Under the pieces are notes generated by a model, which did no database searches, was not told the origin of the DNA, and was given only the letters and a program-made list of their open reading frames with translations. Below are positions 1 through 64,000 of a stretch of DNA of 64,000 nt, in pieces. Position numbers and translations under genes: made by a program. Location: contig CAMELR010000005.1 in assembly GCA_945923775.1 (NCBI GenBank), forward strand, positions 1-64,000. The letters are read 5' to 3'. Origin of the DNA: an uncultured Clostridia bacterium (GTDB lineage Bacteria > Bacillota > Clostridia > Oscillospirales > Ruminococcaceae). How positions within the stretch are numbered: the first letter of the stretch is position 1; every line of letters starts with the position of its first letter.

Positions 1-28
1 TTTACTAATCGTGCTTAATTCCTAATTT

Positions 29-835
29 GTGGGATTTGTGCGGTGTTGCCCTAACACTTTAATTGACGAGGCAACAAAGCTGCTTGTTGATGAACTTCAT
101 CTTCCTGCAATTGAGAATTTTGATGTATCTCTTTATAAAAAAGATGCTCCCGTCGATACTTTTGGCGTGAAATTGAGAGAATTGAACGGTAGAGTTGATG
201 CATCGTATCATGTTCCAATAGTTGATGCTATTGTTAAACATTTGAAGAAATACGCGGCAGAGGTGACTACTATCGGGGATAAAAGAATAAGCTCTGATGT
301 TGTTCTTCCAGGAAGATTCAAGCGTGTTTATGTTGATGAAGAATATGGAACCGTATTATTTGACGGTAAGCAAATGTACGAACTGGATTCATCAAACAAA
401 AAATACTTATCTAAAAGCAAGCATGATAAACGCATCATTGATGAACTTGAAATTCAAGAGAATATGACTCTCATATCTCGAAGTGGTACAATAGGAAAAG
501 TATGCCTTGTTCCCAAACATTGGCAAAATTGGGTAGCAAGTGAGCATATTATTCGTGTTGTCCCAGCAAATGTTGACGTTGCAGGCTATATCTCTATTTT
601 CTTATCATCAGATTATGGATATGAACTTATTAAGCGCTTTACTTATGGTTTAGTTGTAGACGAAATTGATGACAATCATGTTAAGCAAATACAAATTCCG
701 TTGTTAAAGAATCAGCTTATACAGAAGAGAATCAATGACCTTGCTCTTGAGGCAAATGCAAAACGATATGAGGCATATAAACTTGAACAGCAGGCACTGA
801 GAATAATGGATGAGGAAGTTATCTATGAAAAGTGA
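29..835 (+). CDS. Type I restriction specificity (HsdS)-like fragment
   Basis: HsdS subunits recognise the DNA target of type I restriction-modification complexes through target recognition domains (TRDs). Residues 54-63 (GRVDASYHVP) match the usual opening of a TRD, and residues 150-162 (SRSGTIGKVCLVP) the common TRD core. The end, with Arg/Leu-rich helix after LIQKRINDLA, looks like the conserved dimerising helix. At 268 aa it is shorter than a two-TRD HsdS (about 400 aa). The GTG start at 29 is only the first possible one: the same frame is open to a TAA at 23-25, so the gene may be truncated or continue frameshifted beyond the window edge. No methylase or HsdR gene is visible. It could also be the tail of a methylase-specificity fusion. 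Base composition is AT-rich compared with the chromosome to the right. Confidence 0.6.
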   Translation: MGFVRCCPNTLIDEATKLLVDELHLPAIENFDVSLYKKDAPVDTFGVKLRELNGRVDASYHVPIVDAIVKHLKKYAAEVTTIGDKRISSDVVLPGRFKRVYVDEEYGTVLFDGKQMYELDSSNKKYLSKSKHDKRIIDELEIQENMTLISRSGTIGKVCLVPKHWQNWVASEHIIRVVPANVDVAGYISIFLSSDYGYELIKRFTYGLVVDEIDDNHVKQIQIPLLKNQLIQKRINDLALEANAKRYEAYKLEQQALRIMDEEVIYEK

Positions 836-838
836 GGG

Positions 839-1600
839 ATGAATTTGTCAGGGTACAAGGAATGGATTGATAATGCCGAGATAAACATTGATTATTATTC
901 AGCTTTTCTCAAAGCATGGATAGCTTTTAATGCTTGGTATAATTATGAAATCAATGGAAAGACTGACAACAATGTATTGAAAAAATATGTGAAGATAGTC
1001 GATTCAAATCATATATTACTAATCTCTTAGCCTCTGAAGATTCAGAGGCTAAGACATATATGGATAATGTTGCCAAATTGCATGAGGCTTTAATGAACTC
1101 CCCGTTAAAGAGCCAAGAATATTTTGGAATTAAACAGGATATTTCTTTTTCTCAAATTGCTGTTAAAAACAAAAGTTCAGATAATCATTTTGAGCATAGA
1201 GGAGTAAAATATAAATGCTCCAAATGCAAAGCCAAGATTTTAACAGTTGTTACCGATACTAGAACCAGCAATGATTTGCTTAATTACGAACAGGATGCGT
1301 GGGATTAAGCAGCAAACTGATTTTAAGATGCTTACTTCCGAACGAAGATCAAAATGTGAAGAGTTATACAAGGTTATGGTTCCTTACATAGTATCAAGTG
1401 TAATTTACACTGAAAGCAAGGAATCAAAAGGCAAAAAAATTGGTGCATACTTATTTGTAAATGACAATGATAGAATTGCTGCGGCTATCATTCAAATTTT
1501 ATATATGCTTCGGTGCTGTTTAGCTCATGGAGATATAACTCCAGACAAAAAACAAGTGATGTATATAGATATGCTTATGAAGTTTTACTCTGTCCACTAA
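839..1600 (+). pseudogene. HEPN-like protein broken by two frameshifts
   Basis: Three overlapping reading frames make one protein of about 250 aa. Frame 2 from 839 (SGYKEWIDNAEINIDYYSAF) passes to frame 1 near 985-1000, continuing as RFKSYITNLLASEDSEAKTY. It returns to frame 2 near 1300 as KQQTDFKMLTSERRSKCEEL. The two shifts compensate. The last segment contains RCCLAH, which fits the R-x4-6-H catalytic motif of HEPN ribonuclease domains, and the first part is helical with a W-rich start as in HEPN proteins. It starts 3 bp after the HsdS-like gene, so both belong to one defence-type unit. Real decay, programmed shifting or two sequencing errors are all possible. I do not recognise a named family. 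Confidence 0.55.
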
Positions 1601-1634
1601 AAAAGCTTAAATAACCATAAGATCATTATTTGTT

Positions 1635-2339
1635 TTACTCCCCATTCCCCGTCAGCATAAAATCATAGCTGACATTAAACGCTTCCGATATTCTTACAAG
1701 GTCTGAGAAATTCAGACCTTTTTTCTTTTCAGCAGGCAGAGCAAGGTCGTACAAGTTCCGTATCTTCTTTGCAGACAGCTTTATACCTAATAAGTTCTCC
1801 ATAGTGATATTCTTCTTAGCAAGGTTAGAAATAATAACAGATGAGATCCTTACTTGAAGGTAGCTGTAATCCGCATTTCCGGAAAGCTTCTCAAGAACAT
1901 TGAGAACAAGATCTTTTGCCGGAATTACGGAGTCCGTTTTCTGTTCAGCATTTGTATCGCTAATTAGTCCAGCGGGAACAAGATATTCCACGGAGCAGTT
2001 AATATATTCGGCAATCCTTTTCAAGTCTGAAAAGGAAATATCCGTTCCCGAAATCATGCTCGCGATATGATCCGGATGTGCTGTCATAACTCTATATACT
2101 TTCTTGATTGAGTTTCCGTCATCTGATATGACCATGCTGCTTTCAGCGTCATCTTCCTCAAAGAAATAATCAACAGGCACATCAAAGTGTTCCGATAATT
2201 TTGCAAGAATATCGGAATTTACGGTTGAGCCGTTCTGCCATCTTTTCAGATTTGTTGCACTTAACCCCAATGACTTAAGCAGTGGGGTTGGCTTTTCATT
2301 ATGCTCCTCACAGAGCTTAATTAATTGGTTATAAAACAC
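1635..2339 (-). CDS. XRE-family transcriptional regulator
   Basis: A 234-aa regulator with an N-terminal helix-turn-helix (FYNQLIKLCEEHNEKPTPLL, then LGLSATNLKRWQNG and DYFF), followed by two more segments that resemble degenerate HTH repeats (FSDLKRIAEYINCSVEYLV; FSDLVRISEAFNVSYDFML). The GTG start at 2339 is chosen over an upstream ATG because AGGAGG lies at 2346-2351, right before it, and the HTH begins there. It is transcribed away from the Xis-like gene at 2540. Three CACTTGTAGTG-like operator candidates lie between them, one inside the opposing promoter, so it probably represses the element 1 excision/replication genes and perhaps itself. Confidence 0.75.
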   Translation of the reverse strand: MFYNQLIKLCEEHNEKPTPLLKSLGLSATNLKRWQNGSTVNSDILAKLSEHFDVPVDYFFEEDDAESSMVISDDGNSIKKVYRVMTAHPDHIASMISGTDISFSDLKRIAEYINCSVEYLVPAGLISDTNAEQKTDSVIPAKDLVLNVLEKLSGNADYSYLQVRISSVIISNLAKKNITMENLLGIKLSAKKIRNLYDLALPAEKKKGLNFSDLVRISEAFNVSYDFMLTGNGE

Positions 2340-2378
2340 AGAAAACCTCCTGAGTTGTTGTTGAATTCTCACAAAAAT

Positions 2379-2440
2379 CACTTTTAGTTTACTTGTGGTC
2401 ACTCGAAAGTATTGACAAATCACTTGTAGTGGATTATAAT
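2379..2440 (+). promoter_or_regulatory. Promoter with three operator-like sites
   Basis: TTGACA at 2412-2417 and TATAAT at 2435-2440 are both perfect consensus with a 17-bp spacer, reading towards the Xis-like gene. The 11-bp inverted repeat CACTTGTAGTG (2421-2431) sits inside the spacer. Two related sites, CACTTTTAGTT (2379-2389) and TACTTGTGGTC (2390-2400), lie upstream. This is the expected layout of a repressor-controlled promoter; the divergent XRE protein is the likely repressor (inference). Confidence 0.7.
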
Positions 2441-2539
2441 AAACGCGGTAGATAACACACAACAAGTTATTTCAAAATGCTTATAGTGTTATTATATCAC
2501 ACTCGTGTCAAATAGTCAATATTAAAGGAGGTATTTACC

Positions 2540-2767
2540 ATGGCTTACACCAATCACCCCAAATTCACCGGCCGCAACGTACCTATCGCCGAAATCGCAC
2601 GTGCAACGGGCAAGAACCCGCAGTTTATACGTATCGGCTTACAGAGAGGGATCCTGCCGTTTGGAGTTACAATGAAAAGTGAAGGATCATCAGAGTACAC
2701 TTACTATTGCTCCGACAAGCTGGTTTGGGAAGCGACCGGCTACTTTAAGGAGGATCAGTATGAATGA
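2540..2767 (+). CDS. Excisionase-like DNA-binding protein
   Basis: A 75-aa protein with IAEIARATGKNPQFIRIGLQ, a winged-helix/MerR-like helix-turn-helix found in excisionases (Xis) and small regulators of integrative elements. An AAAGGAGG site lies 8 bp before the ATG. It follows the operator-bearing promoter at 2412-2440 and overlaps the next gene by 8 bp (ATG at 2760). Likely role: directionality factor or regulator for excision of element 1, whose integrase survives only as a remnant at 5.1-5.9 kb, so it may no longer have a partner. Confidence 0.6.
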   Translation: MAYTNHPKFTGRNVPIAEIARATGKNPQFIRIGLQRGILPFGVTMKSEGSSEYTYYCSDKLVWEATGYFKEDQYE

Positions 2768-3444
2768 AACGGAGTATGACCCTATTGCTGATTATCAGGA
2801 TCAGCTCATAAAAATGATGGATCCGTCATATTTACATACTGTATCCATGGACGAGCTTTACGAAACAGTTTATCAGAACAAACAGCCTATCATAGACGGT
2901 CTGCTATATCCATGCACCTACCTGTTTGTAGGCGCACCAAAAATAGGTAAAAGTTTTATGATGGCACAATTTGCCTATCATGTCAGTACTGGATCCCCAC
3001 TCTGGAACTATCCGGTTCGGCAAGGTGACGTGCTTTACCTTGCCCTTGAAGACGATTACCGCCGCTTGCAGAAACGCCTGTATCGTATGTTCGGAGCGGA
3101 AAGCACGAAAAATCTGCATTTCGCTGTAAATTCAAATCAGCTGGATAACGGTCTGGACAAGCAGCTTGAAGGATTCTTGCAGGAACACCCGAACACAAAA
3201 CTGATAATTATTGACACTCTCCAGAAAGTCCGCGAAGTCGGCGGCGCTGATTATAGCTACTCTAACGACTATCAGGTCATAACAAGGCTGAAACAATTTT
3301 CGGATAATCATGAAGTCTAACAAGCTGACCCGAAAGCTGAATATAAATGCAGGAAAACTGCTGAATGACTACGGCATAGAATATGCCAATACACGCACTC
3401 ACAACGGCAGAACCATTACTTTTCAATTGAAAAATCCGCTTTAG
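2760..3444 (+). pseudogene. RepA-like AAA ATPase, frameshifted/deleted
   Basis: Family: AAA_25/RepA-type hexameric helicases of mobile elements. The first frame (2760-3320, 186 aa) has Walker A GAPKIGKS at residues 58-65, ALEDD at about 95-99 and Walker B LIIIDT at about 148-153. It stops soon after QVITRLKQFSDNHEV. A different frame, 3310-3444, then encodes a 44-aa tail (MKSNKLTRKLNINAGKLL, then YGIEYANTRT) that looks like the C-terminal winged-helix end of the same kind of protein. The middle, normally over 100 aa, is missing. So an internal deletion joined the two ends out of frame. Start is the ATG after AAGGAGG at 2747-2753. Confidence 0.65.
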
Positions 3445-3555
3445 CGTGACGATGGTGACGGTCGTGACGATACTTTAGGTAGTGGGAGGAGGTGTCTATT
3501 TTATCGTCACCATCGTCACAACCGTCGCGCATAGTGAAAAATGAAAGGAATATTT

Positions 3556-3846
3556 ATGGATAACACAGAACCAATTGGGCGCTTCGGAACAGAGTGGCAA
3601 AAGTTCATGCAAGAAAACTATCCAGACATTATTACTGCTGAGCTTGTCGGAGATAAATTCGATGAACTCGCAAGGATAATCGATGCAGAAGCGTGGGAAA
3701 TGTGGGAACTGCTCCGCAGGCAGTATGCAGAAAAGAATCCCCGTCCGAAAACCTTTACCGAAATAGCGGCATGGGAGAAAACACGCAGTCTGTACGTTGA
3801 ACACGAGGTTATGGAGCAAGTTGTCCTTTGCTGCCGCAGCTGTTGA
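3556..3846 (+). CDS. tnpV: TnpV-like transposon-encoded protein
   Basis: A 96-aa protein clearly related to the one at 6291-6596 (shared GRxGTxWQxFMQENYP, WELLR-QYA, WEKTR-LYVxHEVMEQVVL). TnpV proteins are small, of unknown function, and occur in mobilizable elements of Firmicutes. The ATG at 3556 is preferred over 3541 because AAAGGA precedes it by 6 bp. The C-terminus (CCRSC) diverges from the usual RFRE ending, so the last codons may be altered by a rearrangement. Confidence 0.65.
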   Translation: MDNTEPIGRFGTEWQKFMQENYPDIITAELVGDKFDELARIIDAEAWEMWELLRRQYAEKNPRPKTFTEIAAWEKTRSLYVEHEVMEQVVLCCRSC

Positions 3847-4124
3847 GTTTCTTTCAGAAATTCTTTTTTCAGTTTTGCAAAAACATTGCAAACCCAAGAT
3901 TGCAAAACCTCTGTATATAAAATTCTTGCAATGTTGCAACCTTGAATTTGCTTTCAGCAAATACGGCTGTCGTTTCGGCAGCAAACGCACGGATAATGAT
4001 TGCATTATCCGAATCCCCCGCCCCTCGGAGAGCCCCGTACCTGTGATAGCTTGCTGTCACAGGTATTAAGGGGTTACCAATGGCAGAGCCGTTGGTAAAA
4101 ATACCGCAGCGAAAGGAGAAATTA
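3847..4124 (+). other. Non-coding region upstream of mob with TTGCAA array and oriT-like hairpin
   Basis: Five copies of the palindromic hexamer TTGCAA lie at 3875, 3886, 3900, 3926 and 3934. An inverted repeat ACCTGTGA (4039-4046) / TCACAGGT (4057-4064) lies shortly before the mob start and resembles the hairpin element of MobV-type transfer origins. No convincing gene. Confidence 0.45.
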
Positions 4125-5290
4125 GTGAAAGCGAAAACCATATCTCATTGTCAGGGCAAGGGCAGCCTTTCCCATAACAACCGCGCATTTAAGCCGAAAA
4201 ATGTAGACAGCTCCCGCAGCAGTCAGAATGTCACCTTTGTAAATATGTCAATAACTGAGGCTTATGATAAATGCTTTTCGGAAGCAGTCGAGCGTTACAA
4301 CGCAAAGCAGAAACGAGCCGACCGCCGTATCAAGGACGGGTATTTCCGCTACGCATTCTCCCACGCACCCAGCAATAACGTGATTACCGCAGCAGATAAG
4401 CGCAAAAGCTTTTACGAAGATGTTGTGCAGATAGGCGACAGGAGCGATACGGGAATAGGCACAGCTGACGCAGAAACTGCCGCCAAATGTCTTACCGAAT
4501 ATATGCAGGGGTTTTCCGAGCGCAACCCGAACTTCTTTGTTTTCAATGCTGTTCTTCATGTTGACGAAGCTACGCCGCACCTGCATATCGACTATATCCC
4601 TATCGGGCATTACAAGCGGGGTGTTGACACGCAGAATGGTTTGGCGCAGGCTCTTAAAGAAATGGGTTACGGTGAGGGCGAGAACACCATAAATCGTTGG
4701 AGGCTGGCGGAGCGTGATGTTCTCGCTGAAATATGCCGCAAGCACGAAATAGAAATTGCCGAAACGCAAAAAGGCAGAGGTTACACCTACACCGTTGAGC
4801 AGTACAAGCAACACAAGGACACGATATCCGCCCTTGAACAGCAAAAGGCGGAGCTTTCAGATAATCTGGACGAGCTGAAACTGCTGAACGACGCCGCCGA
4901 GAGCGAGGGCATAGAAAGCACAAAACTGCCTTTCAACAAAAGAATGGTTTCCGAGGAGGAGTTCAGCAAACTTTAAGCGGCGAAAAAGACAGCAGCTGTG
5001 AGAGAAACTACTCTTGACCACCGAGAAAAAATCATAGCTGAAAAAGAAACTGCAATATCCCAAAGAGAAGCGGAGCTTTCCGAAAAGCTGACGGACGCAT
5101 AAAATTCCTATATGAAGTATAACGAGCTTGCTGACGAACTGCTTGATGACAGCAAAGCATATCATAAACTTCTTCCGAGATATAAGGTGCTTGAAGAACT
5201 CTGCCAAACAGCAGAGAGCCAGCTTAGCAAAGCCAAAGAGAACATAACAGCCGCCGTAAGGCATATAACCGATATTGCAAAGCTGCTGAA
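4125..5290 (+). pseudogene. mobV: MobV-family relaxase, truncated and interrupted
   Basis: MobV (Mob_Pre) relaxases nick the transfer origin of small mobilizable elements. TISHCQGKGSLSHNNR opens the protein and the metal-binding motif H-x-D-E-x-x-P-H-L-H is present as HVDEATPHLH. The GTG at 4125 is chosen because AAAGGAG lies 8 bp upstream. A TAA at 4974-4976 ends the frame after 283 aa. The same frame continues (AAKKTAAVRETTLDHREKII) with a second TAA at 5100-5102 and further coiled-coil-like sequence. At about 5290 it passes into integrase sequence without a frame change. The relaxase domain is intact but the tail is broken, so the gene is probably decaying. Confidence 0.75.
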
Positions 5291-5912
5291 TCAGTTGTAT
5301 GAGTATGCTATGAAGTACGAATACTGCAACAAGGACTATTCGCAGTATGTCGATATACTGAAATACAAGAACAGGAATCCTAACCGCACCGACCGCAGTC
5401 CGTTCAGCAGTGAGGAAATCGAAGCGCTTTGGGTGCAGAAGAATAATCGATACGCACAGATCGTCCTTATGCTGATATACAGCGGTGTTCGTGTATCGGA
5501 ACTGCTTGACCTCAAACGGGAAAATAAACATATTGACGAGCATTACTTCAATGTCGTTGAAAGCAAGACTGAAAACGGAATACGCATAGTTCCCATAGCA
5601 GACAAAACCTACCCGTTTTTCAGGAAGTGGTATGACGATGACTGTGAGTACCTGCTGCACACGCCAGAGGGCGCTCATTTTGACTATCGAAACTACTATG
5701 ATTCTTACTGGACGCCTGTTATGGAGCTTATCGGGTGCTCCCACAAGCCACACGATACTCGGCACACCTGCATTTCCATGCTTACTGAAAAGGAAGTATC
5801 TCCCACGATGATAAAGAAAATCGTTGGGCACTCCGGCGCTATGTCGCTGACGGAGAGAGTTTACACTCATGTCAATGTGCAGGAACTGTTGAGGGCTATA
5901 AACAGGATATGA
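5112..5912 (+). pseudogene. Tyrosine integrase catalytic domain fused to relaxase tail
   Basis: The first 60 or so residues are the tail of the preceding relaxase. From LYEYAMKYEYCNKDYSQYV onwards the sequence is that of a Tn916-type integrase: the end of the core-binding domain, then the catalytic domain with R (SGVRVSELL), K (ESKTENG), H-x-x-R (HDTRH), H (GHSG) and Y (VYTHVN). The arm-binding and most of the core-binding domain are missing. A deletion has therefore joined mob to int in frame. All catalytic residues are present, but without DNA-binding arms it is unlikely to work. Confidence 0.75.
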
Positions 5913-5921
5913 AATAAAAAA

Positions 5922-5957
5922 GGCATTCACCAAACGATGAATGCCTTGATTTTTGTT
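5922..5957 (+). terminator. Terminator after integrase remnant
   Basis: GGCATTCA (5922-5929) pairs perfectly with TGAATGCC (5938-5945), followed by a T-rich stretch. Confidence 0.7.
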
Positions 5958-5983
5958 AGTTGCTTGTTAGTTTTATGTTAGTT
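5954..5983 (+). repeat. Three TGTTAGTT repeats at 11-bp spacing (integrase arm sites)
   Basis: TGTTAGTT occurs at 5954-5961, 5965-5972 and 5976-5983, exactly 11 bp apart, one helical turn. Tyrosine integrases of the Tn916 type bind such phased direct repeats near element ends. They lie between the integrase remnant and the rpsI-derived 15-mer at 6072, where arm sites of element 1 are expected. Confidence 0.6.
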
Positions 5984-6071
5984 GTAGTCTGTGATTTGCC
6001 TGTTTCCAAGCAAACACACAGCGCCACAAGCTGCATAAACAAGCGCTTTGATAGCTCCCGAAAGGGATAAA

Positions 6072-6086
6072 GATTATCTCTTGGAG
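6072..6086. repeat. attL-like copy of rpsI 3' end
   Basis: GATTATCTCTTGGAG is identical over 15 bp to 17772-17786, which covers the rpsI stop codon and final codons. Flanking bases differ on both sides. Read as the left core site of element 2 and the former right end of element 1. Confidence 0.7.
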
Positions 6087-6202
6087 TTTTGGATAGCGGT
6101 TCGAGCGCTTTTGCGTGTCCTGCCGTGAACCGCATAACAGCGCGGATTTTCGGGCACCCTATTCAATTTTATTCAGCGGCTTTTTGCAAGCTGCTGTAAC
6201 AT

Positions 6203-6225
6203 TAAAGACCAAATAAAGACCAAGT
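6203..6225 (+). repeat. Left 23-bp arm-type direct repeat
   Basis: A perfect 23-bp match to 17698-17720 in the same orientation. Internally it is two units, TAAAGACCAAA and TAAAGACCAAG, with an 11-bp period. This fits integrase arm-binding sites at the two ends of element 2. Confidence 0.7.
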
Positions 6226-6290
6226 AAACCTGTTGTGACAACCCTCTGCAAATAGCTTTTATCAAATCATTATTATTGGAGGTTATCATT

Positions 6291-6596
6291 ATGAGCAATA
6301 GCATAATCAAGGAAGAAGAACTCACAATCGGTCGCTGGGGCACTGCTTGGCAGCGGTTTATGCAGGAGAACTACCCTGCCGAAGCCGAGGAACTGATGAA
6401 GACCGCTCGCTGGGACGAACTTGCTCTTGAGATTGACCGAGAAGCGTACAGCCTTTGGGAGTTGCTCCGTAAGCAGTACGCAAAGGCAAATTCCCGCCCG
6501 ACCACCTTTATGGAAACGATGAAATGGGAGAAAACACGAGGCTTATATGTTGACCACGAGGTTATGGAGCAGGTTGTGCTGCGGTTCAGGGAATGA
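6291..6596 (+). CDS. tnpV: TnpV-like transposon-encoded protein
   Basis: A 101-aa homologue of the protein at 3556-3846 with the intact ending VVLRFRE. The ATG at 6291 has GGAGG 8 bp upstream and is preferred to the one at 6276. It is the first gene of element 2, next to the left arm repeat. Function is unknown in the family; it is a marker of Tn4451-like and related mobilizable elements. Confidence 0.75.
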   Translation: MSNSIIKEEELTIGRWGTAWQRFMQENYPAEAEELMKTARWDELALEIDREAYSLWELLRKQYAKANSRPTTFMETMKWEKTRGLYVDHEVMEQVVLRFRE

Positions 6597-6682
6597 GAAG
6601 CCACATTCACCCGTGCCGGAATGCGTCAAGGCGAGTATAGTATAAGCCGACCTACGGGAGTAAGTCGGCTTCTTTTATTAAC

Positions 6683-6865
6683 CTATTTATTGGCTATCGG
6701 TTTTCTTGTTTTAACATTGGGTCGAGGTGTGTTTATCGGGATTCTCCACGGGCTTCCTGGAGCATCCTGCTCTGCTTCTATTCTCTTTTCGCGGCACAGT
6801 TTTGAAATGGTTTGCTGCGGAATGCCCCATTTTTCAGAGGCTTCCTTTGTTCCCATAAACTCCAT
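6683..6865 (-). CDS. Small helix-turn-helix protein
   Basis: A 60-aa protein with TKEASEKWGIPQQTISKLCR, a helix-turn-helix of the excisionase/HTH_17 kind, followed by a basic, Pro-rich tail (RIPINTPRPNVKTRK). Its start is 2 bp after the stop of the zinc-ribbon gene on the same strand, so the two are translationally coupled. It may regulate the cargo or act as a second directionality factor. Confidence 0.6.
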   Translation of the reverse strand: MEFMGTKEASEKWGIPQQTISKLCREKRIEAEQDAPGSPWRIPINTPRPNVKTRKPIANK

Positions 6866-6867
6866 AG

Positions 6868-8412
6868 TTACACCCTCTGAATCTTCGCTTTAAGAGCTGC
6901 AATTTCGGCGTCTATTGCATTTATCCGAGCCAGCGCTTCTTTTTTCTTCCGTGCGCCCTCGCCGAAAATCTTTTTCTTGAATTCTTCGTAAATTTGGCTC
7001 TGGCTTGCCCTTTCGTTGTTGAGCTGAGCGATTTGAGCGTTGATTGCATTGTTGTTGGCAATCGCTTGCTCACGGGCTTTCTTGGCTTCGTTTCTCTTAA
7101 AGCCGCCGGGGAGAGTGTAGTAGGTTTTCTTCATTTTGAGTTCTTTTTCCAAAGTGCCTTCAGCACAAAGACCTCTGGCTAAATCAGGACTTCCTATGCT
7201 CATTACATGGCATGCTAAACTGAAAGCCTTGCCCAGAGTTTCGCCTGCTTCTACGGGACTATATATTTTATCGCCTGTAAATGCCGACTTGTACTTTTCA
7301 AACAATGTATCGGGATCAAGCAAAACTAAAATGTCATCCAAAAGCGTTCGGTCAATTTTATTTGACGAATTGCCGTCCTGTTTATTCAATGCTATAGAGG
7401 TAGATTTCTCAAAAACATAACAATTTTGTTCAGCTGCTTTCTTGTGCAATGTCAACAATCCATTCTTTTTTCCGATAATATTGGGGAGTTTACCGGTAGA
7501 ATAAGCGAGGTCATAAGAAAGCTCTTCAATAATGCTCATATCCGAGGATATGCCGTCCTTAGAGAGTATTATTCCAACAGCGACTTGAAGTTCGTCCGGA
7601 GTCATTGTGGTCTTGCCTGCAAACGCTGCCGTCAACACCTCCTTTATATACTCCTCACCGTAATGAATATAACTACCATCAATATAAATAGAGCTATCCA
7701 TTGCGTCGCGTATCAGCGAAAGTTCACTTTGTTTCAGAAATTTAATTCTTGTATCGGTAACCTGCGTTTTGTTTTGGCTTACGGTAGCCGTTGTGTTTTT
7801 ATCACTGCTTTTGGACTTTTGACAGTCAATATATCCGTAAGCATTTGCAAATGTGCAAATATCCTCAAAATCATACTTTGAAATATCCCCCGAGCCTCTT
7901 CTTGTAAGGTATTTAGCAATATCATTAAGCAACTGATTTACATAGATTTCATCATCGATAGGGAACGAGGTGATATTGTTTTCCAAACAGTATTTGTACA
8001 GTAATAAGGCTTGTTCTCTTAAGCTTGCGAATTTGTTGCTTCTGGCATTGATTTTTGAAATAATCGCAGCACAGGAACCCTTCGGCGGTTCCAGCTTGTT
8101 GACTACCGAAGCGGAGGGCTGCCATTCAATGTTGCAGTAGCGCTGCTTGTACCTGATAAGCGTTGATTCGTATTTTGCGGGGTTTGCCAGGGCTCTGTCA
8201 ATGTCATTTTCCGTAAAGTCAAGCATAAGGTATCCTAAGTCCGACCCGCAGGCTCCACAGTGATAATACCCCTTCTTTTTGCCCGCTGCGCCTGCTACCG
8301 CTCCCACAGGACCGAAGAAAATAGTTCCAGCAACCGCCTTGCCAACGCTGAAACCCTCGTTCTTTGTGCCATAAGCGACACTCTTGCTTCCGCAAGCCGC
8401 ACATCTTGACAT
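6868..8412 (-). CDS. Zinc-ribbon protein with glycine-rich segment, unknown function
   Basis: A 514-aa protein of unrecognised family. It begins with a split zinc ribbon, C4-x2-C7 and C52-x2-C55, whose two halves are separated by a glycine/alanine-rich hydrophobic stretch (FSVGKAVAGTIFFGPVGAVA). That stretch could be a glycine-zipper membrane hairpin. The middle (about 100-430) is mixed helical with no motif I know. The last 85 residues are charged and helical, likely coiled coil, rich in Ala, Glu and Lys. GGAGGA precedes the ATG. It diverges from the XRE regulator at 8574 and is followed by the coupled small HTH gene. Its place among cargo of a mobilizable element suggests an accessory, possibly defence, role, but that is inference. 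Confidence 0.5.
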   Translation of the reverse strand: MSRCAACGSKSVAYGTKNEGFSVGKAVAGTIFFGPVGAVAGAAGKKKGYYHCGACGSDLGYLMLDFTENDIDRALANPAKYESTLIRYKQRYCNIEWQPSASVVNKLEPPKGSCAAIISKINARSNKFASLREQALLLYKYCLENNITSFPIDDEIYVNQLLNDIAKYLTRRGSGDISKYDFEDICTFANAYGYIDCQKSKSSDKNTTATVSQNKTQVTDTRIKFLKQSELSLIRDAMDSSIYIDGSYIHYGEEYIKEVLTAAFAGKTTMTPDELQVAVGIILSKDGISSDMSIIEELSYDLAYSTGKLPNIIGKKNGLLTLHKKAAEQNCYVFEKSTSIALNKQDGNSSNKIDRTLLDDILVLLDPDTLFEKYKSAFTGDKIYSPVEAGETLGKAFSLACHVMSIGSPDLARGLCAEGTLEKELKMKKTYYTLPGGFKRNEAKKAREQAIANNNAINAQIAQLNNERASQSQIYEEFKKKIFGEGARKKKEALARINAIDAEIAALKAKIQRV

Positions 8413-8573
8413 AAAATTATCCTCCGTTATAGTATAATAGGCAGAATATTACAAAAATCTACCTTTAGTTGTATTATATCACGACGTATAGTTGTTGTCA
8501 AGACCAAAACGTTTTTTTAATTTATGAGCAATATCTGATACAATGTAATTATAAACTAAATAAGGTGGTTGCT

Positions 8574-8909
8574 ATGGTTAAGAACTTTCGGTTGTTAAGA
8601 GAAGAAGCGGGATTATCTCAACAAAAGCTCGCGGATATGCTGAACATTTCCCAACAAGCTATATTCAAGTACGAAAAGACCGCCAACGAACCGGATATTG
8701 CCACGCTTATAAGGCTTGCCGGAATATTTGACGTCACCGTTGATTATCTGATAGGAAACACCGAAATAAGAGCACGTAATGCCAAATGCAGCGCGGTAAT
8801 GCTGACCGAAAGCGAAGCGGAACATATCCGCAAATGGCGGAGCCTGCCTGCGCCGATACAGGATAATATCGACGAGCTTATCTCAAACATTACTACAAAA
8901 AGAGAATAA
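8574..8909 (+). CDS. XRE-family repressor
   Basis: A 111-aa protein with a classic N-terminal HTH: FRLLREEAGLSQQKLADML, then ISQQAIFKYE and DYLIG, typical of phage-repressor-like XRE proteins. The ATG at 8574 has AAGGTGG upstream; the longer open frame from 8469 has no matching site. Divergent from the zinc-ribbon gene across 161 bp, so it probably controls that cargo and its own expression. Confidence 0.8.
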   Translation: MVKNFRLLREEAGLSQQKLADMLNISQQAIFKYEKTANEPDIATLIRLAGIFDVTVDYLIGNTEIRARNAKCSAVMLTESEAEHIRKWRSLPAPIQDNIDELISNITTKRE

Positions 8910-9445
8910 AGAAAACGCCCTGTTAATTCAGAGCGTTTTAATATTATTCGATATATCGCAGCATCAACATAGGGTTGAAGCACAGTTTCCGGTGCACTAC
9001 AATAAACGGAAGATCATTCTGAAAGCGACTCTCCATCGTTATTCGTGATTGCGAAATAATTGCATTCTTTTGCAGTTCCTTTTGTTCTATTATGAATATA
9101 ACGGAGGGAGTCATGAAATGAAAATGCTTAAGCGACTTATCTCCAATACCATTTAGTTCAGTCCTATTCCCTCGCGGTTGTATAGAGCGCAGTGAATATG
9201 GAAGGGCTTAATCCAACTATAAAAACCGAACGAAAAAATTCTATTGGGCGGAGCAATGCAGATTACAGCATTAATCATATTCTTTGATTATGATTTCATT
9301 TGCTAACTCATAAAAACAGACAATTCGCTAAATTCCACAAGAAAATATGTTGCTTTTTTGGAAGGTTTGTGGTATACTATATAAGGCGTAATATGATGTT
9401 GTACATACTCATGCTTATTGATAACCTATTTAATGGAGGGCGCAT
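8910..9445 (+). other. Long intergenic region with terminator, vestigial repA start and promoter
   Basis: The XRE terminator is AAAACGC (8912-8918) pairing with GCGTTTT (8933-8939). At 9067-9156 lies a decayed copy of the leader and first codons of repA: the block TTTTGCAGTTCCTTTTGT and an AGGGAG site match 13250-13296, and the short frame 9118-9156 reads MKMLKRLISNTI then stops, against MKILERLNPT in repA. At 9350-9378 is the promoter for the ATPase gene. No full gene. Confidence 0.6.
9350..9378 (+). promoter_or_regulatory. Extended -10 promoter of ATPase-nuclease pair
   Basis: TTGCTT (9350-9355), 17-bp spacer, TATACT (9373-9378) preceded by TGG (extended -10). Confidence 0.6.
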
Positions 9446-10921
9446 ATGAATATTAAATTAGAGAATATCGGTATTATTAAAAACTCCAATATCCAATTAG
9501 ATGGGCTTACTGTAATTACAGGACAGAACAACTCGGGTAAAACAACCGTAGGAAAAGTAATATATTCATTGGTAGATGCAGTTTCTAACTTATCTGCCAA
9601 AGTGGAAAATGATAGAATTAAGTATATCGCTGATGTATTAAATGATATTCAGAATGATTTCGAAATATTTAGACTATCCCGACGTTTCTCAGGCGAGAAT
9701 GAACCTTCAATTTTTTCCAAAGGCTCTGCTATCGATTCGTTGATATATAGCTTCCATATGACTCCTAGAGGATTTTCTTTTCCTGATGAATGGGATAGTA
9801 TTGAAGTATTTTCCCATTCGTTAAGAGACGAGTTAAATGAGTTTAATGTTGATTTAATTGATGAAAATACTTCATTTTTCAAATACTATAGTAGATTTTC
9901 AGTGAGACGCGAGAATGTTGACGGGGTAAAAAACAGAATAAAAATCCAAATTGATAAAGCTGTTTCTATGCTTGATAAAATGTTCGAGGCTTTAGAAAGA
10001 GATCCCGACCTAATTGATTATGCGCGCGAAAGCATTAATCAAACCCTTAGGGTGGAATTTTCGGATCAAATTCAGCCAATAGCAGTTGATGTTGAAAAAT
10101 CTAGAATTGAAGTATCAGATAATGACACAATTATGTTCGCATTTGATATTAATAACAACAATCTCGTCAACAATGGTCGCCCTGTTTTTTCCGATGTCAC
10201 GTATAAAAGAGCTTATTTTATTGATAATCCTTTTGTGTTAGATTCCATGCCATATCGAAAGATGTATGTATCACATGACTTAGATAATAGTACAATATTG
10301 GATACCAGCAGGATTCTTCCTCATGAAATTAAGTTGAATTCTGTATTAAAAAGCAGAAAAGCAACCACTGTCTTTGAAGAAACTGTCATTAACCATGGTC
10401 TAACTGAAATCAAAGAGAAAATTGATGAGGTTTTATCTGGGGAATTTGAATTCAACTCGGATGGTGAATTCTATGTTAAAGATGGGAAGAAACTGCACTT
10501 AACCAATTTAGCTACAGGTTCAAAAATGTTTTCCATATTAAAATTGTTAGTGGACAAAGGCGAAGTTGATGAAAACACTCTGCTGGTATTGGATGAACCG
10601 GAAGCTCATCTTCACCCAAGTTGGCAGAATAAATTTGCCGAAATAATTGTTTTACTGGTCAAATATCTTAATACTGGGGTGCTTCTTACAAGCCATAGTC
10701 CGAATTTTGTTTTAGCAATTGATGCATATATGCGTAAGTATGATATTATTGATAAGACGAACTTCTATCAAACAAACCACTTTGATAACGGCTTAGTTGA
10801 GTACGTTAATGTCAATGATGACTTGGGACTTATATACGATGATTTCATGCAATATTTATCAGAAGTTAAAGCATTAAGAGATCACTACTATTATCATTTG
10901 GGTGAAAAACATGATGACTAA
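9446..10921 (+). CDS. AAA/ABC-type ATPase (OLD/RecF-like fold), putative defence protein
   Basis: A 491-aa single-chain ATPase of the AAA_15/AAA_21 type. Walker A is GQNNSGKTT (26-34). A long helical insertion of roughly 50-330 is likely coiled coil in part. An ABC-signature-like LATGSKMFSI follows, then Walker B LLVLDEPEAHLHP (379-391) and LLTSHSP with the switch histidine (413-419). The LDEPEAHLHP form is typical of PtuA, OLD and RecF-type defence and repair ATPases. No TOPRIM or HNH domain follows, unlike OLD or PtuAB. The next gene overlaps by 11 bp and encodes a nuclease-like partner. Both are distinctly AT-rich compared with the backbone, a sign of separate acquisition. GGAGGG precedes the ATG. 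Confidence 0.75.
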   Translation: MNIKLENIGIIKNSNIQLDGLTVITGQNNSGKTTVGKVIYSLVDAVSNLSAKVENDRIKYIADVLNDIQNDFEIFRLSRRFSGENEPSIFSKGSAIDSLIYSFHMTPRGFSFPDEWDSIEVFSHSLRDELNEFNVDLIDENTSFFKYYSRFSVRRENVDGVKNRIKIQIDKAVSMLDKMFEALERDPDLIDYARESINQTLRVEFSDQIQPIAVDVEKSRIEVSDNDTIMFAFDINNNNLVNNGRPVFSDVTYKRAYFIDNPFVLDSMPYRKMYVSHDLDNSTILDTSRILPHEIKLNSVLKSRKATTVFEETVINHGLTEIKEKIDEVLSGEFEFNSDGEFYVKDGKKLHLTNLATGSKMFSILKLLVDKGEVDENTLLVLDEPEAHLHPSWQNKFAEIIVLLVKYLNTGVLLTSHSPNFVLAIDAYMRKYDIIDKTNFYQTNHFDNGLVEYVNVNDDLGLIYDDFMQYLSEVKALRDHYYYHLGEKHDD

Positions 10922-11612
10922 AAACATCTCTATGTATGCACAGAATAACTGGTTATCTGATAGGTATTATAATACAATATCAAGAATTTCGGATCCAGGA
11001 AACGGTCAATCACTAGTTCAAAGTTCAAAAAAGATATTTTGGTTTGATAATATTTCTAGCGATTTATATCCTGGTAATCATAATTTACCTACTTCAGCTG
11101 ATGGAGTCATCATTACTGACCGAATGATTTGCTTTGTTGAATTCAAAACAGGATTTAAGAAAAAGATAACCAAACAGAATTTTGATGCTGATAAAGTAAC
11201 CTGCGAACATATTCATGACATATGTTATGAGTATCTAGATTTGTTTATTAAAAATCAAAGAACTGAAACTGAGCAACTAATTTGTTCTATTCGTGATAAG
11301 GCTATAGAAAGCTATATCACACTCGAAAAAAAGTTACTTCCAATTTGTGCATTAGTAGGTGATCAAAAGTACAAACTGGTTTTTATTGCAGTAATTGATG
11401 GCAATGGGGAAGATGATATGGAAGCGACATTAGGTGAATTGTGCTCAAAAGAGCCATCTCATGAAAATTGTTTCAATGATGTTCGCAAAGCATTAAAACG
11501 TTGCGCTAATCAAAAAGATGCTGCCGGACAGGACTATTATTATGATGAAATAAAGGTAATGTCACCTGCCGAGTTTCTTTCATTTATCAACACTTGCAAT
11601 CTTTCTACATAA
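10911..11612 (+). CDS. Putative PD-(D/E)xK nuclease-like partner of the ATPase
   Basis: A 233-aa protein of unknown family. D64 in SADGVI, then E77-F-K79 in CFVEFKTG, fit the D...ExK core of PD-(D/E)xK nucleases: predicted strand, Asp, strand, E-x-K. The rest is mixed helical with several Cys but no zinc pattern. The ATG at 10911 overlaps the ATPase stop (ATGATGACTAA), implying translational coupling. The 3' end overlaps the convergent gene by 8 bp. If the motif is real, the pair would be an ATPase-nuclease effector module such as those protecting against phages. The assignment rests on a short motif only. Confidence 0.5.
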   Translation: MMTKNISMYAQNNWLSDRYYNTISRISDPGNGQSLVQSSKKIFWFDNISSDLYPGNHNLPTSADGVIITDRMICFVEFKTGFKKKITKQNFDADKVTCEHIHDICYEYLDLFIKNQRTETEQLICSIRDKAIESYITLEKKLLPICALVGDQKYKLVFIAVIDGNGEDDMEATLGELCSKEPSHENCFNDVRKALKRCANQKDAAGQDYYYDEIKVMSPAEFLSFINTCNLST

Positions 11613-12633
11613 TAGAGTTATTAGTATTAGCCGCCCTTCCCTCTATCGTAGCCCTCAGACTCTTAACCTTTTCGATATACGCATAAATCTCCTTTTCAAG
11701 CTCCTCGCTGCCGCTTTCTTCGTATTCCCGAAGCATAGCCGCAGAGGTGCGTATAAACTCGTCGTGAAGCGCCTTGTATTCGGCTTTGTCGGCGTCGCAA
11801 AGACGTTCCCAAGCCTTATTCTTATGCATAAAATTCTCAAAGCTATACTTAATCCGCTGGCGTAATTTGAAAACTCCCTCGGAGCATTTCTCCCTGTAAA
11901 TTGCCTTGCTGTTCTTCTTGCGTAAAACCTTGCACTCCTCGCAATACTGCGTATTCTTCGACTTTGCAAGGAAGAAGCTGCCGCACAGCTTGCACTGAAC
12001 GCAGAACACCTTTCTGCTCATCATATAGCGAGAATACTCCGTCAACAGCGCCGACATCTCGCTGCAATTAAACCGAATAACACTGCAAATCTCCGTGTCC
12101 TGCGGAGATTTTTTCTTTTTCAGCGTGGTGAATGTGTCGGTAATCAGCGTTTCCACGTCATCACGGAACTGCTCTCCCAACTCCGCACGGTCAGGCTGTT
12201 TCAGCCCCAAGCCCAACCGAGCGTTCATATATAAAACGGTGGCGACCTTGTACCATTTAGAGATAGTCCTTGCAAGCAGGCGTACAGTAACGCTTTTGTC
12301 TGCCTTGAAAAAATAGTCGAGGCTGTTCAGCGTTTCAGCAATTCTGCGGCTGTTGGAGTTCTTGTCGCGAAGGTTAGCGTAAAGCCTGTCCGAAAGTTCC
12401 TGAAGCTTCTCCACGTCCGACAACGACTTGAACACATCAGCTGCCAAAGTTCCGAGCGGCTGTTCACGAAGATATATGTCCAAATCCTTGACGGAGAGGT
12501 TTGGGCTGTCAATTTTTTTCAGAACCTTTTTGATGATTTTTGTCGAGCCGCCGATTAGCGTTTCGGTGCTGTCCGTGAGCAGAAGAACCGCCTCATAGTC
12601 GTATTTCACATCAAATTTCTTCTCAAAATCCAT
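11605..12633 (-). CDS. Zinc-finger protein of mobile elements (DUF6076-like)
   Basis: A 342-aa protein. The N-terminal two-thirds is helical. Around residues 212-235 is a C-x2-C ... C-x2-C zinc finger (CKLCGSFFLA ... YCEEC), followed by a basic helix and a charged C-terminus. This is the layout of proteins annotated as DUF6076 or CGNR-like in Firmicute mobile elements; I am unsure of the exact family. A GAGGTGG site precedes the ATG. It converges with the nuclease-like gene and diverges from the Xis-like gene across an intergenic region with repeated ACAAGGATA motifs. Confidence 0.5.
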   Translation of the reverse strand: MDFEKKFDVKYDYEAVLLLTDSTETLIGGSTKIIKKVLKKIDSPNLSVKDLDIYLREQPLGTLAADVFKSLSDVEKLQELSDRLYANLRDKNSNSRRIAETLNSLDYFFKADKSVTVRLLARTISKWYKVATVLYMNARLGLGLKQPDRAELGEQFRDDVETLITDTFTTLKKKKSPQDTEICSVIRFNCSEMSALLTEYSRYMMSRKVFCVQCKLCGSFFLAKSKNTQYCEECKVLRKKNSKAIYREKCSEGVFKLRQRIKYSFENFMHKNKAWERLCDADKAEYKALHDEFIRTSAAMLREYEESGSEELEKEIYAYIEKVKSLRATIEGRAANTNNSIM

Positions 12634-12955
12634 AGAAAACCACCTCGCTTACAAGGATAATGTACTAACAAAAGCGCCAAATAGGGCTGAAACAGCCAAA
12701 TATCCACCTATAATTATAGCATAATACAGCCGATTGTGACAGAATACAACGGTTTTACAAGGATAAAACACAAAAGCACACCAAACCGCATTATAAAAGC
12801 ATTTTCCTGTTTCTAAAATTTGGTTGTGCCGAAATACTATCCTTGTATAGTATATCACAACCTATTGCATTTGTCAATCCCGAATGGTAGAATATTGTCA
12901 AGGGACGAAGCTTCACCCGACATTCCGAACAACACCATTCAAGGAGGTAACTTTT
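12634..12955. promoter_or_regulatory. Divergent regulatory region with three ACAAGGATA motifs
   Basis: ACAAGGATA occurs at 12651-12659 and 12757-12765, and inverted (TATCCTTGT) at 12838-12846, the last inside an ATACTA/TAGTAT inverted repeat that overlaps a likely -10 region. No other ORF of note. Likely binding sites of an element-encoded regulator. Confidence 0.45.
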
Positions 12956-13237
12956 ATGACAAACGCAAAGAGAGAAGAAATTATTGCGACGATGAGCAGC
13001 TTGCTCGAACAGCTTGTAAAGAACGACCCGCCGAAATCCGAAACAACCGCCCCGCCCGAAAAGGTTGAAATGCTGACGATAAAGGAGTGTACCGAGGCGG
13101 TCAAGGGTCTGAACGAGTACACGGTTCGGCAGCTTATCGCCCGTAAGGAAATCCCCTCAATCAGAACGGGACAAGGCAAGCGCGGGAAGATACTTGTTCC
13201 GAAAGCGGCTCTGCTTCGCTACTTTGTCGGCGCATAA
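12956..13237 (+). CDS. Excisionase-like protein of element 2
   Basis: A 93-aa protein. After an acidic, Pro-rich N-terminus it has LTIKECTEAVKGLNEYTVRQ, then LIARKEIPSIRTG and RGKILVPKAALLRYF, the winged-helix excisionase fold (HTH_17/MerR-like). AAGGAGG lies 7 bp before the ATG at 12956. It sits between regulator sites and repA, and is the likely directionality factor for the integrase at 16530. Confidence 0.65.
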   Translation: MTNAKREEIIATMSSLLEQLVKNDPPKSETTAPPEKVEMLTIKECTEAVKGLNEYTVRQLIARKEIPSIRTGQGKRGKILVPKAALLRYFVGA

Positions 13238-13300
13238 TGTGTGCAGCTTTTTGCAGTTCCTTTTGTGCTATGATGAACAAAAACGAAGGGAGCAAGGATA

Positions 13301-14230
13301 ATGAAGATACTTGAACGGCTCAACCCCACGAACACAGGCTCGTACAACCGCCCCATTGCTCACGCTTTGGGGCTGGGTGCGGCGGTGGTTTACTCGGCAC
13401 TTATCTCAAAGTACGAATATTATTACAAGCACAATATGCTCGATGAGGAAGGTTTCTTCTACTCAACGATTGCGGATTTGCAGGAAAGCACCTCTATGGG
13501 CAAATGCCAACAGAGCAACGCAATCAAGGTGCTGACCGATGAAGGCTTGGTGGAAGTTTGCAGGCGCGGTATGCCGGCAAAAAGATATTTTCGTGTCCGT
13601 GATGATGTGGAATTGCTCGACAAGTTTCTCAAACAGGGTAAAGAAATAATCACCGAGCTCAACCCTATTGCACAGTTGGACGATAACCGTCAAACTTGTT
13701 GTACGGAAACCGAACAACAAGTCGGCGGTTTTTCCGACAACAAGTTGGCGCAAAACGAGCCTTATACTATAAATCCTAATATAATAAAATCTAAAGAGAA
13801 TAATCCTAATCTATCAATCCACGGCGGCGCCGATATGATTGATATGATGGATAATTCAGCCGAGATTGTTTCCGTTGAGGAGCGAGATAATTACCTTGAA
13901 CTTATCCGTGAGAATATCGAGTACGACTGCTTCTCGGAGGGCGAACAGGAAAAGGTTGACGAGCTGGTGGAGATTATGCTTGATGTAGTGTGTTCGAGTA
14001 AAAGCGTTATTCGGGTTCACGGCGAGGACTTGCCACACGAGGTGGTTAAGAGCCGCTTCCTGAAACTCAATCACGAGCATATCGAATATGTGCTGTTATC
14101 GTTGAAGCGAAACACAAGCGACGTGAAGAACATCAGAGCCTATCTGATAACCACGCTTTATAACGCTCCGACCACCATTGACAGTTACTACACCGCTCTC
14201 GTTAACCACGATATGTACGGGAGTGCGTGA
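13301..14230 (+). CDS. repA: RepA-type replication initiator
   Basis: A 309-aa protein. The N-terminal winged helix (LNPTNTGSYNRPIAHALG, GAAVVYSALISKYEYY, then FFYSTIADLQESTSMG and LTDEGLVEVCRRG) resembles RepA_N / replication initiator proteins. The C-terminal 100 residues (helical, ending with NVKNIRAYLITTLYNAP) resemble the DnaD-like DUF6017 domain. It would let the excised element replicate, which stabilises mobilizable elements during transfer. Leader has AGGGAG before the ATG and an extended -10-like TGCTATGAT. A broken copy of this leader and start lies at 9067-9156. Confidence 0.7.
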   Translation: MKILERLNPTNTGSYNRPIAHALGLGAAVVYSALISKYEYYYKHNMLDEEGFFYSTIADLQESTSMGKCQQSNAIKVLTDEGLVEVCRRGMPAKRYFRVRDDVELLDKFLKQGKEIITELNPIAQLDDNRQTCCTETEQQVGGFSDNKLAQNEPYTINPNIIKSKENNPNLSIHGGADMIDMMDNSAEIVSVEERDNYLELIRENIEYDCFSEGEQEKVDELVEIMLDVVCSSKSVIRVHGEDLPHEVVKSRFLKLNHEHIEYVLLSLKRNTSDVKNIRAYLITTLYNAPTTIDSYYTALVNHDMYGSA

Positions 14231-14719
14231 CAGCTCGGAGAGAATTTTTCTTTCAGATTTGAAAAGAAAAATTTTATCGGGCTGGGCGAGTTTTCGCTCC
14301 TGTCCGCAGAGGTCGAGTGAGAGAGGTTTGGGGATTTTACCCCATACTCTCGGAACAGTCGTTTGAGAGCGATTTACGCTTTTACCTTGTTTCACGAGGG
14401 AGTTAGTTGAGTGGGGGTTGAGATTTTATCTCAAATCTCGGAGCGATAAGCAAAAAGGGGTTTGGGGATTTTTCCCCAACTCAATGTGATAATGACGGGC
14501 GGAGCTTGTCACTATCACTATTGAGTATAGCAACAACGACTAAAACCGAAAAATATGCTCGATTTCTTAAAAATGTTTCAACGGGCATTTTGAAGATAAA
14601 TTGAAAAACTGCTTTTAAGCAGCTGCCGGCGTTTATGAGATAAATTCAAAAACGGCTTTTCAAGAGCAGGCACGGCTGACAGGATAAATTTAAAAAACAG
14701 GCGAAAGGAGATGTATGCT
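14231..14719 (+). other. Non-coding region between repA and mob: terminator, oriT candidates, iterons
   Basis: AATTTTTCTTT (14243-14253) pairs perfectly with AAAGAAAAATT (14263-14273), a likely repA terminator. TTGGGGA (14462-14468) pairs with TCCCCAA (14473-14479). GTGATAATGAC (14486-14496) pairs with GTCACTATCAC (14508-14518) with one mismatch and is the best oriT hairpin candidate for the MobV relaxase. GATAAATT followed by an A-rich run recurs at 14595, 14639 and 14683, each 44 bp apart. No gene. Confidence 0.5.
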
Positions 14720-16438
14720 ATGAGCGAGGTAAAATCAAATGGACTGTCGGTTTCGTTCCGTGTGGACAGCGGTTATCTCGACCACAACAACCGAGTTATC
14801 ACCGCCCACAATGTTGATGTTTCAAGAACGGCAGATAACATTACCTACACCAAAATCGACTTGCGGGATTTCTATCAGCAGGTCTTTGGCGAGGCGATTA
14901 TGGAATACAATCTGAAGCAAGGACGACCTGACCGAGAAATTCACGATTACTACGAGCAAGTCAAAAAATCGAAAAAGGTAAAACTGTTCTATGAGGTGGT
15001 TGTGCAGTTCGGGGATTTGCACGACTGTGGACTTGATACACAGAATTGGGAAACGGCGAAAGCTATGCTTGATGAGTATATGAGAGAATTTGAAAGAAAA
15101 AATCCGAACCTAAAGGTTTTCAATGCGGTAATGCACCTTGATGAGAGTACGCCACATCTGCACATCGACTTTGTTCCCGTGGCTCACAAGGGACAGCGAG
15201 GTATGTCGCTGAAAAACTCAATGAGCGGGGCGCTTCGGGAACAGGGGTTTTCCTCGTCAAACAAAATGCAGAACGAGTGGACAGCTTGGTCGGAAAGCGA
15301 GCGTTCGGTTATGGAACAGATTTTGCTGAAACACGGTTTGCGGCGAGAGGATAAAAACGTCCACCGACAGCATTTGCCTGTTGAGGAATATAAGAGGGCT
15401 GCACAGGAAGCGGAGAGTATCAGAAAAATCAACGCCCACATTAACGAACTGAAAAAGAAGCCCGCCGAGGAACTGACCTTGGAAGAAGCTGCCCTTATCA
15501 ATAATCAGAACGATGTTATGCGTGAAAAGGTTACGGAGTTGCGACAGCAGTTTGAGGATATGAGCAAGAAAGCAGGAGCAGATTTCGTCCCTGTTAATAT
15601 ATACAGCCCCGACAAATTACAATACATAGCAGACGGGTTGGCTCGTGCGAAAATACCTTGCGTTGCCGAAAGCAACACGCTTTATGTTCCCGATTACGCT
15701 TTGGGGACGGCAAAAGCGATTGCGTCCCACTACAAGCCTGACGAGAAAGCGCCGACTATCCGTGAGCAGATTAAGCTGGACATTGACAGGCTGGTGTATA
15801 GGACGGAAACCCTTGACGATTTGCTCTATCGGTTGCAGGAGCGTGGTTATGAGGTCAAGGAAGGCAAGTATATATCTGTGAAGCACCCGTCTGCGGAGCG
15901 GTTTATAAGACTGAAAACTCTCGGTGACGAGTATCTACCCAAAAATCTTGAACAGCGCATAGCTGAAAAGGATATGTTTACCGACCGTGTGCGGTATGAA
16001 GTGCAGAACGCAAACCCGATTGAGAAGCGGTTTCACATTACTGTTCTCAATGTTGCGAATGCTGTCAAGCAGTTCCGACTTGACCCGAAGAAAACGGATA
16101 AACGTCGGTACTATTTCTTCCAAAATGACGCTCGGATTAACTACCTATCTGAACAGCTTGTAGCAATCGCCGAGTTTGGCTTGACCTCCCGTGACAGCAT
16201 TTATGCAAAGGCGCAGGAGCTTCAGTGGACGATACACAAAATGCGTTCAGAGGGCGATAACCCCGAAGAACAGGAAAATGCCTTAAAGCGTATTAACACG
16301 CTGATTAAGGCTTATGAGGAGATTGTTGAGGGCAACTACATAGACAATCTTATAAAGGCACAACAGGAAGAAAAGCAGGCTGCACAGCAGAATGCAAATG
16401 CACACAAAGATACAACGAAAAAGGCACAGAAAAGATAA
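14720..16438 (+). CDS. mobV: MobV-family relaxase
   Basis: A 572-aa relaxase that would nick oriT and lead the element's DNA into a recipient through a helper conjugation system. The metal-coordinating motif HLDESTPHLH lies at residues 139-148. The N-terminus (SVSFRVDSGYLDHNNR) matches the family's HNNR signature. The C-terminal half is charged and helical, ending in a Gln/Ala/Lys-rich tail. The ATG at 14720 is chosen because GGAG at 14707-14710 is 9 bp away; it would touch the ATG at 14711. The hairpin at 14486-14518 upstream is a plausible target. Confidence 0.85.
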   Translation: MSEVKSNGLSVSFRVDSGYLDHNNRVITAHNVDVSRTADNITYTKIDLRDFYQQVFGEAIMEYNLKQGRPDREIHDYYEQVKKSKKVKLFYEVVVQFGDLHDCGLDTQNWETAKAMLDEYMREFERKNPNLKVFNAVMHLDESTPHLHIDFVPVAHKGQRGMSLKNSMSGALREQGFSSSNKMQNEWTAWSESERSVMEQILLKHGLRREDKNVHRQHLPVEEYKRAAQEAESIRKINAHINELKKKPAEELTLEEAALINNQNDVMREKVTELRQQFEDMSKKAGADFVPVNIYSPDKLQYIADGLARAKIPCVAESNTLYVPDYALGTAKAIASHYKPDEKAPTIREQIKLDIDRLVYRTETLDDLLYRLQERGYEVKEGKYISVKHPSAERFIRLKTLGDEYLPKNLEQRIAEKDMFTDRVRYEVQNANPIEKRFHITVLNVANAVKQFRLDPKKTDKRRYYFFQNDARINYLSEQLVAIAEFGLTSRDSIYAKAQELQWTIHKMRSEGDNPEEQENALKRINTLIKAYEEIVEGNYIDNLIKAQQEEKQAAQQNANAHKDTTKKAQKR

Positions 16439-16529
16439 CATACCTCTTGACAAATCGCGCTTTAAAGTGGTAAAATAGAATTGCAGAGGGTATGTCATAA
16501 AATCTATGATATTGAAGGAGAATATTCTT

Positions 16530-17666
16530 ATGGCTACCATTACCAAACGAGGGGAAACCTTCAGAATTAAGGTGTCATTGGGCTATGACGCCAACGGCAA
16601 ACAGATTGTCAAGTCCACCACATTCACTCCCCCAACGGGAGTAACGCCCAAGAAAGCGGAAAAGCTGGCGAACGAATACGCTTTCGAGTTTGAGCGACAT
16701 TGCAAGGGCTACGCGCAGCTCAACGAAAATATGCGCTTCTCGGAGCTTGCGGAATGGTACTTTGAAAACTACGCTCCTGTGGAACTGAAAGAGGGAACGC
16801 TCTACAACTACAAAAGCGCATACAAAAACCACATTGCTCCTGTTTTCGGGAACGTGAAGGTCAAGGATATAAACACTCCAAGGCTGACGCAGTTTGTACA
16901 GTCTCTGAAAGTTAAGCCCGAAACGGTGCGGAAGATTTATGTTGTCGTACAGAGCATTTTTCACAGGGGCGTGGAGCAGGGTTTCATCAGAGATACGCCG
17001 TGCAGGAATGTCATTCTTCCGAAGAACAAGAGCAAAAAGAAAAAGCCTGTCCTTGACGAAGAACAGACAAAGCGGTTTATGGAGCTTCTTGAAACAAAGA
17101 GCTGTGACCTTGATGTTAAGCGAATGATTAAGGTGCTGCTTTACACGGGTCTGCGGTGCGGTGAAATGCTCGCTCTTTCGTGGGAGGATATCGACTTTGA
17201 TGGAATGACAATCTCGGTAAACCACAACCTTGCGGATGTCGGTGGTAAACACTGGCTGACAACCCCCAAAACCGAAAGCAGTATCCGTACAATAGGAATG
17301 AGCAAGGCGCTTGCGGATATTTTCCGTGAGCAGAAAGCGTATCAAGAGCGGTTGGCGGGAGGGCTCGGCGATAGCTTTGCTCACCCCGAAATGGTGTTCA
17401 CCTCCGCTAACGGCAACTACCGTGACAGGTCGGCGCTACGAACGTCGTTCAAACGATTTCTGAAAGGCACGGAGTTTGAATTCCTTACCTTGCACCAACT
17501 CCGTCATTGCAACGCAACCTTACTTCTGAACAGCGGCGTTGACCTGAAAATCGTATCGGAACACCTCGGACATTGCGACATAGGCGTAACGGCGAATATC
17601 TATGCCGATGTTCTCAAAAGCACCAAAGCAAAGGTTGCAGACCTTGTGTCGCTTAAATTAGCATAA
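16530..17666 (+). CDS. int: Tyrosine integrase of element 2
   Basis: A 378-aa Tn916/lambda-type site-specific recombinase. Residues 1-60 form the arm-binding domain, about 68-160 the SAM-like core-binding domain, and 170-378 the catalytic domain. Catalytic residues are all visible: R209 (TGLRCGE), K247 (TPKTESS), H322-x-x-R325 (HQLR), H348 (LGHCD) and nucleophile Y358. AAGGAG lies 8 bp before the ATG at 16530. The gene ends 31 bp before the right arm repeat and about 105 bp before rpsI, which points to the rpsI 3' end as its integration site. Confidence 0.9.
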   Translation: MATITKRGETFRIKVSLGYDANGKQIVKSTTFTPPTGVTPKKAEKLANEYAFEFERHCKGYAQLNENMRFSELAEWYFENYAPVELKEGTLYNYKSAYKNHIAPVFGNVKVKDINTPRLTQFVQSLKVKPETVRKIYVVVQSIFHRGVEQGFIRDTPCRNVILPKNKSKKKKPVLDEEQTKRFMELLETKSCDLDVKRMIKVLLYTGLRCGEMLALSWEDIDFDGMTISVNHNLADVGGKHWLTTPKTESSIRTIGMSKALADIFREQKAYQERLAGGLGDSFAHPEMVFTSANGNYRDRSALRTSFKRFLKGTEFEFLTLHQLRHCNATLLLNSGVDLKIVSEHLGHCDIGVTANIYADVLKSTKAKVADLVSLKLA

Positions 17667-17668
17667 AA

Positions 17669-17698
17669 ATATCCTCCCCGAATACTCGGAGAGGATAT
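17669..17698 (+). terminator. Hairpin after integrase
   Basis: ATATCCTC (17669-17676) pairs with GAGGATAT (17691-17698). The right arm overlaps the first base of the arm-type repeat. Confidence 0.6.
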
Positions 17699-17720
17699 AA
17701 AGACCAAATAAAGACCAAGT
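17698..17720 (+). repeat. Right 23-bp arm-type direct repeat
   Basis: Identical to 6203-6225 in the same orientation, with the same 11-bp internal period. Confidence 0.7.
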
Positions 17721-17771
17721 TGATAACTGTATCGCCGCAAACCGCATTGTAATGCGATTTGTATCGGCTCT

Positions 17772-17786
17772 GATTATCTCTTGGAG
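17772..17786. repeat. attR: rpsI 3' end
   Basis: The 15-mer GATTATCTCTTGGAG, containing the rpsI stop codon and its last codons, repeated at 6072-6086. It is the right-hand core site of element 2, and rpsI remains intact. Confidence 0.7.
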
Positions 17787-18172
17787 AACTGAGGAGCACG
17801 ACGTGCAGCCTTGAGACCGTACTTCTTTCTTTCCTTCATTCTCGGGTCACGAGTGAGGAAGCCTGCCTTCTTGAGGACGGGGCGGAGCTCATCGGAGTAC
17901 TGGAGGAGCGCTCTGGAGAGGCCGTGGCGGATTGCGCCTGCCTGACCGGTAACGCCGCCGCCTGCAACAGTAGCAACGATGTCGAACTTCTCGATGGTGT
18001 CTGTGAGGGTCAGGGGCTGACGAACGATCAGCTTGAGGGTCTCCAGACCGAAATAGTCGTCGATGGAACGGCCGTTGATAGTGATTGTGCCGCTTCCGGG
18101 ATATACTCTTACTCTTGCAACAGAGTGCTTTCTTCTGCCGGTGCCATAGTAATAAGGCTTAGAATCGTACAT
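17774..18172 (-). CDS. rpsI: 30S ribosomal protein S9
   Basis: 132 aa. The family's typical features are present: [14 protein letters not shown] at the start, the [14 protein letters not shown] loop in the middle and the conserved C-terminal tail ending in Ser-Lys-Arg that reaches the ribosomal P site. AAGGAGGG precedes the ATG. It follows rplM by 14 bp on the same strand. Its last codons are the insertion site for element 2, which left the C-terminus complete. Confidence 0.98.
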
Positions 18173-18186
18173 TATTCAGACCCTCC

Positions 18187-18615
18187 TTATATTTTGTATT
18201 CAACGGGCTTCTGAGCCGCGTTGTTGTGCTCTGCACCTGCGTAGCAGCGCAGTCTGGTGAGAGCCTTTCTGCCGAGTGTTGTGTTGGGCAGCATGCCGTT
18301 TACAGCGATGGTCATTGCCTTCTCGGGGTTCTCCTTCATCAGCTTGTCATAGCCGACTTCCTTGAGGTGGCCGATCCAGCCGGTGTGCCATCTGTAAACC
18401 TTCTTCTCCAGCTTCTTGCCGGTGAGGACTGCCTTTGCGCAGTTGATGATGATCACATGATCGCCGCAGTCGCAGTGGGGAGCGAATGTCGGCTTGTGCT
18501 TGCCTCTCAGAATGTGAGCGGCTGTTGCAGCTACACGGCCCAGGGGCTTGTCTGCTGCGTCGAGAATATACCAGCTGCGCTCAACTTCGGCAGCCTTAGG
18601 CATATAAGTTGACAT
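18187..18615 (-). CDS. rplM: 50S ribosomal protein L13
   Basis: 142 aa, the usual length for L13. Recognisable segments are WYILDAADKPLGRVA, GDHVIIINCAKAVLTGKK and MLPNTTLGRKALTRL. The ATG at 18615 has AAGGAGG upstream; the open frame extends further but only into the leader. First gene of the rplM-rpsI operon, driven by the promoter at 18683-18711. Confidence 0.98.
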   Translation of the reverse strand: MSTYMPKAAEVERSWYILDAADKPLGRVAATAAHILRGKHKPTFAPHCDCGDHVIIINCAKAVLTGKKLEKKVYRWHTGWIGHLKEVGYDKLMKENPEKAMTIAVNGMLPNTTLGRKALTRLRCYAGAEHNNAAQKPVEYKI

Positions 18616-18645
18616 ATTTGTTTCCTCCTTATTTAATGATGATCC

Positions 18646-18667
18646 TGGCATTTCTACACAAATGCCA
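18646..18667 (-). promoter_or_regulatory. Leader hairpin upstream of rplM (possible L13 leader)
   Basis: TGGCATTT (18646-18653) pairs with AAATGCCA (18660-18667) with a six-base loop, lying in the short 5' leader. Ribosomal-protein leaders that bind L13 are known in Firmicutes; whether this small hairpin is one is uncertain. Confidence 0.4.
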
Positions 18668-18682
18668 CATGCAACATTTGAT

Positions 18683-18711
18683 ATTATACACGTTTTGTTT
18701 TGCTTTGTCAA
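18683..18711 (-). promoter_or_regulatory. Promoter of rplM-rpsI
   Basis: On the minus strand, TTGACA (18706-18711) and TATAAT (18683-18688), both perfect, 17 bp apart. Confidence 0.9.
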
Positions 18712-19397
18712 GACCTTTTCGGCGTATATTTCAAATATATTATATTTTCTTTCGGTTTCTCTGCAAATCTCTCTGCTTATCTCGGTTTCTCTGGATTCGT
18801 TTCACTTTTTCTTCTAGTGGCAAATACAAGAGAATAAGCTAGTATACGCAAGAAATAAAGAGCATTTATGGAATGTGTTTAATTTGCTTAAAATTGTCTT
18901 CGGAAACTGCCTGATTTTGGACTGCTATTTTGCCCTGACCACATATGAATGTTTTACGTCAGTGACTCTGAGAGGCGGCTGCGCCGTGGCAGGCACCCGC
19001 ACAGGAGCATCTTTTTCATATGAATGCCTCCCAGTGTTATACTATAACAATATTAGACCAATCAGGACGGTGAAGAAATCGGCGTACAAACCAACATTTT
19101 TTGATACATTTTGTATACTACGCTCAAAATATGACAACGCGTTGACTTATATGCTGCGGGGTTTGTAATAATATTAAAATATACACATTGTATACAGCCG
19201 ACTGCATTTAATATGCGTCACTTTTTCGCCTGGAATTGACAAAATCGTGATATGGGTGTATAATAAATAAGTGTGCGTTTCTTTAATAGCACACAGACGG
19301 TAAAAAATCTGTATAAAATTTTACTGAAATGCTGAAACTTTTTTCAAATTAAGCCTGACTTCTATTATGCAGGCAGTTAAGCGAGGTGAGCAACTGC
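18712..19397. other. Long intergenic region between rplM promoter and sigma factor
   Basis: AT-rich with no convincing long gene. A GC-rich island at about 18950-19035 holds a short minus-strand frame (18954-19019, 21 codons) with GGGAGG in front, flanked by two copies of CATATGAATG (from 18942 and 19018). The sigma-factor promoter is at 19236-19264. The plus-strand frame 18875-19168 has no RBS and no recognisable family, and I do not call it. Confidence 0.5.
19236..19264 (+). promoter_or_regulatory. Promoter of ECF sigma operon
   Basis: TTGACA (19236-19241), 17-bp spacer, TATAAT (19259-19264) preceded by TG. A housekeeping-type consensus, not an obvious ECF-type promoter. Confidence 0.85.
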
Positions 19398-19943
19398 GTG
19401 GGAAATCCAGATTTAGACAGCTATTTTGACGCTGTATACGCCGAAACCTTCAATTCCGTTTCAAAATTTGTGGTTAGCCACGCAGCCCGTTTCCAGGATT
19501 CTGAGGATATCATTCAGAATGTCTACACGAGATTCTATAAGAGGATCTCCGAAAAGGGATTCGCTGATATCGAATCAGCGGAGGCTTTCCTTATTAATAT
19601 AGCCAAGTTCGAGTGTCGGAGCATGTTCTCCGGTTTCATGCGCCGCAAGGAGCGCGACGTTATCCTCTCGGAGATCGACGAGGAACAGTCCGCCGCCTTT
19701 GAGGCTGAGATGTCCCGGGATCAGAAGCTTCTCGAGGACGTCATGGCCGACAAGATCCTTGCAAAGCAGATCTTCGATGATATAATGTCCGACGACGAGA
19801 CCGTCGGGAAAATTTTCTACCTGCATTTCGTCTGCGATATGAAGCTTGAGGAGGTCGCGAACCGCCTGGATATGAGGCTTTCCACCGTAAAAACCAAGCT
19901 TTATCGCACCATCGAGAAACAAAAGAAGAAATTCGGTATTTAA
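19398..19943 (+). CDS. ECF-type RNA polymerase sigma factor
   Basis: A 181-aa sigma-70 family protein. Region 2 is at the N-terminus (YAETFNSVSKFVVSHAARFQ, DSEDIIQNVYTRFYKRI), a variable acidic linker follows, then region 4 with the HTH MKLEEVANRLDMRLSTVKTK. The GTG at 19398 is preferred to that at 19386 because AGGTGAG then lies in the right place. The gene for its likely membrane-bound anti-sigma partner starts 161 bp downstream. The target genes cannot be seen here. Confidence 0.85.
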   Translation: MGNPDLDSYFDAVYAETFNSVSKFVVSHAARFQDSEDIIQNVYTRFYKRISEKGFADIESAEAFLINIAKFECRSMFSGFMRRKERDVILSEIDEEQSAAFEAEMSRDQKLLEDVMADKILAKQIFDDIMSDDETVGKIFYLHFVCDMKLEEVANRLDMRLSTVKTKLYRTIEKQKKKFGI

Positions 19944-19966
19944 CGCCGCGGAGTATTACCGCCGGT

Positions 19967-20025
19967 GGATATTACCGGGAGTTCTGATAAATTCCGGCAT
20001 GCGTGTAGTTTAAACGGTAATATCC
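19967..20025 (+). promoter_or_regulatory. 11-bp inverted repeat between sigma and anti-sigma genes
   Basis: GGATATTACCG (19967-19977) is the exact reverse complement of CGGTAATATCC (20015-20025). There is no T-run, so it is more likely an operator or mRNA structure than a terminator. Confidence 0.45.
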
Positions 20026-20104
20026 GTTCAGATTATTACGCAGAGTTACAACAATTTCAGCTAAAATCACATATAATATTACATGAGAAAGGAGGTCTGC
20101 TCGT

Positions 20105-22408
20105 ATGAACAAGAACGAATTCTACAAACAGCTTATGAGCGAATATTCGTTTGACGCCGACAAGATACGCGAAAACGCGAAGCGCGGAAAGAATGCGCGG
20201 CAGAAGCTCCAGCCCATGTATATCGGCATGACGGCGGCAGCGGCTGCGCTGGTTGTCACGGTGGGTACGCTGGCAGCAGTGAACCTTACGAAGGACAACG
20301 GCGTTTCCCTGACCGACTCGGGTCTTGCGACGCTTTCCGCGAACGACCGCGTTATCCACGCGATAGAGCAGCTCGAAAAAGAGCGCGGCAGCGAGGAGTC
20401 CAAGGATTTCCTCGTGAACTTTGCAGCTCCGATGTCCCCGGCTGAGGTTCAGGCGGTGCTGACCGGAGCGGTGGACGGCTCCATGCCGGTAAAGACGCTC
20501 TATTTCGCGGACGGCACCAAGATGACTAACACAGACAGCATCGGAAAGGTGTTCACCTCCGGCGCCGACTGCCAGATAACAGGAGCGGCAGTGTACTGCA
20601 CAGGCGACACCGCAGCGAAGCTCCAGAGCGACCCCGCAGTATTCCTTGTTGAATCAATGACCGAGAGCGACTACGAGAACGCAGCGCCGGTCAATATCAG
20701 CGAGGTAGACACCACGGAGGTCACACTGCCTGATAATTCCAACGTTGTTGCTTCGCCTGAGAAGCCGGATAACAGCAGCGTTTCCGGAGCGGGAACGTCC
20801 GAAGGGCTTGACGGCACGGTAGAGCCGGAGTCCACCGAGGAAATGGACGGCACCAGCGAGTACGGAGAGGACCCCGCCACGGCAGAAGCTGTGACGGAAG
20901 AGGGAAGCTCCGAAGCTCCGGCGGATACGTCCACAGACCCGTCTGTTCCTGAAAATCCTGCGGAGACCGACGTCCACGGAACTGTCGACACACCGTCGAC
21001 TACGGTTCCTTCTGAGATTGAAAATGCTCCGTCCGAGCTGCCCGCTGACAAACTGCCAGAAGGAGTTACTCTCCCGGCGAACGGTCAGGCGCTCGACAAC
21101 ACGCTTTATATAGACGCTGACGCGGCGTTCTTCCTCACGGAAGATACCTTCTTTGTGAAGAACAGCAGCGGGGTAGCGCTCTATCGCTACGCCGACGGCG
21201 CTGAGACGCTGATATGCTCAGAGAATATTACTGATCCGAAGATCGTTTGGGTCGATGAAAACGGCGGTAAGCTGCTTGTAAGCGGCATGAGCGAGTACGA
21301 TACCCGCGGAAGGCTTCTGTGCGTGAACGCTCAGAGCGAATATATCGAGGATCTCCACACTGAGGACATGGTAATGTCCGGAGTGCTCCAGAGTGCAAGC
21401 TATAATGCAGACAGCAGTCTCCTTGTGCTGAATGTCCGCGAGGACGGCAGATACTACATCATAACTGCTTCCTGGGACAGCGGCAAGGCTGAATATATCG
21501 CAACTCCGTATGATTCCAGCAACAAGCTGACTGTAGCGGCGGCTTACGGCGGCACGGTCTACTTTGCTGAGAATTCCGGCGGTACTACCAAGCTATATTC
21601 CGTTGACCAGAACGGAAATGTGTCCCGCGTCAGCGATTTCGGTCAGATAGTTTCCGTTAGCAGGAACCTTGCGTTTACACATGCAGTATTTACGCCGGAT
21701 TCCGGTTCGGCGGCGGGTTCCGTTGAGGTGTTCGACCCTGAATCAGGGAAGCTCATTCAGATCTACGGTTCGGGTAACAGTAGCGTAAGCTTCGGTGCTT
21801 CCAGACACAGCTACTCCTGCGCGGGAAGTGTTTACACTATCTCCGGCGGTATGGCTGCAAGCTCCGGCGGGCTGAACGTGACCGCAGCCATCGACTACAG
21901 AAAGAGCTTCTCGGAGAAATATGCGGCGTCAACAAATTCTGCCGGCTACGTTAAGATCACCGACAGCATTTACACCGTTGCTAACAAGTCTGCGCTGATG
22001 ACGTTCAGCGATATCACTGAGAATTCGTCTGCGGAGCTTCGCAGCGTAGTGAACGGCGCGATAGGCGTCAACAATGTGATCGCTCTCGGCGAATGCCGTC
22101 AGAACGGCATTACAAAGCCGGAAACCCTTGTAGAGTGCATTGAGTACTACTACACTAACAGAGCGGTTTCCGAGCTGATGAAGCGCTGCGGAATAAGCAC
22201 CCTCGGCGCACTGCATTACTCCGATGGAGGTCTGACTGCGGTCAACACTTCCGATACGGTGCTTGTGATAAGCAGCAACAACGGCGCTTCCGCTTCCGGA
22301 ATGCTGTATATCCGTGCTGGAAGCTTTGCGGGGAAAACTGCTTACCGCTCTGTGAGCGTAAGCTTCACAAAGTCTGACGGCAGATGGAAGCTAGATTCCG
22401 TTATTTAA
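20105..22408 (+). CDS. Membrane-anchored anti-sigma-like protein with large extracellular domain
   Basis: 767 aa. A short basic cytoplasmic head (1-38) precedes one transmembrane helix (about 39-60, MYIGMTAAAAALVVTVGTLA). Then come a small domain, an acidic Ser/Thr/Pro/Glu linker (about 195-320) and a C-terminal region of about 440 residues rich in short beta-strands with repeated Tyr/Gly turns, suggesting a beta-propeller. A gene next to an ECF sigma factor with this topology is normally its anti-sigma factor, with the outer domain as sensor; RsgI proteins of cellulolytic clostridia are comparable in layout but not clearly homologous. AAAGGAGG precedes the ATG. Confidence 0.65.
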   Translation: MNKNEFYKQLMSEYSFDADKIRENAKRGKNARQKLQPMYIGMTAAAAALVVTVGTLAAVNLTKDNGVSLTDSGLATLSANDRVIHAIEQLEKERGSEESKDFLVNFAAPMSPAEVQAVLTGAVDGSMPVKTLYFADGTKMTNTDSIGKVFTSGADCQITGAAVYCTGDTAAKLQSDPAVFLVESMTESDYENAAPVNISEVDTTEVTLPDNSNVVASPEKPDNSSVSGAGTSEGLDGTVEPESTEEMDGTSEYGEDPATAEAVTEEGSSEAPADTSTDPSVPENPAETDVHGTVDTPSTTVPSEIENAPSELPADKLPEGVTLPANGQALDNTLYIDADAAFFLTEDTFFVKNSSGVALYRYADGAETLICSENITDPKIVWVDENGGKLLVSGMSEYDTRGRLLCVNAQSEYIEDLHTEDMVMSGVLQSASYNADSSLLVLNVREDGRYYIITASWDSGKAEYIATPYDSSNKLTVAAAYGGTVYFAENSGGTTKLYSVDQNGNVSRVSDFGQIVSVSRNLAFTHAVFTPDSGSAAGSVEVFDPESGKLIQIYGSGNSSVSFGASRHSYSCAGSVYTISGGMAASSGGLNVTAAIDYRKSFSEKYAASTNSAGYVKITDSIYTVANKSALMTFSDITENSSAELRSVVNGAIGVNNVIALGECRQNGITKPETLVECIEYYYTNRAVSELMKRCGISTLGALHYSDGGLTAVNTSDTVLVISSNNGASASGMLYIRAGSFAGKTAYRSVSVSFTKSDGRWKLDSVI

Positions 22409-22421
22409 GCAAATTACTCAG

Positions 22422-22454
22422 AACCGTCCGCGGTAAACGGGCGGTTCTTTTTTG
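22422..22454 (+). terminator. Terminator after anti-sigma-like gene
   Basis: AACCGTCC (22422-22429) pairs with GGGCGGTT (22439-22446, one G-U), followed by C and six T. Confidence 0.85.
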
Positions 22455-22522
22455 TCACGACGGGTGCTGTGTGCTGAATCACCTCGTTTTTACCCCGGAA
22501 AGTGAAAATTTTGAAAAAAGTA

Positions 22523-22551
22523 TTAACATTTCATTAGAAATGTGCTATAAT
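22523..22551 (+). promoter_or_regulatory. Promoter of class A PBP
   Basis: TTAACA (22523-22528), 17-bp spacer, TATAAT (22546-22551). Confidence 0.75.
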
Positions 22552-22637
22552 ATAATGTGTATCTCTGTTAGAGAGTACACGCCGTACAAGACATGGACAA
22601 ACCGCGCCGCATGAGCAGCGCAGGGGTGACTAAAGGT

Positions 22638-24935
22638 ATGAACAAAAAGAAGATACGATACATCAAGATCAAGGAGGAACAGCCCAAGAAGCGTTCCTCG
22701 AAGAAGTCGCGCAGCCGCGCGGCAAAGAATTTCGGACATGCAATGACCATCGTCGGCACGACATTCTCCGCAATGCTGCTGATACTGGTCATCATGGTGT
22801 GCATCGTTGCGACGGTGCTTGCCGTGTACGTCCTGGACTTCGCGGATAATTCCTACGACGCGAACCTAAAGGACGTCGAGATGAAGTACACGAGCTTCGT
22901 CTACGGCTACGACGAGGATAACGAGCTTGTCGAGATAAAGCGCCTTGCCGCAGAGCAGAACCGCGTCTGGGTCGATTACGAGGACATGCCCAAGTGCCTC
23001 ATCGACGCAGTTGTAGCCTCCGAGGACAAGCGTTTCTACACGCATAAGGGCGTTGACTGGTACAGAACTGCCGGAGCGTTCTTCTCGAACGGCGACAGCG
23101 GCGGCGGTTCCACGATAACCCAACAGCTTGTAAAGAACCTCACCGGCGATAAGGAAGTAAGCTGGGAGCGTAAGCTCCGCGAGATCTTCCGCGCGCTCAG
23201 CCTGGAGGAGAAGTACACCAAGATCGACATTCTTGAGAGCTATCTGAACCAGATTTGGTTCAACGGAATGATCTACGGCGTCGGCGCAGCGTCGGAGTAC
23301 TACTTCGGCAAGGACGTTTCCGACCTCAACATCGGCGAGGCGGCCGTTCTCGCGGGAATGATACGTAACCCCTCCAAGATGTCGCCGTACTATGACCTCG
23401 CCCGCAGCAAGCAGCAGCAGAATTACTCGTTGCGCTGTATGTACGAGCAGGGCATGATCACCACGAAGGAATACGAGGATTACCGCCTGAACCGCATTCA
23501 GGTGCACTTTGCAAAGCCGGTCTACGGCGATGATTACGGCTATATCGACGAGCGCACGCTCACCGACAGCACGGACGACAGCGACCTTGACGCAGAGGTG
23601 CAGGATAAGCCCTACCGCGCATACAAGTGGAACGGCGACTACGAAGTCAGCCAGGACTGGTATGTTGACGCGGCGATAGACCAGGTCATCAACGATTTCG
23701 CCGACCTCAAGGGAATCACCTACACATCGGCGAAAAACGAGCTGTACAACGGCGGCTATAAAATCTATATAAATGAAAATATGAAGCTCCAGAAGATACT
23801 GGAGGAAAAATACCGCGACCCGTACACGGTGCTTTCATATTACAATGAGAATGCGGCGGAGAAGGATCTGATACAGTCGGCGTTCATTGTGATGGACTAC
23901 ACCGGAACGGTTCAGGCGGTTGTCGGAGGTCTCGGTGAGAAGCCCGGCGACGGCGCGTTCAACCGCGCGACCCAGGCAACGAGATCGCCGGGTTCAACGA
24001 TGAAGCCGATATCCACTTATTCGCTGGCGGTGCAGAAGAATCTCATCACATATTCTACGCTGATACCCGATGAGGCGATAAACATCGGCACACAGGACGA
24101 GCCGCAGATATGGCCGCAGAACTACGGCGAGGTATGGGGCGACGGAACGCTCCGCCCTGCGTGGTACGGCGTTCAGCACTCGCTGAATACGCTGGCGGTA
24201 AGAGTCGGCAGAATGAACACCACCAAGGCGATGTACACTCAGCTCACGCAGATGCTCGGGTTTACTACGCTGGTGGAGTCGGATATCGCGCTTTCGCCGC
24301 TGTGCCTTGGTGCGCTGACTAACGGCGCTAAGCTGGTGGAGGTCGCCGGAGCTTATCAGATCTTCGGAAACGGCGGCGTTTATTACCGTCCGATGTTCTA
24401 CAGCAAGGTAGAGGACAGCAAGGGCAACGTCATTATGGAGCAGGATTTCTACGGAACTCAGGCGATCGACAGCGATTCCGCGTGGGTTACTAACCGTATG
24501 ATCTACAAGGTAGTAAACGGCGACAGCGGTACAGGTCCGAAGGCGAAGCTCCCGAATGTGGAGGTAATCGGTAAGACTGGTACGTCCAACGCCGGCACCG
24601 ACCTGCTGTTCATGGGACTTACGCCGGAGTACATCGGCGGACTGTGGATAGGCTACGACGACAGCCGGGTTATCGGCGGAGCCGACGGCTGGAAGGCAGT
24701 GGCGCAGATCTGGCACGATGTTATGATCGACATTCAGGACACCTCTCAGGTGCTGAACTTCGTTCCGGATCCCTCGGTTGTGGAGCGCCAGTACTGCACG
24801 ATGACAGGTCTCCTTGCAACGAATAAGTGCAGCTCGACTAATACGGGCTATTACCGTGCCAGCAACCTTCCGGAGTACTGCAACGGCGATCACGGCACTA
24901 TCAGAAAGCAGATCAAGGCAAATAATCCGCAGTGA
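22638..24935 (+). CDS. Class A penicillin-binding protein (peptidoglycan glycosyltransferase/transpeptidase)
   Basis: A 765-aa bifunctional cell-wall synthase of the PBP1A type. A basic cytoplasmic tail and a transmembrane helix (about 40-63) precede the GT51 glycosyltransferase domain with EDKRFYTHKGVD and GGGSTITQQLVKN. The transpeptidase domain has S453-T-M-K, S515-L-N and K646-T-G-T-S. Start choice is uncertain: an in-frame ATG at 22593 would add 15 residues, but AGGGG lies about 11 bp before the ATG at 22638. It has its own promoter and a strong terminator. Confidence 0.93.
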   Translation: MNKKKIRYIKIKEEQPKKRSSKKSRSRAAKNFGHAMTIVGTTFSAMLLILVIMVCIVATVLAVYVLDFADNSYDANLKDVEMKYTSFVYGYDEDNELVEIKRLAAEQNRVWVDYEDMPKCLIDAVVASEDKRFYTHKGVDWYRTAGAFFSNGDSGGGSTITQQLVKNLTGDKEVSWERKLREIFRALSLEEKYTKIDILESYLNQIWFNGMIYGVGAASEYYFGKDVSDLNIGEAAVLAGMIRNPSKMSPYYDLARSKQQQNYSLRCMYEQGMITTKEYEDYRLNRIQVHFAKPVYGDDYGYIDERTLTDSTDDSDLDAEVQDKPYRAYKWNGDYEVSQDWYVDAAIDQVINDFADLKGITYTSAKNELYNGGYKIYINENMKLQKILEEKYRDPYTVLSYYNENAAEKDLIQSAFIVMDYTGTVQAVVGGLGEKPGDGAFNRATQATRSPGSTMKPISTYSLAVQKNLITYSTLIPDEAINIGTQDEPQIWPQNYGEVWGDGTLRPAWYGVQHSLNTLAVRVGRMNTTKAMYTQLTQMLGFTTLVESDIALSPLCLGALTNGAKLVEVAGAYQIFGNGGVYYRPMFYSKVEDSKGNVIMEQDFYGTQAIDSDSAWVTNRMIYKVVNGDSGTGPKAKLPNVEVIGKTGTSNAGTDLLFMGLTPEYIGGLWIGYDDSRVIGGADGWKAVAQIWHDVMIDIQDTSQVLNFVPDPSVVERQYCTMTGLLATNKCSSTNTGYYRASNLPEYCNGDHGTIRKQIKANNPQ

Positions 24936-24970
24936 TTCTGAATTAATAAGCCGTTCAAGACGGAAAAAAA

Positions 24971-24998
24971 CGGGCAAGCTTCATGCTTGCCCGTTTTT
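24971..24998. terminator. Bidirectional terminator between PBP and araD
   Basis: CGGGCAAGC (24971-24979) pairs with GCTTGCCCG (24985-24993), with A-run before and T-run after, so it can serve the two convergent genes. Confidence 0.9.
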
Positions 24999-25014
24999 AT
25001 CATCAGTAGAATAA

Positions 25015-25707
25015 TCAGCCCTGTCCGTAATAAGCGTTGGCTCCGTGCTTTCTGAGATAGTGTTTGTCCAGAAGCTCCTGCTGCATTCTTCCGGCAGTGG
25101 GAGCTATCGTCAGCGCGTGGTAGTTCATGAACGCGACTTCCTCCAGGACTACGGAATTGTGGACGGCTTCGTGAGCGTCCTTGCCCCAGGTGAACGGACC
25201 GTGGCTCTTTACAAGCACCGCCGGGATAGTCATCGGGTCCACGCCGTCGAAGGTCTCGATTATGACCTTTCCGGTCTCCTTTTCGTACTCGCCGCGTATC
25301 TCCTCCGGGGTCATAGCCCGGGTGCAGGGGATCTCGCCGTAGAAGTAGTCGCCCTGGGTGGTGCCCATCGGCTGAATGCCTACGCCAGCCTGCGCGAAGG
25401 AAGTCGCCCAGCGGCTGTGGGTATGAACTACGCCGCCGATTGCCGGGAATGCGCGGTACAGCTCCAGGTGAGTGGGAGTGTCGCTGGAGGGCTTCCACTT
25501 GCCCTCGGCTACTTTTCCGGTTGCAAGCTCGACTACTACCATGTCCTCGGCGGTCATGCCCTCATACGGAACGCCGGAGGGCTTAATTACTATCATTCCG
25601 CTCTCGCGGTCAACCGCGGAAACATTGCCCCAGGTGAACGTTACAAGGTTGTATTTCGGAAGCAGAAGATTGGCTTCCAGGACTTCTTGCTTTAACTTCT
25701 CTAACAT
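25015..25707 (-). CDS. araD: L-ribulose-5-phosphate 4-epimerase
   Basis: A 230-aa class II aldolase-family enzyme that converts L-ribulose 5-phosphate into D-xylulose 5-phosphate, the last step of L-arabinose breakdown. Landmarks are [19 protein letters not shown], the zinc ligands in VVHTHSRWA and the YGEIPCTR segment. Length matches the AraD family. It follows the FGGY kinase by 14 bp on the same strand, so the two form an arabinose/ribulose module. No isomerase (AraA) is present in the window. Confidence 0.93.
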
Positions 25708-25721
25708 ATTGTGTACCTCTT

Positions 25722-27296
25722 TTATTTCGCGGCTGCGTATTCTGCGGAAAGTCCGCGCTTGTAGTTCTCCATGAATTTACGGAATCCCTCCGCGCCCTTT
25801 TCCTCGGGCTGCAGCGTTGTGGATTCCATGCCGCCAAATACCTCACTGTCGAGGAACTCCGGCAGGGACTTTCCGCCGCCGCATACGGAGTAAGCCGCCA
25901 GCAGAGCCATTCCCCACGCGCCGCCCTCTCCGGCGGTTTTCATTACCGATACGGCACAGCCGAGACCGTCCGCGAGGAACTGCTGAGCAACTCCCTTTGT
26001 CTTGAACAGACCGCCGTGTCCGGTGATCTTGTCAACGGAAACCTGCTCCTTGTCGAACAGGATATCCATGCCGAGTTTCAGCGCTGCCATCGTGGAGTAA
26101 ATCTCCGCGCGGAAAAGGTTCGCGAGATTGAATTTTCCGTCCGGAGTGCGGAAGTACATCGGTCTGCCGTTCTCCGCGCCTGCGACAGGCTCGCCGGAAA
26201 GGAAATTGTACGCTACCGTGCCGCCGCAGTCCGGGGCGGCGTTGAGCGCGTTGCGGTAGAGCATTTCGTACAGCGCCGGCATTTCCACCGGGTGCCCGCT
26301 CAGCTCCGCGAATTCACTGAACACCTTTACCCATGCGTCCAGTTCGGAACAGCAGTTGTTGCAGTGCACCATAGCCACCGGAGCGCCGTCCGGGGTGGTC
26401 ACTACGTCTATTTCAGGGTAGTAGCCCTTGAGCGGCTTGTCCAGCACCAGCATTGCAAATATTGAGGTTCCTGCGGATACGTTTCCGGTGCGCGGAAGTA
26501 CGCTGTTTGTCGCGGTCATTCCGGTGCCTGCGTCGCCCTCGGGAGGGCACACGGGAACTCCCGGCTGGAGGTTTCCGCTCGGGTCGAGGAGCTTTGCTCC
26601 CTCAGCGGTCAGCACCGCTTCCGAGGCTCCCGCGCTGAGCACGCCGGGAAGCACGTCGGGCAGCCTGTGCCCGAATCCCTTCTTCGCGAGGAGTTCGTCG
26701 GTCTTTGCGATGTATCCGGCGTTGTACTGTCCGCCGTCCACCGGGAAGATTCCGGAGGCCTCTCCAACGCCGACATGGCGCTTTCCGGTCAGCCGGAAGT
26801 GGATATATCCCGCAAGAGTGTTGATGTGCGCGATATTCTTTACATGCTCCTCGCCGTTAAGTACCGCCTGATAGAGGTGTGCTATGCTCCAGCGCTGGGG
26901 TATATTGAATCCCAGCAGCTCCGACAGCTCGGAAGCTGCCTGCTCGGTTATCGTGTTTCTCCAGGTGCGGAACGGAACCAGCAGTCTGTCGTCCTTATCG
27001 AACGCCATGTATCCGTGCATCATGCCGGAGATTCCCATTGCGCCGTAGCCTGTGGGAACTACGCTGTACTTCTGCTTGACGTCCTCCACAAGGCTGGCAT
27101 AGCAGTGCTGTAATCCGGTGGTGATATCGTCGAGGGAGTAGGTCCACACGCCGTTTTCGTAGCGGTTCTGCCAGTCGTGGCTGCCGCTGGCTATGGGCGC
27201 AAAGGTGTCGTCGATGAGAACCGCCTTTATTCTGGTGGAGCCGAACTCTATGCCGAGGTAGGTTTTGTTATTCTGTATTTTTTCCTGTATAGTCAT
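25722..27296 (-). CDS. FGGY-family carbohydrate kinase, probably ribulokinase
   Basis: A 524-aa sugar kinase. [17 protein letters not shown] is the N-terminal phosphate-binding segment of the actin-like ATPase fold, [13 protein letters not shown] and [13 protein letters not shown] are FGGY hallmarks, and [10 protein letters not shown] lies in the C-terminal domain. The neighbouring araD makes L-ribulokinase the likely activity, although the sequence is not the classic araB type. The ATG at 27296 has AAGGAGA in front and lies 20 bp after the amylase stop; a longer start at 27320 would overlap that gene. Confidence 0.85.
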
Positions 27297-27316
27297 GCTG
27301 ATCTCCTTAAAACTGG

Positions 27317-29203
27317 TCAAACCTTGCAGTAGATGACCGCATAATCAAACGGGGAAACGTGTACCTTACCGTCCTTTATGCCCTTCTCGTAGCGGTCGAA
27401 CGCCGGAACAAAGTCGTAGAACATATCCGTTTTGTCGTTGACGATATCAAAGGTCCTTCCGCGGGTGCTCTTGTTGAGGTAGATTATCGCGGCTTCACGG
27501 GTTATCTTGTCGTAGCGGGCGAATACGCACACGTTGTCGTCCACCTCAATGAACATCAGATGCCCCTGCTCGAACGCGTGGGTACCCTTGCGGATCACGC
27601 CGAGCTGGCGTGTGAACTCGATGAGGTCGAGGTTTTCACGACCCCAGGGGTAGCAGCGGCGGTTGAACGGATCGCGGTAGCCCTCCATGCCTGCCTCGTC
27701 GCCGTAGTAAACCGACGGCACGCCCGGCAGGAAGAACTGAAGCACCATCGCGCACTTCATCAGCGAGATTCCGTACATATACTGCTGACCGTTAAGGTAG
27801 CGCTCCGCCTGCCAGTCCTTGCCGTTCCAGCCGATCTCGTCGCCGGCGAGACGCGTCAGGGCGCGCTCGGTGTCGTGGGTGGACAGGAAGTTCATCAGCA
27901 TGTCGATGGCGGGCTTGGGGTAGTGGTCGAGGATAGTCATTATGCTGTCGGTGAACGCCTTTGCGTCGGCGTACTTGACGTAGTTCAGGATAGCTTCCTT
28001 GAACGGGTAGTTCATAACGCTGTCGAGCTGACCGCCGATGAGGTAGCGCCTGCGTACGCCGTAGCTCTCCTTGTTGGAGGCGTCCTCCCAGACCTCGCCG
28101 TATACTATCTTGTCGCCGCCCTTAGCCTTGACCGCCTTGTTGATGTTGTCGAGGAATTCGTCCGGCAGCTCGTCGGCTACATCGAGACGCCAGCCCTGCG
28201 CGCCGAGGTCTATCCACTTCTGGAGGATACCGTTTTCGCCGCAGATGTAATTCGTGTACTCAGGGTTGTTCTCGTTTACGTTCGGGAGGGTGGTGATCCC
28301 CCACCAGCTTTCGTACTTATCCGGGTAGCCAGTGAAACTGTACCACGGGAAGTAGGGGCTGTTGCGGTCGCGGTAGGCTCCGGTGTTGTTGCCGTATCTT
28401 CCGAATTTGTTGAAGTAGATGGAATCCGCGCCGGTGTGCGAGAATACGCCGTCCAGTATGACGCTTATGCCCATTTCCTTCGCCTTGGCGCAGAGCTCCT
28501 TGAAGTCCTCCTCAGTGCCGAGCAGCGGGTCTATCTTCTCGTAGTTCGCGGTGTTGTAGCGGTGGTTCTCGTGAGCCTCGAAAATCGGGTTGAGGTAGAT
28601 CACGGTAGTTCCCAGGCTCTTGATGTAGGGGAGCTTCTCGATGATTCCCTGAAGGTCGCCGCCGAAATAGTCGTTGTTGCGGACTATGCCCTTTTCGTCG
28701 GGCTTGTAGTAAGGCGTAGCGTACCAGTCGTCGCGCATTATGCGGTCGGTGGGGACGTTCTCGTGCGGCTTTCCGCTCTTGCAGAAGCGGTCGGGGAATA
28801 TCTGGTACATGATTCCTCCGCGGATAAACAGCGGGGTGTACAGATTCTCGTCAAATACGGTGAGCTGGAACAGCTCCTCGCCCTCGAACACGCCCTCGGA
28901 AGCGCCGCGGCGCTTGATGTAGCGGCGTCTGCCGTCCAGCACGCAGGTGAAGTAGTAGTGATGTATTCCCACGTTGTTCGGTGTGAAGCAGCAGGAATAA
29001 ATGTTGTCATCGCCGCTTTCGTCCTGGAGTACCAGCTCGATGAAGCGCTCCTTGTAGCCTGGGCGGAACATTACAAGCGTGAGGTCGGTGACGTTCATAT
29101 GCTTTGGCAGGCGTATGTTGTAGATACTCGGCTGACCTCTTCTGAGCGCGCCGAAGGGGTGCTTGTATTCATTGTCGAAGCAGTCAAAAATCGGTTTTCC
29201 CAT
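27317..29203 (-). CDS. GH13 alpha-amylase / neopullulanase
   Basis: A 628-aa cytoplasmic glycoside hydrolase (no signal peptide). An N-terminal beta-sandwich (about 1-125) precedes the TIM barrel. GH13 conserved regions are visible: DGVFSHTG, the nucleophile Asp in GWRLDVADE, the acid/base Glu in YGEVWED and the third acid in FLSTHDTER. The N-terminal domain and MYQIFPDRF motif fit the neopullulanase/cyclodextrinase group (GH13_20), which cleave maltodextrins, cyclodextrins or pullulan. It lies between glycogen phosphorylase and the ribulokinase-like gene and probably serves maltodextrin turnover with the former. Confidence 0.9.
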   Translation of the reverse strand: MGKPIFDCFDNEYKHPFGALRRGQPSIYNIRLPKHMNVTDLTLVMFRPGYKERFIELVLQDESGDDNIYSCCFTPNNVGIHHYYFTCVLDGRRRYIKRRGASEGVFEGEELFQLTVFDENLYTPLFIRGGIMYQIFPDRFCKSGKPHENVPTDRIMRDDWYATPYYKPDEKGIVRNNDYFGGDLQGIIEKLPYIKSLGTTVIYLNPIFEAHENHRYNTANYEKIDPLLGTEEDFKELCAKAKEMGISVILDGVFSHTGADSIYFNKFGRYGNNTGAYRDRNSPYFPWYSFTGYPDKYESWWGITTLPNVNENNPEYTNYICGENGILQKWIDLGAQGWRLDVADELPDEFLDNINKAVKAKGGDKIVYGEVWEDASNKESYGVRRRYLIGGQLDSVMNYPFKEAILNYVKYADAKAFTDSIMTILDHYPKPAIDMLMNFLSTHDTERALTRLAGDEIGWNGKDWQAERYLNGQQYMYGISLMKCAMVLQFFLPGVPSVYYGDEAGMEGYRDPFNRRCYPWGRENLDLIEFTRQLGVIRKGTHAFEQGHLMFIEVDDNVCVFARYDKITREAAIIYLNKSTRGRTFDIVNDKTDMFYDFVPAFDRYEKGIKDGKVHVSPFDYAVIYCKV

Positions 29204-29231
29204 GAATTTCTCCTCTTAGATTATAATACGG

Positions 29232-29276
29232 AAAAAGGCGGTTAATGCCGCAGCCATACAGCCGCGGCATGCCGCC
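29232..29276 (-). terminator. Terminator of glycogen phosphorylase gene
   Basis: A long GC-rich hairpin (GGCGG 29237-29241 with CCGCC 29272-29276, and inner ATGCCGC/GCGGCAT), followed on the minus strand by TTTTT at 29232-29236. Confidence 0.8.
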
Positions 29277-29295
29277 TGAAATATTTCGTTTTCGA

Positions 29296-31692
29296 TTACT
29301 TGAGGTTCCAGATGTCTCTTGCGTAGTCGGTAACTGCGCGGTCTGCGGAGAATCTGCCTGCGCCTGCGATATTGTACAGGGACTTCTTGTTCCACTCAAG
29401 CTGGTTTTTGTAAACCTCGCTGATGTAGTGCTGAGTGCCGCGGTAGCTGTCGAAGTCTGCCAGCGCCATGTAGAAATCCTTGTTTCTGATGGAGTTCGCA
29501 ACTTCCTCGAAGGTAGCGCCGTTGATGCCGTTGTACATGCGGGCCATAACGTCCCTGATGATCTGGCTGTTGTTGATGTAGTCCTCGGGGTGGTAGCCCT
29601 TCATGCGAAGCTCGTTGACCTCGGGAGTTCTCATGCCGAAGATGAAGATGTTGTCGGTGCCTACAGCCTCGTGGATCTCGACGTTAGCGCCGTCGTAGGT
29701 GCCGAGGGTCAGCGCGCCGTTGAGCATGAGCTTCATGTTGCCAGTACCGGAAGCCTCGGTGCCTGCAAGGGAGATCTGCTCGGAAACTTCCGCAGCGGGC
29801 ATGAGTATCTCGGACAGGGTCACGCGGTAGTCCTCCAGAAATACTACGGAGAGCTTCTCGCGGATCTTCGGGTTGTGCTTGATCTCCTCGCCGATGCACC
29901 AGATCATCTTGATGATCTGCTTTGCGATATAGTAGCCGGGAGCTGCCTTGGAAGCGAAGATATAGGTCTTGGGAACGAAGTCAGCGTCCGGATTCTGGAG
30001 CAGGTAGTTGTAGTCGGCAATGATGTTCATTGCGTTGAGCTGCTGGCGCTTGTATTCGTGCAGACGCTTAACCTGAACGTCGAAGATGGAGTCGAGGTTG
30101 AGCTTGGTGCCGGTGGTCTTTTCAACGTACTCAGCGAATGCCTGCTTGTTCTGCTTCTTGATCTTGCCGAGCTGCTCAAGCACGTTCTTGTCGTTAGCGA
30201 ATACCTGGAACTTGATGAGCTCTGCGGCGTCCTTCTTGAAGCCCTCGCCGATGCACTGGGAGAGCAGGTCTGTAAGACCCTTGTTGCTCTGGAGCAGCCA
30301 TCTTCTGTAAGCGATACCGTTGGTAACGTTCTTGAACTGGGAGGGTCTGTCAAGAGCCTGGAGTCTGAATACGTCGTCCTTGATGATCTGGCTGTGCAGC
30401 TTGGATACGCCGTTTACGCTGTGGGAAGCAGCAACGCAGAGGTAAGCCATGTGGATCTTACCGCCCTGGATAATGGACATCTTGGAAACTCTGTCGCTGT
30501 CCTGGGTTCTGTTGAACAGATCCTCGCAGTAGCGGCGGTTGATCTCGCAGATGATGGAGTAGATTCTCGGGAGGATCTTCTCAACAAGGCTCTGATCCCA
30601 CTTCTCGAGTGCCTCAGCCATAACGGTGTGGTTGGTGTAAGCGAAGGTGTTGGTAACGATGTGCCAAGCCTGCTCCCAGCCGTAGCCGCACTCGTCGAGG
30701 AGTATTCTCATCAGCTCCGGGATAGCGAGGGTCGGGTGAGTATCGTTGATGTGGATAGCAACCTTCTCGTGGAAGTTCTCCAGTGTGCCGTATACGTTCA
30801 TGTGGCGCATTACGATATCGCCGACGGAAGCGGCGCACATGAAGTACTGCTGGCGCAGACGGAGCGCCTTGCCCTCGAGGTGGTTATCGTTCGGGTAAAG
30901 AACCTTGGAAATAGCGTGAGCGATGTTGTTAGCGCCCATAGCCTTAGCGTAGTCGCCGGTGTTGAAGCTGTTCATATCGAAGGACATGGACTCAGCGCTC
31001 CACAGACGGAGCTTGGAAACGCCCTTGCTGTCGTAGCCGGAAACGTACATATCGTAGGGAACAGCGTTTACTGTGGTGTAGTTGACGTGCTCGAGGTGGT
31101 GGTAGTTATCCTCCCAGTATTCGTTGATCTGACCGTCGAAGTGAACCTCGATAGCCTGGTCGGGAACCGGAACGAGCCAAGCGCCGCCGCCGGGGAGCCA
31201 GTTATCAGGAAGCTCGGTCTGCCAGCCGTCAACGATCTTCTGCTTGAAGATACCGTACTCGTAACGGATAGAGTAACCGGTAGCGGGATAGTCGCAGGTA
31301 GCGAGACCGTCCATGTAGCAGGCTGCAAGTCTGCCCAGACCGCCGTTGCCGAGACCTGCGTCCGGCTCCTCGTCGTAAACGCTGTCTATCTTGATGCCCA
31401 TATCCTTGAGAGCTTCCTCAGCAACGTCCTGCATGCCGAGATTGTAGAGGCTGGTCTTGAGGGAGCGGCCCATCAGGAACTCCATGGAGAGGTAGTAAAC
31501 CTGCTTTCTGCCCTTAGAGTTGCAGTCGTGCATAAAGTTGTGACGCTTTTCCTTGAGGTAGTTGACTACAACGGAGGAAAGTGCGCGGTAAACCTGTGTG
31601 ATAGTAGCGTTCTGTGCGTCGGTACGGAAATCGAATTCCAGTATGCCGTCGAGCTGTCTCTTCAGTTCGTCCTTAGTAAACGGAGAATTCAT
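29296..31692 (-). CDS. glgP: Glycogen/starch/maltodextrin phosphorylase
   Basis: A 798-aa GT35 enzyme that releases glucose 1-phosphate from alpha-1,4-glucans. YLSMEFLMGRSL and GNGGLGRLAACY lie near the N-terminus, and the pyridoxal-phosphate site is ASGTGNMKLMLNGALTLGT with the Schiff-base Lys. The C-terminal EIHEAVGTDNIFIFG and YRGTQHYISEVYK are also typical. Cytoplasmic, full length. It has its own promoter (31756-31784) and terminator. Confidence 0.96.
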   Translation of the reverse strand: MNSPFTKDELKRQLDGILEFDFRTDAQNATITQVYRALSSVVVNYLKEKRHNFMHDCNSKGRKQVYYLSMEFLMGRSLKTSLYNLGMQDVAEEALKDMGIKIDSVYDEEPDAGLGNGGLGRLAACYMDGLATCDYPATGYSIRYEYGIFKQKIVDGWQTELPDNWLPGGGAWLVPVPDQAIEVHFDGQINEYWEDNYHHLEHVNYTTVNAVPYDMYVSGYDSKGVSKLRLWSAESMSFDMNSFNTGDYAKAMGANNIAHAISKVLYPNDNHLEGKALRLRQQYFMCAASVGDIVMRHMNVYGTLENFHEKVAIHINDTHPTLAIPELMRILLDECGYGWEQAWHIVTNTFAYTNHTVMAEALEKWDQSLVEKILPRIYSIICEINRRYCEDLFNRTQDSDRVSKMSIIQGGKIHMAYLCVAASHSVNGVSKLHSQIIKDDVFRLQALDRPSQFKNVTNGIAYRRWLLQSNKGLTDLLSQCIGEGFKKDAAELIKFQVFANDKNVLEQLGKIKKQNKQAFAEYVEKTTGTKLNLDSIFDVQVKRLHEYKRQQLNAMNIIADYNYLLQNPDADFVPKTYIFASKAAPGYYIAKQIIKMIWCIGEEIKHNPKIREKLSVVFLEDYRVTLSEILMPAAEVSEQISLAGTEASGTGNMKLMLNGALTLGTYDGANVEIHEAVGTDNIFIFGMRTPEVNELRMKGYHPEDYINNSQIIRDVMARMYNGINGATFEEVANSIRNKDFYMALADFDSYRGTQHYISEVYKNQLEWNKKSLYNIAGAGRFSADRAVTDYARDIWNLK

Positions 31693-31755
31693 TCTTTTTG
31701 TTGACCCCTTTCAATATGGCGCTTTGCACCTGTTACATATTTTTCACCATCTATC

Positions 31756-31784
31756 ATTATACTATTTTCTCCGCGGAATTTCAA
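31756..31784 (-). promoter_or_regulatory. Promoter of glgP
   Basis: Minus strand: TTGAAA (31779-31784), 17-bp spacer, TATAAT (31756-31761). Confidence 0.8.
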
Positions 31785-32071
31785 GGATTTAAACGCATAA
31801 CTGTGAAATATAACAATAGTAACATATTGATTTTGAGTAATTTAGACAATATTCCTAGAAGCGCCTGGAAACACTTTGAGTATTAATTGACCCTGCAACG
31901 ATTACAGTCTAATATTATCAAGCGCAATGTCCTGGCGACGACCGTTGATTTACTCTCCGCAGCCGCGCAAACAAGCTGACAAGCAATAAGAAACCGTAAA
32001 AAAAGACGGCTCTCCGGAATTTTCTGGAATTCATTGTGCGGCTAGAAATTCCGGGCGTAAGCCTGCAGCGC
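31785..32071. other. Intergenic region between glgP promoter and pckG terminator
   Basis: No gene seen. A 9-bp inverted repeat CCGGAATTT (32014-32022) / AAATTCCGG (32046-32054) is the only structure noted. Confidence 0.5.
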
Positions 32072-32104
32072 AAAAAAAGCGCAGGCACGTTTGAGTACCT
32101 GCGC
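32072..32104 (-). terminator. Terminator of pckG
   Basis: GCGCAGG (32079-32085) pairs with CCTGCGC (32098-32104); on the minus strand seven T follow. Confidence 0.9.
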
Positions 32105-32138
32105 CGTTTTATTCAGTCAGGAGACTTTCAGAAGGCAA

Positions 32139-33995
32139 TCAAGCCTTGTTGAGTCTAGCCTCGATCTTGTCGAGCTCATCATAGAGAGCCTGCGGAATGT
32201 TGCCGCCCTTTGCCTTGATATCATCGTTGTAATATCTGCGCATTTCAGCGATCTCCTTCTTCCAGAGGTCGATGTCAACTGCGAGCAGCTTGTCCTCAAC
32301 TTCGGAAGTAACCTCGTCCTCGATGCCCTTGAGGTTGATGTCGCCCTTCTTAGGCAGGTAGCCGATAGGAGTCTCAACAGCGTCAACCTTGCCCTCAACG
32401 CGCTTGATGATCCAGTCGAGTACACGCATGTTGTCGCCGAAGCCCGGCCAGATGAAGTTGCCGTTCTCGTCCTGCTTGAACCAGTTAACGTTAAAGATCT
32501 TAGGAGCCTTGTCGCCGAGCTTCTCGCCCATCTCGAGCCAGTGTGCCCAGTAGTCGCCTACGTTGTAGCCGATGAACGGCTTCATAGCCATAGGATCGTG
32601 ACGGAGAACGCCTACAGCGCCGGTAGCTGCTGCGGTGGTCTCAGAGGAAACTGCGGAGCCCATGTAGGTGCCGTGTACCCAGTCGAAGGACTGATATACC
32701 AGCGGAGTTGTGGAAGCACGTCTGCCGCCGAAGATGATAGCGCTTACAGGAACGCCGTCCGGGTTGTTGAACTCAGGAGATACGCAGGGGCAGTTGATAG
32801 CCGGAGCGGTGAATCTGGAGTTCGGGTGAGCAAGCTTCTTGTTCTTGCCGGTAGCGGGGTCGATCTCAGAGGTGAACTCAGGACCGTTTACCTTTGCGCC
32901 CTTCCACTCTGTTGCGTCAACAGGCGGGTTCTTGTCGAGACCCTCCCACCAAACGGTGTTGTCTGCATTGTTCAGAGCAACGTTGGTGAAGATGGTGTTC
33001 TTCATTGTGGAAGCAAGTGCGTTGTAGTTGGACTTAGCGTTTGTGCCGGGAGCTACGCCGAAGAAGCCGTTTTCAGGGTTGATAGCGTAGAGTCTGCCGT
33101 CCTTGCCGGGCTTCATCCAAGCGATATCGTCGCCTACGGTGTAAACCTCGTAGCCCTGCTCCTTGTAAACTGCCGGAGGAATGAGCATTGCGAGGTTGGT
33201 CTTGCCGCAAGCAGAGGGGAATGCAGCGGTGATGTATCTCATCTCGCCATCGGGCTTCTTAACGCCGAGGATCAGCATGTGCTCAGCCATCCAGCCCTCG
33301 TTCTTGCCCTGGTAGGAAGCGATACGCAGTGCGAAGCACTTCTTGCCCAGCAGAACGTTTCCGCCGTATGCGGAGTTGATGGACCAGATCGTGTTCTCCT
33401 CGGGGAACTGAACGATGTATCTCTTCTCGGGATCAACGTCAGCCTTGCTGTGCAGACCGCGAACGAAGTCGTTGGAGGTGTCGCCGAGGTTCTTGAAAGC
33501 GTCAGCGCCCATTCTGGTCATGATGTTCATGTTCAGAACTACGTAGATGGAGTCGGTCAGCTCAACGCCTACCTTTGCGAGGGAGGAGCCGATCGGACCC
33601 ATGGAGTACGGGATAACGTACATTGTTCTGCCCTTCATTACGCCGTCGTACATCGGGGTCAGCATTGCCTTCATTTCCTTAGGATCCATCCAGTTGTTGG
33701 TGGGGCCTGCGTCCTTCTTCTCACGGCAGCAGATGAAAGTTCTGTCCTCAACTCTTGCAACGTCGTTGGGGAGTGTTCTGTGATACAGGCAGCCGGGGAG
33801 CTTCTCCGGATTCAGTCTGTACATCTTGTCCTTATTGCCGTCGGGCAGGGAGCAAACCTCGTCGGTAAGCTCGTCGAGCTGCTCCTTGGAGCCGTCGATC
33901 CAGATCACCTGGTCAGGCTTTGTAAGGGCTACCATCTCGTCAACCCACTTGATAACGTTAGGGTTCTTGGTTAATACACCGGGATTTCTTGCCAT
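32139..33995 (-). CDS. pckG: Phosphoenolpyruvate carboxykinase (GTP)
   Basis: 618 aa, the length of the GTP-dependent class (EC 4.1.1.32), which interconverts oxaloacetate and PEP. The P-loop-like motif FPSACGKTNLAML and the kinase-type segment GDDIAWM are visible, as are FGGRRASTTPLVYQSFDW and FFGVAPGTN. In rumen and gut anaerobes the enzyme often runs in the carboxylating direction on the way to succinate. Single gene with a strong promoter at 34081-34109 and its own terminator. Confidence 0.97.
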   Translation of the reverse strand: MARNPGVLTKNPNVIKWVDEMVALTKPDQVIWIDGSKEQLDELTDEVCSLPDGNKDKMYRLNPEKLPGCLYHRTLPNDVARVEDRTFICCREKKDAGPTNNWMDPKEMKAMLTPMYDGVMKGRTMYVIPYSMGPIGSSLAKVGVELTDSIYVVLNMNIMTRMGADAFKNLGDTSNDFVRGLHSKADVDPEKRYIVQFPEENTIWSINSAYGGNVLLGKKCFALRIASYQGKNEGWMAEHMLILGVKKPDGEMRYITAAFPSACGKTNLAMLIPPAVYKEQGYEVYTVGDDIAWMKPGKDGRLYAINPENGFFGVAPGTNAKSNYNALASTMKNTIFTNVALNNADNTVWWEGLDKNPPVDATEWKGAKVNGPEFTSEIDPATGKNKKLAHPNSRFTAPAINCPCVSPEFNNPDGVPVSAIIFGGRRASTTPLVYQSFDWVHGTYMGSAVSSETTAAATGAVGVLRHDPMAMKPFIGYNVGDYWAHWLEMGEKLGDKAPKIFNVNWFKQDENGNFIWPGFGDNMRVLDWIIKRVEGKVDAVETPIGYLPKKGDINLKGIEDEVTSEVEDKLLAVDIDLWKKEIAEMRRYYNDDIKAKGGNIPQALYDELDKIEARLNKA

Positions 33996-34080
33996 AGTAG
34001 TTATCTCCTTCTGAAATTTTTTTGGAATACGAGAAAGCCAGCGGCTTCAGACGGCTGCATACACTTTCTCCACAAATAAC

Positions 34081-34109
34081 ATTATACCCGAAATTTTGCA
34101 ATAAGTCAA
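34081..34109 (-). promoter_or_regulatory. Promoter of pckG
   Basis: Minus strand: TTGACT (34104-34109), 17-bp spacer, TATAAT (34081-34086). The leader to the ATG is about 80 nt. Confidence 0.85.
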
Positions 34110-34138
34110 GTCGTAATCCTCGATTTTTTGAGAATTTT

Positions 34139-34310
34139 TTAACAAATGCATATGAAAATTGTATGATAAATATACCTTAGAAATGATCGGCTCACGCAGA
34201 AGCCCCGGAGGACGCTGTTTCTCCGCCTGAGGGCTGTGTTAGTTTACGGGTCGCCGGTACATCGGCGCATACTATATAAACAGGCAGGATTCACACCCTG
34301 CCTGTTTTGT
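34139..34310 (+). ncRNA. Candidate small RNA on the plus strand
   Basis: TTAACA (34139-34144), 17-bp spacer and TATGAT (34162-34167) form a plus-strand promoter. About 110 nt later lies a terminator hairpin, AAACAGGCAGG (34278-34288) with CCTGCCTGTTT (34297-34307). Between them AGCCC-GGAG and CTCC-GGGCT segments can pair into a stem. No gene on this strand would use the promoter: pckG and smpB both run the other way. The hairpin may equally be only the smpB terminator. Rest of the 33996-34336 gap: pckG promoter and leader. Confidence 0.35.
34278..34310 (-). terminator. Terminator of smpB (works in both directions)
   Basis: An 11-bp stem, AAACAGGCAGG (34278-34288) with CCTGCCTGTTT (34297-34307). 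Confidence 0.85.
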
Positions 34311-34336
34311 ATTGCCGCCGAAATTCCGGAGCGGAA

Positions 34337-34792
34337 TTATCTGTTGCGCTCCTTCATAGCGCGTTCGATCTCGCGGCCTGCGTCGCGCTTTGCCATATCG
34401 TCGCGCTTATCGTGGAGCTTCTTGCCCTTGCAGAGTCCGACTTGCACCTTGACGCGGGAGTCCTTGAAATACATTGACACCGGCACAAGCGTGTAGCCGC
34501 CCTGCTTCACCTGACCGAACAGCTTGAGTATCTCCTTCTTGTGCATCAGGAGCTTCCGCGTCCGGTAGGGATCTTTGTTGAAGATGTTCCCCTTTTCATA
34601 GGGGGAGATGTGCATGTTGCGGATAAAAGCCTCGCCGTTCTCTATCGAGATCCAGGAATCCTTCAGGTTCACGCCGCCGTTGCGAATGGATTTGACCTCA
34701 GTGCCGAACAGCTCGATGCCTGCTTCGTAGCTCTCGATAATGAAATATTCATGCCTTACGATGCGGTTTTCCGCTATAGTTTTTGTGTTCAT
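34337..34792 (-). CDS. smpB: SsrA-binding protein
   Basis: 151 aa. SmpB carries tmRNA to stalled ribosomes. [38 protein letters not shown] and the basic C-terminal tail with [20 protein letters not shown] are diagnostic. A GGAGG precedes the ATG. It starts 21 bp after the dockerin-protein gene on the same strand with no terminator between, so it is at least partly expressed from that promoter. The tmRNA gene (ssrA) is not in this window. Confidence 0.97.
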
Positions 34793-34813
34793 TTTACCTC
34801 CGTGAGGCGGTTA

Positions 34814-36973
34814 TCAGTCAATGCCCACGATGTACTTCAGGATCACTACTGCGTCGTCTGCTCTTACCCAGCCGTCGCCGTTTACGTCAGCGGCAGCCTT
34901 CTGCTCGTAGTTTTCGAGGGTGGTCTCGCCGATGACTGCCTTGAGGATAGTCACTGCGTCGAGCGCGGTGCAGTTGCCGTCGCCGTCAACATCGCCGGAA
35001 ACGATGAGGGAGTAGGAAACGTCGCTGTTGGGAGCGGCAGCCTTCATGCCGGTAGCGATGTACTGCGTCTCGGAAGCGGCTGTGCCGTCTGCGTTTGTGA
35101 TCTTGATGAACTCTCCGTTTTCGATGTTGTCGCGGAAATCAGCAACGGTGTACTTCTTCTTGAAGCCGGCAGCGATGGTGCGCTTGTCGTTGTTGATAAC
35201 GAAGTTGGAGGAGATCATCTGGAAATTCTGAAGCACGGAGCTTATGAAGTAATCGCCGCCCTCGCTGAAACTTGTGGTAACGGAGCCGTTCTCGACTGTT
35301 ACCTCTCTGATGAATTCAGACTTCTTGGTGGCTGTGTTCCACTTATAGAGTCTGTAAACGCCGTTCTTGTATACCTTTGAAACGTCAAGTGTGAGTTCGC
35401 CGATTCCGGGGAACGCGCCGGTCTGCTTGAAGGAGATTATCTGGTAGTCGCTCGCGGAGCCTACTTCAAAGCGGATCTGCTCCTCGACGCTGCTGGTGTA
35501 GAGCACTTCGGGGTCGAAGTCAGCGGGCTTGGAAACGTCGGTGCCGGTGAACTTCCAGCTATACTTGGAGCCGTCGCGGGTGGAACCCTTGGCGGTGATG
35601 GACTTGTTTTCGCCGTAGATGGACTCGAACTCAGCCTTGGTTATCTTGTCCGGAACAGACTGCTTTGTAGCTACAAGCCCGTTCTGAGCGTCCTGGAACG
35701 CCTTTATCGCCTTGTTTGCGTCGTCGAGAGAGGTAGAAGCGTCCGAGGAAGCGTCAGTAAGCAGCGCGGTAGCTTCCGCAAGGGGCTTCCAGCTTTCAAC
35801 GGTGTAGTCCTCCTCCTTGTAGGTCTTGGCGATGGTGAGGAGGTCGGAAAGTATCTTCTTGGTGTTGGAGTTTACGCCGCTTACGAGGTTCTTCTTAGCC
35901 TCGGTCAGGCTGTCGTAGGCGTTCTGGAGCATGTCGCTGTCGGTGTTGCTGTAGCTCAGGATAGCCTTTGCGGTGCTGAGCTGATTTGAGAATACCGTCC
36001 AGCTCGTGGAGGTGTAGGAATCCTTCGTGAGCTTCTCGCACTCGGAGATGAGGGTCTCGAGGCGGAACTTAACGGTTGTGGGGTCGCTGCCGTCGAGGAA
36101 GTACACCGTAACGGTGGTGCGGATATTCGGGTTGGAGCTTACTCCGGAGCCGAACACGGAAAGTTCGATGGTGCCGGTGATCTTTCCTGACTTGCTTACC
36201 ACTCCGTTGGTCACGTTGGAGCTGAAGTCGATATCGAAGTCGATGTTCTCGTTCTTGAGGTAAGCGGAGTTGTTCTTCTCGCTGTCGGGAATGTTGTAAG
36301 TAGGCAGGTCGGGATCGTAGAAGTACTCAGGGAGCAGGCTCTTGTCGCTGAGCGTAACGGTTGAGAGCACCTTGTCCTTGAATGCGTTGATATCCTTGTC
36401 GGTGAGCGCGTCGCCTACGCCGAAGTAGTAGGTATCCGGAGTTACGACGATCTTGCGCTGATTAGTGGAATTAAGAAGGTTGTTGTTGATCTTCTTGGTG
36501 GCGATGTTGAGCGCGGAGAACCATGCGGGTACGCTTGTAAGGTAGTTATTGCTGAGGTCGACGGAGGTCAGCGCGATATCCTTTGAAAGGTCGAGCGTGC
36601 CGATGGTGGAGGTTCGCAGCTTGTTGTTGGAAAGGTCGAGCGTACGCAGGCGCGGCATGTACTGCACGATACCCGGTATGGACTCAAGACCCATTCCGCT
36701 GAGGTTGAGCGAGGTGATGCGCTCCAGGTTTCCGAAGGTGATCTCGGTGTAGTCCTTGACGTTGGTGGCGGACTGGATCGCCTTTATGAACTTCTCGTTC
36801 GGCACGGTTTCGCCGGTTCCGCAGAACAGGCTGGAATCGTAATACCATACGTAATCATTGGAATCATAGTCTGTTACCGCTGCGAAGCTTGTAAGCGGCA
36901 TTGCGCCCTGAACCGCTCCAACTGTAAGGCAGCCGGAAAGAACCGCAGCAGCTATTCTCTTGTTGAGTTTCAT
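34814..36973 (-). CDS. Secreted LRR-FIVAR protein with C-terminal dockerin
   Basis: 719 aa. Signal peptide (about 1-31, ending SFAA), then leucine-rich repeats (about 80-160; LRTLDLSNNKL, LTSVDLSNNYL). A beta-rich region and two FIVAR-like helical modules follow (about 300-440; YTSTSWTVFSNQLSTAKAIL, YTVESWKPLAEATALL), then a further beta domain. The C-terminus is a type I dockerin with two calcium-loop repeats, GDVDGDGNCTALDAVTIL and ADVNGDGWVRADDAVVIL. Dockerins bind cohesins, so the protein should join a cellulosome or cohesin-bearing cell surface. It has no enzyme domain; LRR and FIVAR suggest binding or adhesion. Confidence 0.88.
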   Translation of the reverse strand: MKLNKRIAAAVLSGCLTVGAVQGAMPLTSFAAVTDYDSNDYVWYYDSSLFCGTGETVPNEKFIKAIQSATNVKDYTEITFGNLERITSLNLSGMGLESIPGIVQYMPRLRTLDLSNNKLRTSTIGTLDLSKDIALTSVDLSNNYLTSVPAWFSALNIATKKINNNLLNSTNQRKIVVTPDTYYFGVGDALTDKDINAFKDKVLSTVTLSDKSLLPEYFYDPDLPTYNIPDSEKNNSAYLKNENIDFDIDFSSNVTNGVVSKSGKITGTIELSVFGSGVSSNPNIRTTVTVYFLDGSDPTTVKFRLETLISECEKLTKDSYTSTSWTVFSNQLSTAKAILSYSNTDSDMLQNAYDSLTEAKKNLVSGVNSNTKKILSDLLTIAKTYKEEDYTVESWKPLAEATALLTDASSDASTSLDDANKAIKAFQDAQNGLVATKQSVPDKITKAEFESIYGENKSITAKGSTRDGSKYSWKFTGTDVSKPADFDPEVLYTSSVEEQIRFEVGSASDYQIISFKQTGAFPGIGELTLDVSKVYKNGVYRLYKWNTATKKSEFIREVTVENGSVTTSFSEGGDYFISSVLQNFQMISSNFVINNDKRTIAAGFKKKYTVADFRDNIENGEFIKITNADGTAASETQYIATGMKAAAPNSDVSYSLIVSGDVDGDGNCTALDAVTILKAVIGETTLENYEQKAAADVNGDGWVRADDAVVILKYIVGID

Positions 36974-37044
36974 AATTATCCTCTCCTTATATATTTCCTC
37001 AATTTCCCATATGTAATGCCAGTTACGGCATTGTAATCATGATT

Positions 37045-37073
37045 AGTATAGCACAATTTCAGGCGTTTGGCAA
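37045..37073 (-). promoter_or_regulatory. Promoter of dockerin gene
   Basis: Minus strand: TTGCCA (37068-37073), 17-bp spacer, TATACT (37045-37050). Confidence 0.75.
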
Positions 37074-37116
37074 GAGCTAATTAAGTAATTTTCCATAAAA
37101 TCTGAGATTTTTACAC

Positions 37117-37143
37117 AAAAAACCCCATGCGTGAAGCATGGGG
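37117..37143 (-). terminator. Terminator of small Cys-rich gene
   Basis: CCCCATGC (37123-37130) pairs with GCATGGGG (37136-37143); six T follow on the minus strand. Confidence 0.9.
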
Positions 37144-37187
37144 CGTTCCTGTTTTGGCGTCTTAGCTGGACCGAATCCGGCGCAGTA

Positions 37188-37403
37188 TCAGAAGTCGATA
37201 TCGTTTACCGCGGAGTTTGCAAGCTGAAGCTCCTTCTTGGGAACCCTTTTCAGCGGAGAATACACGAACTTCTTGCAGGAGTCGTAAGCCTTTACGTCGC
37301 CCATCTTGGAGCAGTGTATCTTGTCGCCTTCGCCGGCGGTGCCTAGCTCGCAGTATTTGCAGGAGGGCTTGATGTTGTTGCCGAACAGCTTTTTCTTTGC
37401 CAT
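37188..37403 (-). CDS. Small conserved protein with four cysteines
   Basis: A 71-aa basic protein. C-x2-C (CKYC) followed by HC and C (IHCSKMG, DSCKKFVY) could bind one metal ion. Family not recognised by name. TGGAGG lies before the ATG. It is a single-gene unit with its own promoter (37456-37484) and terminator, which supports a real gene. Confidence 0.75.
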   Translation of the reverse strand: MAKKKLFGNNIKPSCKYCELGTAGEGDKIHCSKMGDVKAYDSCKKFVYSPLKRVPKKELQLANSAVNDIDF

Positions 37404-37707
37404 ATGAATTCCTCCAGTCGAATCATAATAACAGGCCTGCGCCTTTGTATCCTTTATTATAGCATAGAAGTGCTGAAATGTCTACCACAAAACGCCAAGA
37501 TTTTTCATTCTCATTTTTGTTGTTTTTGCACAAAAGTCTGGCTTCCCACTCCTGAGCGATTCAACAACGAAAAATCAAATCAGCTCACCGCCGGCAAAAT
37601 CACCACTTTACTATTGACTTTTGGCGAAAAAGATGTATAATAAATATGTATGCGTATTCCTTATGGAGTAAACAGATAAATTTTGCAAAACAAAGAGGAC
37701 AAACATT
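37404..37707. promoter_or_regulatory. Divergent promoters of small Cys protein and alaS
   Basis: Minus-strand promoter: TAGACA (37479-37484), 17 bp, TATAAT (37456-37461). Plus-strand promoter: TTGACT (37614-37619), 16 bp, TATAAT (37636-37641). The alaS leader is too short for a T-box. No gene in the remaining sequence. Confidence 0.8.
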
Positions 37708-40353
37708 ATGAAATGGACTGGACTTAATGATCTCCGCGAGAGCTACCTGAGTTTCTTCGAGAGCAAGGGACACCTGCGCCTGAACAGCTTCCCGCTGGTT
37801 CCGCAGGGGGATAATTCTATCCTGCTCATCAACGCCGGAATGACCCCGCTGAAAAAGTACTTCCAGGGCATCGAGGAGCCGCCGCGCCACCGCGTAACTA
37901 CCTGCCAGAAGTGCATTCGTACACCTGATATCGAGAACGTCGGCAAGACCGCGCGCCACGGCACTTACTTCGAAATGCTCGGCAACTTTTCCTTCGGCGA
38001 CTACTTCAAGCACGAAGCCATCGCATGGGCGTGGGAGTACCTCACCAAGGTTCTGGAGATCCCGCCGGAGCGCCTGTGGGTCACCATCTACGAGCAGGAC
38101 GACGAGGCTGGCGACATCTGGGCTAACGAGGTCGGAGTTCCCCGCGAGCGTATCATCAAGCTTGGCAAGGCCGACAACTTCTGGGAGCACGGAAGCGGTC
38201 CCTGCGGCCCCTGCTCTGAGATACACTACGACCGCGGCGAGAAGTACGGCCACTTCGACCACATCGGTCAGGACAACTTCGAGGAAGTCGGCGACTGCGA
38301 CCGTATCATTGAGATCTGGAACAACGTATTCACCCAGTTCGACAACGACGGCCACGGCAACTACACCCAGCTCAAGACCAAGAACATCGACACCGGCATG
38401 GGTCTGGAGCGTCTCGCATGCGTAATGCAGGACGTTGACAACCTGTTCGAGGTCGACACCGTTCAGAATATCCTCAAGAAGATAAGCTCCATCGTCGGCG
38501 TTGACTACAAGGCAGACCCCGTAAAGGACATCTCCCTGCGCGTTATCACCGACCACATCAGAAGCACCACTTTCATGGTAGGCGACGGCGTTCTCCCCTC
38601 CAACGAGGGCAGAGGCTACGTTCTCCGCAGACTGCTCCGCCGCGCTGCAAGACACGGCAGGCTGCTCGGCTGCACCAAGCCGTTCCTCCACGATGTATGC
38701 GACACCGTTATCAACGAGAACCTCTCCGCTTATCCCGAGCTTGACGAGAAGCGCGCTTACATCAAGAAAGTCATCAAGACCGAGGAGGAGAGCTTCGCAA
38801 AGACCATCGACAAGGGTACCGATATTCTCAACGAGATGATCGAGAAGCTCCAGAGCAGCGGCGAAAAGGTGCTGCCCGGCGCTGACGTATTCAAGCTTCA
38901 CGACACCTACGGATTCCCGCTCGACCTCACCAAGGAGATACTCGAGGAAAAGGGACTCGAGGCTGACGAGGAAGGCTTCCGCGCACTCATGCAGGAGCAG
39001 AAGGACACCGCCCGCAAGAACAAGAAGCTCGGCGGCGGCTGGGACAACGCGAAGAACTCCGCGCTCGACGCCTACAAGACCACATTCGTGGGCTACACCG
39101 AACTTGAGAAGCAGACAAAGCTGCTCGCCATCGTGAAGAACGGCGAAGTTTCCGAACTCTGCGAGGAGGGCGATGATGTTTCCGTAATTCTGGAGGAAAC
39201 TCCGTTCTACGCTGAGATGGGCGGTCAGGTCGGCGACTGCGGCACCGTAGTTTCCGGCGACAACGTTATCGAGATCACCAACACCCAGAAGCTCACAAAC
39301 GGCGCGTTCATCTCCAACGGTAAGGTAGTAAGCGGCGGATTCGCTGCCGGCGAGACCGTAACCGCAAAGGTAGATACCGAGAAGCGCGCGGCTACACAGC
39401 GCAACCACACCTGCGCCCATATCCTCCAGGCGGCTCTGAGACACGTTCTCGGCGACCACGTACACCAGGCGGGTTCCTATGTTGACCCGTATCAGTGCCG
39501 TTTCGACTTCAGCCACTTCAGCGCGGTAACTCCCGAGGAGCTTGATAAGGTCGAGGAGTATGTAAATAATGTCATCATGGCGGCTGTTCCGGTCGTTACT
39601 GAGGAGCTCCCCATCGAGGAAGCAAAGAAGAAGGGCGCTATGGCTCTGTTCGGCGAGAAGTACGGCGATGTGGTACGCGTTGTTTCCGTCGGCGATTACT
39701 CCACTGAGTTCTGCGGCGGTACTCACCTGAAGAACTCCTCCGAGGCTGGTCTGTTCAAGATAGTTTCCGAGTCCTCCGTAGCAAGCGGCGTAAGACGTAT
39801 CGAGGCCGTAACAGGCATGAACGTGCTGAACCTGCTCAACTCCATGAAGGACACCCTCGCGAAGGCTTCTGATGTTCTCAAGATCTCCAACTCCAACGAG
39901 CTGGTTCACCGCTGCGAGAGCGTTATGAGCGAGCTGCGCGAGAAGGACAAGAAGATAGAGAGCATGGCTCAGGCTGCGGCTAACGCACAGCTTGGCGACC
40001 TCGGCGCAGGCTGCCCCGAGGTGAACGGCGTGAAGATCGTCACCGCTGCGCTGGACGGCACAGGCGCTGACGGACTCCGCAAGATCGGCGATTCCCTCGC
40101 GGATAAGTTCGACTGCTTCGTTGCAGTGCTCGCGGGCACCGCAGACGGCAAGAGCAGCATACTCTGCAAGTGCTCCAAGAGCGCGGTCGCAAAGGGTGCG
40201 AACGCAGGAACCCTCGTTCGTGAGATCGCGGCTGTCGCAGGCGGCAAGGGCGGCGGAAAGCCCGACCAGGCTATGGCGGGTATCCCGGACGCTTCCAAGA
40301 TAAAGGACGCGCTGGCTGCTGCCGCTGATATCGCTGCAAAGTATATCAAGTAA
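37708..40353 (+). CDS. alaS: Alanyl-tRNA synthetase
   Basis: 881 aa, the full length for AlaRS. The N-terminal class II catalytic core has LRESYLSFFESKGHLRLNSF and motif 2 RTPDIENVGKTARHGTYFEM. The editing domain has HTCAHILQAALRHVLG and CGGTHLKNSSEAGLF with the zinc-binding His/Cys. The C-terminal oligomerisation/C-Ala domain ends with GGGKPDQAMAG. It charges tRNA-Ala. Own promoter; likely separate from the HIT operon because a strong hairpin follows. Confidence 0.98.
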   Translation: MKWTGLNDLRESYLSFFESKGHLRLNSFPLVPQGDNSILLINAGMTPLKKYFQGIEEPPRHRVTTCQKCIRTPDIENVGKTARHGTYFEMLGNFSFGDYFKHEAIAWAWEYLTKVLEIPPERLWVTIYEQDDEAGDIWANEVGVPRERIIKLGKADNFWEHGSGPCGPCSEIHYDRGEKYGHFDHIGQDNFEEVGDCDRIIEIWNNVFTQFDNDGHGNYTQLKTKNIDTGMGLERLACVMQDVDNLFEVDTVQNILKKISSIVGVDYKADPVKDISLRVITDHIRSTTFMVGDGVLPSNEGRGYVLRRLLRRAARHGRLLGCTKPFLHDVCDTVINENLSAYPELDEKRAYIKKVIKTEEESFAKTIDKGTDILNEMIEKLQSSGEKVLPGADVFKLHDTYGFPLDLTKEILEEKGLEADEEGFRALMQEQKDTARKNKKLGGGWDNAKNSALDAYKTTFVGYTELEKQTKLLAIVKNGEVSELCEEGDDVSVILEETPFYAEMGGQVGDCGTVVSGDNVIEITNTQKLTNGAFISNGKVVSGGFAAGETVTAKVDTEKRAATQRNHTCAHILQAALRHVLGDHVHQAGSYVDPYQCRFDFSHFSAVTPEELDKVEEYVNNVIMAAVPVVTEELPIEEAKKKGAMALFGEKYGDVVRVVSVGDYSTEFCGGTHLKNSSEAGLFKIVSESSVASGVRRIEAVTGMNVLNLLNSMKDTLAKASDVLKISNSNELVHRCESVMSELREKDKKIESMAQAAANAQLGDLGAGCPEVNGVKIVTAALDGTGADGLRKIGDSLADKFDCFVAVLAGTADGKSSILCKCSKSAVAKGANAGTLVREIAAVAGGKGGGKPDQAMAGIPDASKIKDALAAAADIAAKYIK

Positions 40354-40385
40354 TTAAAGGCTCATCGGTTTATTTTAACAACGTT

Positions 40386-40426
40386 AAAATGTCGTTTTCT
40401 TTGGTTCCCGGGGAAAACGACATTTT
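40386..40426. terminator. Long perfect hairpin after alaS
   Basis: AAAATGTCGTTTTC (40386-40399) is the exact reverse complement of GAAAACGACATTTT (40413-40426), a 14-bp stem. No long T-run follows, but the arm ends in four T. Confidence 0.7.
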
Positions 40427-40431
40427 AGGTA

Positions 40432-40557
40432 ATGGGCAAAGTTAAATTATTGTTAATATTTAGAGGCACTTATGGGCGAGCAGAAAATGGCTCCGAAGTC
40501 GGCGTGACTGCGGTCATCGGGCTGGTTATGGGAGTTATTTCGCTGCTCGCGCATTAA
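40432..40557 (+). CDS. Possible 41-aa membrane peptide
   Basis: A short frame from ATG 40432 with a hydrophobic C-terminal helix (VGVTAVIGLVMGVISLLA). The upstream AGG is too close to be a good RBS, and the family is unknown. It could be chance. Confidence 0.25.
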   Translation: MGKVKLLLIFRGTYGRAENGSEVGVTAVIGLVMGVISLLAH

Positions 40558-40625
40558 GCTGCGCCAAAAAATTTCCATGCAACCTTTCATACTATAACCA
40601 TGTATTATTACAGGAGGACAAAATT

Positions 40626-40967
40626 ATGAACGACTGCTTATTCTGCAAGATCATTTCCGGCGAGATCCCCTCAACAAAGGTTTTCGAAGACGACCAGGTG
40701 CTTGCATTCCGCGACATCGCGCCGATGGCTCCCACGCACATTCTGGTTATTCCCAAGACCCACATCGCCGGGGTTGACGAGATCACTCCCGAAAACAGCG
40801 CGATAGTTGCGCATATCTTCGAGATGATCCCGATTATCGCCAGGGAGGAAGGCCTCACCGGCGGCTACCGCGTAGTCAGCAACATCGGCGAGGACGGCGG
40901 TCAGACCGTACGCCACCTGCATTTCCACATTCTCGGCGGCAAGAAGCTGTCCACCGAAATGGCGTAA
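40626..40967 (+). CDS. HIT-family hydrolase
   Basis: A 113-aa histidine-triad protein (HinT-like nucleotide hydrolase/transferase). CLFCKIISGEIPSTKV at the start and the triad HLHFHIL near the end define the family. CAGGAGG precedes the ATG. holA follows 6 bp downstream, so they are probably co-transcribed. Confidence 0.95.
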   Translation: MNDCLFCKIISGEIPSTKVFEDDQVLAFRDIAPMAPTHILVIPKTHIAGVDEITPENSAIVAHIFEMIPIIAREEGLTGGYRVVSNIGEDGGQTVRHLHFHILGGKKLSTEMA

Positions 40968-40973
40968 GGCGTA

Positions 40974-42041
40974 ATGGCTAAGGGACCTGTATTCCGGCTC
41001 ACGCCGGAGAATGCGCTCCGCAGTGAGCTCCAGGCGGGGAAGGTGCGCCCCGCGTATTTCTTCTACGGCGAGGAGGACTTCCTCACCCGCACCTACACCG
41101 ACATGGTGATAAAAACCGCCGGGGCGCTCGAGGGCGACGGGCTGAACCTGCTCAAGCTCCGGGGAGTTCCCGACATGGACAAGCTGTCCGACTTCGCGGA
41201 GAGCATGCCGTTTTTCGCGCCGAACAAGTGCGTCCGCATAACCGACCTCGACCCGGAATCCCTCGATAACCAGCAGCTCAAGGATATGATAAAGCTGGTG
41301 GAGGAGCTTCCCGAGACCACCGTGATTGTGTTCGCGCTGATAACAACCGCGCTCGACGACGTCAAGCCCAAGGCAAAGACCAAGAAGCTGGTCGAGGCAG
41401 TGGAGAAGCGCGGAGCGGTCTGCAAGTTCCCGCTGCTTAGCGTGAACGCCGTTGCGGGAATGGCGGCGCGCAAGGCTGCGAAGGCGGGCTGCACGCTTTC
41501 CGCGCAGGACGCGGCGTTCCTTGCGGAGCGCTGCGGGTGTTCGCTGACGCTGCTTCAGACCGAGGTCGAGAAGCTCTGCACCTACCGCCAGAGCGGGGAG
41601 ATAACCCGCGCCGATATAAGCGCGTTGGTTCCCCGGACGCTGGACGCCAGCGCCTACGACCTTTCCGAGCTGCTGTTCGCGGGGAACTGCGGAGCGGCTC
41701 TGCGTATGCTCGACGACCTGTTTCAGCAGCGCGTGGAGCCTGTGCTTATCCTTTCGGCGGTGTCCGGGGCGTTCGTGGACTGCTACCGTGGGAAACTCGC
41801 GGTCAGAGCCGGGAAAAGCTCTCAGCAGGCTGCCGCTGATTTCGGCTACTTCGGCGGCAGAGCCTACTATTTCGGGAAAGCCTGCACGAAGGCGCGGGGG
41901 CTGTCCGACGGCTACCTCAACGCCTGCATGGAGGTGCTTTTCCGCACGAACCGGCTGATGAACTCCTCCAAGACCGACAGTCGGCTGCTGCTTGAGCGGG
42001 CGTTCACCGAAATCTCCGCATTGAAAGGCGCACGGGTATGA
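40974..42041 (+). CDS. holA: DNA polymerase III subunit delta
   Basis: 355 aa. The delta subunit opens the beta clamp in the clamp loader. Features are AYFFYGEEDFLTRTYTDMVI near the N-terminus, MPFFAPNKCVRITDLD, and the HolA C-terminal ALRMLDDLFQQRVEPVLILS segment. The family is diverse in sequence, but length, pattern and overlap (4 bp) with an RNase M5-type gene are typical. Confidence 0.9.
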   Translation: MAKGPVFRLTPENALRSELQAGKVRPAYFFYGEEDFLTRTYTDMVIKTAGALEGDGLNLLKLRGVPDMDKLSDFAESMPFFAPNKCVRITDLDPESLDNQQLKDMIKLVEELPETTVIVFALITTALDDVKPKAKTKKLVEAVEKRGAVCKFPLLSVNAVAGMAARKAAKAGCTLSAQDAAFLAERCGCSLTLLQTEVEKLCTYRQSGEITRADISALVPRTLDASAYDLSELLFAGNCGAALRMLDDLFQQRVEPVLILSAVSGAFVDCYRGKLAVRAGKSSQQAAADFGYFGGRAYYFGKACTKARGLSDGYLNACMEVLFRTNRLMNSSKTDSRLLLERAFTEISALKGARV

Positions 42042-42640
42042 TACGCGTCAAACAAGCAATAATAGTTGAGGGCAGGTACGACAAGATACGGCTCTCCAAC
42101 ATCGTGGATACGGCGATAATATGCACGAACGGCTTTTCCATCTACAAGGACGCCGAAAAGCAGGAGCTGATAAAGTCCCTGGCGGAAAAGACCGGCATAA
42201 TTATCCTCACCGACAGCGACAGCGCGGGGTTCCAGATACGCTCGTTTATCCGCAGCATCGTCAAAAAGGGAGAGGTGCTGAACGCGGTGACGCCGGATAT
42301 TTTCGGCAAGGAGCGCAGGAAGCTCCAGCCCTCGAAGCAGGGGAAGCTCGGCGTTGAGGGGATCCCGGACGAGCTGATAATCGAGGCGCTGAAAAACTGC
42401 GGCGCCGGGATCGACGGCGAGGCTCCGGAAAAACACGAAGAGCCGCTTACCCGCACCGACCTCATGGAGCTGGGTCTCATCGGCGGGGAGAACTCCTCGG
42501 AGCGCCGCCGTGAGCTGCAAAAGCGCCTGGGGCTGCCGGAGCTGCTTTCCGCAAAGCTGCTGCTGGAAATGGGGAACAGAATGTTTTCCCGCAGCGGATT
42601 TATAGAAGCCGTCCGGAAAATGGACGAAGAACAAAAGTAA
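42038..42640 (+). CDS. rnmV: Ribonuclease M5-like TOPRIM protein
   Basis: A 200-aa protein with a TOPRIM domain: catalytic Glu in IIVEGRYDK and the DxD in TDSDSAGFQIRSFIR. The C-terminal part corresponds to the DUF4093 extension of RNase M5, which matures 5S rRNA precursors. The start codon overlaps the end of holA. MBOAT follows after 13 bp. Confidence 0.85.
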   Translation: MIRVKQAIIVEGRYDKIRLSNIVDTAIICTNGFSIYKDAEKQELIKSLAEKTGIIILTDSDSAGFQIRSFIRSIVKKGEVLNAVTPDIFGKERRKLQPSKQGKLGVEGIPDELIIEALKNCGAGIDGEAPEKHEEPLTRTDLMELGLIGGENSSERRRELQKRLGLPELLSAKLLLEMGNRMFSRSGFIEAVRKMDEEQK

Positions 42641-42653
42641 CAAGGGTGCATTT

Positions 42654-44084
42654 ATGGTATTTTCCAGCTTAACATTTCTGTTTGCGTTTCTTCCGATAAC
42701 GCTGATATTGTACTACCTCGTGCCGAAGAAAGCCAAGAACGTCGTTATACTGATAAGCGGACTTGTGTTCTACGCATGGGGCGAGCCGATATATGTCCTG
42801 GTGATGATACTGTCGACCTTCATCGACTACACCGCCGGCCGCATAATCGACAAATACGACGACCGGCCGAAAATACGAACGGCGTGCCTGCTGGTCTCGC
42901 TGATAATGAACATCGGCCTGCTTGCTACGTTCAAGTACCTCGGATTCATCATCGAGGCTCTGAACGCCGGATTCGGGCTTGCTATCCCGAACCCGCACCT
43001 GCCGCTTCCTATCGGTATCAGCTTCTTTACGTTCCAGTCGATGAGCTACACCATCGACCTCTACCGCCGTCAGATAAAGGTACAGAAGAACGCGGCCAGC
43101 TTCATGGCGTTCGTTACTCTGTTCCCGCAGATAGTGGCGGGGCCTATCGTAAGGTATGAGGATATCCAGAACGAGATCGACGACCGCACCATCACCGAAA
43201 AGATGGTCGGCGACGGTATCTCAAGGTTCATCGTCGGGCTTGGCAAGAAGGTGCTCATAGCCAACAACATAGGTCTGCTGTGGACTGAGATAAAGGCGCT
43301 GGATTACGGCGAGATATCCGCGGTGACGGCGTGGCTCGGTATTCTTGCGTTTACGTTCCAGATCTACTTTGATTTCAGCGGATACTCCGATATGGCGATA
43401 GGTCTCGGAAAGATGATGGGATTCAATTTCCCGGAGAACTTCAACTATCCGTATATGTCGCACAGCGTTGCGGAATTCTGGCGGCGCTGGCATATCACCC
43501 TCGGCGACTGGTTCAAGAGCTACATCTATTTCCCGATGGGCGGAAGCCGCAAGGGTCTGCCGCGAACCATAATCAACCTCCTCGTCGTGTGGACGATCAC
43601 CGGTATCTGGCACGGCGCAAGCTGGAACTTCATGCTGTGGGGAACCTACTTCGGTATCCTGATAGTGATTGAGCGGCTGTTCCTCGGGAAGGTGCTCGAG
43701 AAGATACCCGCGTTTTTCAGTTGGCTGTACACGTTCATTATGGTGGTGTTCGGCTGGGTAATGTTCGACGCGGTGGCTCCCGGTACGGTCAGCTTCGGCG
43801 ACGTTTTCGGGCAGGTCTGGACGTTCATTGCTGCGATGTTCGGCGGAAACGGTGTGTTCATCGACAACACCGCAACGAACTACATCGTGAACTACGGGAT
43901 TATTTTCGCAGTGTGCATTTTCGGCAGCTCCGATGTGCTCAAGACCATCGCGGACTATATCCGCAAAAAGGCTCCGACCTGGGTGCAGTATGGGTTCCCG
44001 GTTGTGGATACGGTCATCATGCTCGCTTCGGTGGCGTACCTTTCCACCTCGAACTACAATCCGTTCCTGTACTTTAACTTCTGA
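42654..44084 (+). CDS. MBOAT-family O-acyltransferase (AlgI/DltB-like)
   Basis: A 476-aa polytopic membrane protein with about 10-12 hydrophobic helices. The family's signature region WRRWHITLGDWFKSY and the second conserved His in GIWHGASWNFMLWG are present. These proteins pass acyl (usually acetyl) groups across the membrane to surface polysaccharides. The next gene encodes its usual AlgJ/DHHW partner, 14 bp downstream. Confidence 0.93.
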   Translation: MVFSSLTFLFAFLPITLILYYLVPKKAKNVVILISGLVFYAWGEPIYVLVMILSTFIDYTAGRIIDKYDDRPKIRTACLLVSLIMNIGLLATFKYLGFIIEALNAGFGLAIPNPHLPLPIGISFFTFQSMSYTIDLYRRQIKVQKNAASFMAFVTLFPQIVAGPIVRYEDIQNEIDDRTITEKMVGDGISRFIVGLGKKVLIANNIGLLWTEIKALDYGEISAVTAWLGILAFTFQIYFDFSGYSDMAIGLGKMMGFNFPENFNYPYMSHSVAEFWRRWHITLGDWFKSYIYFPMGGSRKGLPRTIINLLVVWTITGIWHGASWNFMLWGTYFGILIVIERLFLGKVLEKIPAFFSWLYTFIMVVFGWVMFDAVAPGTVSFGDVFGQVWTFIAAMFGGNGVFIDNTATNYIVNYGIIFAVCIFGSSDVLKTIADYIRKKAPTWVQYGFPVVDTVIMLASVAYLSTSNYNPFLYFNF

Positions 44085-44098
44085 GAAAGGAGAGCCGA

Positions 44099-45316
44099 AT
44101 GAACAAGAAATTCCACATGACCCCCGCGAAGCTGACCGCGGCGCTGTTCGCCGTGATACTGCTTACGGTGCCGATAGTTACCATCGCTCTCCCGAAACAG
44201 GAGCGCAGCGAAAACGAAAACCGTACTCTGGCGAAGTTCCCGGATATCGTTAACCATACGAAAATGGACAAGGCGGAGAACCTCGGCGATGTGCTTGGAG
44301 CTATCCGCTGGGACGACATCACCACCCGCGATGAAGACAGCTGGATGGATAAATTCGAGACTTACTTTTCCGACCACCTGGTAGGCCGCGAGGAGTGGGT
44401 GCGCGCCCGCAACGAGATGGAGAAGCTCGCAGGAAAGAAGGAGATCAACGGAGTTTACACCGTTGACGACCAGATGATACAGGCTTTCAAGACCTACGAC
44501 AAGAGCGATGTTGAGTCCTCGCTGAACGCGATGAACCGTTTCGCGGAGACCCACCCGGATATCCAGGTAAGCTTCATGATGGCGCCGACGGTGCAGGAGC
44601 TTTACACCTCGAGGATACCGTCCTATGCGGGGTACCTCAGCGAAAAGACCTTCATCGACGAGTGCTACAAGAAGATGAACGGGATCAGCACGGTGGACTG
44701 CCTGAGCTACCTCACGGGGCACAGCTCGGAGTACGTATTCTACCGCACCGACCATCACTGGACGAGCCTCGGCGCGTACTACGCGTACTGCGCGGCGGCA
44801 AAGACTCTGGGCTACAGCGCGTATACCCTCGACCAGTTCAATATTGAGACCGCAAGCAGCAGCTTCCGTGGTACCCTGTATTCCAAAACGCTGGACAACG
44901 GAGTAACTCCGGACAGCATTGATTACTTCCACCTTGCCTCCGGAGACCCGAAGGTAAAAATGACGGTGTTCGACGGGACTAAGGAGACTGTATACGACAG
45001 TCTGTACGTCCGCAGCTACCTTGACGTTAAGGACAAATACTCCAGCTTCACCGGAAGCAATTCGCCGATAGTCACCATAGAGACCGACGTTGACAACGGC
45101 AAGAACCTCCTGCTGATAAAGGACAGCTACGCGCACAGTCTGGTGCCGTTCCTTGCTAACCACTACAGCAAGATAACCATGGTGGATATGCGCTACATCA
45201 ACGTTGACCTTAGCAGGCTTATCGACCTTTCGGAGTACCAACAGGCGATGTTCATGTATAACGCGGTAACATTCAGCAGCGACCTCACGATAAAGAGAAT
45301 TTCGCTCACAAAGTGA
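44099..45316 (+). CDS. AlgJ/AlgX-like (DHHW family) O-acetylation protein
   Basis: A 405-aa protein with an N-terminal membrane anchor (about 9-31) and an extracellular SGNH-like domain. RTDHHWTSLGAYYAY holds the DHHW motif, and LLLIKDSYAHSLVPFL the block with the probable catalytic Ser. Such proteins act after the MBOAT channel and attach acetyl groups to cell-surface polysaccharide. AAGGAGAG precedes the ATG. The MBOAT-AlgJ pair with a strong terminator behind it forms a unit. Confidence 0.9.
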   Translation: MNKKFHMTPAKLTAALFAVILLTVPIVTIALPKQERSENENRTLAKFPDIVNHTKMDKAENLGDVLGAIRWDDITTRDEDSWMDKFETYFSDHLVGREEWVRARNEMEKLAGKKEINGVYTVDDQMIQAFKTYDKSDVESSLNAMNRFAETHPDIQVSFMMAPTVQELYTSRIPSYAGYLSEKTFIDECYKKMNGISTVDCLSYLTGHSSEYVFYRTDHHWTSLGAYYAYCAAAKTLGYSAYTLDQFNIETASSSFRGTLYSKTLDNGVTPDSIDYFHLASGDPKVKMTVFDGTKETVYDSLYVRSYLDVKDKYSSFTGSNSPIVTIETDVDNGKNLLLIKDSYAHSLVPFLANHYSKITMVDMRYINVDLSRLIDLSEYQQAMFMYNAVTFSSDLTIKRISLTK

Positions 45317-45340
45317 CCCGCGGTTCTGGCGGATAATCTG

Positions 45341-45373
45341 ATACGGGCAGGCAATGCGCCTGCCCGTATTTTG
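45341..45373 (+). terminator. Terminator of acetylation genes
   Basis: ATACGGGCAGGC (45341-45352) pairs with GCCTGCCCGTAT (45358-45369), followed by T-run. Confidence 0.95.
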
Positions 45374-45413
45374 TATGCCATCAGAACTTAGCCTGATTTC
45401 AGGTGTTCCGGAC

Positions 45414-45441
45414 AAAAAAGATCCCCGGGAAGAACCCGGGG
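45414..45441 (-). terminator. Terminator of metY
   Basis: CCCCGGG (45423-45429) pairs with CCCGGGG (45435-45441); T-run follows on the minus strand. Confidence 0.9.
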
Positions 45442-45486
45442 AAAATATATTCAGTAAGGAAAAACCGATGACAATGTTGCGGGGAA

Positions 45487-46779
45487 TTACTTGATGGCTG
45501 CGAATGCAGTGTCGAGAGCCTCGATGAGGTCGTCGATGTGCTCGGTGCCGATGGAAAGTCTGATGGTGTTGGGCTTGATACCCTGCTCGAGCAGCTCGGA
45601 TTCGGTGAGCTGGGAGTGAGTTGTGGAAGCCGGGTGGATAACCAGGGACTTAACGTCAGCAACGTTAGCAAGCAGGGAGAATATCGGCAGGTTGTCGATG
45701 AACTTCTGAGCGTCCTCTGCGGTGCCCTTTACCTCGAAGGTGAAAATGGAGCCGCCGCCGTTCGGGAAGTACTTCTTGTAAAGCTCGTGGGTAGGCTCGG
45801 AGGCGAGGGAGGGGTGATGTACAGCCTCTACCTGCGGGTGCTTGCTGAGGTACTCAACTACCTTCAGCGCGTTGAATACGTGGCGCTCAACACGCAGCGA
45901 GAGAGTTTCCAGACCCTGGAGGAATATGAATGCGTGGAACGGAGAGATAGTAGCGCCGGTGTCACGCAGGAGGATAGCTCTGATGTAGGTCACGAAAGCT
46001 GCCGCGCCTACTGCGTCGGAGAAGCTGATTCCGTGGTAGGAGGGGTTCGGCTCGGAGATCCATGCGTATCTGCCGGACTTCTTCCAGTCGAAGTTGCCGC
46101 TGTCAACGATAACGCCGCCGATCGCTGTTCCGTGGCCGCCGATGAACTTTGTAGCGGAGTGTACCACGATGTCAGCACCGTACTCGATCGGGCGGAGCAG
46201 GTAAGGAGTTGCAAAGGTGCTGTCAACTACCAGCGGGATACCGTGCTTGTGAGCGATCTTTGCGAGGGTCTCGATGTCGGCTACGTTGGAGTTCGGGTTG
46301 CCCAGAGACTCAACGTACAGCGCCTTGGTGTTCTCGTCGATAGCCGCTTCGAAGGAGCCTTCAACATAAGGATCAACGAACTTTGCGGTTATGCCGTACA
46401 GCGGAAGGGTGTGTTCCAGCAGGTTGTAGGTTCCGCCGTAGATCGTGTTTGCAGCTACGATGTTCTCGCCCTGCTTTGCAAGAGCCTGAATGGTGTAGGT
46501 GATAGCAGCAGCGCCGGAAGCGGTAGCCAGTGCAGCTACGCCGCCCTCGAGAGCTGCGATGCGCTTCTCGAATACGTCCTGGGTGGAGTTGGTGAGTCTG
46601 CCGTAGATGTTGCCCGCGTCAGCAAGTCCGAAACGTGCTGCTGCGTGAGCGGAGTTCTTGAAAACGTAGGAAGTTGTTGCGTATATCGGCACTGCGCGTG
46701 CGTCGGAAGCGGGGTCGGGCTGCTCCTGGCCAACGTGGAGCTGTAAGGTCTCAAATCTGTAGTTCTTGTTCTCTGACAT
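45487..46779 (-). CDS. metY: O-acetylhomoserine sulfhydrylase
   Basis: A 430-aa PLP enzyme of the Cys/Met metabolism family that makes homocysteine (or methionine) from O-acetylhomoserine and sulfide. It opens with FETLQLHVGQEQPDP, has GNIYGRLTNSTQ, and the PLP lysine in VVHSATKFIGGHG. Length and the C-terminal VADVKSLVIHPASTTH fit OAH sulfhydrylase rather than the shorter cystathionine enzymes. TGGAGG precedes the ATG. A roughly 200-nt leader contains a small Met/Arg-rich ORF, suggesting attenuation control. Confidence 0.93.
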   Translation of the reverse strand: MSENKNYRFETLQLHVGQEQPDPASDARAVPIYATTSYVFKNSAHAAARFGLADAGNIYGRLTNSTQDVFEKRIAALEGGVAALATASGAAAITYTIQALAKQGENIVAANTIYGGTYNLLEHTLPLYGITAKFVDPYVEGSFEAAIDENTKALYVESLGNPNSNVADIETLAKIAHKHGIPLVVDSTFATPYLLRPIEYGADIVVHSATKFIGGHGTAIGGVIVDSGNFDWKKSGRYAWISEPNPSYHGISFSDAVGAAAFVTYIRAILLRDTGATISPFHAFIFLQGLETLSLRVERHVFNALKVVEYLSKHPQVEAVHHPSLASEPTHELYKKYFPNGGGSIFTFEVKGTAEDAQKFIDNLPIFSLLANVADVKSLVIHPASTTHSQLTESELLEQGIKPNTIRLSIGTEHIDDLIEALDTAFAAIK

Positions 46780-46881
46780 GGTGTTTATCCTCCAAATTAT
46801 AATGAATTTCGTTCGTTTGTGTTGTTTAGGTTGTTTGGGTTTTTTGGTTGTTCTTTCGCGCCCGTGTTATCGGGATCGTCT

Positions 46882-46950
46882 TCACATTCGTGACATTCGT
46901 GCTGAGCTGCACATTCGGTCGGTTCTTATGGCTTTCATGATTTCTTTCAT
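46882..46950 (-). CDS. Leader peptide upstream of metY
   Basis: A 22-codon frame with GGAGGT in the right position. It contains five Met (including the start), five Arg and one Cys, ending RMCSSARMSRM. It starts about 30 nt after the metY promoter. After its stop the RNA is A/C-rich and unstructured (AACAACCAAAAAACCCAAAC) up to the metY RBS. Peptides enriched in the pathway's end product are typical of ribosome-mediated attenuation. No T-run terminator is visible, so control by Rho or translation would be more likely. Confidence 0.55.
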   Translation of the reverse strand: MKEIMKAIRTDRMCSSARMSRM

Positions 46951-46982
46951 TTCAGCACCTCCGTGTTTTTCTTTCTGTACTA

Positions 46983-47011
46983 AGTATATCACAACGGTAG
47001 GTATTTGTCTA
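46983..47011 (-). promoter_or_regulatory. Promoter of metY
   Basis: Minus strand: TAGACA (47006-47011), 17-bp spacer, TATACT (46983-46988). Confidence 0.8.
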
Positions 47012-47023
47012 ATCCTTTATTTT

Positions 47024-47053
47024 TATAGCTAGCTATAAATTCAATTTATAGCT
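47024..47053. promoter_or_regulatory. Palindromic operator candidate between metY and GH3 gene
   Basis: TATAGCTAGCTATA (47024-47037) is a perfect 14-bp palindrome, and a third half-site TATAGCT lies at 47047-47053. It sits upstream of the -35 boxes of both divergent promoters. Confidence 0.5.
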
Positions 47054-47059
47054 GACTGC

Positions 47060-47088
47060 TTGACATTTTTCGCGCCAGGCTGTACAAT
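47060..47088 (+). promoter_or_regulatory. Promoter of GH3 lipoprotein gene
   Basis: TTGACA (47060-47065), 17-bp spacer, TACAAT (47083-47088). Confidence 0.85.
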
Positions 47089-47117
47089 ATTAATATAAAG
47101 CTGAAAGGAGCACACCG

Positions 47118-48356
47118 ATGAAGAAACTGCTGCTTTCCCTTGCGGGAGCAATACTTATAATAAGCGGGCTGAGCGGGTGTCAGTCCACCGAACTTGTTTC
47201 AGGGCTGCCAACGCCCTCCGTGGTTACGGAATCTACAGCCGCTGACAGCGCCGAGGAACCTGGAGCAACTTCCGAAAACAGCGAAGCTGACGGGCAGATC
47301 CAGACAACTGAACAATCAACGACAGTGGAAGCTCCCACCGAAGAAGCCGACACTCCGGAACAGCGCGCGGCTGAAATACTCTCAGGAATGACCGCCGCCG
47401 AGAAAGCGGGTCAGGTAATATTTGCGAGGTACCCGGGTGAAAACGCGCTGTCCGAGGCGCAGAAATACCACCTTGGCGGTTATGTGATGTTTGGTGTGGA
47501 CTTCCGCGACAGCACTCCGGAGGAGATAACCGCGGAAATCGCGGAGATACAGAGCGCGTCGAAGTTACGAATGCTGTTTGCGGCTGACGAGGAGGGCGGC
47601 ACGGTGGTGCGCATCTCAAAGTACCCGCAGTACCGTGCGGAGCCGTTCCCGGCACAGTCTGAGGTTCTGGCGCAGGGGCTGGACGCAGTGAGTTCCGAAG
47701 CGCAGGAGATATCCGAGCTGATGAGCTCCCTGGGGCTCAATATGAACCTCGCGCCGGTGTGCGATCTGCCGCGCTCCGATACGGATTTCATCTACGACCG
47801 CGCTTTCAGCACTGACCCTCAGCAGACCTCCCGGGCGGTGGGCGCGGCTGTGGAAAGCTACGGGCAGAACGGGCTGATATGCGCCCTGAAGCACTTCCCG
47901 GGCTACGGCAACAACCTGGATACCCACACGGGAATTTCAATAGACGAGCGTCCGCTCTCTGAGATCACGGAGCTTGACCTGGAGCCGTTCCGGGCGGGGA
48001 TATCCGCAGGAGCTCCGGTGGTGATGGTGTCGCACAATATCGTTAACTGCATAGACGACAGCCTGCCGGGGTCGCTGTCCGGGAAAATGTACGCGTTCCT
48101 GCGGGAGCAGGGATTCACCGGCGCGGCAATGACCGACGACCTCTCAATGGACGCGGTAGGGGAGTACTGCGGGGAAAATGCGGCGGCAGTCACGGCGCTG
48201 AAAGCCGGAGCGGATCTTCTGTGCTGCACCGACTACGCTTCCGCGGCGGAGGCTCTGACGGCGGCGGTGGAATCCGGCGAGATACCGGAGGAGCGAATCA
48301 ACGAAGCAGTCACAAGGGTGCTGCTGATGAAACTGAACTACGGAATAATAAAATAA
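47118..48356 (+). CDS. GH3 beta-N-acetylhexosaminidase-like lipoprotein
   Basis: 412 aa. Lipoprotein signal with lipobox ISGLSGC, acidic Ser/Thr/Glu linker (to about 75), then a GH3 NagZ-type barrel. The NagZ motif KHFPGYGNNLDTHTG carries the His of the Asp-His dyad, and the nucleophile Asp is in AMTDDLSMDAV. KHFPG is followed by Y-G where NagZ usually has H-G, a small change. Such enzymes remove terminal GlcNAc from muropeptides or glycans; being surface-anchored it probably acts on cell wall or external glycans. A HAD gene follows 12 bp downstream. Confidence 0.88.
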   Translation: MKKLLLSLAGAILIISGLSGCQSTELVSGLPTPSVVTESTAADSAEEPGATSENSEADGQIQTTEQSTTVEAPTEEADTPEQRAAEILSGMTAAEKAGQVIFARYPGENALSEAQKYHLGGYVMFGVDFRDSTPEEITAEIAEIQSASKLRMLFAADEEGGTVVRISKYPQYRAEPFPAQSEVLAQGLDAVSSEAQEISELMSSLGLNMNLAPVCDLPRSDTDFIYDRAFSTDPQQTSRAVGAAVESYGQNGLICALKHFPGYGNNLDTHTGISIDERPLSEITELDLEPFRAGISAGAPVVMVSHNIVNCIDDSLPGSLSGKMYAFLREQGFTGAAMTDDLSMDAVGEYCGENAAAVTALKAGADLLCCTDYASAAEALTAAVESGEIPEERINEAVTRVLLMKLNYGIIK

Positions 48357-48368
48357 AGGAAGTGCACT

Positions 48369-48899
48369 ATGAAATACTACATATTTGACCTGGACGGAAC
48401 CCTCGCGGACAGCATGGGCTACTGGTACGGAAGCTTCCGGGAGGACGAGCGTTACGACCGTGAGCGAATGCAGCAGGTACGCCTGGCGATGAAGGAGAAG
48501 TACGCGGAGATCATTCAGCCGCGCCCCGGAGCGCTGGAGCTTCTGGAGCGGCTTTACTCTGAGGGCGCTGTGATGTGCATTGCGAGCGCTACCGACCGCT
48601 GGGTGTCCGAGCCGTTCATGAAGAAATTCGGGCTGGACAGGTTTTTCCGGTTCTATCTTGACTGCACCGAGGCGGGAGCCCACAAGGACAAGCCGGCTAT
48701 TTTCCTGCAGGCGGCTCAGCGGCTTGGAGCTTCCATAGCAGAATGCACCGTGGTGGAGGACTCCGCCTACTGCGCGGAGACTGCGCACAATGCAGGCTTC
48801 CGGGTCATCGGAATATACGACCCGAATACCGCGCCCCGCGGGGACGTTTCGCAGTTTGCTGATGTGTTTATCAGGGAGCTTGCGGAGTTTCCGGATTAA
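48369..48899 (+). CDS. HAD-superfamily hydrolase
   Basis: A 176-aa phosphatase-like protein. Motif I is FDLDGTLADS with the nucleophile Asp, motif II Thr/Ser in CIASATDRW, motif III Lys in HKDKPAIF and motif IV in VVEDSAYC. It has a small cap as in beta-phosphoglucomutase/phosphoglycolate phosphatase types. Substrate cannot be told; it may act in sugar-phosphate handling together with the upstream GH3. Confidence 0.9.
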   Translation: MKYYIFDLDGTLADSMGYWYGSFREDERYDRERMQQVRLAMKEKYAEIIQPRPGALELLERLYSEGAVMCIASATDRWVSEPFMKKFGLDRFFRFYLDCTEAGAHKDKPAIFLQAAQRLGASIAECTVVEDSAYCAETAHNAGFRVIGIYDPNTAPRGDVSQFADVFIRELAEFPD

Positions 48900-48903
48900 T
48901 ATA

Positions 48904-48932
48904 AAAGTGCAGACTAACACAGCCTGCACTTT
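48904..48932 (+). terminator. Hairpin after HAD gene
   Basis: AAAGTGCAG (48904-48912) pairs with CTGCACTTT (48924-48932). Confidence 0.75.
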
Positions 48933-48945
48933 AATTCTTGATTAG

Positions 48946-48981
48946 AAAAAAGTCCGGGACTGAAATCAAGCAGCCCCGGAC
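48946..48981 (-). terminator. Terminator of cytidylate kinase-like gene
   Basis: GTCCGGGACTG (48952-48962) pairs with CAGCCCCGGAC (48971-48981), T-run on the minus strand. Confidence 0.85.
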
Positions 48982-48987
48982 GTTTAC

Positions 48988-49587
48988 TTATTCCTTAAAA
49001 TACTTCTTGATGAAATCCTCAAGCAGGTCTACAGAGCCTTCAATGCCGAGCGCGGAACTGTCGAGACACAGCTCGTAGTTCTCCGGAACGCCCCAGCGCT
49101 TGTCAGTGTAGTAGTTGTAGTAGGAGATACGCTGCTTATCCATGCGCTTTACGTACTCCGCAGCGTGCTTCTCGCCGATTCCATAGGCGTTGATAGCGCG
49201 CTTTATGCGGTCCTCCAGGGGAGCCGTGATGTAGATGTTGACCACGTTGTTGAAGTCCCTGAGGGCGTAGTCCGCGCACCTGCCGATGATAAGGCAGGAT
49301 TCCTTCGAAGCTATCTTCTGAATAGCGTTCAGCTGCGCGAAGAACAGCGCGTCATCAAACGGAACTCCACCCTGACCGTAGGTGGTCGAGAGCAGGTACA
49401 GGAAGCTGTTCGTGCGGCGCTCGTCGCTTTCCTCGAAGTGAGTCTTGTGTATGCCGCTGTCCTTTGCCGCAACGTCCAGCAGCTTGTTATCCCAGAAGCT
49501 TACGCCCAGCCGCTTCGCGAGGGTCTCGCCGATTTCTCTGCCGCCGCTTCCGTATTGTCTTGTGATGGTAATTATCTTCTTAGCCAT
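48988..49587 (-). CDS. Cytidylate kinase-like protein
   Basis: A 199-aa P-loop kinase-like protein of the family annotated as cytidylate kinase-like (not the canonical cmk). The start ITITRQYGSGGREIGETLAK is diagnostic, with P-loop GSGGREIG. CLIIGRCADYAL and the lid segment with YYNYYTDKRWG follow. The ATG at 49587 has GGAGG nearby; a longer frame to 49617 lacks one. The true substrate in this family is not settled. Confidence 0.88.
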   Translation of the reverse strand: MAKKIITITRQYGSGGREIGETLAKRLGVSFWDNKLLDVAAKDSGIHKTHFEESDERRTNSFLYLLSTTYGQGGVPFDDALFFAQLNAIQKIASKESCLIIGRCADYALRDFNNVVNIYITAPLEDRIKRAINAYGIGEKHAAEYVKRMDKQRISYYNYYTDKRWGVPENYELCLDSSALGIEGSVDLLEDFIKKYFKE

Positions 49588-49647
49588 GATGGATCGCCTC
49601 CGTCTGAGTAGCTTCACCTTTTTTACGGTGGTGTTTCCGTTGATATA

Positions 49648-49676
49648 AGTATATCACGAACGGACGGATTTGTCTA
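49648..49676 (-). promoter_or_regulatory. Promoter of cytidylate kinase-like gene
   Basis: Minus strand: TAGACA (49671-49676), 17-bp spacer, TATACT (49648-49653). Closely similar to the metY promoter. Confidence 0.75.
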
Positions 49677-49765
49677 CAGTTTTCACAAGAATTTTCCTGT
49701 GTGATTTATATTTTTGTGGAATTTCACTACTCTGCCTACTGGATTTTAATTGAAATTGCCCACAC

Positions 49766-50413
49766 TCAACCCATGATGATCTTTTCCAGCTCTGCGGCGT
49801 CCTTGGCGAGATATGTAGGGTTCATCGCTGAAAGCTCCTCGTAGCCGCGGAAGCCCCACAGCGCTCCGCAGACGTCTATGCCGGCGTTGTGGCCGGTCTG
49901 GATATCAACGTTGCTGTCGCCGACATACAGCGCCTCGGAGGGCTGAACTCCCGCGCGGCGGATAAGCTCATGCGCGGCTCCCGGGTCGGGCTTGGCGGGG
50001 AATCCCGCGCCGAATCCGATAACGTCGTCGAACTCGTCGCCGAAGCTGAGTTTTATAAGCTCCTGCGTGAATTCGTGCGCCTTGTTGGAATTTGCCGCGC
50101 ATTTTATTCCCGCCGCGCGGAGCTTCCTTATAAGCTCCGGAATGCCGGGGTAGGGCTTGGTGCGGTCGCACTTGTGGGCGGAGTAGTACTCCATGAAAAT
50201 GTCGTACGCCTTCTGCTCGGTCTCCTTGTCGTGACCCGCCGGGAGCATTCTCTCGATAAGCTTCGGAATGCCGTTTCCTACGAAATGCCGATATCTTTCC
50301 TCCGGGTGCTGCGGAAATCCCATGACTTCCAGCGTGTGGTTTCCGGCGGCGGCGAGGTCGCCTATGGTGTTGAGCAGGGTTCCGTCAAGATCGAAAATTA
50401 CAAGTTTATACAT
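49766..50413 (-). CDS. HAD hydrolase, phosphoglycolate phosphatase-like
   Basis: A 215-aa protein with FDLDGTLLNT (motif I), ANSNKAHEF (motif II), the Lys of AKPDPGAAHEL (motif III) and YVGDSNVDIQTGHNAG (motif IV). The helical cap between motifs I and II is of the Gph/PGP type. Last gene of the secA2-mnmE-trkA operon, 36 bp after the TrkA-like gene. Confidence 0.9.
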   Translation of the reverse strand: MYKLVIFDLDGTLLNTIGDLAAAGNHTLEVMGFPQHPEERYRHFVGNGIPKLIERMLPAGHDKETEQKAYDIFMEYYSAHKCDRTKPYPGIPELIRKLRAAGIKCAANSNKAHEFTQELIKLSFGDEFDDVIGFGAGFPAKPDPGAAHELIRRAGVQPSEALYVGDSNVDIQTGHNAGIDVCGALWGFRGYEELSAMNPTYLAKDAAELEKIIMG

Positions 50414-50449
50414 GTCGTGCCTCTTTTGTTCGTTGTGTATTTGTGTATT

Positions 50450-51067
50450 TCAGACTTTTTTCGCGAATACGAGCTTGTCCTGCGTGCTCAGCGTGATGAC
50501 CTGCCCGGTGTACAGCAGGAAAGTCCCGTTGGGACGGATTATCGCGAACAGCGATTCGTCCGGTTCAAGCTCGATGTCTCCGGGAAGGCTCCCGACGTAC
50601 TCGGCGGGAGTATTCATCGTGGTGAACTTCACCGGATTGCGCTCGAGGAAAACCTCGGTCTCGCTGCTGACGTCCTCGATGGCGGCGCATGCGGACTGCA
50701 CGGTAAGCCTGGTCGGGCAGACGGTGTGTATCCCGAAGCCCTTGAAAACGTCCACCTTGTCCACATCGGAGATACGCGCGAACACGCGCTGCACTCCGAA
50801 GATCTCCTTAGCCATCTGAGCCGCCATGATGTTCAGGTCGTCGTCCTGGGTGACGGCGCATACCGCGTCGCAGCTTTCTATTCCGGCTTTTCTGAGCACA
50901 TTCTGGTCGATGGGAACTCCGGTCGTCGTGAACCCGGAGAAATCCCCCGGGAGCCTGTCAAAGCTCTCCTGGCGGCGGTCGATAACGGAAACGTCGTGGC
51001 CGCGCTTGTCGAGAAGCTCCGCAAGCTCTCTGCCGACGCGTCCGCAGCCGATTATCAGTATATTCAT
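50450..51067 (-). CDS. TrkA/KtrA-type RCK protein
   Basis: A 205-aa regulatory subunit of potassium channels or transporters. The Rossmann nucleotide-binding site is IIGCGRVGRELAELL with the acidic end of strand 2 in VIDRR. It is followed by an RCK_C domain (about 125-205; ELEPDESLFAIIRPNG). No membrane partner (TrkH/KtrB) is in the operon. A second, related protein is at 56683. Confidence 0.88.
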   Translation of the reverse strand: MNILIIGCGRVGRELAELLDKRGHDVSVIDRRQESFDRLPGDFSGFTTTGVPIDQNVLRKAGIESCDAVCAVTQDDDLNIMAAQMAKEIFGVQRVFARISDVDKVDVFKGFGIHTVCPTRLTVQSACAAIEDVSSETEVFLERNPVKFTTMNTPAEYVGSLPGDIELEPDESLFAIIRPNGTFLLYTGQVITLSTQDKLVFAKKV

Positions 51068-51087
51068 GTTAACTCCCTCCGGCGGCG

Positions 51088-52461
51088 CTACTTTCCAACG
51101 CAGAACCGCCTGAATACTTCATCTATAACTTCGTCGCCGGCGCGCTTTCCGGAAAGCTCGTATACTGCGTCGAGAGCCTCCTCGAGCATAACGCCCACCG
51201 CGTCGGGAGTTACCCCTAGCTGCGCGGCTTCCAGCGCCGAGCTCAGCGCACGGTCGGCGCGTATAATGCAGTCGCGCTGGCGCTCGTTTGCGAGGAATCC
51301 TGCGTCCGGGTCCAGCCTGCCGAGATTCAGTTTTTCGCTGACCGCTTTTTCGAGCAGTTTCGCAGGCTCACCGGAGTTTTCACCGGATTTCGCGGAAATT
51401 ACTGCCGGAACTCCAAGCCTTGCTGAAATTTCATTAAGCTCAAGCTTCTGCGGAAGGTCGGATTTGTTCACGACCGCCACTGTCTTAGCCGGGTCGAGAA
51501 GCTCCAGAAGGCGCCTGTCCTCGCCGGAAAGCTCCCTTGAGCCGTCGAACACTGCGAGGACTATATCTGCGTTTTCAAGCTTTTTCAGCATGATATCCAC
51601 GCCGATTTTTTCAACTACGTCGTCGGTGTCGCGGATACCCGCGCAGTCCGCTACGCGCAGGACTATATCGCCGAGCGCTATCGTTTCCTCGACGATATCC
51701 CGGGTGGTTCCCTCGATGTCGGAAACAATGCTGCGCTGCTGACCTGCAAGGCTGTTCATCAGCGTGGATTTCCCGGCGTTGGGCTTGCCGACTATCGCGC
51801 AGGAGATACCCTCCCGGAGCATTCGTCCGGTGTCGTATCCGGAGAGCAGGTCGGCGAACATTCCGCGCACCGCCGAAAGCTTCTCGCAGAGCCATTCCTG
51901 AGTTACTACCGGGGTGTCGTCCTCCGGGTAGTCTATCCACGCGGAGATCTGGCTGGAGACCTCCATAATGCTGTCGGCGCACTTTTCCATGCGGCGGTAG
52001 AGCGCTCCCTCGCGCTGACCGTTGGCGCAGTTAAGGAGCTGGTCTCCCTGGGCGCTGATGATATCCGCTACGGCTTCCGCCTGGGTCAGCGAGAGCTTTC
52101 CGTTTAACAGCGCGCGTTTGGTGAATTCCCCGGGAGCCGCCGGCTGCGCCCCCGCCTTCACGCATGCGGAGAGTACGCGCCGGGTGACGTAAATACCGCC
52201 GTGGCAGGATATCTCGGCGGTGTCCTCGCCGGTGTAGCTGTGGGGAGCGCGGTACATCAGCAGCACTCCGTCGTCAAGCTGCTCGTCTCCGTCGAAAATT
52301 CGTCCGTATGCCGCGCGGTAGCCCTTCATTTCCCGTACTTCCTTACCGGAGACCGGCCGGAATACCTTCGCGGCGATATCCGCGGCGTTTTCTCCGGATA
52401 TCCTTATAACCGATATCCCTCCTGCGGCGGGAGGGGTCGCTATTGCACAAATCGTTGACAT
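51088..52461 (-). CDS. mnmE: tRNA modification GTPase MnmE
   Basis: 457 aa. MnmE with MnmG modifies the wobble uridine of several tRNAs. The start STICAIATPPAAGGISVIRI is diagnostic. The G domain has GKPNAGKSTLMNSL, DIEGTTRDIVEE and NKSDLPQ, and the protein ends in Cys-Val-Gly-Lys, matching the C-terminal C-x-G-K motif. It starts 10 bp after secA2-like, in the same operon. mnmG is not next to it. Confidence 0.97.
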   Translation of the reverse strand: MSTICAIATPPAAGGISVIRISGENAADIAAKVFRPVSGKEVREMKGYRAAYGRIFDGDEQLDDGVLLMYRAPHSYTGEDTAEISCHGGIYVTRRVLSACVKAGAQPAAPGEFTKRALLNGKLSLTQAEAVADIISAQGDQLLNCANGQREGALYRRMEKCADSIMEVSSQISAWIDYPEDDTPVVTQEWLCEKLSAVRGMFADLLSGYDTGRMLREGISCAIVGKPNAGKSTLMNSLAGQQRSIVSDIEGTTRDIVEETIALGDIVLRVADCAGIRDTDDVVEKIGVDIMLKKLENADIVLAVFDGSRELSGEDRRLLELLDPAKTVAVVNKSDLPQKLELNEISARLGVPAVISAKSGENSGEPAKLLEKAVSEKLNLGRLDPDAGFLANERQRDCIIRADRALSSALEAAQLGVTPDAVGVMLEEALDAVYELSGKRAGDEVIDEVFRRFCVGK

Positions 52462-52471
52462 TATTTATTTG

Positions 52472-54751
52472 TTACTTCTTTCCGAAAAGCTTCGCGAAGA
52501 ATCCCTTCTTCTGCGGCTTTTCTTCCTTTGCGGCGGGAGCTTCCTTCGGTTTGCCGTCGGCTATTTCCTCGTTGTCTGTGAAAACGCTGAGCAGCAGCGG
52601 CTTGCGCTTGAATTCCTCGCCGGAATCGTTGAGCAGGTAGGTGTAGGTGCGGTTGGGCATGAGCGGCTGGTAATCCTCAAGAATATCGCATTCCAGCAGG
52701 GATTCCAGCTTCTCCGCCATGCGGTCGGGGAGGCTCTCCGCCGCGCCCTGGTAATATTCCTCACAGGCGATGTTGTACTCCTCCGCAGGATTGCGCCCGG
52801 CGATCTGGGTGAGGTGTATTCCCTCGCGGAGGTACGCGGTGTAGTCGAGGTAATCGCACCAGAATTCGTTCAGCAGAGCCGCAAGGACGATGTTCTGCTT
52901 CTGCTGTAGCTCTTCCTCGCCGAATTTCTCAACTGCCTTCTCCCAGAGGTCGGGGGCGTGCTTCTGCCAGAGGTCGCTGGAGTAGGTGCCGTCAAGCAGG
53001 GCGGTGCGCTTCTCGAAGGTCATCGCGCGGTGCTTTTCGCCTATCAGCGTGTATTTCATGAGCTTTACGCGCTCGTCGAAGGTGTCGCCCTCGGAGATAC
53101 GCTGTACGCGCTCCGCTTCCTTCAGCAGAGCCTTGTCCTCGATGGGGCCGCTGACGCGCTCCGTGGGGTAGTGCCGCCCGGATACCAGCGACTTCAGACC
53201 GCAGCGATCCATTATTTCATCGTCGAGGGAGGAGAAAAACCTGCTCTCGCCGACGTCGCCCTGTCGTCCGGCTCTGCCGCGGAGCTGCTGTGTTATCCGC
53301 GAGGATTCACGCATAGCCGTAGCTATAACGAGCAGTCCGCCCGCCTTCTCGACCTCCGCTTTCGCGTGGCAGTCCGCGCCGCCGAGCTTGATGTCTACTC
53401 CGCGCCCCGCCATGTTGGTGGATATCGTGACCGCCCCCGGCTCTCCGGCGCGGGAGATTATGTCCGCTTCCGCTTCGTCGTTTTTCGCGTTCAGAACAGC
53501 GCACCCGATCCCGAGTTTGCGCAGTTCATCGGCAAGCTCCTCGGATTCGCCTATGCTTTCCGTGCCGACCAGCACCGGGCGGGATATCTCGTGAGCCTCC
53601 TGGATCGCTTCGATGACGGCTTTGCGCTTTTCCGCCTTGTCGAAGTACATCTCGAGCGGGTGGTCTGTGCGTCTGCATGGGAGCCTTGTGGGAATGACCT
53701 CGGTGGGGAGGCCGTATATCGTGTCGAATTCCTCCTTGGACTGTATCGCGGTGCCGGTCATTCCGGCGAGTTTCGGGAACAGCCGCAGGAAGTACTGCAA
53801 TGCGATATTTCCCATGATACGCCCGCGGGAGGTCAGCTTCAGACCGTGCTTCGCCTCGACCGCCGCCTGGAGGTCACCGGGGAACACGCGTCCCGGAGCG
53901 GCTCTGCCGGTGAATTCGTCCACGAGGATAACCGCGCCGTCCCGCAGAATGTAGTCCTTGTCCTCCTGGAGCATGACGCGGGCTTTCAGGCAGGCGCAAA
54001 TCTTCGCGAGGAGCCCGGTGTTCTCAGCGGCGTAGATGTCGCAGGAGAACACGGATTCCGCCTTGTCGGCGCCCGCGTCGGTGAGGTAGACGTTGCGGCT
54101 GTCGTCGTCGATTCCGTAATCGTCGTCGGTGAAATCCGCGACCTTTTCGTAGACCTCGGCGGTGCTTCCGTCGTCCTCGGCGGCGATGTCGCCTGCGATG
54201 ACCAGCGGGATACGCGCCTCGTCTATCATGATGCTGTCGGCTTCGTCGACTATCGCGAAGTTCAGTTTCTGCGGGAACACCATCTCGGACGGCTCAAAGC
54301 ACACGAAATCCCGAAGGTAGTCGAATCCGGCTTCCTTCGCGGTGAGGTACACGACCTGTTTTGAGTATATCTTCCGGCGGTCGGTGCGGGGAGTATCCGC
54401 GGTGATACAGCCCAGGGATATCCCCATGCTGTCGTACACCGGCTTTGTCCACTCGTAGTCGCGGCGGGCGAGGTAGTCGTTGAAGGTAAGTATCATCACC
54501 TGACCGCCGGACAGCGCTTCGTAGCATGCGGCGAAAACTGCGGAAAATGTCTTGCCCTCGCCGGTCTGCATCTGCACCATGTTGTGCCCGGTGAGCGCCA
54601 GCGCCGCGCCTATCTGCTCCGCGTAGGGGGTTATCCCGAGGGATTTTTTCAGCGCAATGTACACCCGGGAGTACACGGCGGTGATGTCGTTTCCGCGCGC
54701 TCCGCCGTTCTCCGCGAGGGAGATTATTTCATTTATAAGCTTGTTATCCAA
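52472..54751 (-). CDS. SecA-family translocase ATPase, probably accessory SecA2
   Basis: 759 aa, shorter than usual housekeeping SecA (800-900) and without the C-terminal zinc-binding SEC-C tail. The C-terminus is instead Lys/Ala-rich (KEEKPQKKGFFAKLFGKK). DEAD-motor motifs are clear: QMQTGEGKTFSAV (Walker A), IVDEADSIMIDEARIPL, TISTNMAGRGVDIKLGG and QLRGRAGRQGDVG. The N-terminus is also shorter. These points favour a SecA2-type protein, which exports a subset of proteins. First gene of a four-gene operon with mnmE. Confidence 0.85.
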   Translation of the reverse strand: MDNKLINEIISLAENGGARGNDITAVYSRVYIALKKSLGITPYAEQIGAALALTGHNMVQMQTGEGKTFSAVFAACYEALSGGQVMILTFNDYLARRDYEWTKPVYDSMGISLGCITADTPRTDRRKIYSKQVVYLTAKEAGFDYLRDFVCFEPSEMVFPQKLNFAIVDEADSIMIDEARIPLVIAGDIAAEDDGSTAEVYEKVADFTDDDYGIDDDSRNVYLTDAGADKAESVFSCDIYAAENTGLLAKICACLKARVMLQEDKDYILRDGAVILVDEFTGRAAPGRVFPGDLQAAVEAKHGLKLTSRGRIMGNIALQYFLRLFPKLAGMTGTAIQSKEEFDTIYGLPTEVIPTRLPCRRTDHPLEMYFDKAEKRKAVIEAIQEAHEISRPVLVGTESIGESEELADELRKLGIGCAVLNAKNDEAEADIISRAGEPGAVTISTNMAGRGVDIKLGGADCHAKAEVEKAGGLLVIATAMRESSRITQQLRGRAGRQGDVGESRFFSSLDDEIMDRCGLKSLVSGRHYPTERVSGPIEDKALLKEAERVQRISEGDTFDERVKLMKYTLIGEKHRAMTFEKRTALLDGTYSSDLWQKHAPDLWEKAVEKFGEEELQQKQNIVLAALLNEFWCDYLDYTAYLREGIHLTQIAGRNPAEEYNIACEEYYQGAAESLPDRMAEKLESLLECDILEDYQPLMPNRTYTYLLNDSGEEFKRKPLLLSVFTDNEEIADGKPKEAPAAKEEKPQKKGFFAKLFGKK

Positions 54752-54791
54752 AGAGAAGGTCTCCTTTATGTTTATTTAAACCGATATCTTT

Positions 54792-54851
54792 ATTATATTA
54801 CTTATTTTTCTCTCTGTCAACCTTGAAAATTCCGGCAAAGTATGCTATAAT
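54792..54851. promoter_or_regulatory. Divergent promoters of secA2-like and GH130 genes
   Basis: Minus: TTGACA (54815-54820), 17 bp, TATAAT (54792-54797). Plus: TTGAAA (54823-54828), 17 bp, TATAAT (54846-54851). The two -35 boxes are only 2 bp apart. Confidence 0.88.
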
Positions 54852-54879
54852 AAAAGAGTGTGTATTTATATATAAAAAG

Positions 54880-54898
54880 CCGGGGATAAAAACCCCGG
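54880..54898 (+). promoter_or_regulatory. 5' UTR hairpin of GH130 gene
   Basis: CCGGGG (54880-54885) pairs with CCCCGG (54893-54898), just before the GAAAGGAAC ribosome site. No T-run, so not a terminator; it may affect mRNA stability or translation. Confidence 0.45.
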
Positions 54899-54913
54899 AA
54901 GAAAGGAACTTTT

Positions 54914-56101
54914 ATGTTAACAAAAGAACAGTTCGACGCAAGGCTTTCCAAGCTCGTCAGAGAGCAGGAAGAGCTGCTTGCACGCCCTAATCCGGCTTCT
55001 GATTTCTACAACGGGATCTACACCCGCTACCAGAACCCGGTGCTGACTGCGGCTCACGCTCCCATCATCTGGCGCTACGACCTCTCCTACAACGATAACC
55101 CCAACCTCATGGAGCGCCTTGGAGTCAACGCCGTGATGAATTCCGGCGCGGTTTACCTCAACGGAAAGTACTGCCTGGTCGCACGCGTAGAGGGCGCTGA
55201 CCGCAAGTCCTTCTTCGCCGTTGCAGAGAGCGACAAGCCTACCGAGGGCTTCCGTTTCCGCGACTATCCCGTTATCCTCCCCGACACCTGCCCCGAGGAG
55301 ACCAACGTATACGACATGCGCCTCACACAGCACGAGGACGGCTGGATATACGGCGTGTTCTGCTCTGAGAGCAAGGACAAGGAGAATCCCGACCTCTCCG
55401 CGGCTACCGCTCAGGCGGGTATCGTCCGCACTAAGGATCTCGTTACATGGGAGAGACTCCCTAACCTCATCTCAAAGTCCCCGCAGCAGAGAAACGTAGT
55501 GCTCCACCCCGAGTTCGTAAACGGCATGTACGCGTTCTACACCCGCCCGCAGGACGACTTCATCTCCACCGGCTCCGGCGGAGGCGTATGCTTCGCGCTC
55601 TGCAAGGACATCACAAACCCGGTCCTCTGCACTGACGAGGTGGTCATCTCTCCGAGAGTTTACCACACCATCACCGAGGTAAAGAACGGCGCCGGCGCTG
55701 TTCCGATAAAGACCCCCAAGGGCTGGATACACATTGCCCACGGCGTAAGAAATACTGCGGCTGGTCTGCGCTACGTCATCTACGTATTCGCTACCGACCT
55801 CAACGATCCTTCCAAGCTCATTGCAAGCCCCTCCGGACTGTTCATCGCGCCCCACGGCATCGAGCGCGTCGGCGACGTTTCCAATGTTGCGTTCACTAAC
55901 GGAGCCATCGTCCGCGAGGACGGCAGCGTTTATATCTACTACGCTTCCTCCGATACCAGACTGCACGTCGCTTCCACGACCATCGAGCAGCTCATGGATT
56001 ACACATTCAACACACCGTCCGACCCGCTCCGCTCTGCTGACTGCGTAAAGCAGCGCTGCGAGCTTATCTCCAAGAATCTCTCCGGAGAGCGCAAGGTATG
56101 A
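54914..56101 (+). CDS. 4-O-beta-D-mannosyl-D-glucose phosphorylase (GH130)
   Basis: A 395-aa enzyme of glycoside hydrolase family 130 that phosphorolyses mannosyl-glucose into mannose 1-phosphate and glucose. Such an enzyme (RaMP1) is described in Ruminococcus albus mannan metabolism. The proton-donor Asp is D134 in NVYDMRLTQ. Other family blocks are [35 protein letters not shown] and [12 protein letters not shown]-like ([18 protein letters not shown]). No signal peptide, so cytoplasmic. The Nudix gene overlaps its end by 4 bp. Confidence 0.92.
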
Positions 56102-56646
56102 CGGAATACTTCGACCTATACACCGCAGATCGTCGGAAGCTCGGCAGGAAGATCCAGCGCGGAGCGCCGATACCTCACGGTGAGTACCACATTGTGGTGC
56201 AGATAATGTCTGTGAACAGCCTGGGTGAGATACTTCTCACCCAGCGTGTTCCGCAGAAAACCAGCGGCGGCAGGTGGGAGTGCAGCGGAGGCTGCGCCGT
56301 AAGCGGCGAGACCAGCCGCGAAGCAGCCGTAAGGGAGCTTTTTGAGGAGACCGGAATACGTGCGTTCACCTCCGAGATAGACCTTGAATGGACAATGACC
56401 ACCGACAGCATGCTGCGGGATTTCTATATCGTCCATAAGGACGTTCCGCTTGACAGGCTGGTGCTCCAGTCGTCGGAGGTCTGCGCGGCGAAGTGGGTGA
56501 CTTACGACCGCCTGTGCGACATGGCTGACAACGGTCAGACCACGCGCACCGTAGCAAGGTGGCTTGAGATACGCGGCGACGATATCCGCAGATGTATCGA
56601 CGAGATACGCCGCAGCGCCAGGGCAGGCGCGCCGAGAATGGCGTGA
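56098..56646 (+). CDS. Nudix hydrolase
   Basis: A 182-aa protein. The Nudix box runs through [15 protein letters not shown] and RELFEETGI, matching G-x5-E-x7-R-E-U-x-E-E-x-G. The preceding segment resembles the isopentenyl-diphosphate isomerase/Nudix 1.2 group. Translationally coupled to GH130 by an ATGA overlap. A link with nucleotide-sugar or mannose 1-phosphate chemistry is possible but unproven. Confidence 0.9.
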
Positions 56647-56682
56647 CCGCTCCGCCGGGCGCGTGAACTTTGAGGAGAAATC

Positions 56683-57345
56683 ATGAAAATAATCATAGTC
56701 GGCGGCGGCAAGGTGGGATTCTACCTTGCGCAGACCCTGAGTACGCAGGGTCACGAGGCCGCCATAATCGAGCAGGACAGGGAACTGTGCCGTGCCATTG
56801 CGAACCAGCTCGATATTTCCATCTGCACCGGCGACGGAACTTCCCAGGACGCCCTGCGTGAAGCCGGCGCTGAACGTGCCGATGTGGTCTGCGCCGTGAC
56901 CGGAAAGGACGAGAGCAACCTTGTCTGCTGCCAGACCGCAAAGAAGATTTTCGGCGTGAAAAAGACCGTCGCGAAGGTGAACAACCCGAACAATGTCGCG
57001 GCGCTCCGCACGCTTGGGGTGGACACGGTCGTGTCCTCCACGGACAACATCATCGAGCACCTGGAGCACGAGGTGGATATCTCAGCGATGAGGGAGCTTA
57101 TATCCCTCGACGGCGGCGAGGCCTCCGTGCAGGAGATAACCCTCCCGGAGGACAGTGAGCTTGCCGGAAAGAGCCTGATGGAGCTTTCCCTGCCGCAGAC
57201 CTGCAATGTGGTCTGCATCAGCCGCGGCGGTCATACGCTCATACCCCGCGGACAGACAAGGCTCCACGGCGGCGACGTGCTGCTGGTGGTGACTCTCAGG
57301 CATGGCGTGCGCGACCTGCGCAAGGCGCTCAGGATAAAGGATTAA
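56683..57345 (+). CDS. TrkA/KtrA-type RCK protein
   Basis: A 220-aa protein with IIVGGGKVGFYLAQTL (Rossmann GxGxxG-type loop), AIIEQD at the end of strand 2 and an RCK_C domain (about 135-220; EITLPEDSELAGKSLMEL). It is related to the protein at 50450 and lies 36 bp after the Nudix gene. Usual role: gating subunit of Trk/Ktr potassium uptake. No membrane subunit follows; the next gene is FtsA-like. Confidence 0.88.
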   Translation: MKIIIVGGGKVGFYLAQTLSTQGHEAAIIEQDRELCRAIANQLDISICTGDGTSQDALREAGAERADVVCAVTGKDESNLVCCQTAKKIFGVKKTVAKVNNPNNVAALRTLGVDTVVSSTDNIIEHLEHEVDISAMRELISLDGGEASVQEITLPEDSELAGKSLMELSLPQTCNVVCISRGGHTLIPRGQTRLHGGDVLLVVTLRHGVRDLRKALRIKD

Positions 57346-57396
57346 TTAAGGCGGCACCGCGCGATTTCGCGGCACTGCCCCGACAAGGACATAACG

Positions 57397-59715
57397 ATGG
57401 AAGAAAAGAACCCCCGCAGAAGCTCCGAAAATATCAATACCGCAGATACCGCAGCGCCGGACGCGTCCGTAAAGCCTGCCAGGTCTGCAAGGCTGTCTGG
57501 TTCTGCCAGATCCGCAAAGCCGGCTAAGACCGCGAGATCAGCAAAGACGGCGAAGGCAGATAAGGCAGAGAGCGCCCAGACCTCACAGACCGCGAAGAAA
57601 CCGGCTCCCCGCCGCACAAAGAAGCAGCAGGGGGACGTGATATTCGCGCTTGACATCGGAACGCGCACCGTTGTCGGAGTGCTTGCGGAAAAGACCGCAG
57701 ACTCCTACAGGCTGATAGACATGCAGACCCAGGCTCACGAGAGCCGCTCCATGACCGACGGTCAGATCGAGGACATCGACGCGGTGGCTGCGGTGGTGAG
57801 ATCCGTCAGGTCTGCGCTGGAGCGGAGACAGTCCATAAAGCTCCAGCGGGTGTGCATTGCCGCCGCCGGACGCGCGCTGAAAACCCTCCGGCACCGGAGC
57901 AGCTACGACGTTTCCGGGCTGAAGTCGATAACCGCCGAGGATATCCGTGCCGCCGAGCTTGAGGCTGTCCGCTCCGCTGAGGAGGAATTCACCGGCAGCG
58001 GCGGAAATTCGTTCTACTGCGTGGGTCACAGCGTGGTCTCGCTGGAGCTGGACGGCTACAAAGTGTCAAAGCCGGAGGGTCACAGAGGCAGCGAGCTTGT
58101 TACGGAGGTCATCGCGGCATTCCTTCCCGCGTATGTGGTGGAGAGCCTCTGCGCCGCCGTCGACGAGGCTGGTCTTGAGACCGCCGGGCTTACTCTGGAG
58201 CCTATCGCAGCGATAAACGCGGTGGTTCCGAAGGAATTAAGGCTCATCAACATTGCGATGTGCGATATCGGCGCGGGAACTTCCGACGTTGCCGCTTCAA
58301 GGGACGGCAGCATAGTCGCCTACGGAATGGCTACGATAGCCGGCGACGAGATGACCGAATCGCTGATGAAGCAGCTTCTTGTCGAGTTCAACGAAGCAGA
58401 GCGCATCAAGACTTGCACCGACCCGCAGACCGAGTACACGGATATTCTTTTCAACCACCGCACTATAACCCGGGAGGAAGTCGCACGGCTGCTGCTTCCG
58501 GCGGAAAAGGAGCTTGCGGATACCGTCTGCTCCGAGATACTCCGGGCGAACGGAACGGCTCCGCAGGCGGTGTTCCTGGTCGGCGGCGGAAGCCTGCTGC
58601 CGGGTCTGCCGGAGCTTGTCGCGGACGGTCTGGGTCTTGACCGCAGCAGGGTAGCCGTAGGCTCCCGGGAGATGATACGCGGCGTGACCGCGCCGAAAAC
58701 GCTGCACATCGGCACGGAGCATGCAACTCCCGTCGGCATTGCAATGACCGCTTCCGAGGGCGTGAAGTACGACTTCACCACCATCACGCTGAACGGCAGG
58801 AAGATACGCGCCCTGGATACCCGCAGGCTCACCGTGTTCGAGCTTTGCAATATCGGCGGCATAAAGCCGGAGCAGCTCATGGCGAGGTCGGGGAAGGCGC
58901 TCAGCTTTACCCTGAACGGCGAGCGCGTCACGCTGCGCGGCACGGCGAGCGTCCCGGCGGAGATATCCCTCAACGGAAGGGAATGCTCCCTTAACGCGCC
59001 GGTGCGCAAGGGCGACGAGGTGAACGTAGTTCCCGCCAAGCCCGGCGAGGACGCCGCAGCGCTCCTTTCCGACTACTTCGAGCTTTCCGGGCTGTTCATT
59101 GCGGAGGTTTCGCTGGACGGCAGACGGGTCCAGGCGGGGGAGTACCTGCTGGTGAACGGTATTCCGACTACCTCGGACGCGGACATCGAAAACGGCGCTG
59201 TTATCACGCTCCAGAAGCGCGGAACGCTCCGCAGCCTGCTTTCCGCTGAGGGGATACCCGAGGAAAAGCTTGATACGGCACGGCTCAGCGGCGCGGAGGT
59301 CTCACCGGAGACGCGGCTCTCCAACGACGATGTGATAACCTTCGTTCAGCTGCAGCCTGCGGAAACTGTCGAAGAACAGGCTCCGGAAGTTCCCAGGGTT
59401 CAGGAAACTGCGCAGACTGAGCAGGGCGGGGAAGAAGCTCCGGCGGAAAACGCCGAAAACGCAGAAAAAACGGGATCTGCGCCGGAATCACAGCCGGAGC
59501 AGTCCGGAGCAGCGGGTATCCCGATAGTGTTCAACGGGGAGCGCGTAGTGTTCCCGACGCAGCCGGGCGTAAAGCCTATATTCCTTGATATTCTCGCGGC
59601 GTTCGCGGACGACCCGACGGCGCTGCTTTCAAGGTGCGAAACAGTCACGATAAACGGCAGGACGGCGCGTATCAGCGAGCCGATCTCCCCTAACGACGAA
59701 ATAATCATCAGGTGA
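57397..59715 (+). CDS. FtsA-like actin-fold protein with long flanking regions
   Basis: 772 aa. A low-complexity basic Ala/Ser/Lys N-terminal tail (about 1-76) precedes an FtsA/PilM-type actin fold: VIFALDIGTRTVVGVL (phosphate 1), SHS2-like insert, MCDIGAGTSDVAAS (phosphate 2) and VFLVGGGSLLPGL (adenosine). After about residue 470 come domains rich in short strands (repeated LNGR and NGI/NGE motifs) and a Glu/Pro/Ala linker near 660-710, then a small final domain. Clostridia have such long 'cell division FtsA domain' proteins in addition to normal FtsA. No membrane helix; role in division or surface-machine assembly is inferred. Confidence 0.8.
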   Translation: MEEKNPRRSSENINTADTAAPDASVKPARSARLSGSARSAKPAKTARSAKTAKADKAESAQTSQTAKKPAPRRTKKQQGDVIFALDIGTRTVVGVLAEKTADSYRLIDMQTQAHESRSMTDGQIEDIDAVAAVVRSVRSALERRQSIKLQRVCIAAAGRALKTLRHRSSYDVSGLKSITAEDIRAAELEAVRSAEEEFTGSGGNSFYCVGHSVVSLELDGYKVSKPEGHRGSELVTEVIAAFLPAYVVESLCAAVDEAGLETAGLTLEPIAAINAVVPKELRLINIAMCDIGAGTSDVAASRDGSIVAYGMATIAGDEMTESLMKQLLVEFNEAERIKTCTDPQTEYTDILFNHRTITREEVARLLLPAEKELADTVCSEILRANGTAPQAVFLVGGGSLLPGLPELVADGLGLDRSRVAVGSREMIRGVTAPKTLHIGTEHATPVGIAMTASEGVKYDFTTITLNGRKIRALDTRRLTVFELCNIGGIKPEQLMARSGKALSFTLNGERVTLRGTASVPAEISLNGRECSLNAPVRKGDEVNVVPAKPGEDAAALLSDYFELSGLFIAEVSLDGRRVQAGEYLLVNGIPTTSDADIENGAVITLQKRGTLRSLLSAEGIPEEKLDTARLSGAEVSPETRLSNDDVITFVQLQPAETVEEQAPEVPRVQETAQTEQGGEEAPAENAENAEKTGSAPESQPEQSGAAGIPIVFNGERVVFPTQPGVKPIFLDILAAFADDPTALLSRCETVTINGRTARISEPISPNDEIIIR

Positions 59716-59719
59716 TAGA

Positions 59720-61309
59720 ATGAAGTACAAGAGGATAGCGGCTCTTGCCGCTGCCGCAGCGCTGCTTACCGGCTGCGCGGAAATACCCGACAGAAATATG
59801 TCGGCGCAGACCTCCGCGGGAACCGCCGAGGCTTCCGGCACCACCGACACAGCCGAGGTTTTCGACGAGATACCCGCGAAGCAGTACCCGGTAGAAAACA
59901 GCGATTTCGCGGTGAAGCTCAACGCCGAGGGCGGGACATTCACGGGCAACGTCCGCACCGACGGCGACCATGACGGCAAAGGTTACATAGTCCTCGACGA
60001 GGGAATGAAGCTCCAGCACATCGTCTCCGCGGACACCTCCCAGCACTACCGGATATCCATTGCGGCGCACTCCTACAGCGGCGCGGTGGTAAGGCTCAAG
60101 ACGGTCAACGAGACGGTGGGCGCGTATTATATTCCGGCTTCCGAATCGCCGGAGTTCACCATGTTCGCAGTGGACAGCGTGTACCTCTCAGCAGGTCCGG
60201 ATATTCTCACTTTCGAGGTGATACAGGGAAGCGCCGCGCTGGATTATATCCTTGTGGAAAGCTCCTCCGTGCCGGAGAAGTCATGCTATTATGTGTCGAG
60301 CTCCTGCGTTGGCAGCTCGACCTCCGTTGTGACGCTCGGACTGAAGAAGTTCCTTGCCGATAACTACGGAAAGCGCGTTATTGCGGGGCAGACGGTAACT
60401 CCCGGCTCCAACGCCGAGATAGACGCCATCACCCGCGAGACCGGGAGAACTCCCGCAATGCGCACCGGCGACCTGATGTTCTGCACTCCGTCGAAGTACG
60501 AAAGCACGAAGGAGTACGCCGATAACGAGGTCACCGCCGCCCTGGATTGGGGCAGAAACGGCGGGATAGTTTCCTTCGGGTGGCACTGGTACGCGCCGGA
60601 GGGGAAGTCGGATTACTACGCTGATACGAGCACGTTCGTACTCGGCGACGCGGTGACTGACCGCGACATCTCGATGGCGGACGACGAGGAGCTGAAAACC
60701 CTCCAGGAAAGCGGGCTTATCTCCGAGCAGACAGTGCTTCTGCTGAAGGATATCGACGCTGCGGCGGAGGTTCTCGACAAATTCCGCAGCGAGAATATCC
60801 CGGTGATATTCCAGCCGATACCCGACGGCGACAGCAGCATGTACTGGTGGGGCGGCAGCGCGGAAAACTACAAGTGGCTGTGGAAGCTGATGTTCCAGCG
60901 CATGGACAAGTACCACGGGCTGAACAACCTTATATGGGTGTGGAACGGCAGCAGCGAGGATTATTTCCCGGGCGAGGATTACTGCGACGTTATCGGGCAG
61001 AGCTTCTATGAGAACAGCCCGTCGCCCTTCGCGGGGAGGTTCTCGGCGCTTGCGGGCATGACGGACGTTCCGAAGCTGCTAGCGGTGACGAACTGCGACA
61101 GGCTCCCGTCGCTGGACTACATGCGCCGCGACAATGCAATGTGGTCCTGGTTCTCGGCGGGCAGCGGAAACTGCATGATAACCACCACCGGGGAGCTTTC
61201 CGAAAAATACACGAGCTGGCAGAACCTCCACGATATCTATAACAGCGAGCTGTGCGTGACCCTCGACAAGCTTCCGGACTTCGAAGAATACGCATTTCAG
61301 GAGGAATAA
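59720..61309 (+). CDS. GH26-fold lipoprotein, probably catalytically inactive
   Basis: 529 aa. Lipobox LLTGC (Cys19), Ser/Thr linker, a CBM35-like beta-sandwich (about 60-182), then a GH26 (beta-mannanase) barrel with WHWYAPEG, NNLIWVWNG, EDYCDVIG and AMWSWFSAG. The acid/base block, normally P-L-H-E followed by W-W-G, reads PIPDGDSSMYWWGG (366-379), so His is Pro368 and Glu is Asp369. The nucleophile block, normally (L/T)SE-x-G, reads LLAVTNCDRLP, with Asn458 for Glu. Both catalytic Glu appear lost while the fold signatures remain, suggesting a surface mannan-binding protein. It starts 4 bp after the FtsA-like gene. Confidence 0.85.
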   Translation: MKYKRIAALAAAAALLTGCAEIPDRNMSAQTSAGTAEASGTTDTAEVFDEIPAKQYPVENSDFAVKLNAEGGTFTGNVRTDGDHDGKGYIVLDEGMKLQHIVSADTSQHYRISIAAHSYSGAVVRLKTVNETVGAYYIPASESPEFTMFAVDSVYLSAGPDILTFEVIQGSAALDYILVESSSVPEKSCYYVSSSCVGSSTSVVTLGLKKFLADNYGKRVIAGQTVTPGSNAEIDAITRETGRTPAMRTGDLMFCTPSKYESTKEYADNEVTAALDWGRNGGIVSFGWHWYAPEGKSDYYADTSTFVLGDAVTDRDISMADDEELKTLQESGLISEQTVLLLKDIDAAAEVLDKFRSENIPVIFQPIPDGDSSMYWWGGSAENYKWLWKLMFQRMDKYHGLNNLIWVWNGSSEDYFPGEDYCDVIGQSFYENSPSPFAGRFSALAGMTDVPKLLAVTNCDRLPSLDYMRRDNAMWSWFSAGSGNCMITTTGELSEKYTSWQNLHDIYNSELCVTLDKLPDFEEYAFQEE

Positions 61310-61312
61310 GTA

Positions 61313-61487
61313 AATTCGGAATGCGGAATTCGGAATTATGGTGCGCGCTTCGCGCGTTATTTTAATTTTCAGAAATGCGAACAGCGGTAAAAAGCGCAGG
61401 TACATGTCGGCTTCAATCAATTGAAATATATCGCGAAGCGATACATTAATTCCGAATTCCTAATTCCGAATTCCTAATTCCGAATTA
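61313..61487. repeat. Miniature inverted-repeat element with 14-bp-period arms
   Basis: The left arm has AATTCGGAAT(T) at 61313 and 61327. The right arm has the reverse complement AATTCCGAATT at 61448, 61462 and 61476. All are spaced by 14 bp. Inside are small hairpins GCGCG/CGCGC (from 61343) and TATCGC/GCGATA (61429-61443). No coding capacity. It looks like a non-autonomous, MITE- or REP-like element. Confidence 0.65.
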
Positions 61488-61496
61488 AATAAAGCC

Positions 61497-61530
61497 GGGT
61501 CGGTTCTTTAAAAGAGCCGACCCTTTATAT
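61497..61530. terminator. Terminator between GH26-like and SGNH genes
   Basis: GGGTCGGTTC (61497-61506) pairs with GAGCCGACCC (61514-61523, one G-U), with T-rich tails on both strands. Confidence 0.85.
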
Positions 61531-61546
61531 TATAGTGCCCGAACTA

Positions 61547-62965
61547 TCAGGAGATCGTAATGCCGGAGATGTAGAACGCGAACGGCTTGCCCTCTGTGCC
61601 AGCCTTCGGAACTATCTTCAGCGTGTGCTTGCCGGAATCCATGAAGCTCTTGACCTGCGCGAACTGAACGTAGTTGCCCCAGCCGCCGGTAAAGTCAGCG
61701 TCGATGGTTGCCACAAGCTCGTCGTCTACGTATACGTCAGCCTTGCCTGCGTTGCTGGTGAGCTTCGCGTAAAGCAGACCGATGTTCTGCGCCTCGACCT
61801 CGATAACGAACGCGTCGTCGTCAGTTATCTCAGCGTCAGCGGGGAGCTTTGCGATCCAGGGGTTCTTGAAGCCACCGAAATCCATCGCCTTAATCTCGAA
61901 AGCGCCGGTGGAAACAGGCTGAGCCTCGTCTGTGGTGAGCAGCACGGCATTTTCGTACTTCGCGCCCTCGTCGCCTGCGGGTGCAAGCTCAGGATCGGTA
62001 TCGTCGATGCTGTCGAGGTTGTCGGTGACGTACTGGAGGTAGGTAGTCAGCATTGCGCTGAGTATAGCGTGTCCGGACATGTTCGGGTGGATATTGTCGC
62101 CGGAGATGTCAGACCACTGAACGTCGTTTGTGTTCAGGAAGTTCAGCATTGCGTCGTGGTAGGATACGAACGGCACGGAGTACTTTTCGGTAACTTCGCC
62201 GTGGCATTCCTGCACGCTGGTGCCGTTGTCCTGGGTCATCGCTATGCAGATGATGCCCGGGTTGCTGGAGTGCTTCCAGATCTTGCGGATAAGTCCCTCA
62301 TAGGTCAGCTTGTTGATTGCGTTGTTCTGGGATTCGTCGTTTACCGAGAAGTCGATGAACACCAGGTCGGGATCATGGCTCAGCACCTGGGCGTCGCAGC
62401 GGTGTACGCCTATGTAGGAGCCGGTCGCGCCGATTCCTGCGTTGACGTAGTTCACCTTTGCGTCGGGGTACTGGCTTTCGATCCACTTGGTGGTGAGCGC
62501 CGCGTAGCAGTTCTCGTTGTCGGCGCCGGTTCCCTGGGTTATCGAGCCGCCGAGGTACGCTATGGTGACTTCCTCGCCTGCCTGGAGCTTCTTTATTACC
62601 TTCGCTACGCGCGCGGGATTGCCCTGGGTGTACATCAGCAGTGGGAGCATATCTTCAGCCGCCTTGTCCGCGGTCTGCTGGTCAAGTCCGAGCTTGTCCT
62701 GGATCGCCGCGGACAGCAGGTCGGGCTTCATTGCAACGGGAAGCGTGGAAGAGTCGGAAGCGTCAGAAGCGCTGGAATCTATGGCGTCTGCGGTGGAAAC
62801 CGTGCTGCCTGCGTTGTCAGCGTTTGTGTTATCAGCGGAGCTGTCAGCCGCAGAAGTCTGCTGGCTGTCGGAATCAGCGGAGTTTGCGGAGCTGTTTCCT
62901 CCGGAGCACCCAGCCATGCTGAGCACCATTGCTCCTGCCATGATTATTGCGAGGAACTTTTTCAT
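61547..62965 (-). CDS. SGNH/GDSL-family esterase lipoprotein
   Basis: 472 aa. Lipobox LSMAGC (Cys20), a Ser/Ala/Asp-rich linker to about 75, then an SGNH hydrolase domain. YLGGSITQG holds Ser141 (block I), NAGIGATGS the Gly (block II), FSVND Asn209 (block III), and DNIHPN Asp290/His293 (block V). The last 140 residues form a beta-rich domain (VYVDDELVATIDADF, GKHTLKIV) like carbohydrate-binding modules of two-domain xylan/mannan acetyl esterases. Likely a surface carbohydrate esterase. It has its own consensus promoter. Confidence 0.88.
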   Translation of the reverse strand: MKKFLAIIMAGAMVLSMAGCSGGNSSANSADSDSQQTSAADSSADNTNADNAGSTVSTADAIDSSASDASDSSTLPVAMKPDLLSAAIQDKLGLDQQTADKAAEDMLPLLMYTQGNPARVAKVIKKLQAGEEVTIAYLGGSITQGTGADNENCYAALTTKWIESQYPDAKVNYVNAGIGATGSYIGVHRCDAQVLSHDPDLVFIDFSVNDESQNNAINKLTYEGLIRKIWKHSSNPGIICIAMTQDNGTSVQECHGEVTEKYSVPFVSYHDAMLNFLNTNDVQWSDISGDNIHPNMSGHAILSAMLTTYLQYVTDNLDSIDDTDPELAPAGDEGAKYENAVLLTTDEAQPVSTGAFEIKAMDFGGFKNPWIAKLPADAEITDDDAFVIEVEAQNIGLLYAKLTSNAGKADVYVDDELVATIDADFTGGWGNYVQFAQVKSFMDSGKHTLKIVPKAGTEGKPFAFYISGITIS

Positions 62966-62982
62966 AATAGATTCTCCTTAAA

Positions 62983-63012
62983 TTAAGTAATACGCTTATA
63001 AGTTAAGTAATA
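62983..63012. repeat. Direct repeat TTAAGTAATA in SGNH leader
   Basis: TTAAGTAATA occurs at 62983-62992 and 63003-63012, 20 bp apart (two helical turns), between promoter and start codon of the SGNH gene. Possible repressor site. Confidence 0.4.
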
Positions 63013-63029
63013 TTTAGCTTACTATTAGC

Positions 63030-63058
63030 ATTATACACCTAAAAATTTTAGTTGTCAA
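63030..63058 (-). promoter_or_regulatory. Promoter of SGNH gene
   Basis: Minus strand: TTGACA (63053-63058), 17-bp spacer, TATAAT (63030-63035), both perfect. Confidence 0.9.
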
Positions 63059-63171
63059 TAGGTCAGGTCGTAGAAATTACACAAATTATATACAATTTGA
63101 AATAGCTGCGACGAAACGAGGTGAGTTCCGTTTATATGAGTGAAGATCTTCACAGAAAAGGAGGTGCCTGT

Positions 63172-63726
63172 GTGAACGACGAGGAAATTATAAAGCTGTT
63201 CGAGGCGCGGGACGAAAAAGGGATATCCGCCGCCGGGGAACGCTACGGAAAGCTCCTGCGCAGCGTTGCGAGGGGGATACTCCGCAGCGAGCAGGACGCA
63301 GAGGAATGCGAGAGCGAAGCGCTGCTGCGTGCCTGGAACTCGATACCTCCCGCGAGGCCGGAGCGCCTGTGCGCCTATCTTTGCAGGATAGCAAGGCGGC
63401 TGGCTCTGGACAGGTACGACTACAACAACGCGGACAAGCGCCGTGCAGAAACGCTCCCGATAGAGGAGCTTGCGAAGTATATAGGCGGCTCCGGCGACGC
63501 GGCGGACAGGCTCTCCGAGCGGGAGCTTACAGGTCTGCTGAATGGATTCCTGCGCGGACAGGATAAGACCACGAGAGTGATTTTCATGCGGCGTTTCTGG
63601 TTCGGAGATACCACCGCCGGTATAGCTGAGCGGCTGCACGTCAGCGAAAGCATGGTGAAGTCGCGAATTTCCCGTACGCTGAAGAAGCTGCGGGAGTACC
63701 TCAGGAAGGAGGGCTACGATCTATGA
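63172..63726 (+). CDS. ECF-type RNA polymerase sigma factor
   Basis: A 184-aa sigma-70 family protein. Region 2 runs through YGKLLRSVARGILRSEQDAE and ALLRAWNSIPP. The region 4 HTH is TTAGIAERLHVSESMVKSRI. The GTG at 63172 follows AAGGAGGTG at the right distance; upstream frames have no such site. The next gene overlaps by ATGA and has anti-sigma topology. Distinct in sequence from the sigma factor at 19398. No consensus promoter is evident upstream. Confidence 0.9.
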   Translation: MNDEEIIKLFEARDEKGISAAGERYGKLLRSVARGILRSEQDAEECESEALLRAWNSIPPARPERLCAYLCRIARRLALDRYDYNNADKRRAETLPIEELAKYIGGSGDAADRLSERELTGLLNGFLRGQDKTTRVIFMRRFWFGDTTAGIAERLHVSESMVKSRISRTLKKLREYLRKEGYDL

Positions 63727-64000
63727 AAGACATAAAAAAGCTAAACAGCGCTCTCAACGACATCGACGAGCGCTTTATAGAGGAAGCCGCGCAGGCGGGC
63801 AGGGCGCATTCAGTGCCGGGCTGGGTCAGGTACGGCGCGGTGATCGCGGGCGGCGCGGCGGCTGTTATCGCCGTGTGCATATTTACGTCAGGCGGCGGCT
63901 CCCGGGGAGTCGACCTTGTAGCGCAGAGCGGCTCGCAGACTCAGTACTCTGCGGCTTATTTTACCTCTGCGGAGGAAATGAAGGTCTCCGCTTCCTACGA
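63723..64000 (+). CDS. Putative anti-sigma factor, cut by window end
   Basis: 92 codons are visible. A 35-residue cytoplasmic head (DIKKLNSALNDIDERFIEEA) precedes a transmembrane helix (about 41-60, YGAVIAGGAAAVIAVCIFT), then a Gly/Ser-rich start of an extracellular part. The start overlaps the sigma stop codon, so the two are co-translated. The layout mirrors the head and helix of the 20105 protein. The rest lies beyond the window. Confidence 0.7.
   Translation, partial: MKDIKKLNSALNDIDERFIEEAAQAGRAHSVPGWVRYGAVIAGGAAAVIAVCIFTSGGGSRGVDLVAQSGSQTQYSAAYFTSAEEMKVSASY

Follow-up and report, generated by a model that had tools for sequence, protein, structure and literature searches.

In this study, a 64,000-nt stretch of contig CAMELR010000005.1 (GCA_945923775.1; forward strand, positions 1 to 64,000), referred to below as the window, was analysed. 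It contains two overlapping genes that encode an OLD-type ABC ATPase and a small nuclease of the PD-(D/E)xK type, and these genes and the features immediately upstream are arranged as follows.

8571..8909, + strand: XRE-type HTH regulator upstream of the pair (Pfam HTH_3, 9.6e-15)
9350..9378, + strand: candidate promoter TTGCTT-17-TATACT, its -10 preceded by TG, read in the sequence and similar in the relative L012
9446..10921, + strand: OLD-type ABC ATPase gene, an ORF of 491 aa
10911..11612, + strand: PD-(D/E)xK-type nuclease gene, an ORF of 233 aa from ATG

The genes overlap by 11 nt, from the nuclease ATG at 10911 to the ATPase stop at 10921, in agreement with a preliminary description of this DNA; an alternative GTG start at 10902 would give a nuclease of 236 aa. 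GGAGG is readable at 9435-9439, upstream of the ATPase gene. The same description proposed that the pair has its own promoter, and this is plausible because TTGCTT-17-TATACT is readable and the nearest relative, L012, has the similar TTGATT-17-TATACT at the equivalent place. However, a consensus promoter scan did not list a site on the + strand ahead of the ATPase gene, and its hits were not in excess of those in shuffled sequences (11 sites found, 12.3 expected).

The pair lies within a region bounded by direct repeats, the remaining features of which are given below.

6203..6225, + strand: left 23-nt direct repeat, putative att, a perfect repeat
11605..12633, - strand: backbone gene of 342 aa with no assigned function, its 3' end marking the cargo/backbone boundary; 83% identical in the sister element G021
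13301..14230, + strand: replication-type protein (DUF6017, 2.7e-42; RepA_N, 0.0029, below the cut-off)
14711..16438, + strand: Mob_Pre relaxase (Pfam Mob_Pre, 4.2e-16)
16506..17666, + strand: tyrosine integrase (Pfam Phage_integrase, 1.1e-28)
17698..17720, + strand: right 23-nt direct repeat, putative att, starting 31 bp past the integrase gene

The 23-nt repeat has exactly two copies in the 2.97-Mb assembly, and the region also holds a weak HTH_17 match (2.2e-5, below the cut-off). We infer an 11.5-kb integrative mobilisable element that carries the ATPase–nuclease pair as cargo. The low GC content previously described for the pair relative to the element backbone was recovered, the 1-kb bins that cover 9-12 kb having values of 0.335-0.382 and the remaining 1-kb bins overlapping the element 0.40-0.50. 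Relatives of the 342-aa backbone gene were found in nine of 150 related genomes, its own genome counted. One of them, G021, shares the backbone at 83-86% DNA identity (window 11651 to 16603); on the cargo side of the 342-aa gene the pair is replaced there by Druantia genes, namely DruE (E = 0, 1873 bits) and DruD (2.4e-16), and it is this one sister element that suggests a slot for defence genes at the position. Three more distant copies (L103-L105) hold other genes in place of the pair. Furthermore, models of PARIS, Thoeris, PglX, DRT and methyltransferase/R-M were matched strongly by immediate neighbours of relatives in a scan of 101 of 128 selected neighbour ORFs; omitted were ORFs of at least 900 aa, some very short ones and, apart from L022, the syntenic Flavobacterium copies.

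The ATPase carries the motifs expected from the preliminary description, which had located a Walker A motif at residues 26-34 and the stretch LDEPEAHLHP.

Residues 26-34: Walker A (GQNNSGKTT)
G358-x-K360: signature-like motif
D383-E384: Walker B, within LDEPEAHLHP at residues 382-391
H417: H-loop
Residues 461-488: C-terminal helix

Residues G26, N28, G31, K32, T34, G358 and K360 are among those invariant in all 34 aligned ATPases, together with D383, E384, H390 and H417. Pfam assigned AAA_15 (1.5e-20) and AAA_21 (4.5e-16), both above the cut-off. The structure model (pLDDT 84.8) has SMC heads, PtuA and Rad50 as its nearest solved folds, and no AriA or OLD chain was among the 50 VIA rows listed for the ATPase. 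A Rad50/SMC-like pair that acts in DNA repair or element maintenance, in the service of the element's own recombination, is a reading that we regard as decidedly improbable.

Relatives were collected by means of the ATPase. A search with the single nuclease sequence gave no relative in genome_contigs, viral_contigs, phages or plasmids, and returned only the nuclease itself from 100 related genomes. The ATPase gave no match in viral_contigs, matches at E <= 1e-15 in six of 295 related genomes (its own included) and matches in five plasmid and five phage records, four of which ten were examined. From genome_contigs, the best 80 of 351 confirmed ATPase loci, among 589 matched stretches, were used. 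The loci span Bacillota, Bacteroidota, Pseudomonadota, Campylobacterota and Spirochaetota among other phyla, in addition to some archaea (as labelled). Since the loci were chosen by the ATPase, the identity of the downstream gene is a test of pairing without bias towards the nuclease.

The ATPase is followed by an ORF of 100 aa or more at 83 of 90 loci, a set that includes the window and the best 80 of 351. Three of the seven loci without such an ORF end 36, 294 and 79 bases past the ATPase (L032, L035 and L064, respectively); at L056, L066 and L078 the nuclease profile matches nothing but fragments, and L077 lacks even these. In 81 of the 82 pairs outside the window the nuclease start lies at most 30 nt from the ATPase stop, and the genes overlap in 51 of the 82. 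Profiles from which whole sequence clusters (at least 35% identity over 80 aa) had been excluded for their own test recovered 80 of the 83 downstream ORFs at E <= 1e-3, including the window protein (1.3e-18); the three missed were L011, L083 (0.0017) and L086. The same profiles gave two matches among 1031 other ORFs (L066 and L078), both of which are nuclease-gene fragments behind an ATPase. When the window clade and the five relatives nearest to it were excluded, the profile still recovered all five members of the clade (5e-13 to 2e-16, 47-59 bits), while 100 shuffled controls reached no more than 5.7 bits; a profile of those ten sequences found 48 of 73 other partners at E <= 1e-3 and missed 25. 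In the reverse direction, seven nuclease matches were obtained in six of 391 genomes of the class, and the ATPase is adjacent in five of the seven, the window included. The two without an adjacent ATPase are L112, the frame of which does not have the usual N-terminus, and L111, where the match spans only model positions 110-189 of 194. Homologues of the partner are therefore found mostly next to the ATPase.

The features of the nuclease are as follows.

D64, E77, K79: the D...E-x-K site
Residues 80-129: 50-residue loop with C98 and C105
K130: lysine following the loop

The D64...E77-x-K79 site had been pointed out in the preliminary description, and its conservation is beyond chance: D64, E77, F78, K79 and K130 are invariant in all 46 nucleases of alignment A3, and 45 of the 46 have S27 and D46. 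The pattern D...E-[FLAY]-K occurs in 77 of the 83 downstream ORFs versus 119 of 1031 other ORFs (34 of 406 when these are restricted to 140-300 aa). The 83 partners are divided into 46 in A3, 29 in the more divergent alignment A4 and eight in neither. The ExK part is looser, or misaligned, in the A4 partners because only M1 and D63 are invariant there. The gap between ExK and K130 is 50 residues in the window, L012, L013 and L014 and 60 in L019, compared with 11-25 residues in the other 41 rows of A3. Exactly these five of the 46 rows have C98 and C105, and a cysteine at the C146 position is likewise present in five of the 46; L003, which lies outside A3, has the loop and the cysteines in common with the window nuclease.

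The nuclease model (pLDDT 84.9, pTM 0.83) has a predicted fold that appears to resemble restriction endonucleases: the first 20 rows of a VIA alignment against 995 chains are restriction-type nucleases, comprising eight different proteins, with modest scores. Among predicted viral proteins, no fold matched that of the nuclease at E <= 0.001 (best 0.092). No family was reached at the cut-off in Pfam or NCBIfam, and none at E <= 1 in PADLOC or PHROG. Prp protease (NCBIfam, 0.058), BSU11850 (PDB, E 0.1) and PylC (profile E 1.3) were rejected as chance-level matches, and the Pfam matches of single family members were set aside for the same reason. Cas4_II matches three of the 46 partners (best 0.0036), which may reflect a shared PD-(D/E)xK core.

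The preliminary description regarded the system as a candidate for an undescribed one, and this view has to be abandoned. The same architecture is known as WonAB (PMC12137116), as PD-T4-4 (PMC9519451), as the 'OLD-ABC ATPase + novel REase' operon of an in silico survey (cited in PMC12137116) and as the PADLOC candidate HEC-02. A match to a named system was hard to see because the nuclease subfamily is divergent and unmatched at the above thresholds in PADLOC, PHROG, Pfam and NCBIfam. WonAB (AWB73975.1 and AWB73976.1), from the WASA-1 prophage of Vibrio cholerae, consists of an OLD-type ABC ATPase and a variant PD-(D/E)xK nuclease, both of which are required for protection; its phage defence was demonstrated experimentally and is described as abortive infection in which translation is arrested while genomic DNA remains intact (PMC12137116). 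The same report places WonAB, the 'OLD-ABC ATPase + novel REase' operon and PD-T4-4 in a larger uncharacterised family with an ATPase sensor and a nuclease effector (PMC12137116). Like WonAB, the pair in the window is a two-gene operon of an OLD-type ABC ATPase and a small PD-(D/E)xK nuclease carried as mobile-element cargo. The catalytic glutamate and the H-loop histidine are 33 residues apart in both ATPases (E384 and H417 here; E300 and H333 in WonA), and the key nuclease lysine lies in a similar place (K79 here; the essential K71 in WonB) (PMC12137116). However, WonB is a 16.1-kDa protein, whereas the window nuclease has 233 aa and a 50-residue loop after ExK, and the reported hosts of WonAB are mainly Gram-negative (PMC12137116).

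Homologues of the 'OLD-ABC ATPase + novel REase' operon are reported in 0.96% of genomes, encompassing all WonAB hits (PMC12137116), and an example from Anaerovibrio lipolyticus (SHI83489.1 and SHI83462.1) has been modelled (PMC12137116, PMC12409358). Both of its predicted activities are the same as those of the window pair. HEC and PDC names stem from an embedding screen (PMC12988326), and a literature search found no function for HEC-02. The ATPase matched 129 PADLOC families at E <= 1, among them PD-T4-4_A (7.3e-23), HEC-02A (1.4e-22; PADLOC-DB 2.0.0), PDC-M47A (2.5e-22) and AriA (1.4e-19), and the HEC-02A match is thus weakly specific, with other OLD-type models scoring near it. On the nuclease side, six of the 46 partners in A3 are matched by one HEC-02B model (E <= 0.1, best 1.6e-6), and the HEC-02B models gave no match to the window nuclease at E <= 1.

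The first rank of PD-T4-4_A in PADLOC raises the reading that the pair is PD-T4-4 itself and not a sister family. PD-T4-4 is a two-gene defence system (PMC9519451) with a listed PD(D/E)XK domain (PMC10952713); it shares with the window pair this domain and the ATPase superfamily, and sits on an integrative element in Escherichia coli (PMC9519451, PMC10952713). However, the Vibrio phage pair L011, which is PD-T4-4 proper, scores 6.4e-185 (A) and 6.5e-18 (B), far above the ATPase of the window, and PD-T4-4_B gave no match to the window nuclease at E <= 1. In addition, profiles built without L011 did not find the L011 nuclease, and the window nuclease is not detectably homologous to that of PD-T4-4. 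Identity with PD-T4-4 is therefore considered highly improbable.

PARIS (AriA/AriB), Septu/retron PtuA, OLD and Gabija resemble the pair in their OLD/Rad50-type ABC ATPase. Their nucleases are of the Toprim type (AriB, OLD, GajA) or the HNH type (PtuB), as reported in part in PMC10952713 and PMC10568477, unlike the partner here with its D...ExK site. The partner was recognised neither as the Toprim-type AriB of PARIS nor as the HNH-type PtuB of Septu; in each comparison the nuclease had no PADLOC match at E <= 1 and a D...ExK site instead. Membership in PARIS, Septu, Gabija and OLD was rejected because the partner does not fit. Shedu (SduA) is not known to have an ABC ATPase partner gene.

The pair is most likely a divergent member of the class formed by WonAB, HEC-02 and the 'OLD-ABC ATPase + novel REase' operon. 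We are reasonably confident that it is a two-gene phage-defence system of this class, carried on an integrative mobilisable element. The recurrent pairing, the conserved active sites, the predicted folds and the cargo position are observed here. The pairing, active sites and position support the preliminary proposal that an ATPase and a nuclease of the PD-(D/E)xK type travel as cargo, with phage defence as their probable role; the defence pair itself is real and probably functional.

The function of the pair is most likely abortive infection, in which an ATPase dimer would control a docked nuclease. Judging from conservation and analogy, the ATPase would dimerise via composite ATP sites and the small nuclease would be held near the ATPase C-terminal helices. 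By analogy, a phage trigger would then shift the state of the ATPase and license the nuclease, whose D64/E77/K79 metal site would cut nucleic acid so that the infected cell stops. All four elements of this picture, namely the complex, its trigger, its substrate and its activity in defence, are inferred for the pair. The substrate could be RNA (tRNA or rRNA) by analogy with WonAB or DNA by resemblance of the fold. Direct cutting of phage or plasmid DNA by a system of the same class, in place of RNA-based abortion, is a possibility of some substance, although we lean away from it: the structural neighbours of the nuclease are mostly DNA enzymes (Can2, PspGI, Bse634I, EcoO109I, HamA), whereas the fold does not reveal the substrate and WonAB leaves genomic DNA intact while translation stops (PMC12137116).

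A further reading is that of a toxin–antitoxin addiction module that stabilises the element, with the nuclease as the toxin, the ATPase as the antitoxin and no phage trigger. The overlapping genes, the mobile element and the possible own promoter agree with such a module, and the nuclease would be a plausible toxin. However, the ATPase active site is invariant, and a sequestering antitoxin would presumably need none. In WonAB, overproduction of WonB was toxic only alongside active WonA, which excludes simple sequestration there (PMC12137116). The sister element, moreover, holds Druantia genes and no toxin–antitoxin pair in that place. An addiction module is thus considered unlikely.

Comparison of close relatives indicated that the two genes do not always diverge together. 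The window and L012 have ATPases that are 78% identical and nucleases that are 43% identical, which is in the range found between the window nuclease and those of L003, L013 and L014 (38-44%), where the ATPases are 48-49% identical to that of the window. DNA similarity between the window and L012 (78%) spans window 9330-10952 and ends about 30 bp past the ATPase stop, inside the nuclease gene, the resemblance already weakening over the last 16 residues of the ATPase. Five Flavobacterium loci (L022, L023, L031, L043 and L055) have the same two flanking genes (77-97% and 83-96% identical). The L031 ATPase is 60-75% identical to the other four and its nuclease 20-24%, this nuclease still being a family member that was found by the held-out profiles. 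DNA similarity to L031 ends before the ATPase stop by 77 bp in L022, 71 bp in L023, 77 bp in L055 and 24 bp in L043; in each of the four it returns close to where the nuclease gene ends. Counted from the ATPase end, residues 17-26 have identities of 0.20-0.40 in the four L031 pairs and 0.70-1.00 in five pairs among the other Flavobacterium loci, and the last eight residues 0.00-0.25 and 0.62-0.88, respectively; residues 9-16 barely differ (0.62-0.75 and 0.62-0.88).

Because DNA similarity to L031 drops before the stop and the terminal residues diverge, the exchanged unit appears to reach into the ATPase end; from the sequences it seems to comprise the nuclease and at most the last ~26 ATPase codons, with an imperfect edge. 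Such an extent agrees with the WonAB model as published, where WonB is placed on the C-terminal extensions of WonA (PMC12137116). The nuclease and the ATPase end, in the C-terminal helix, may form an exchangeable effector cassette that is recombined in place while the sensor body and the flanks stay, with the window and L012 as a second, less clean case; we give this an even chance. Alternatively, the Flavobacterium pattern may reflect rapid divergence without recombination. Nuclease identity tracks ATPase identity over 75 loci (Mantel r 0.726, a value reached in 0 of 999 permutations), and swaps are therefore exceptions. When 17 ATPase segments were compared with nuclease identity, the highest partial correlation was that of 451-480 (0.34), followed by values such as 0.29 for 391-420 and 0.28 for 1-30; seven of the 17 exceeded all 199 permutations, and segment 481-491 rests on 21 pairs. 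These whole-family statistics give mild support to the ATPase C-terminal helix as a candidate docking site of the nuclease. Among the papers listed by a literature search on module swapping, no title or abstract opening describes a swap in this ATPase–nuclease family.

The pair extends the class, of which the studied example (WonAB) dates from 2025, by a nuclease subfamily that four searched family libraries do not recognise above their cut-off. The nuclease is missed by family models, and counts of defence systems based on them would therefore miss the pair. It further presents the class as mobilisable-element cargo, and the place that it occupies is taken by Druantia genes in a sister element. 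Should the swap pattern be confirmed, it would mean that an infection sensor could keep its recognition part and change its weapon; the pattern also points to the C-terminal helix of the ATPase as the place where the nuclease docks, in line with the prediction of the WonAB model (PMC12137116). If the cassette reading is true, one sensor could be re-armed with a different nuclease, either with another substrate or resistant to a phage inhibitor.

The element that carries the ATPase–nuclease pair is adjoined in the window by a second element (3541-5912). The features of both that are considered here are as follows.

3541-3846, small ORF of the second element, resembling 6276-6596 (141-nt repeat, 73% identity)
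4080-4976, relaxase-like ORF of the second element, judged by eye
5112-5912, integrase of the second element
6868-8412, minus strand, 514-amino-acid protein in the same element as the pair, with cysteine pairs near its N-terminus
9061-9108 and 13242-13289, 48-nt direct repeat (79%)

The copies of the 48-nt repeat flank the cargo and a 342-amino-acid gene, immediately 5' of a rep-type gene, and may represent either a trace of cargo gain or a regulator site. The 514-amino-acid protein, for which a Pfam search returned nothing above the cut-off, could be additional cargo. In the sister element in a related genome (L102, 1109-10196; G021), the slot that holds the pair in the window element is occupied by DruD and DruE of Druantia; a 942-amino-acid ORF upstream in that element matches LmuB weakly (1.2e-5).

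Residues 80-129 of the window nuclease (11148-11297) form a 50-residue loop containing Cys98 and Cys105. This long loop with both cysteines occurs in five of the 46 aligned rows, the loop comprising 11-25 residues in the others. Together with Cys146, which lies beyond the loop, these cysteines possibly constitute a metal or redox site. Among the loci of ATPase relatives, the nuclease homologues of L051 (6400-7695) and L058 (2899-4131) are approximately twice the usual length (432 and 411 residues, respectively), and neither was matched by PADLOC at E ≤ 0.01; in L056 (6275-6638) an intact ATPase ORF is followed by the nuclease as two ORF fragments only.

At one shared Flavobacterium chromosomal site (L022, 4110-7575; L031, 4094-7602), the flanks and ATPase are conserved, whereas the nuclease gene differs and the ATPase end is changed in L031 relative to L022, and likewise relative to L023, L043 and L055. 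The nuclease gene and ATPase end possibly form a swappable effector cassette. The window and its nearest relative, L012, share 78% DNA identity across the ATPase and upstream region (9330-10952 versus 4892-6507), but their nucleases are only 43% identical, a possible second case of effector exchange.
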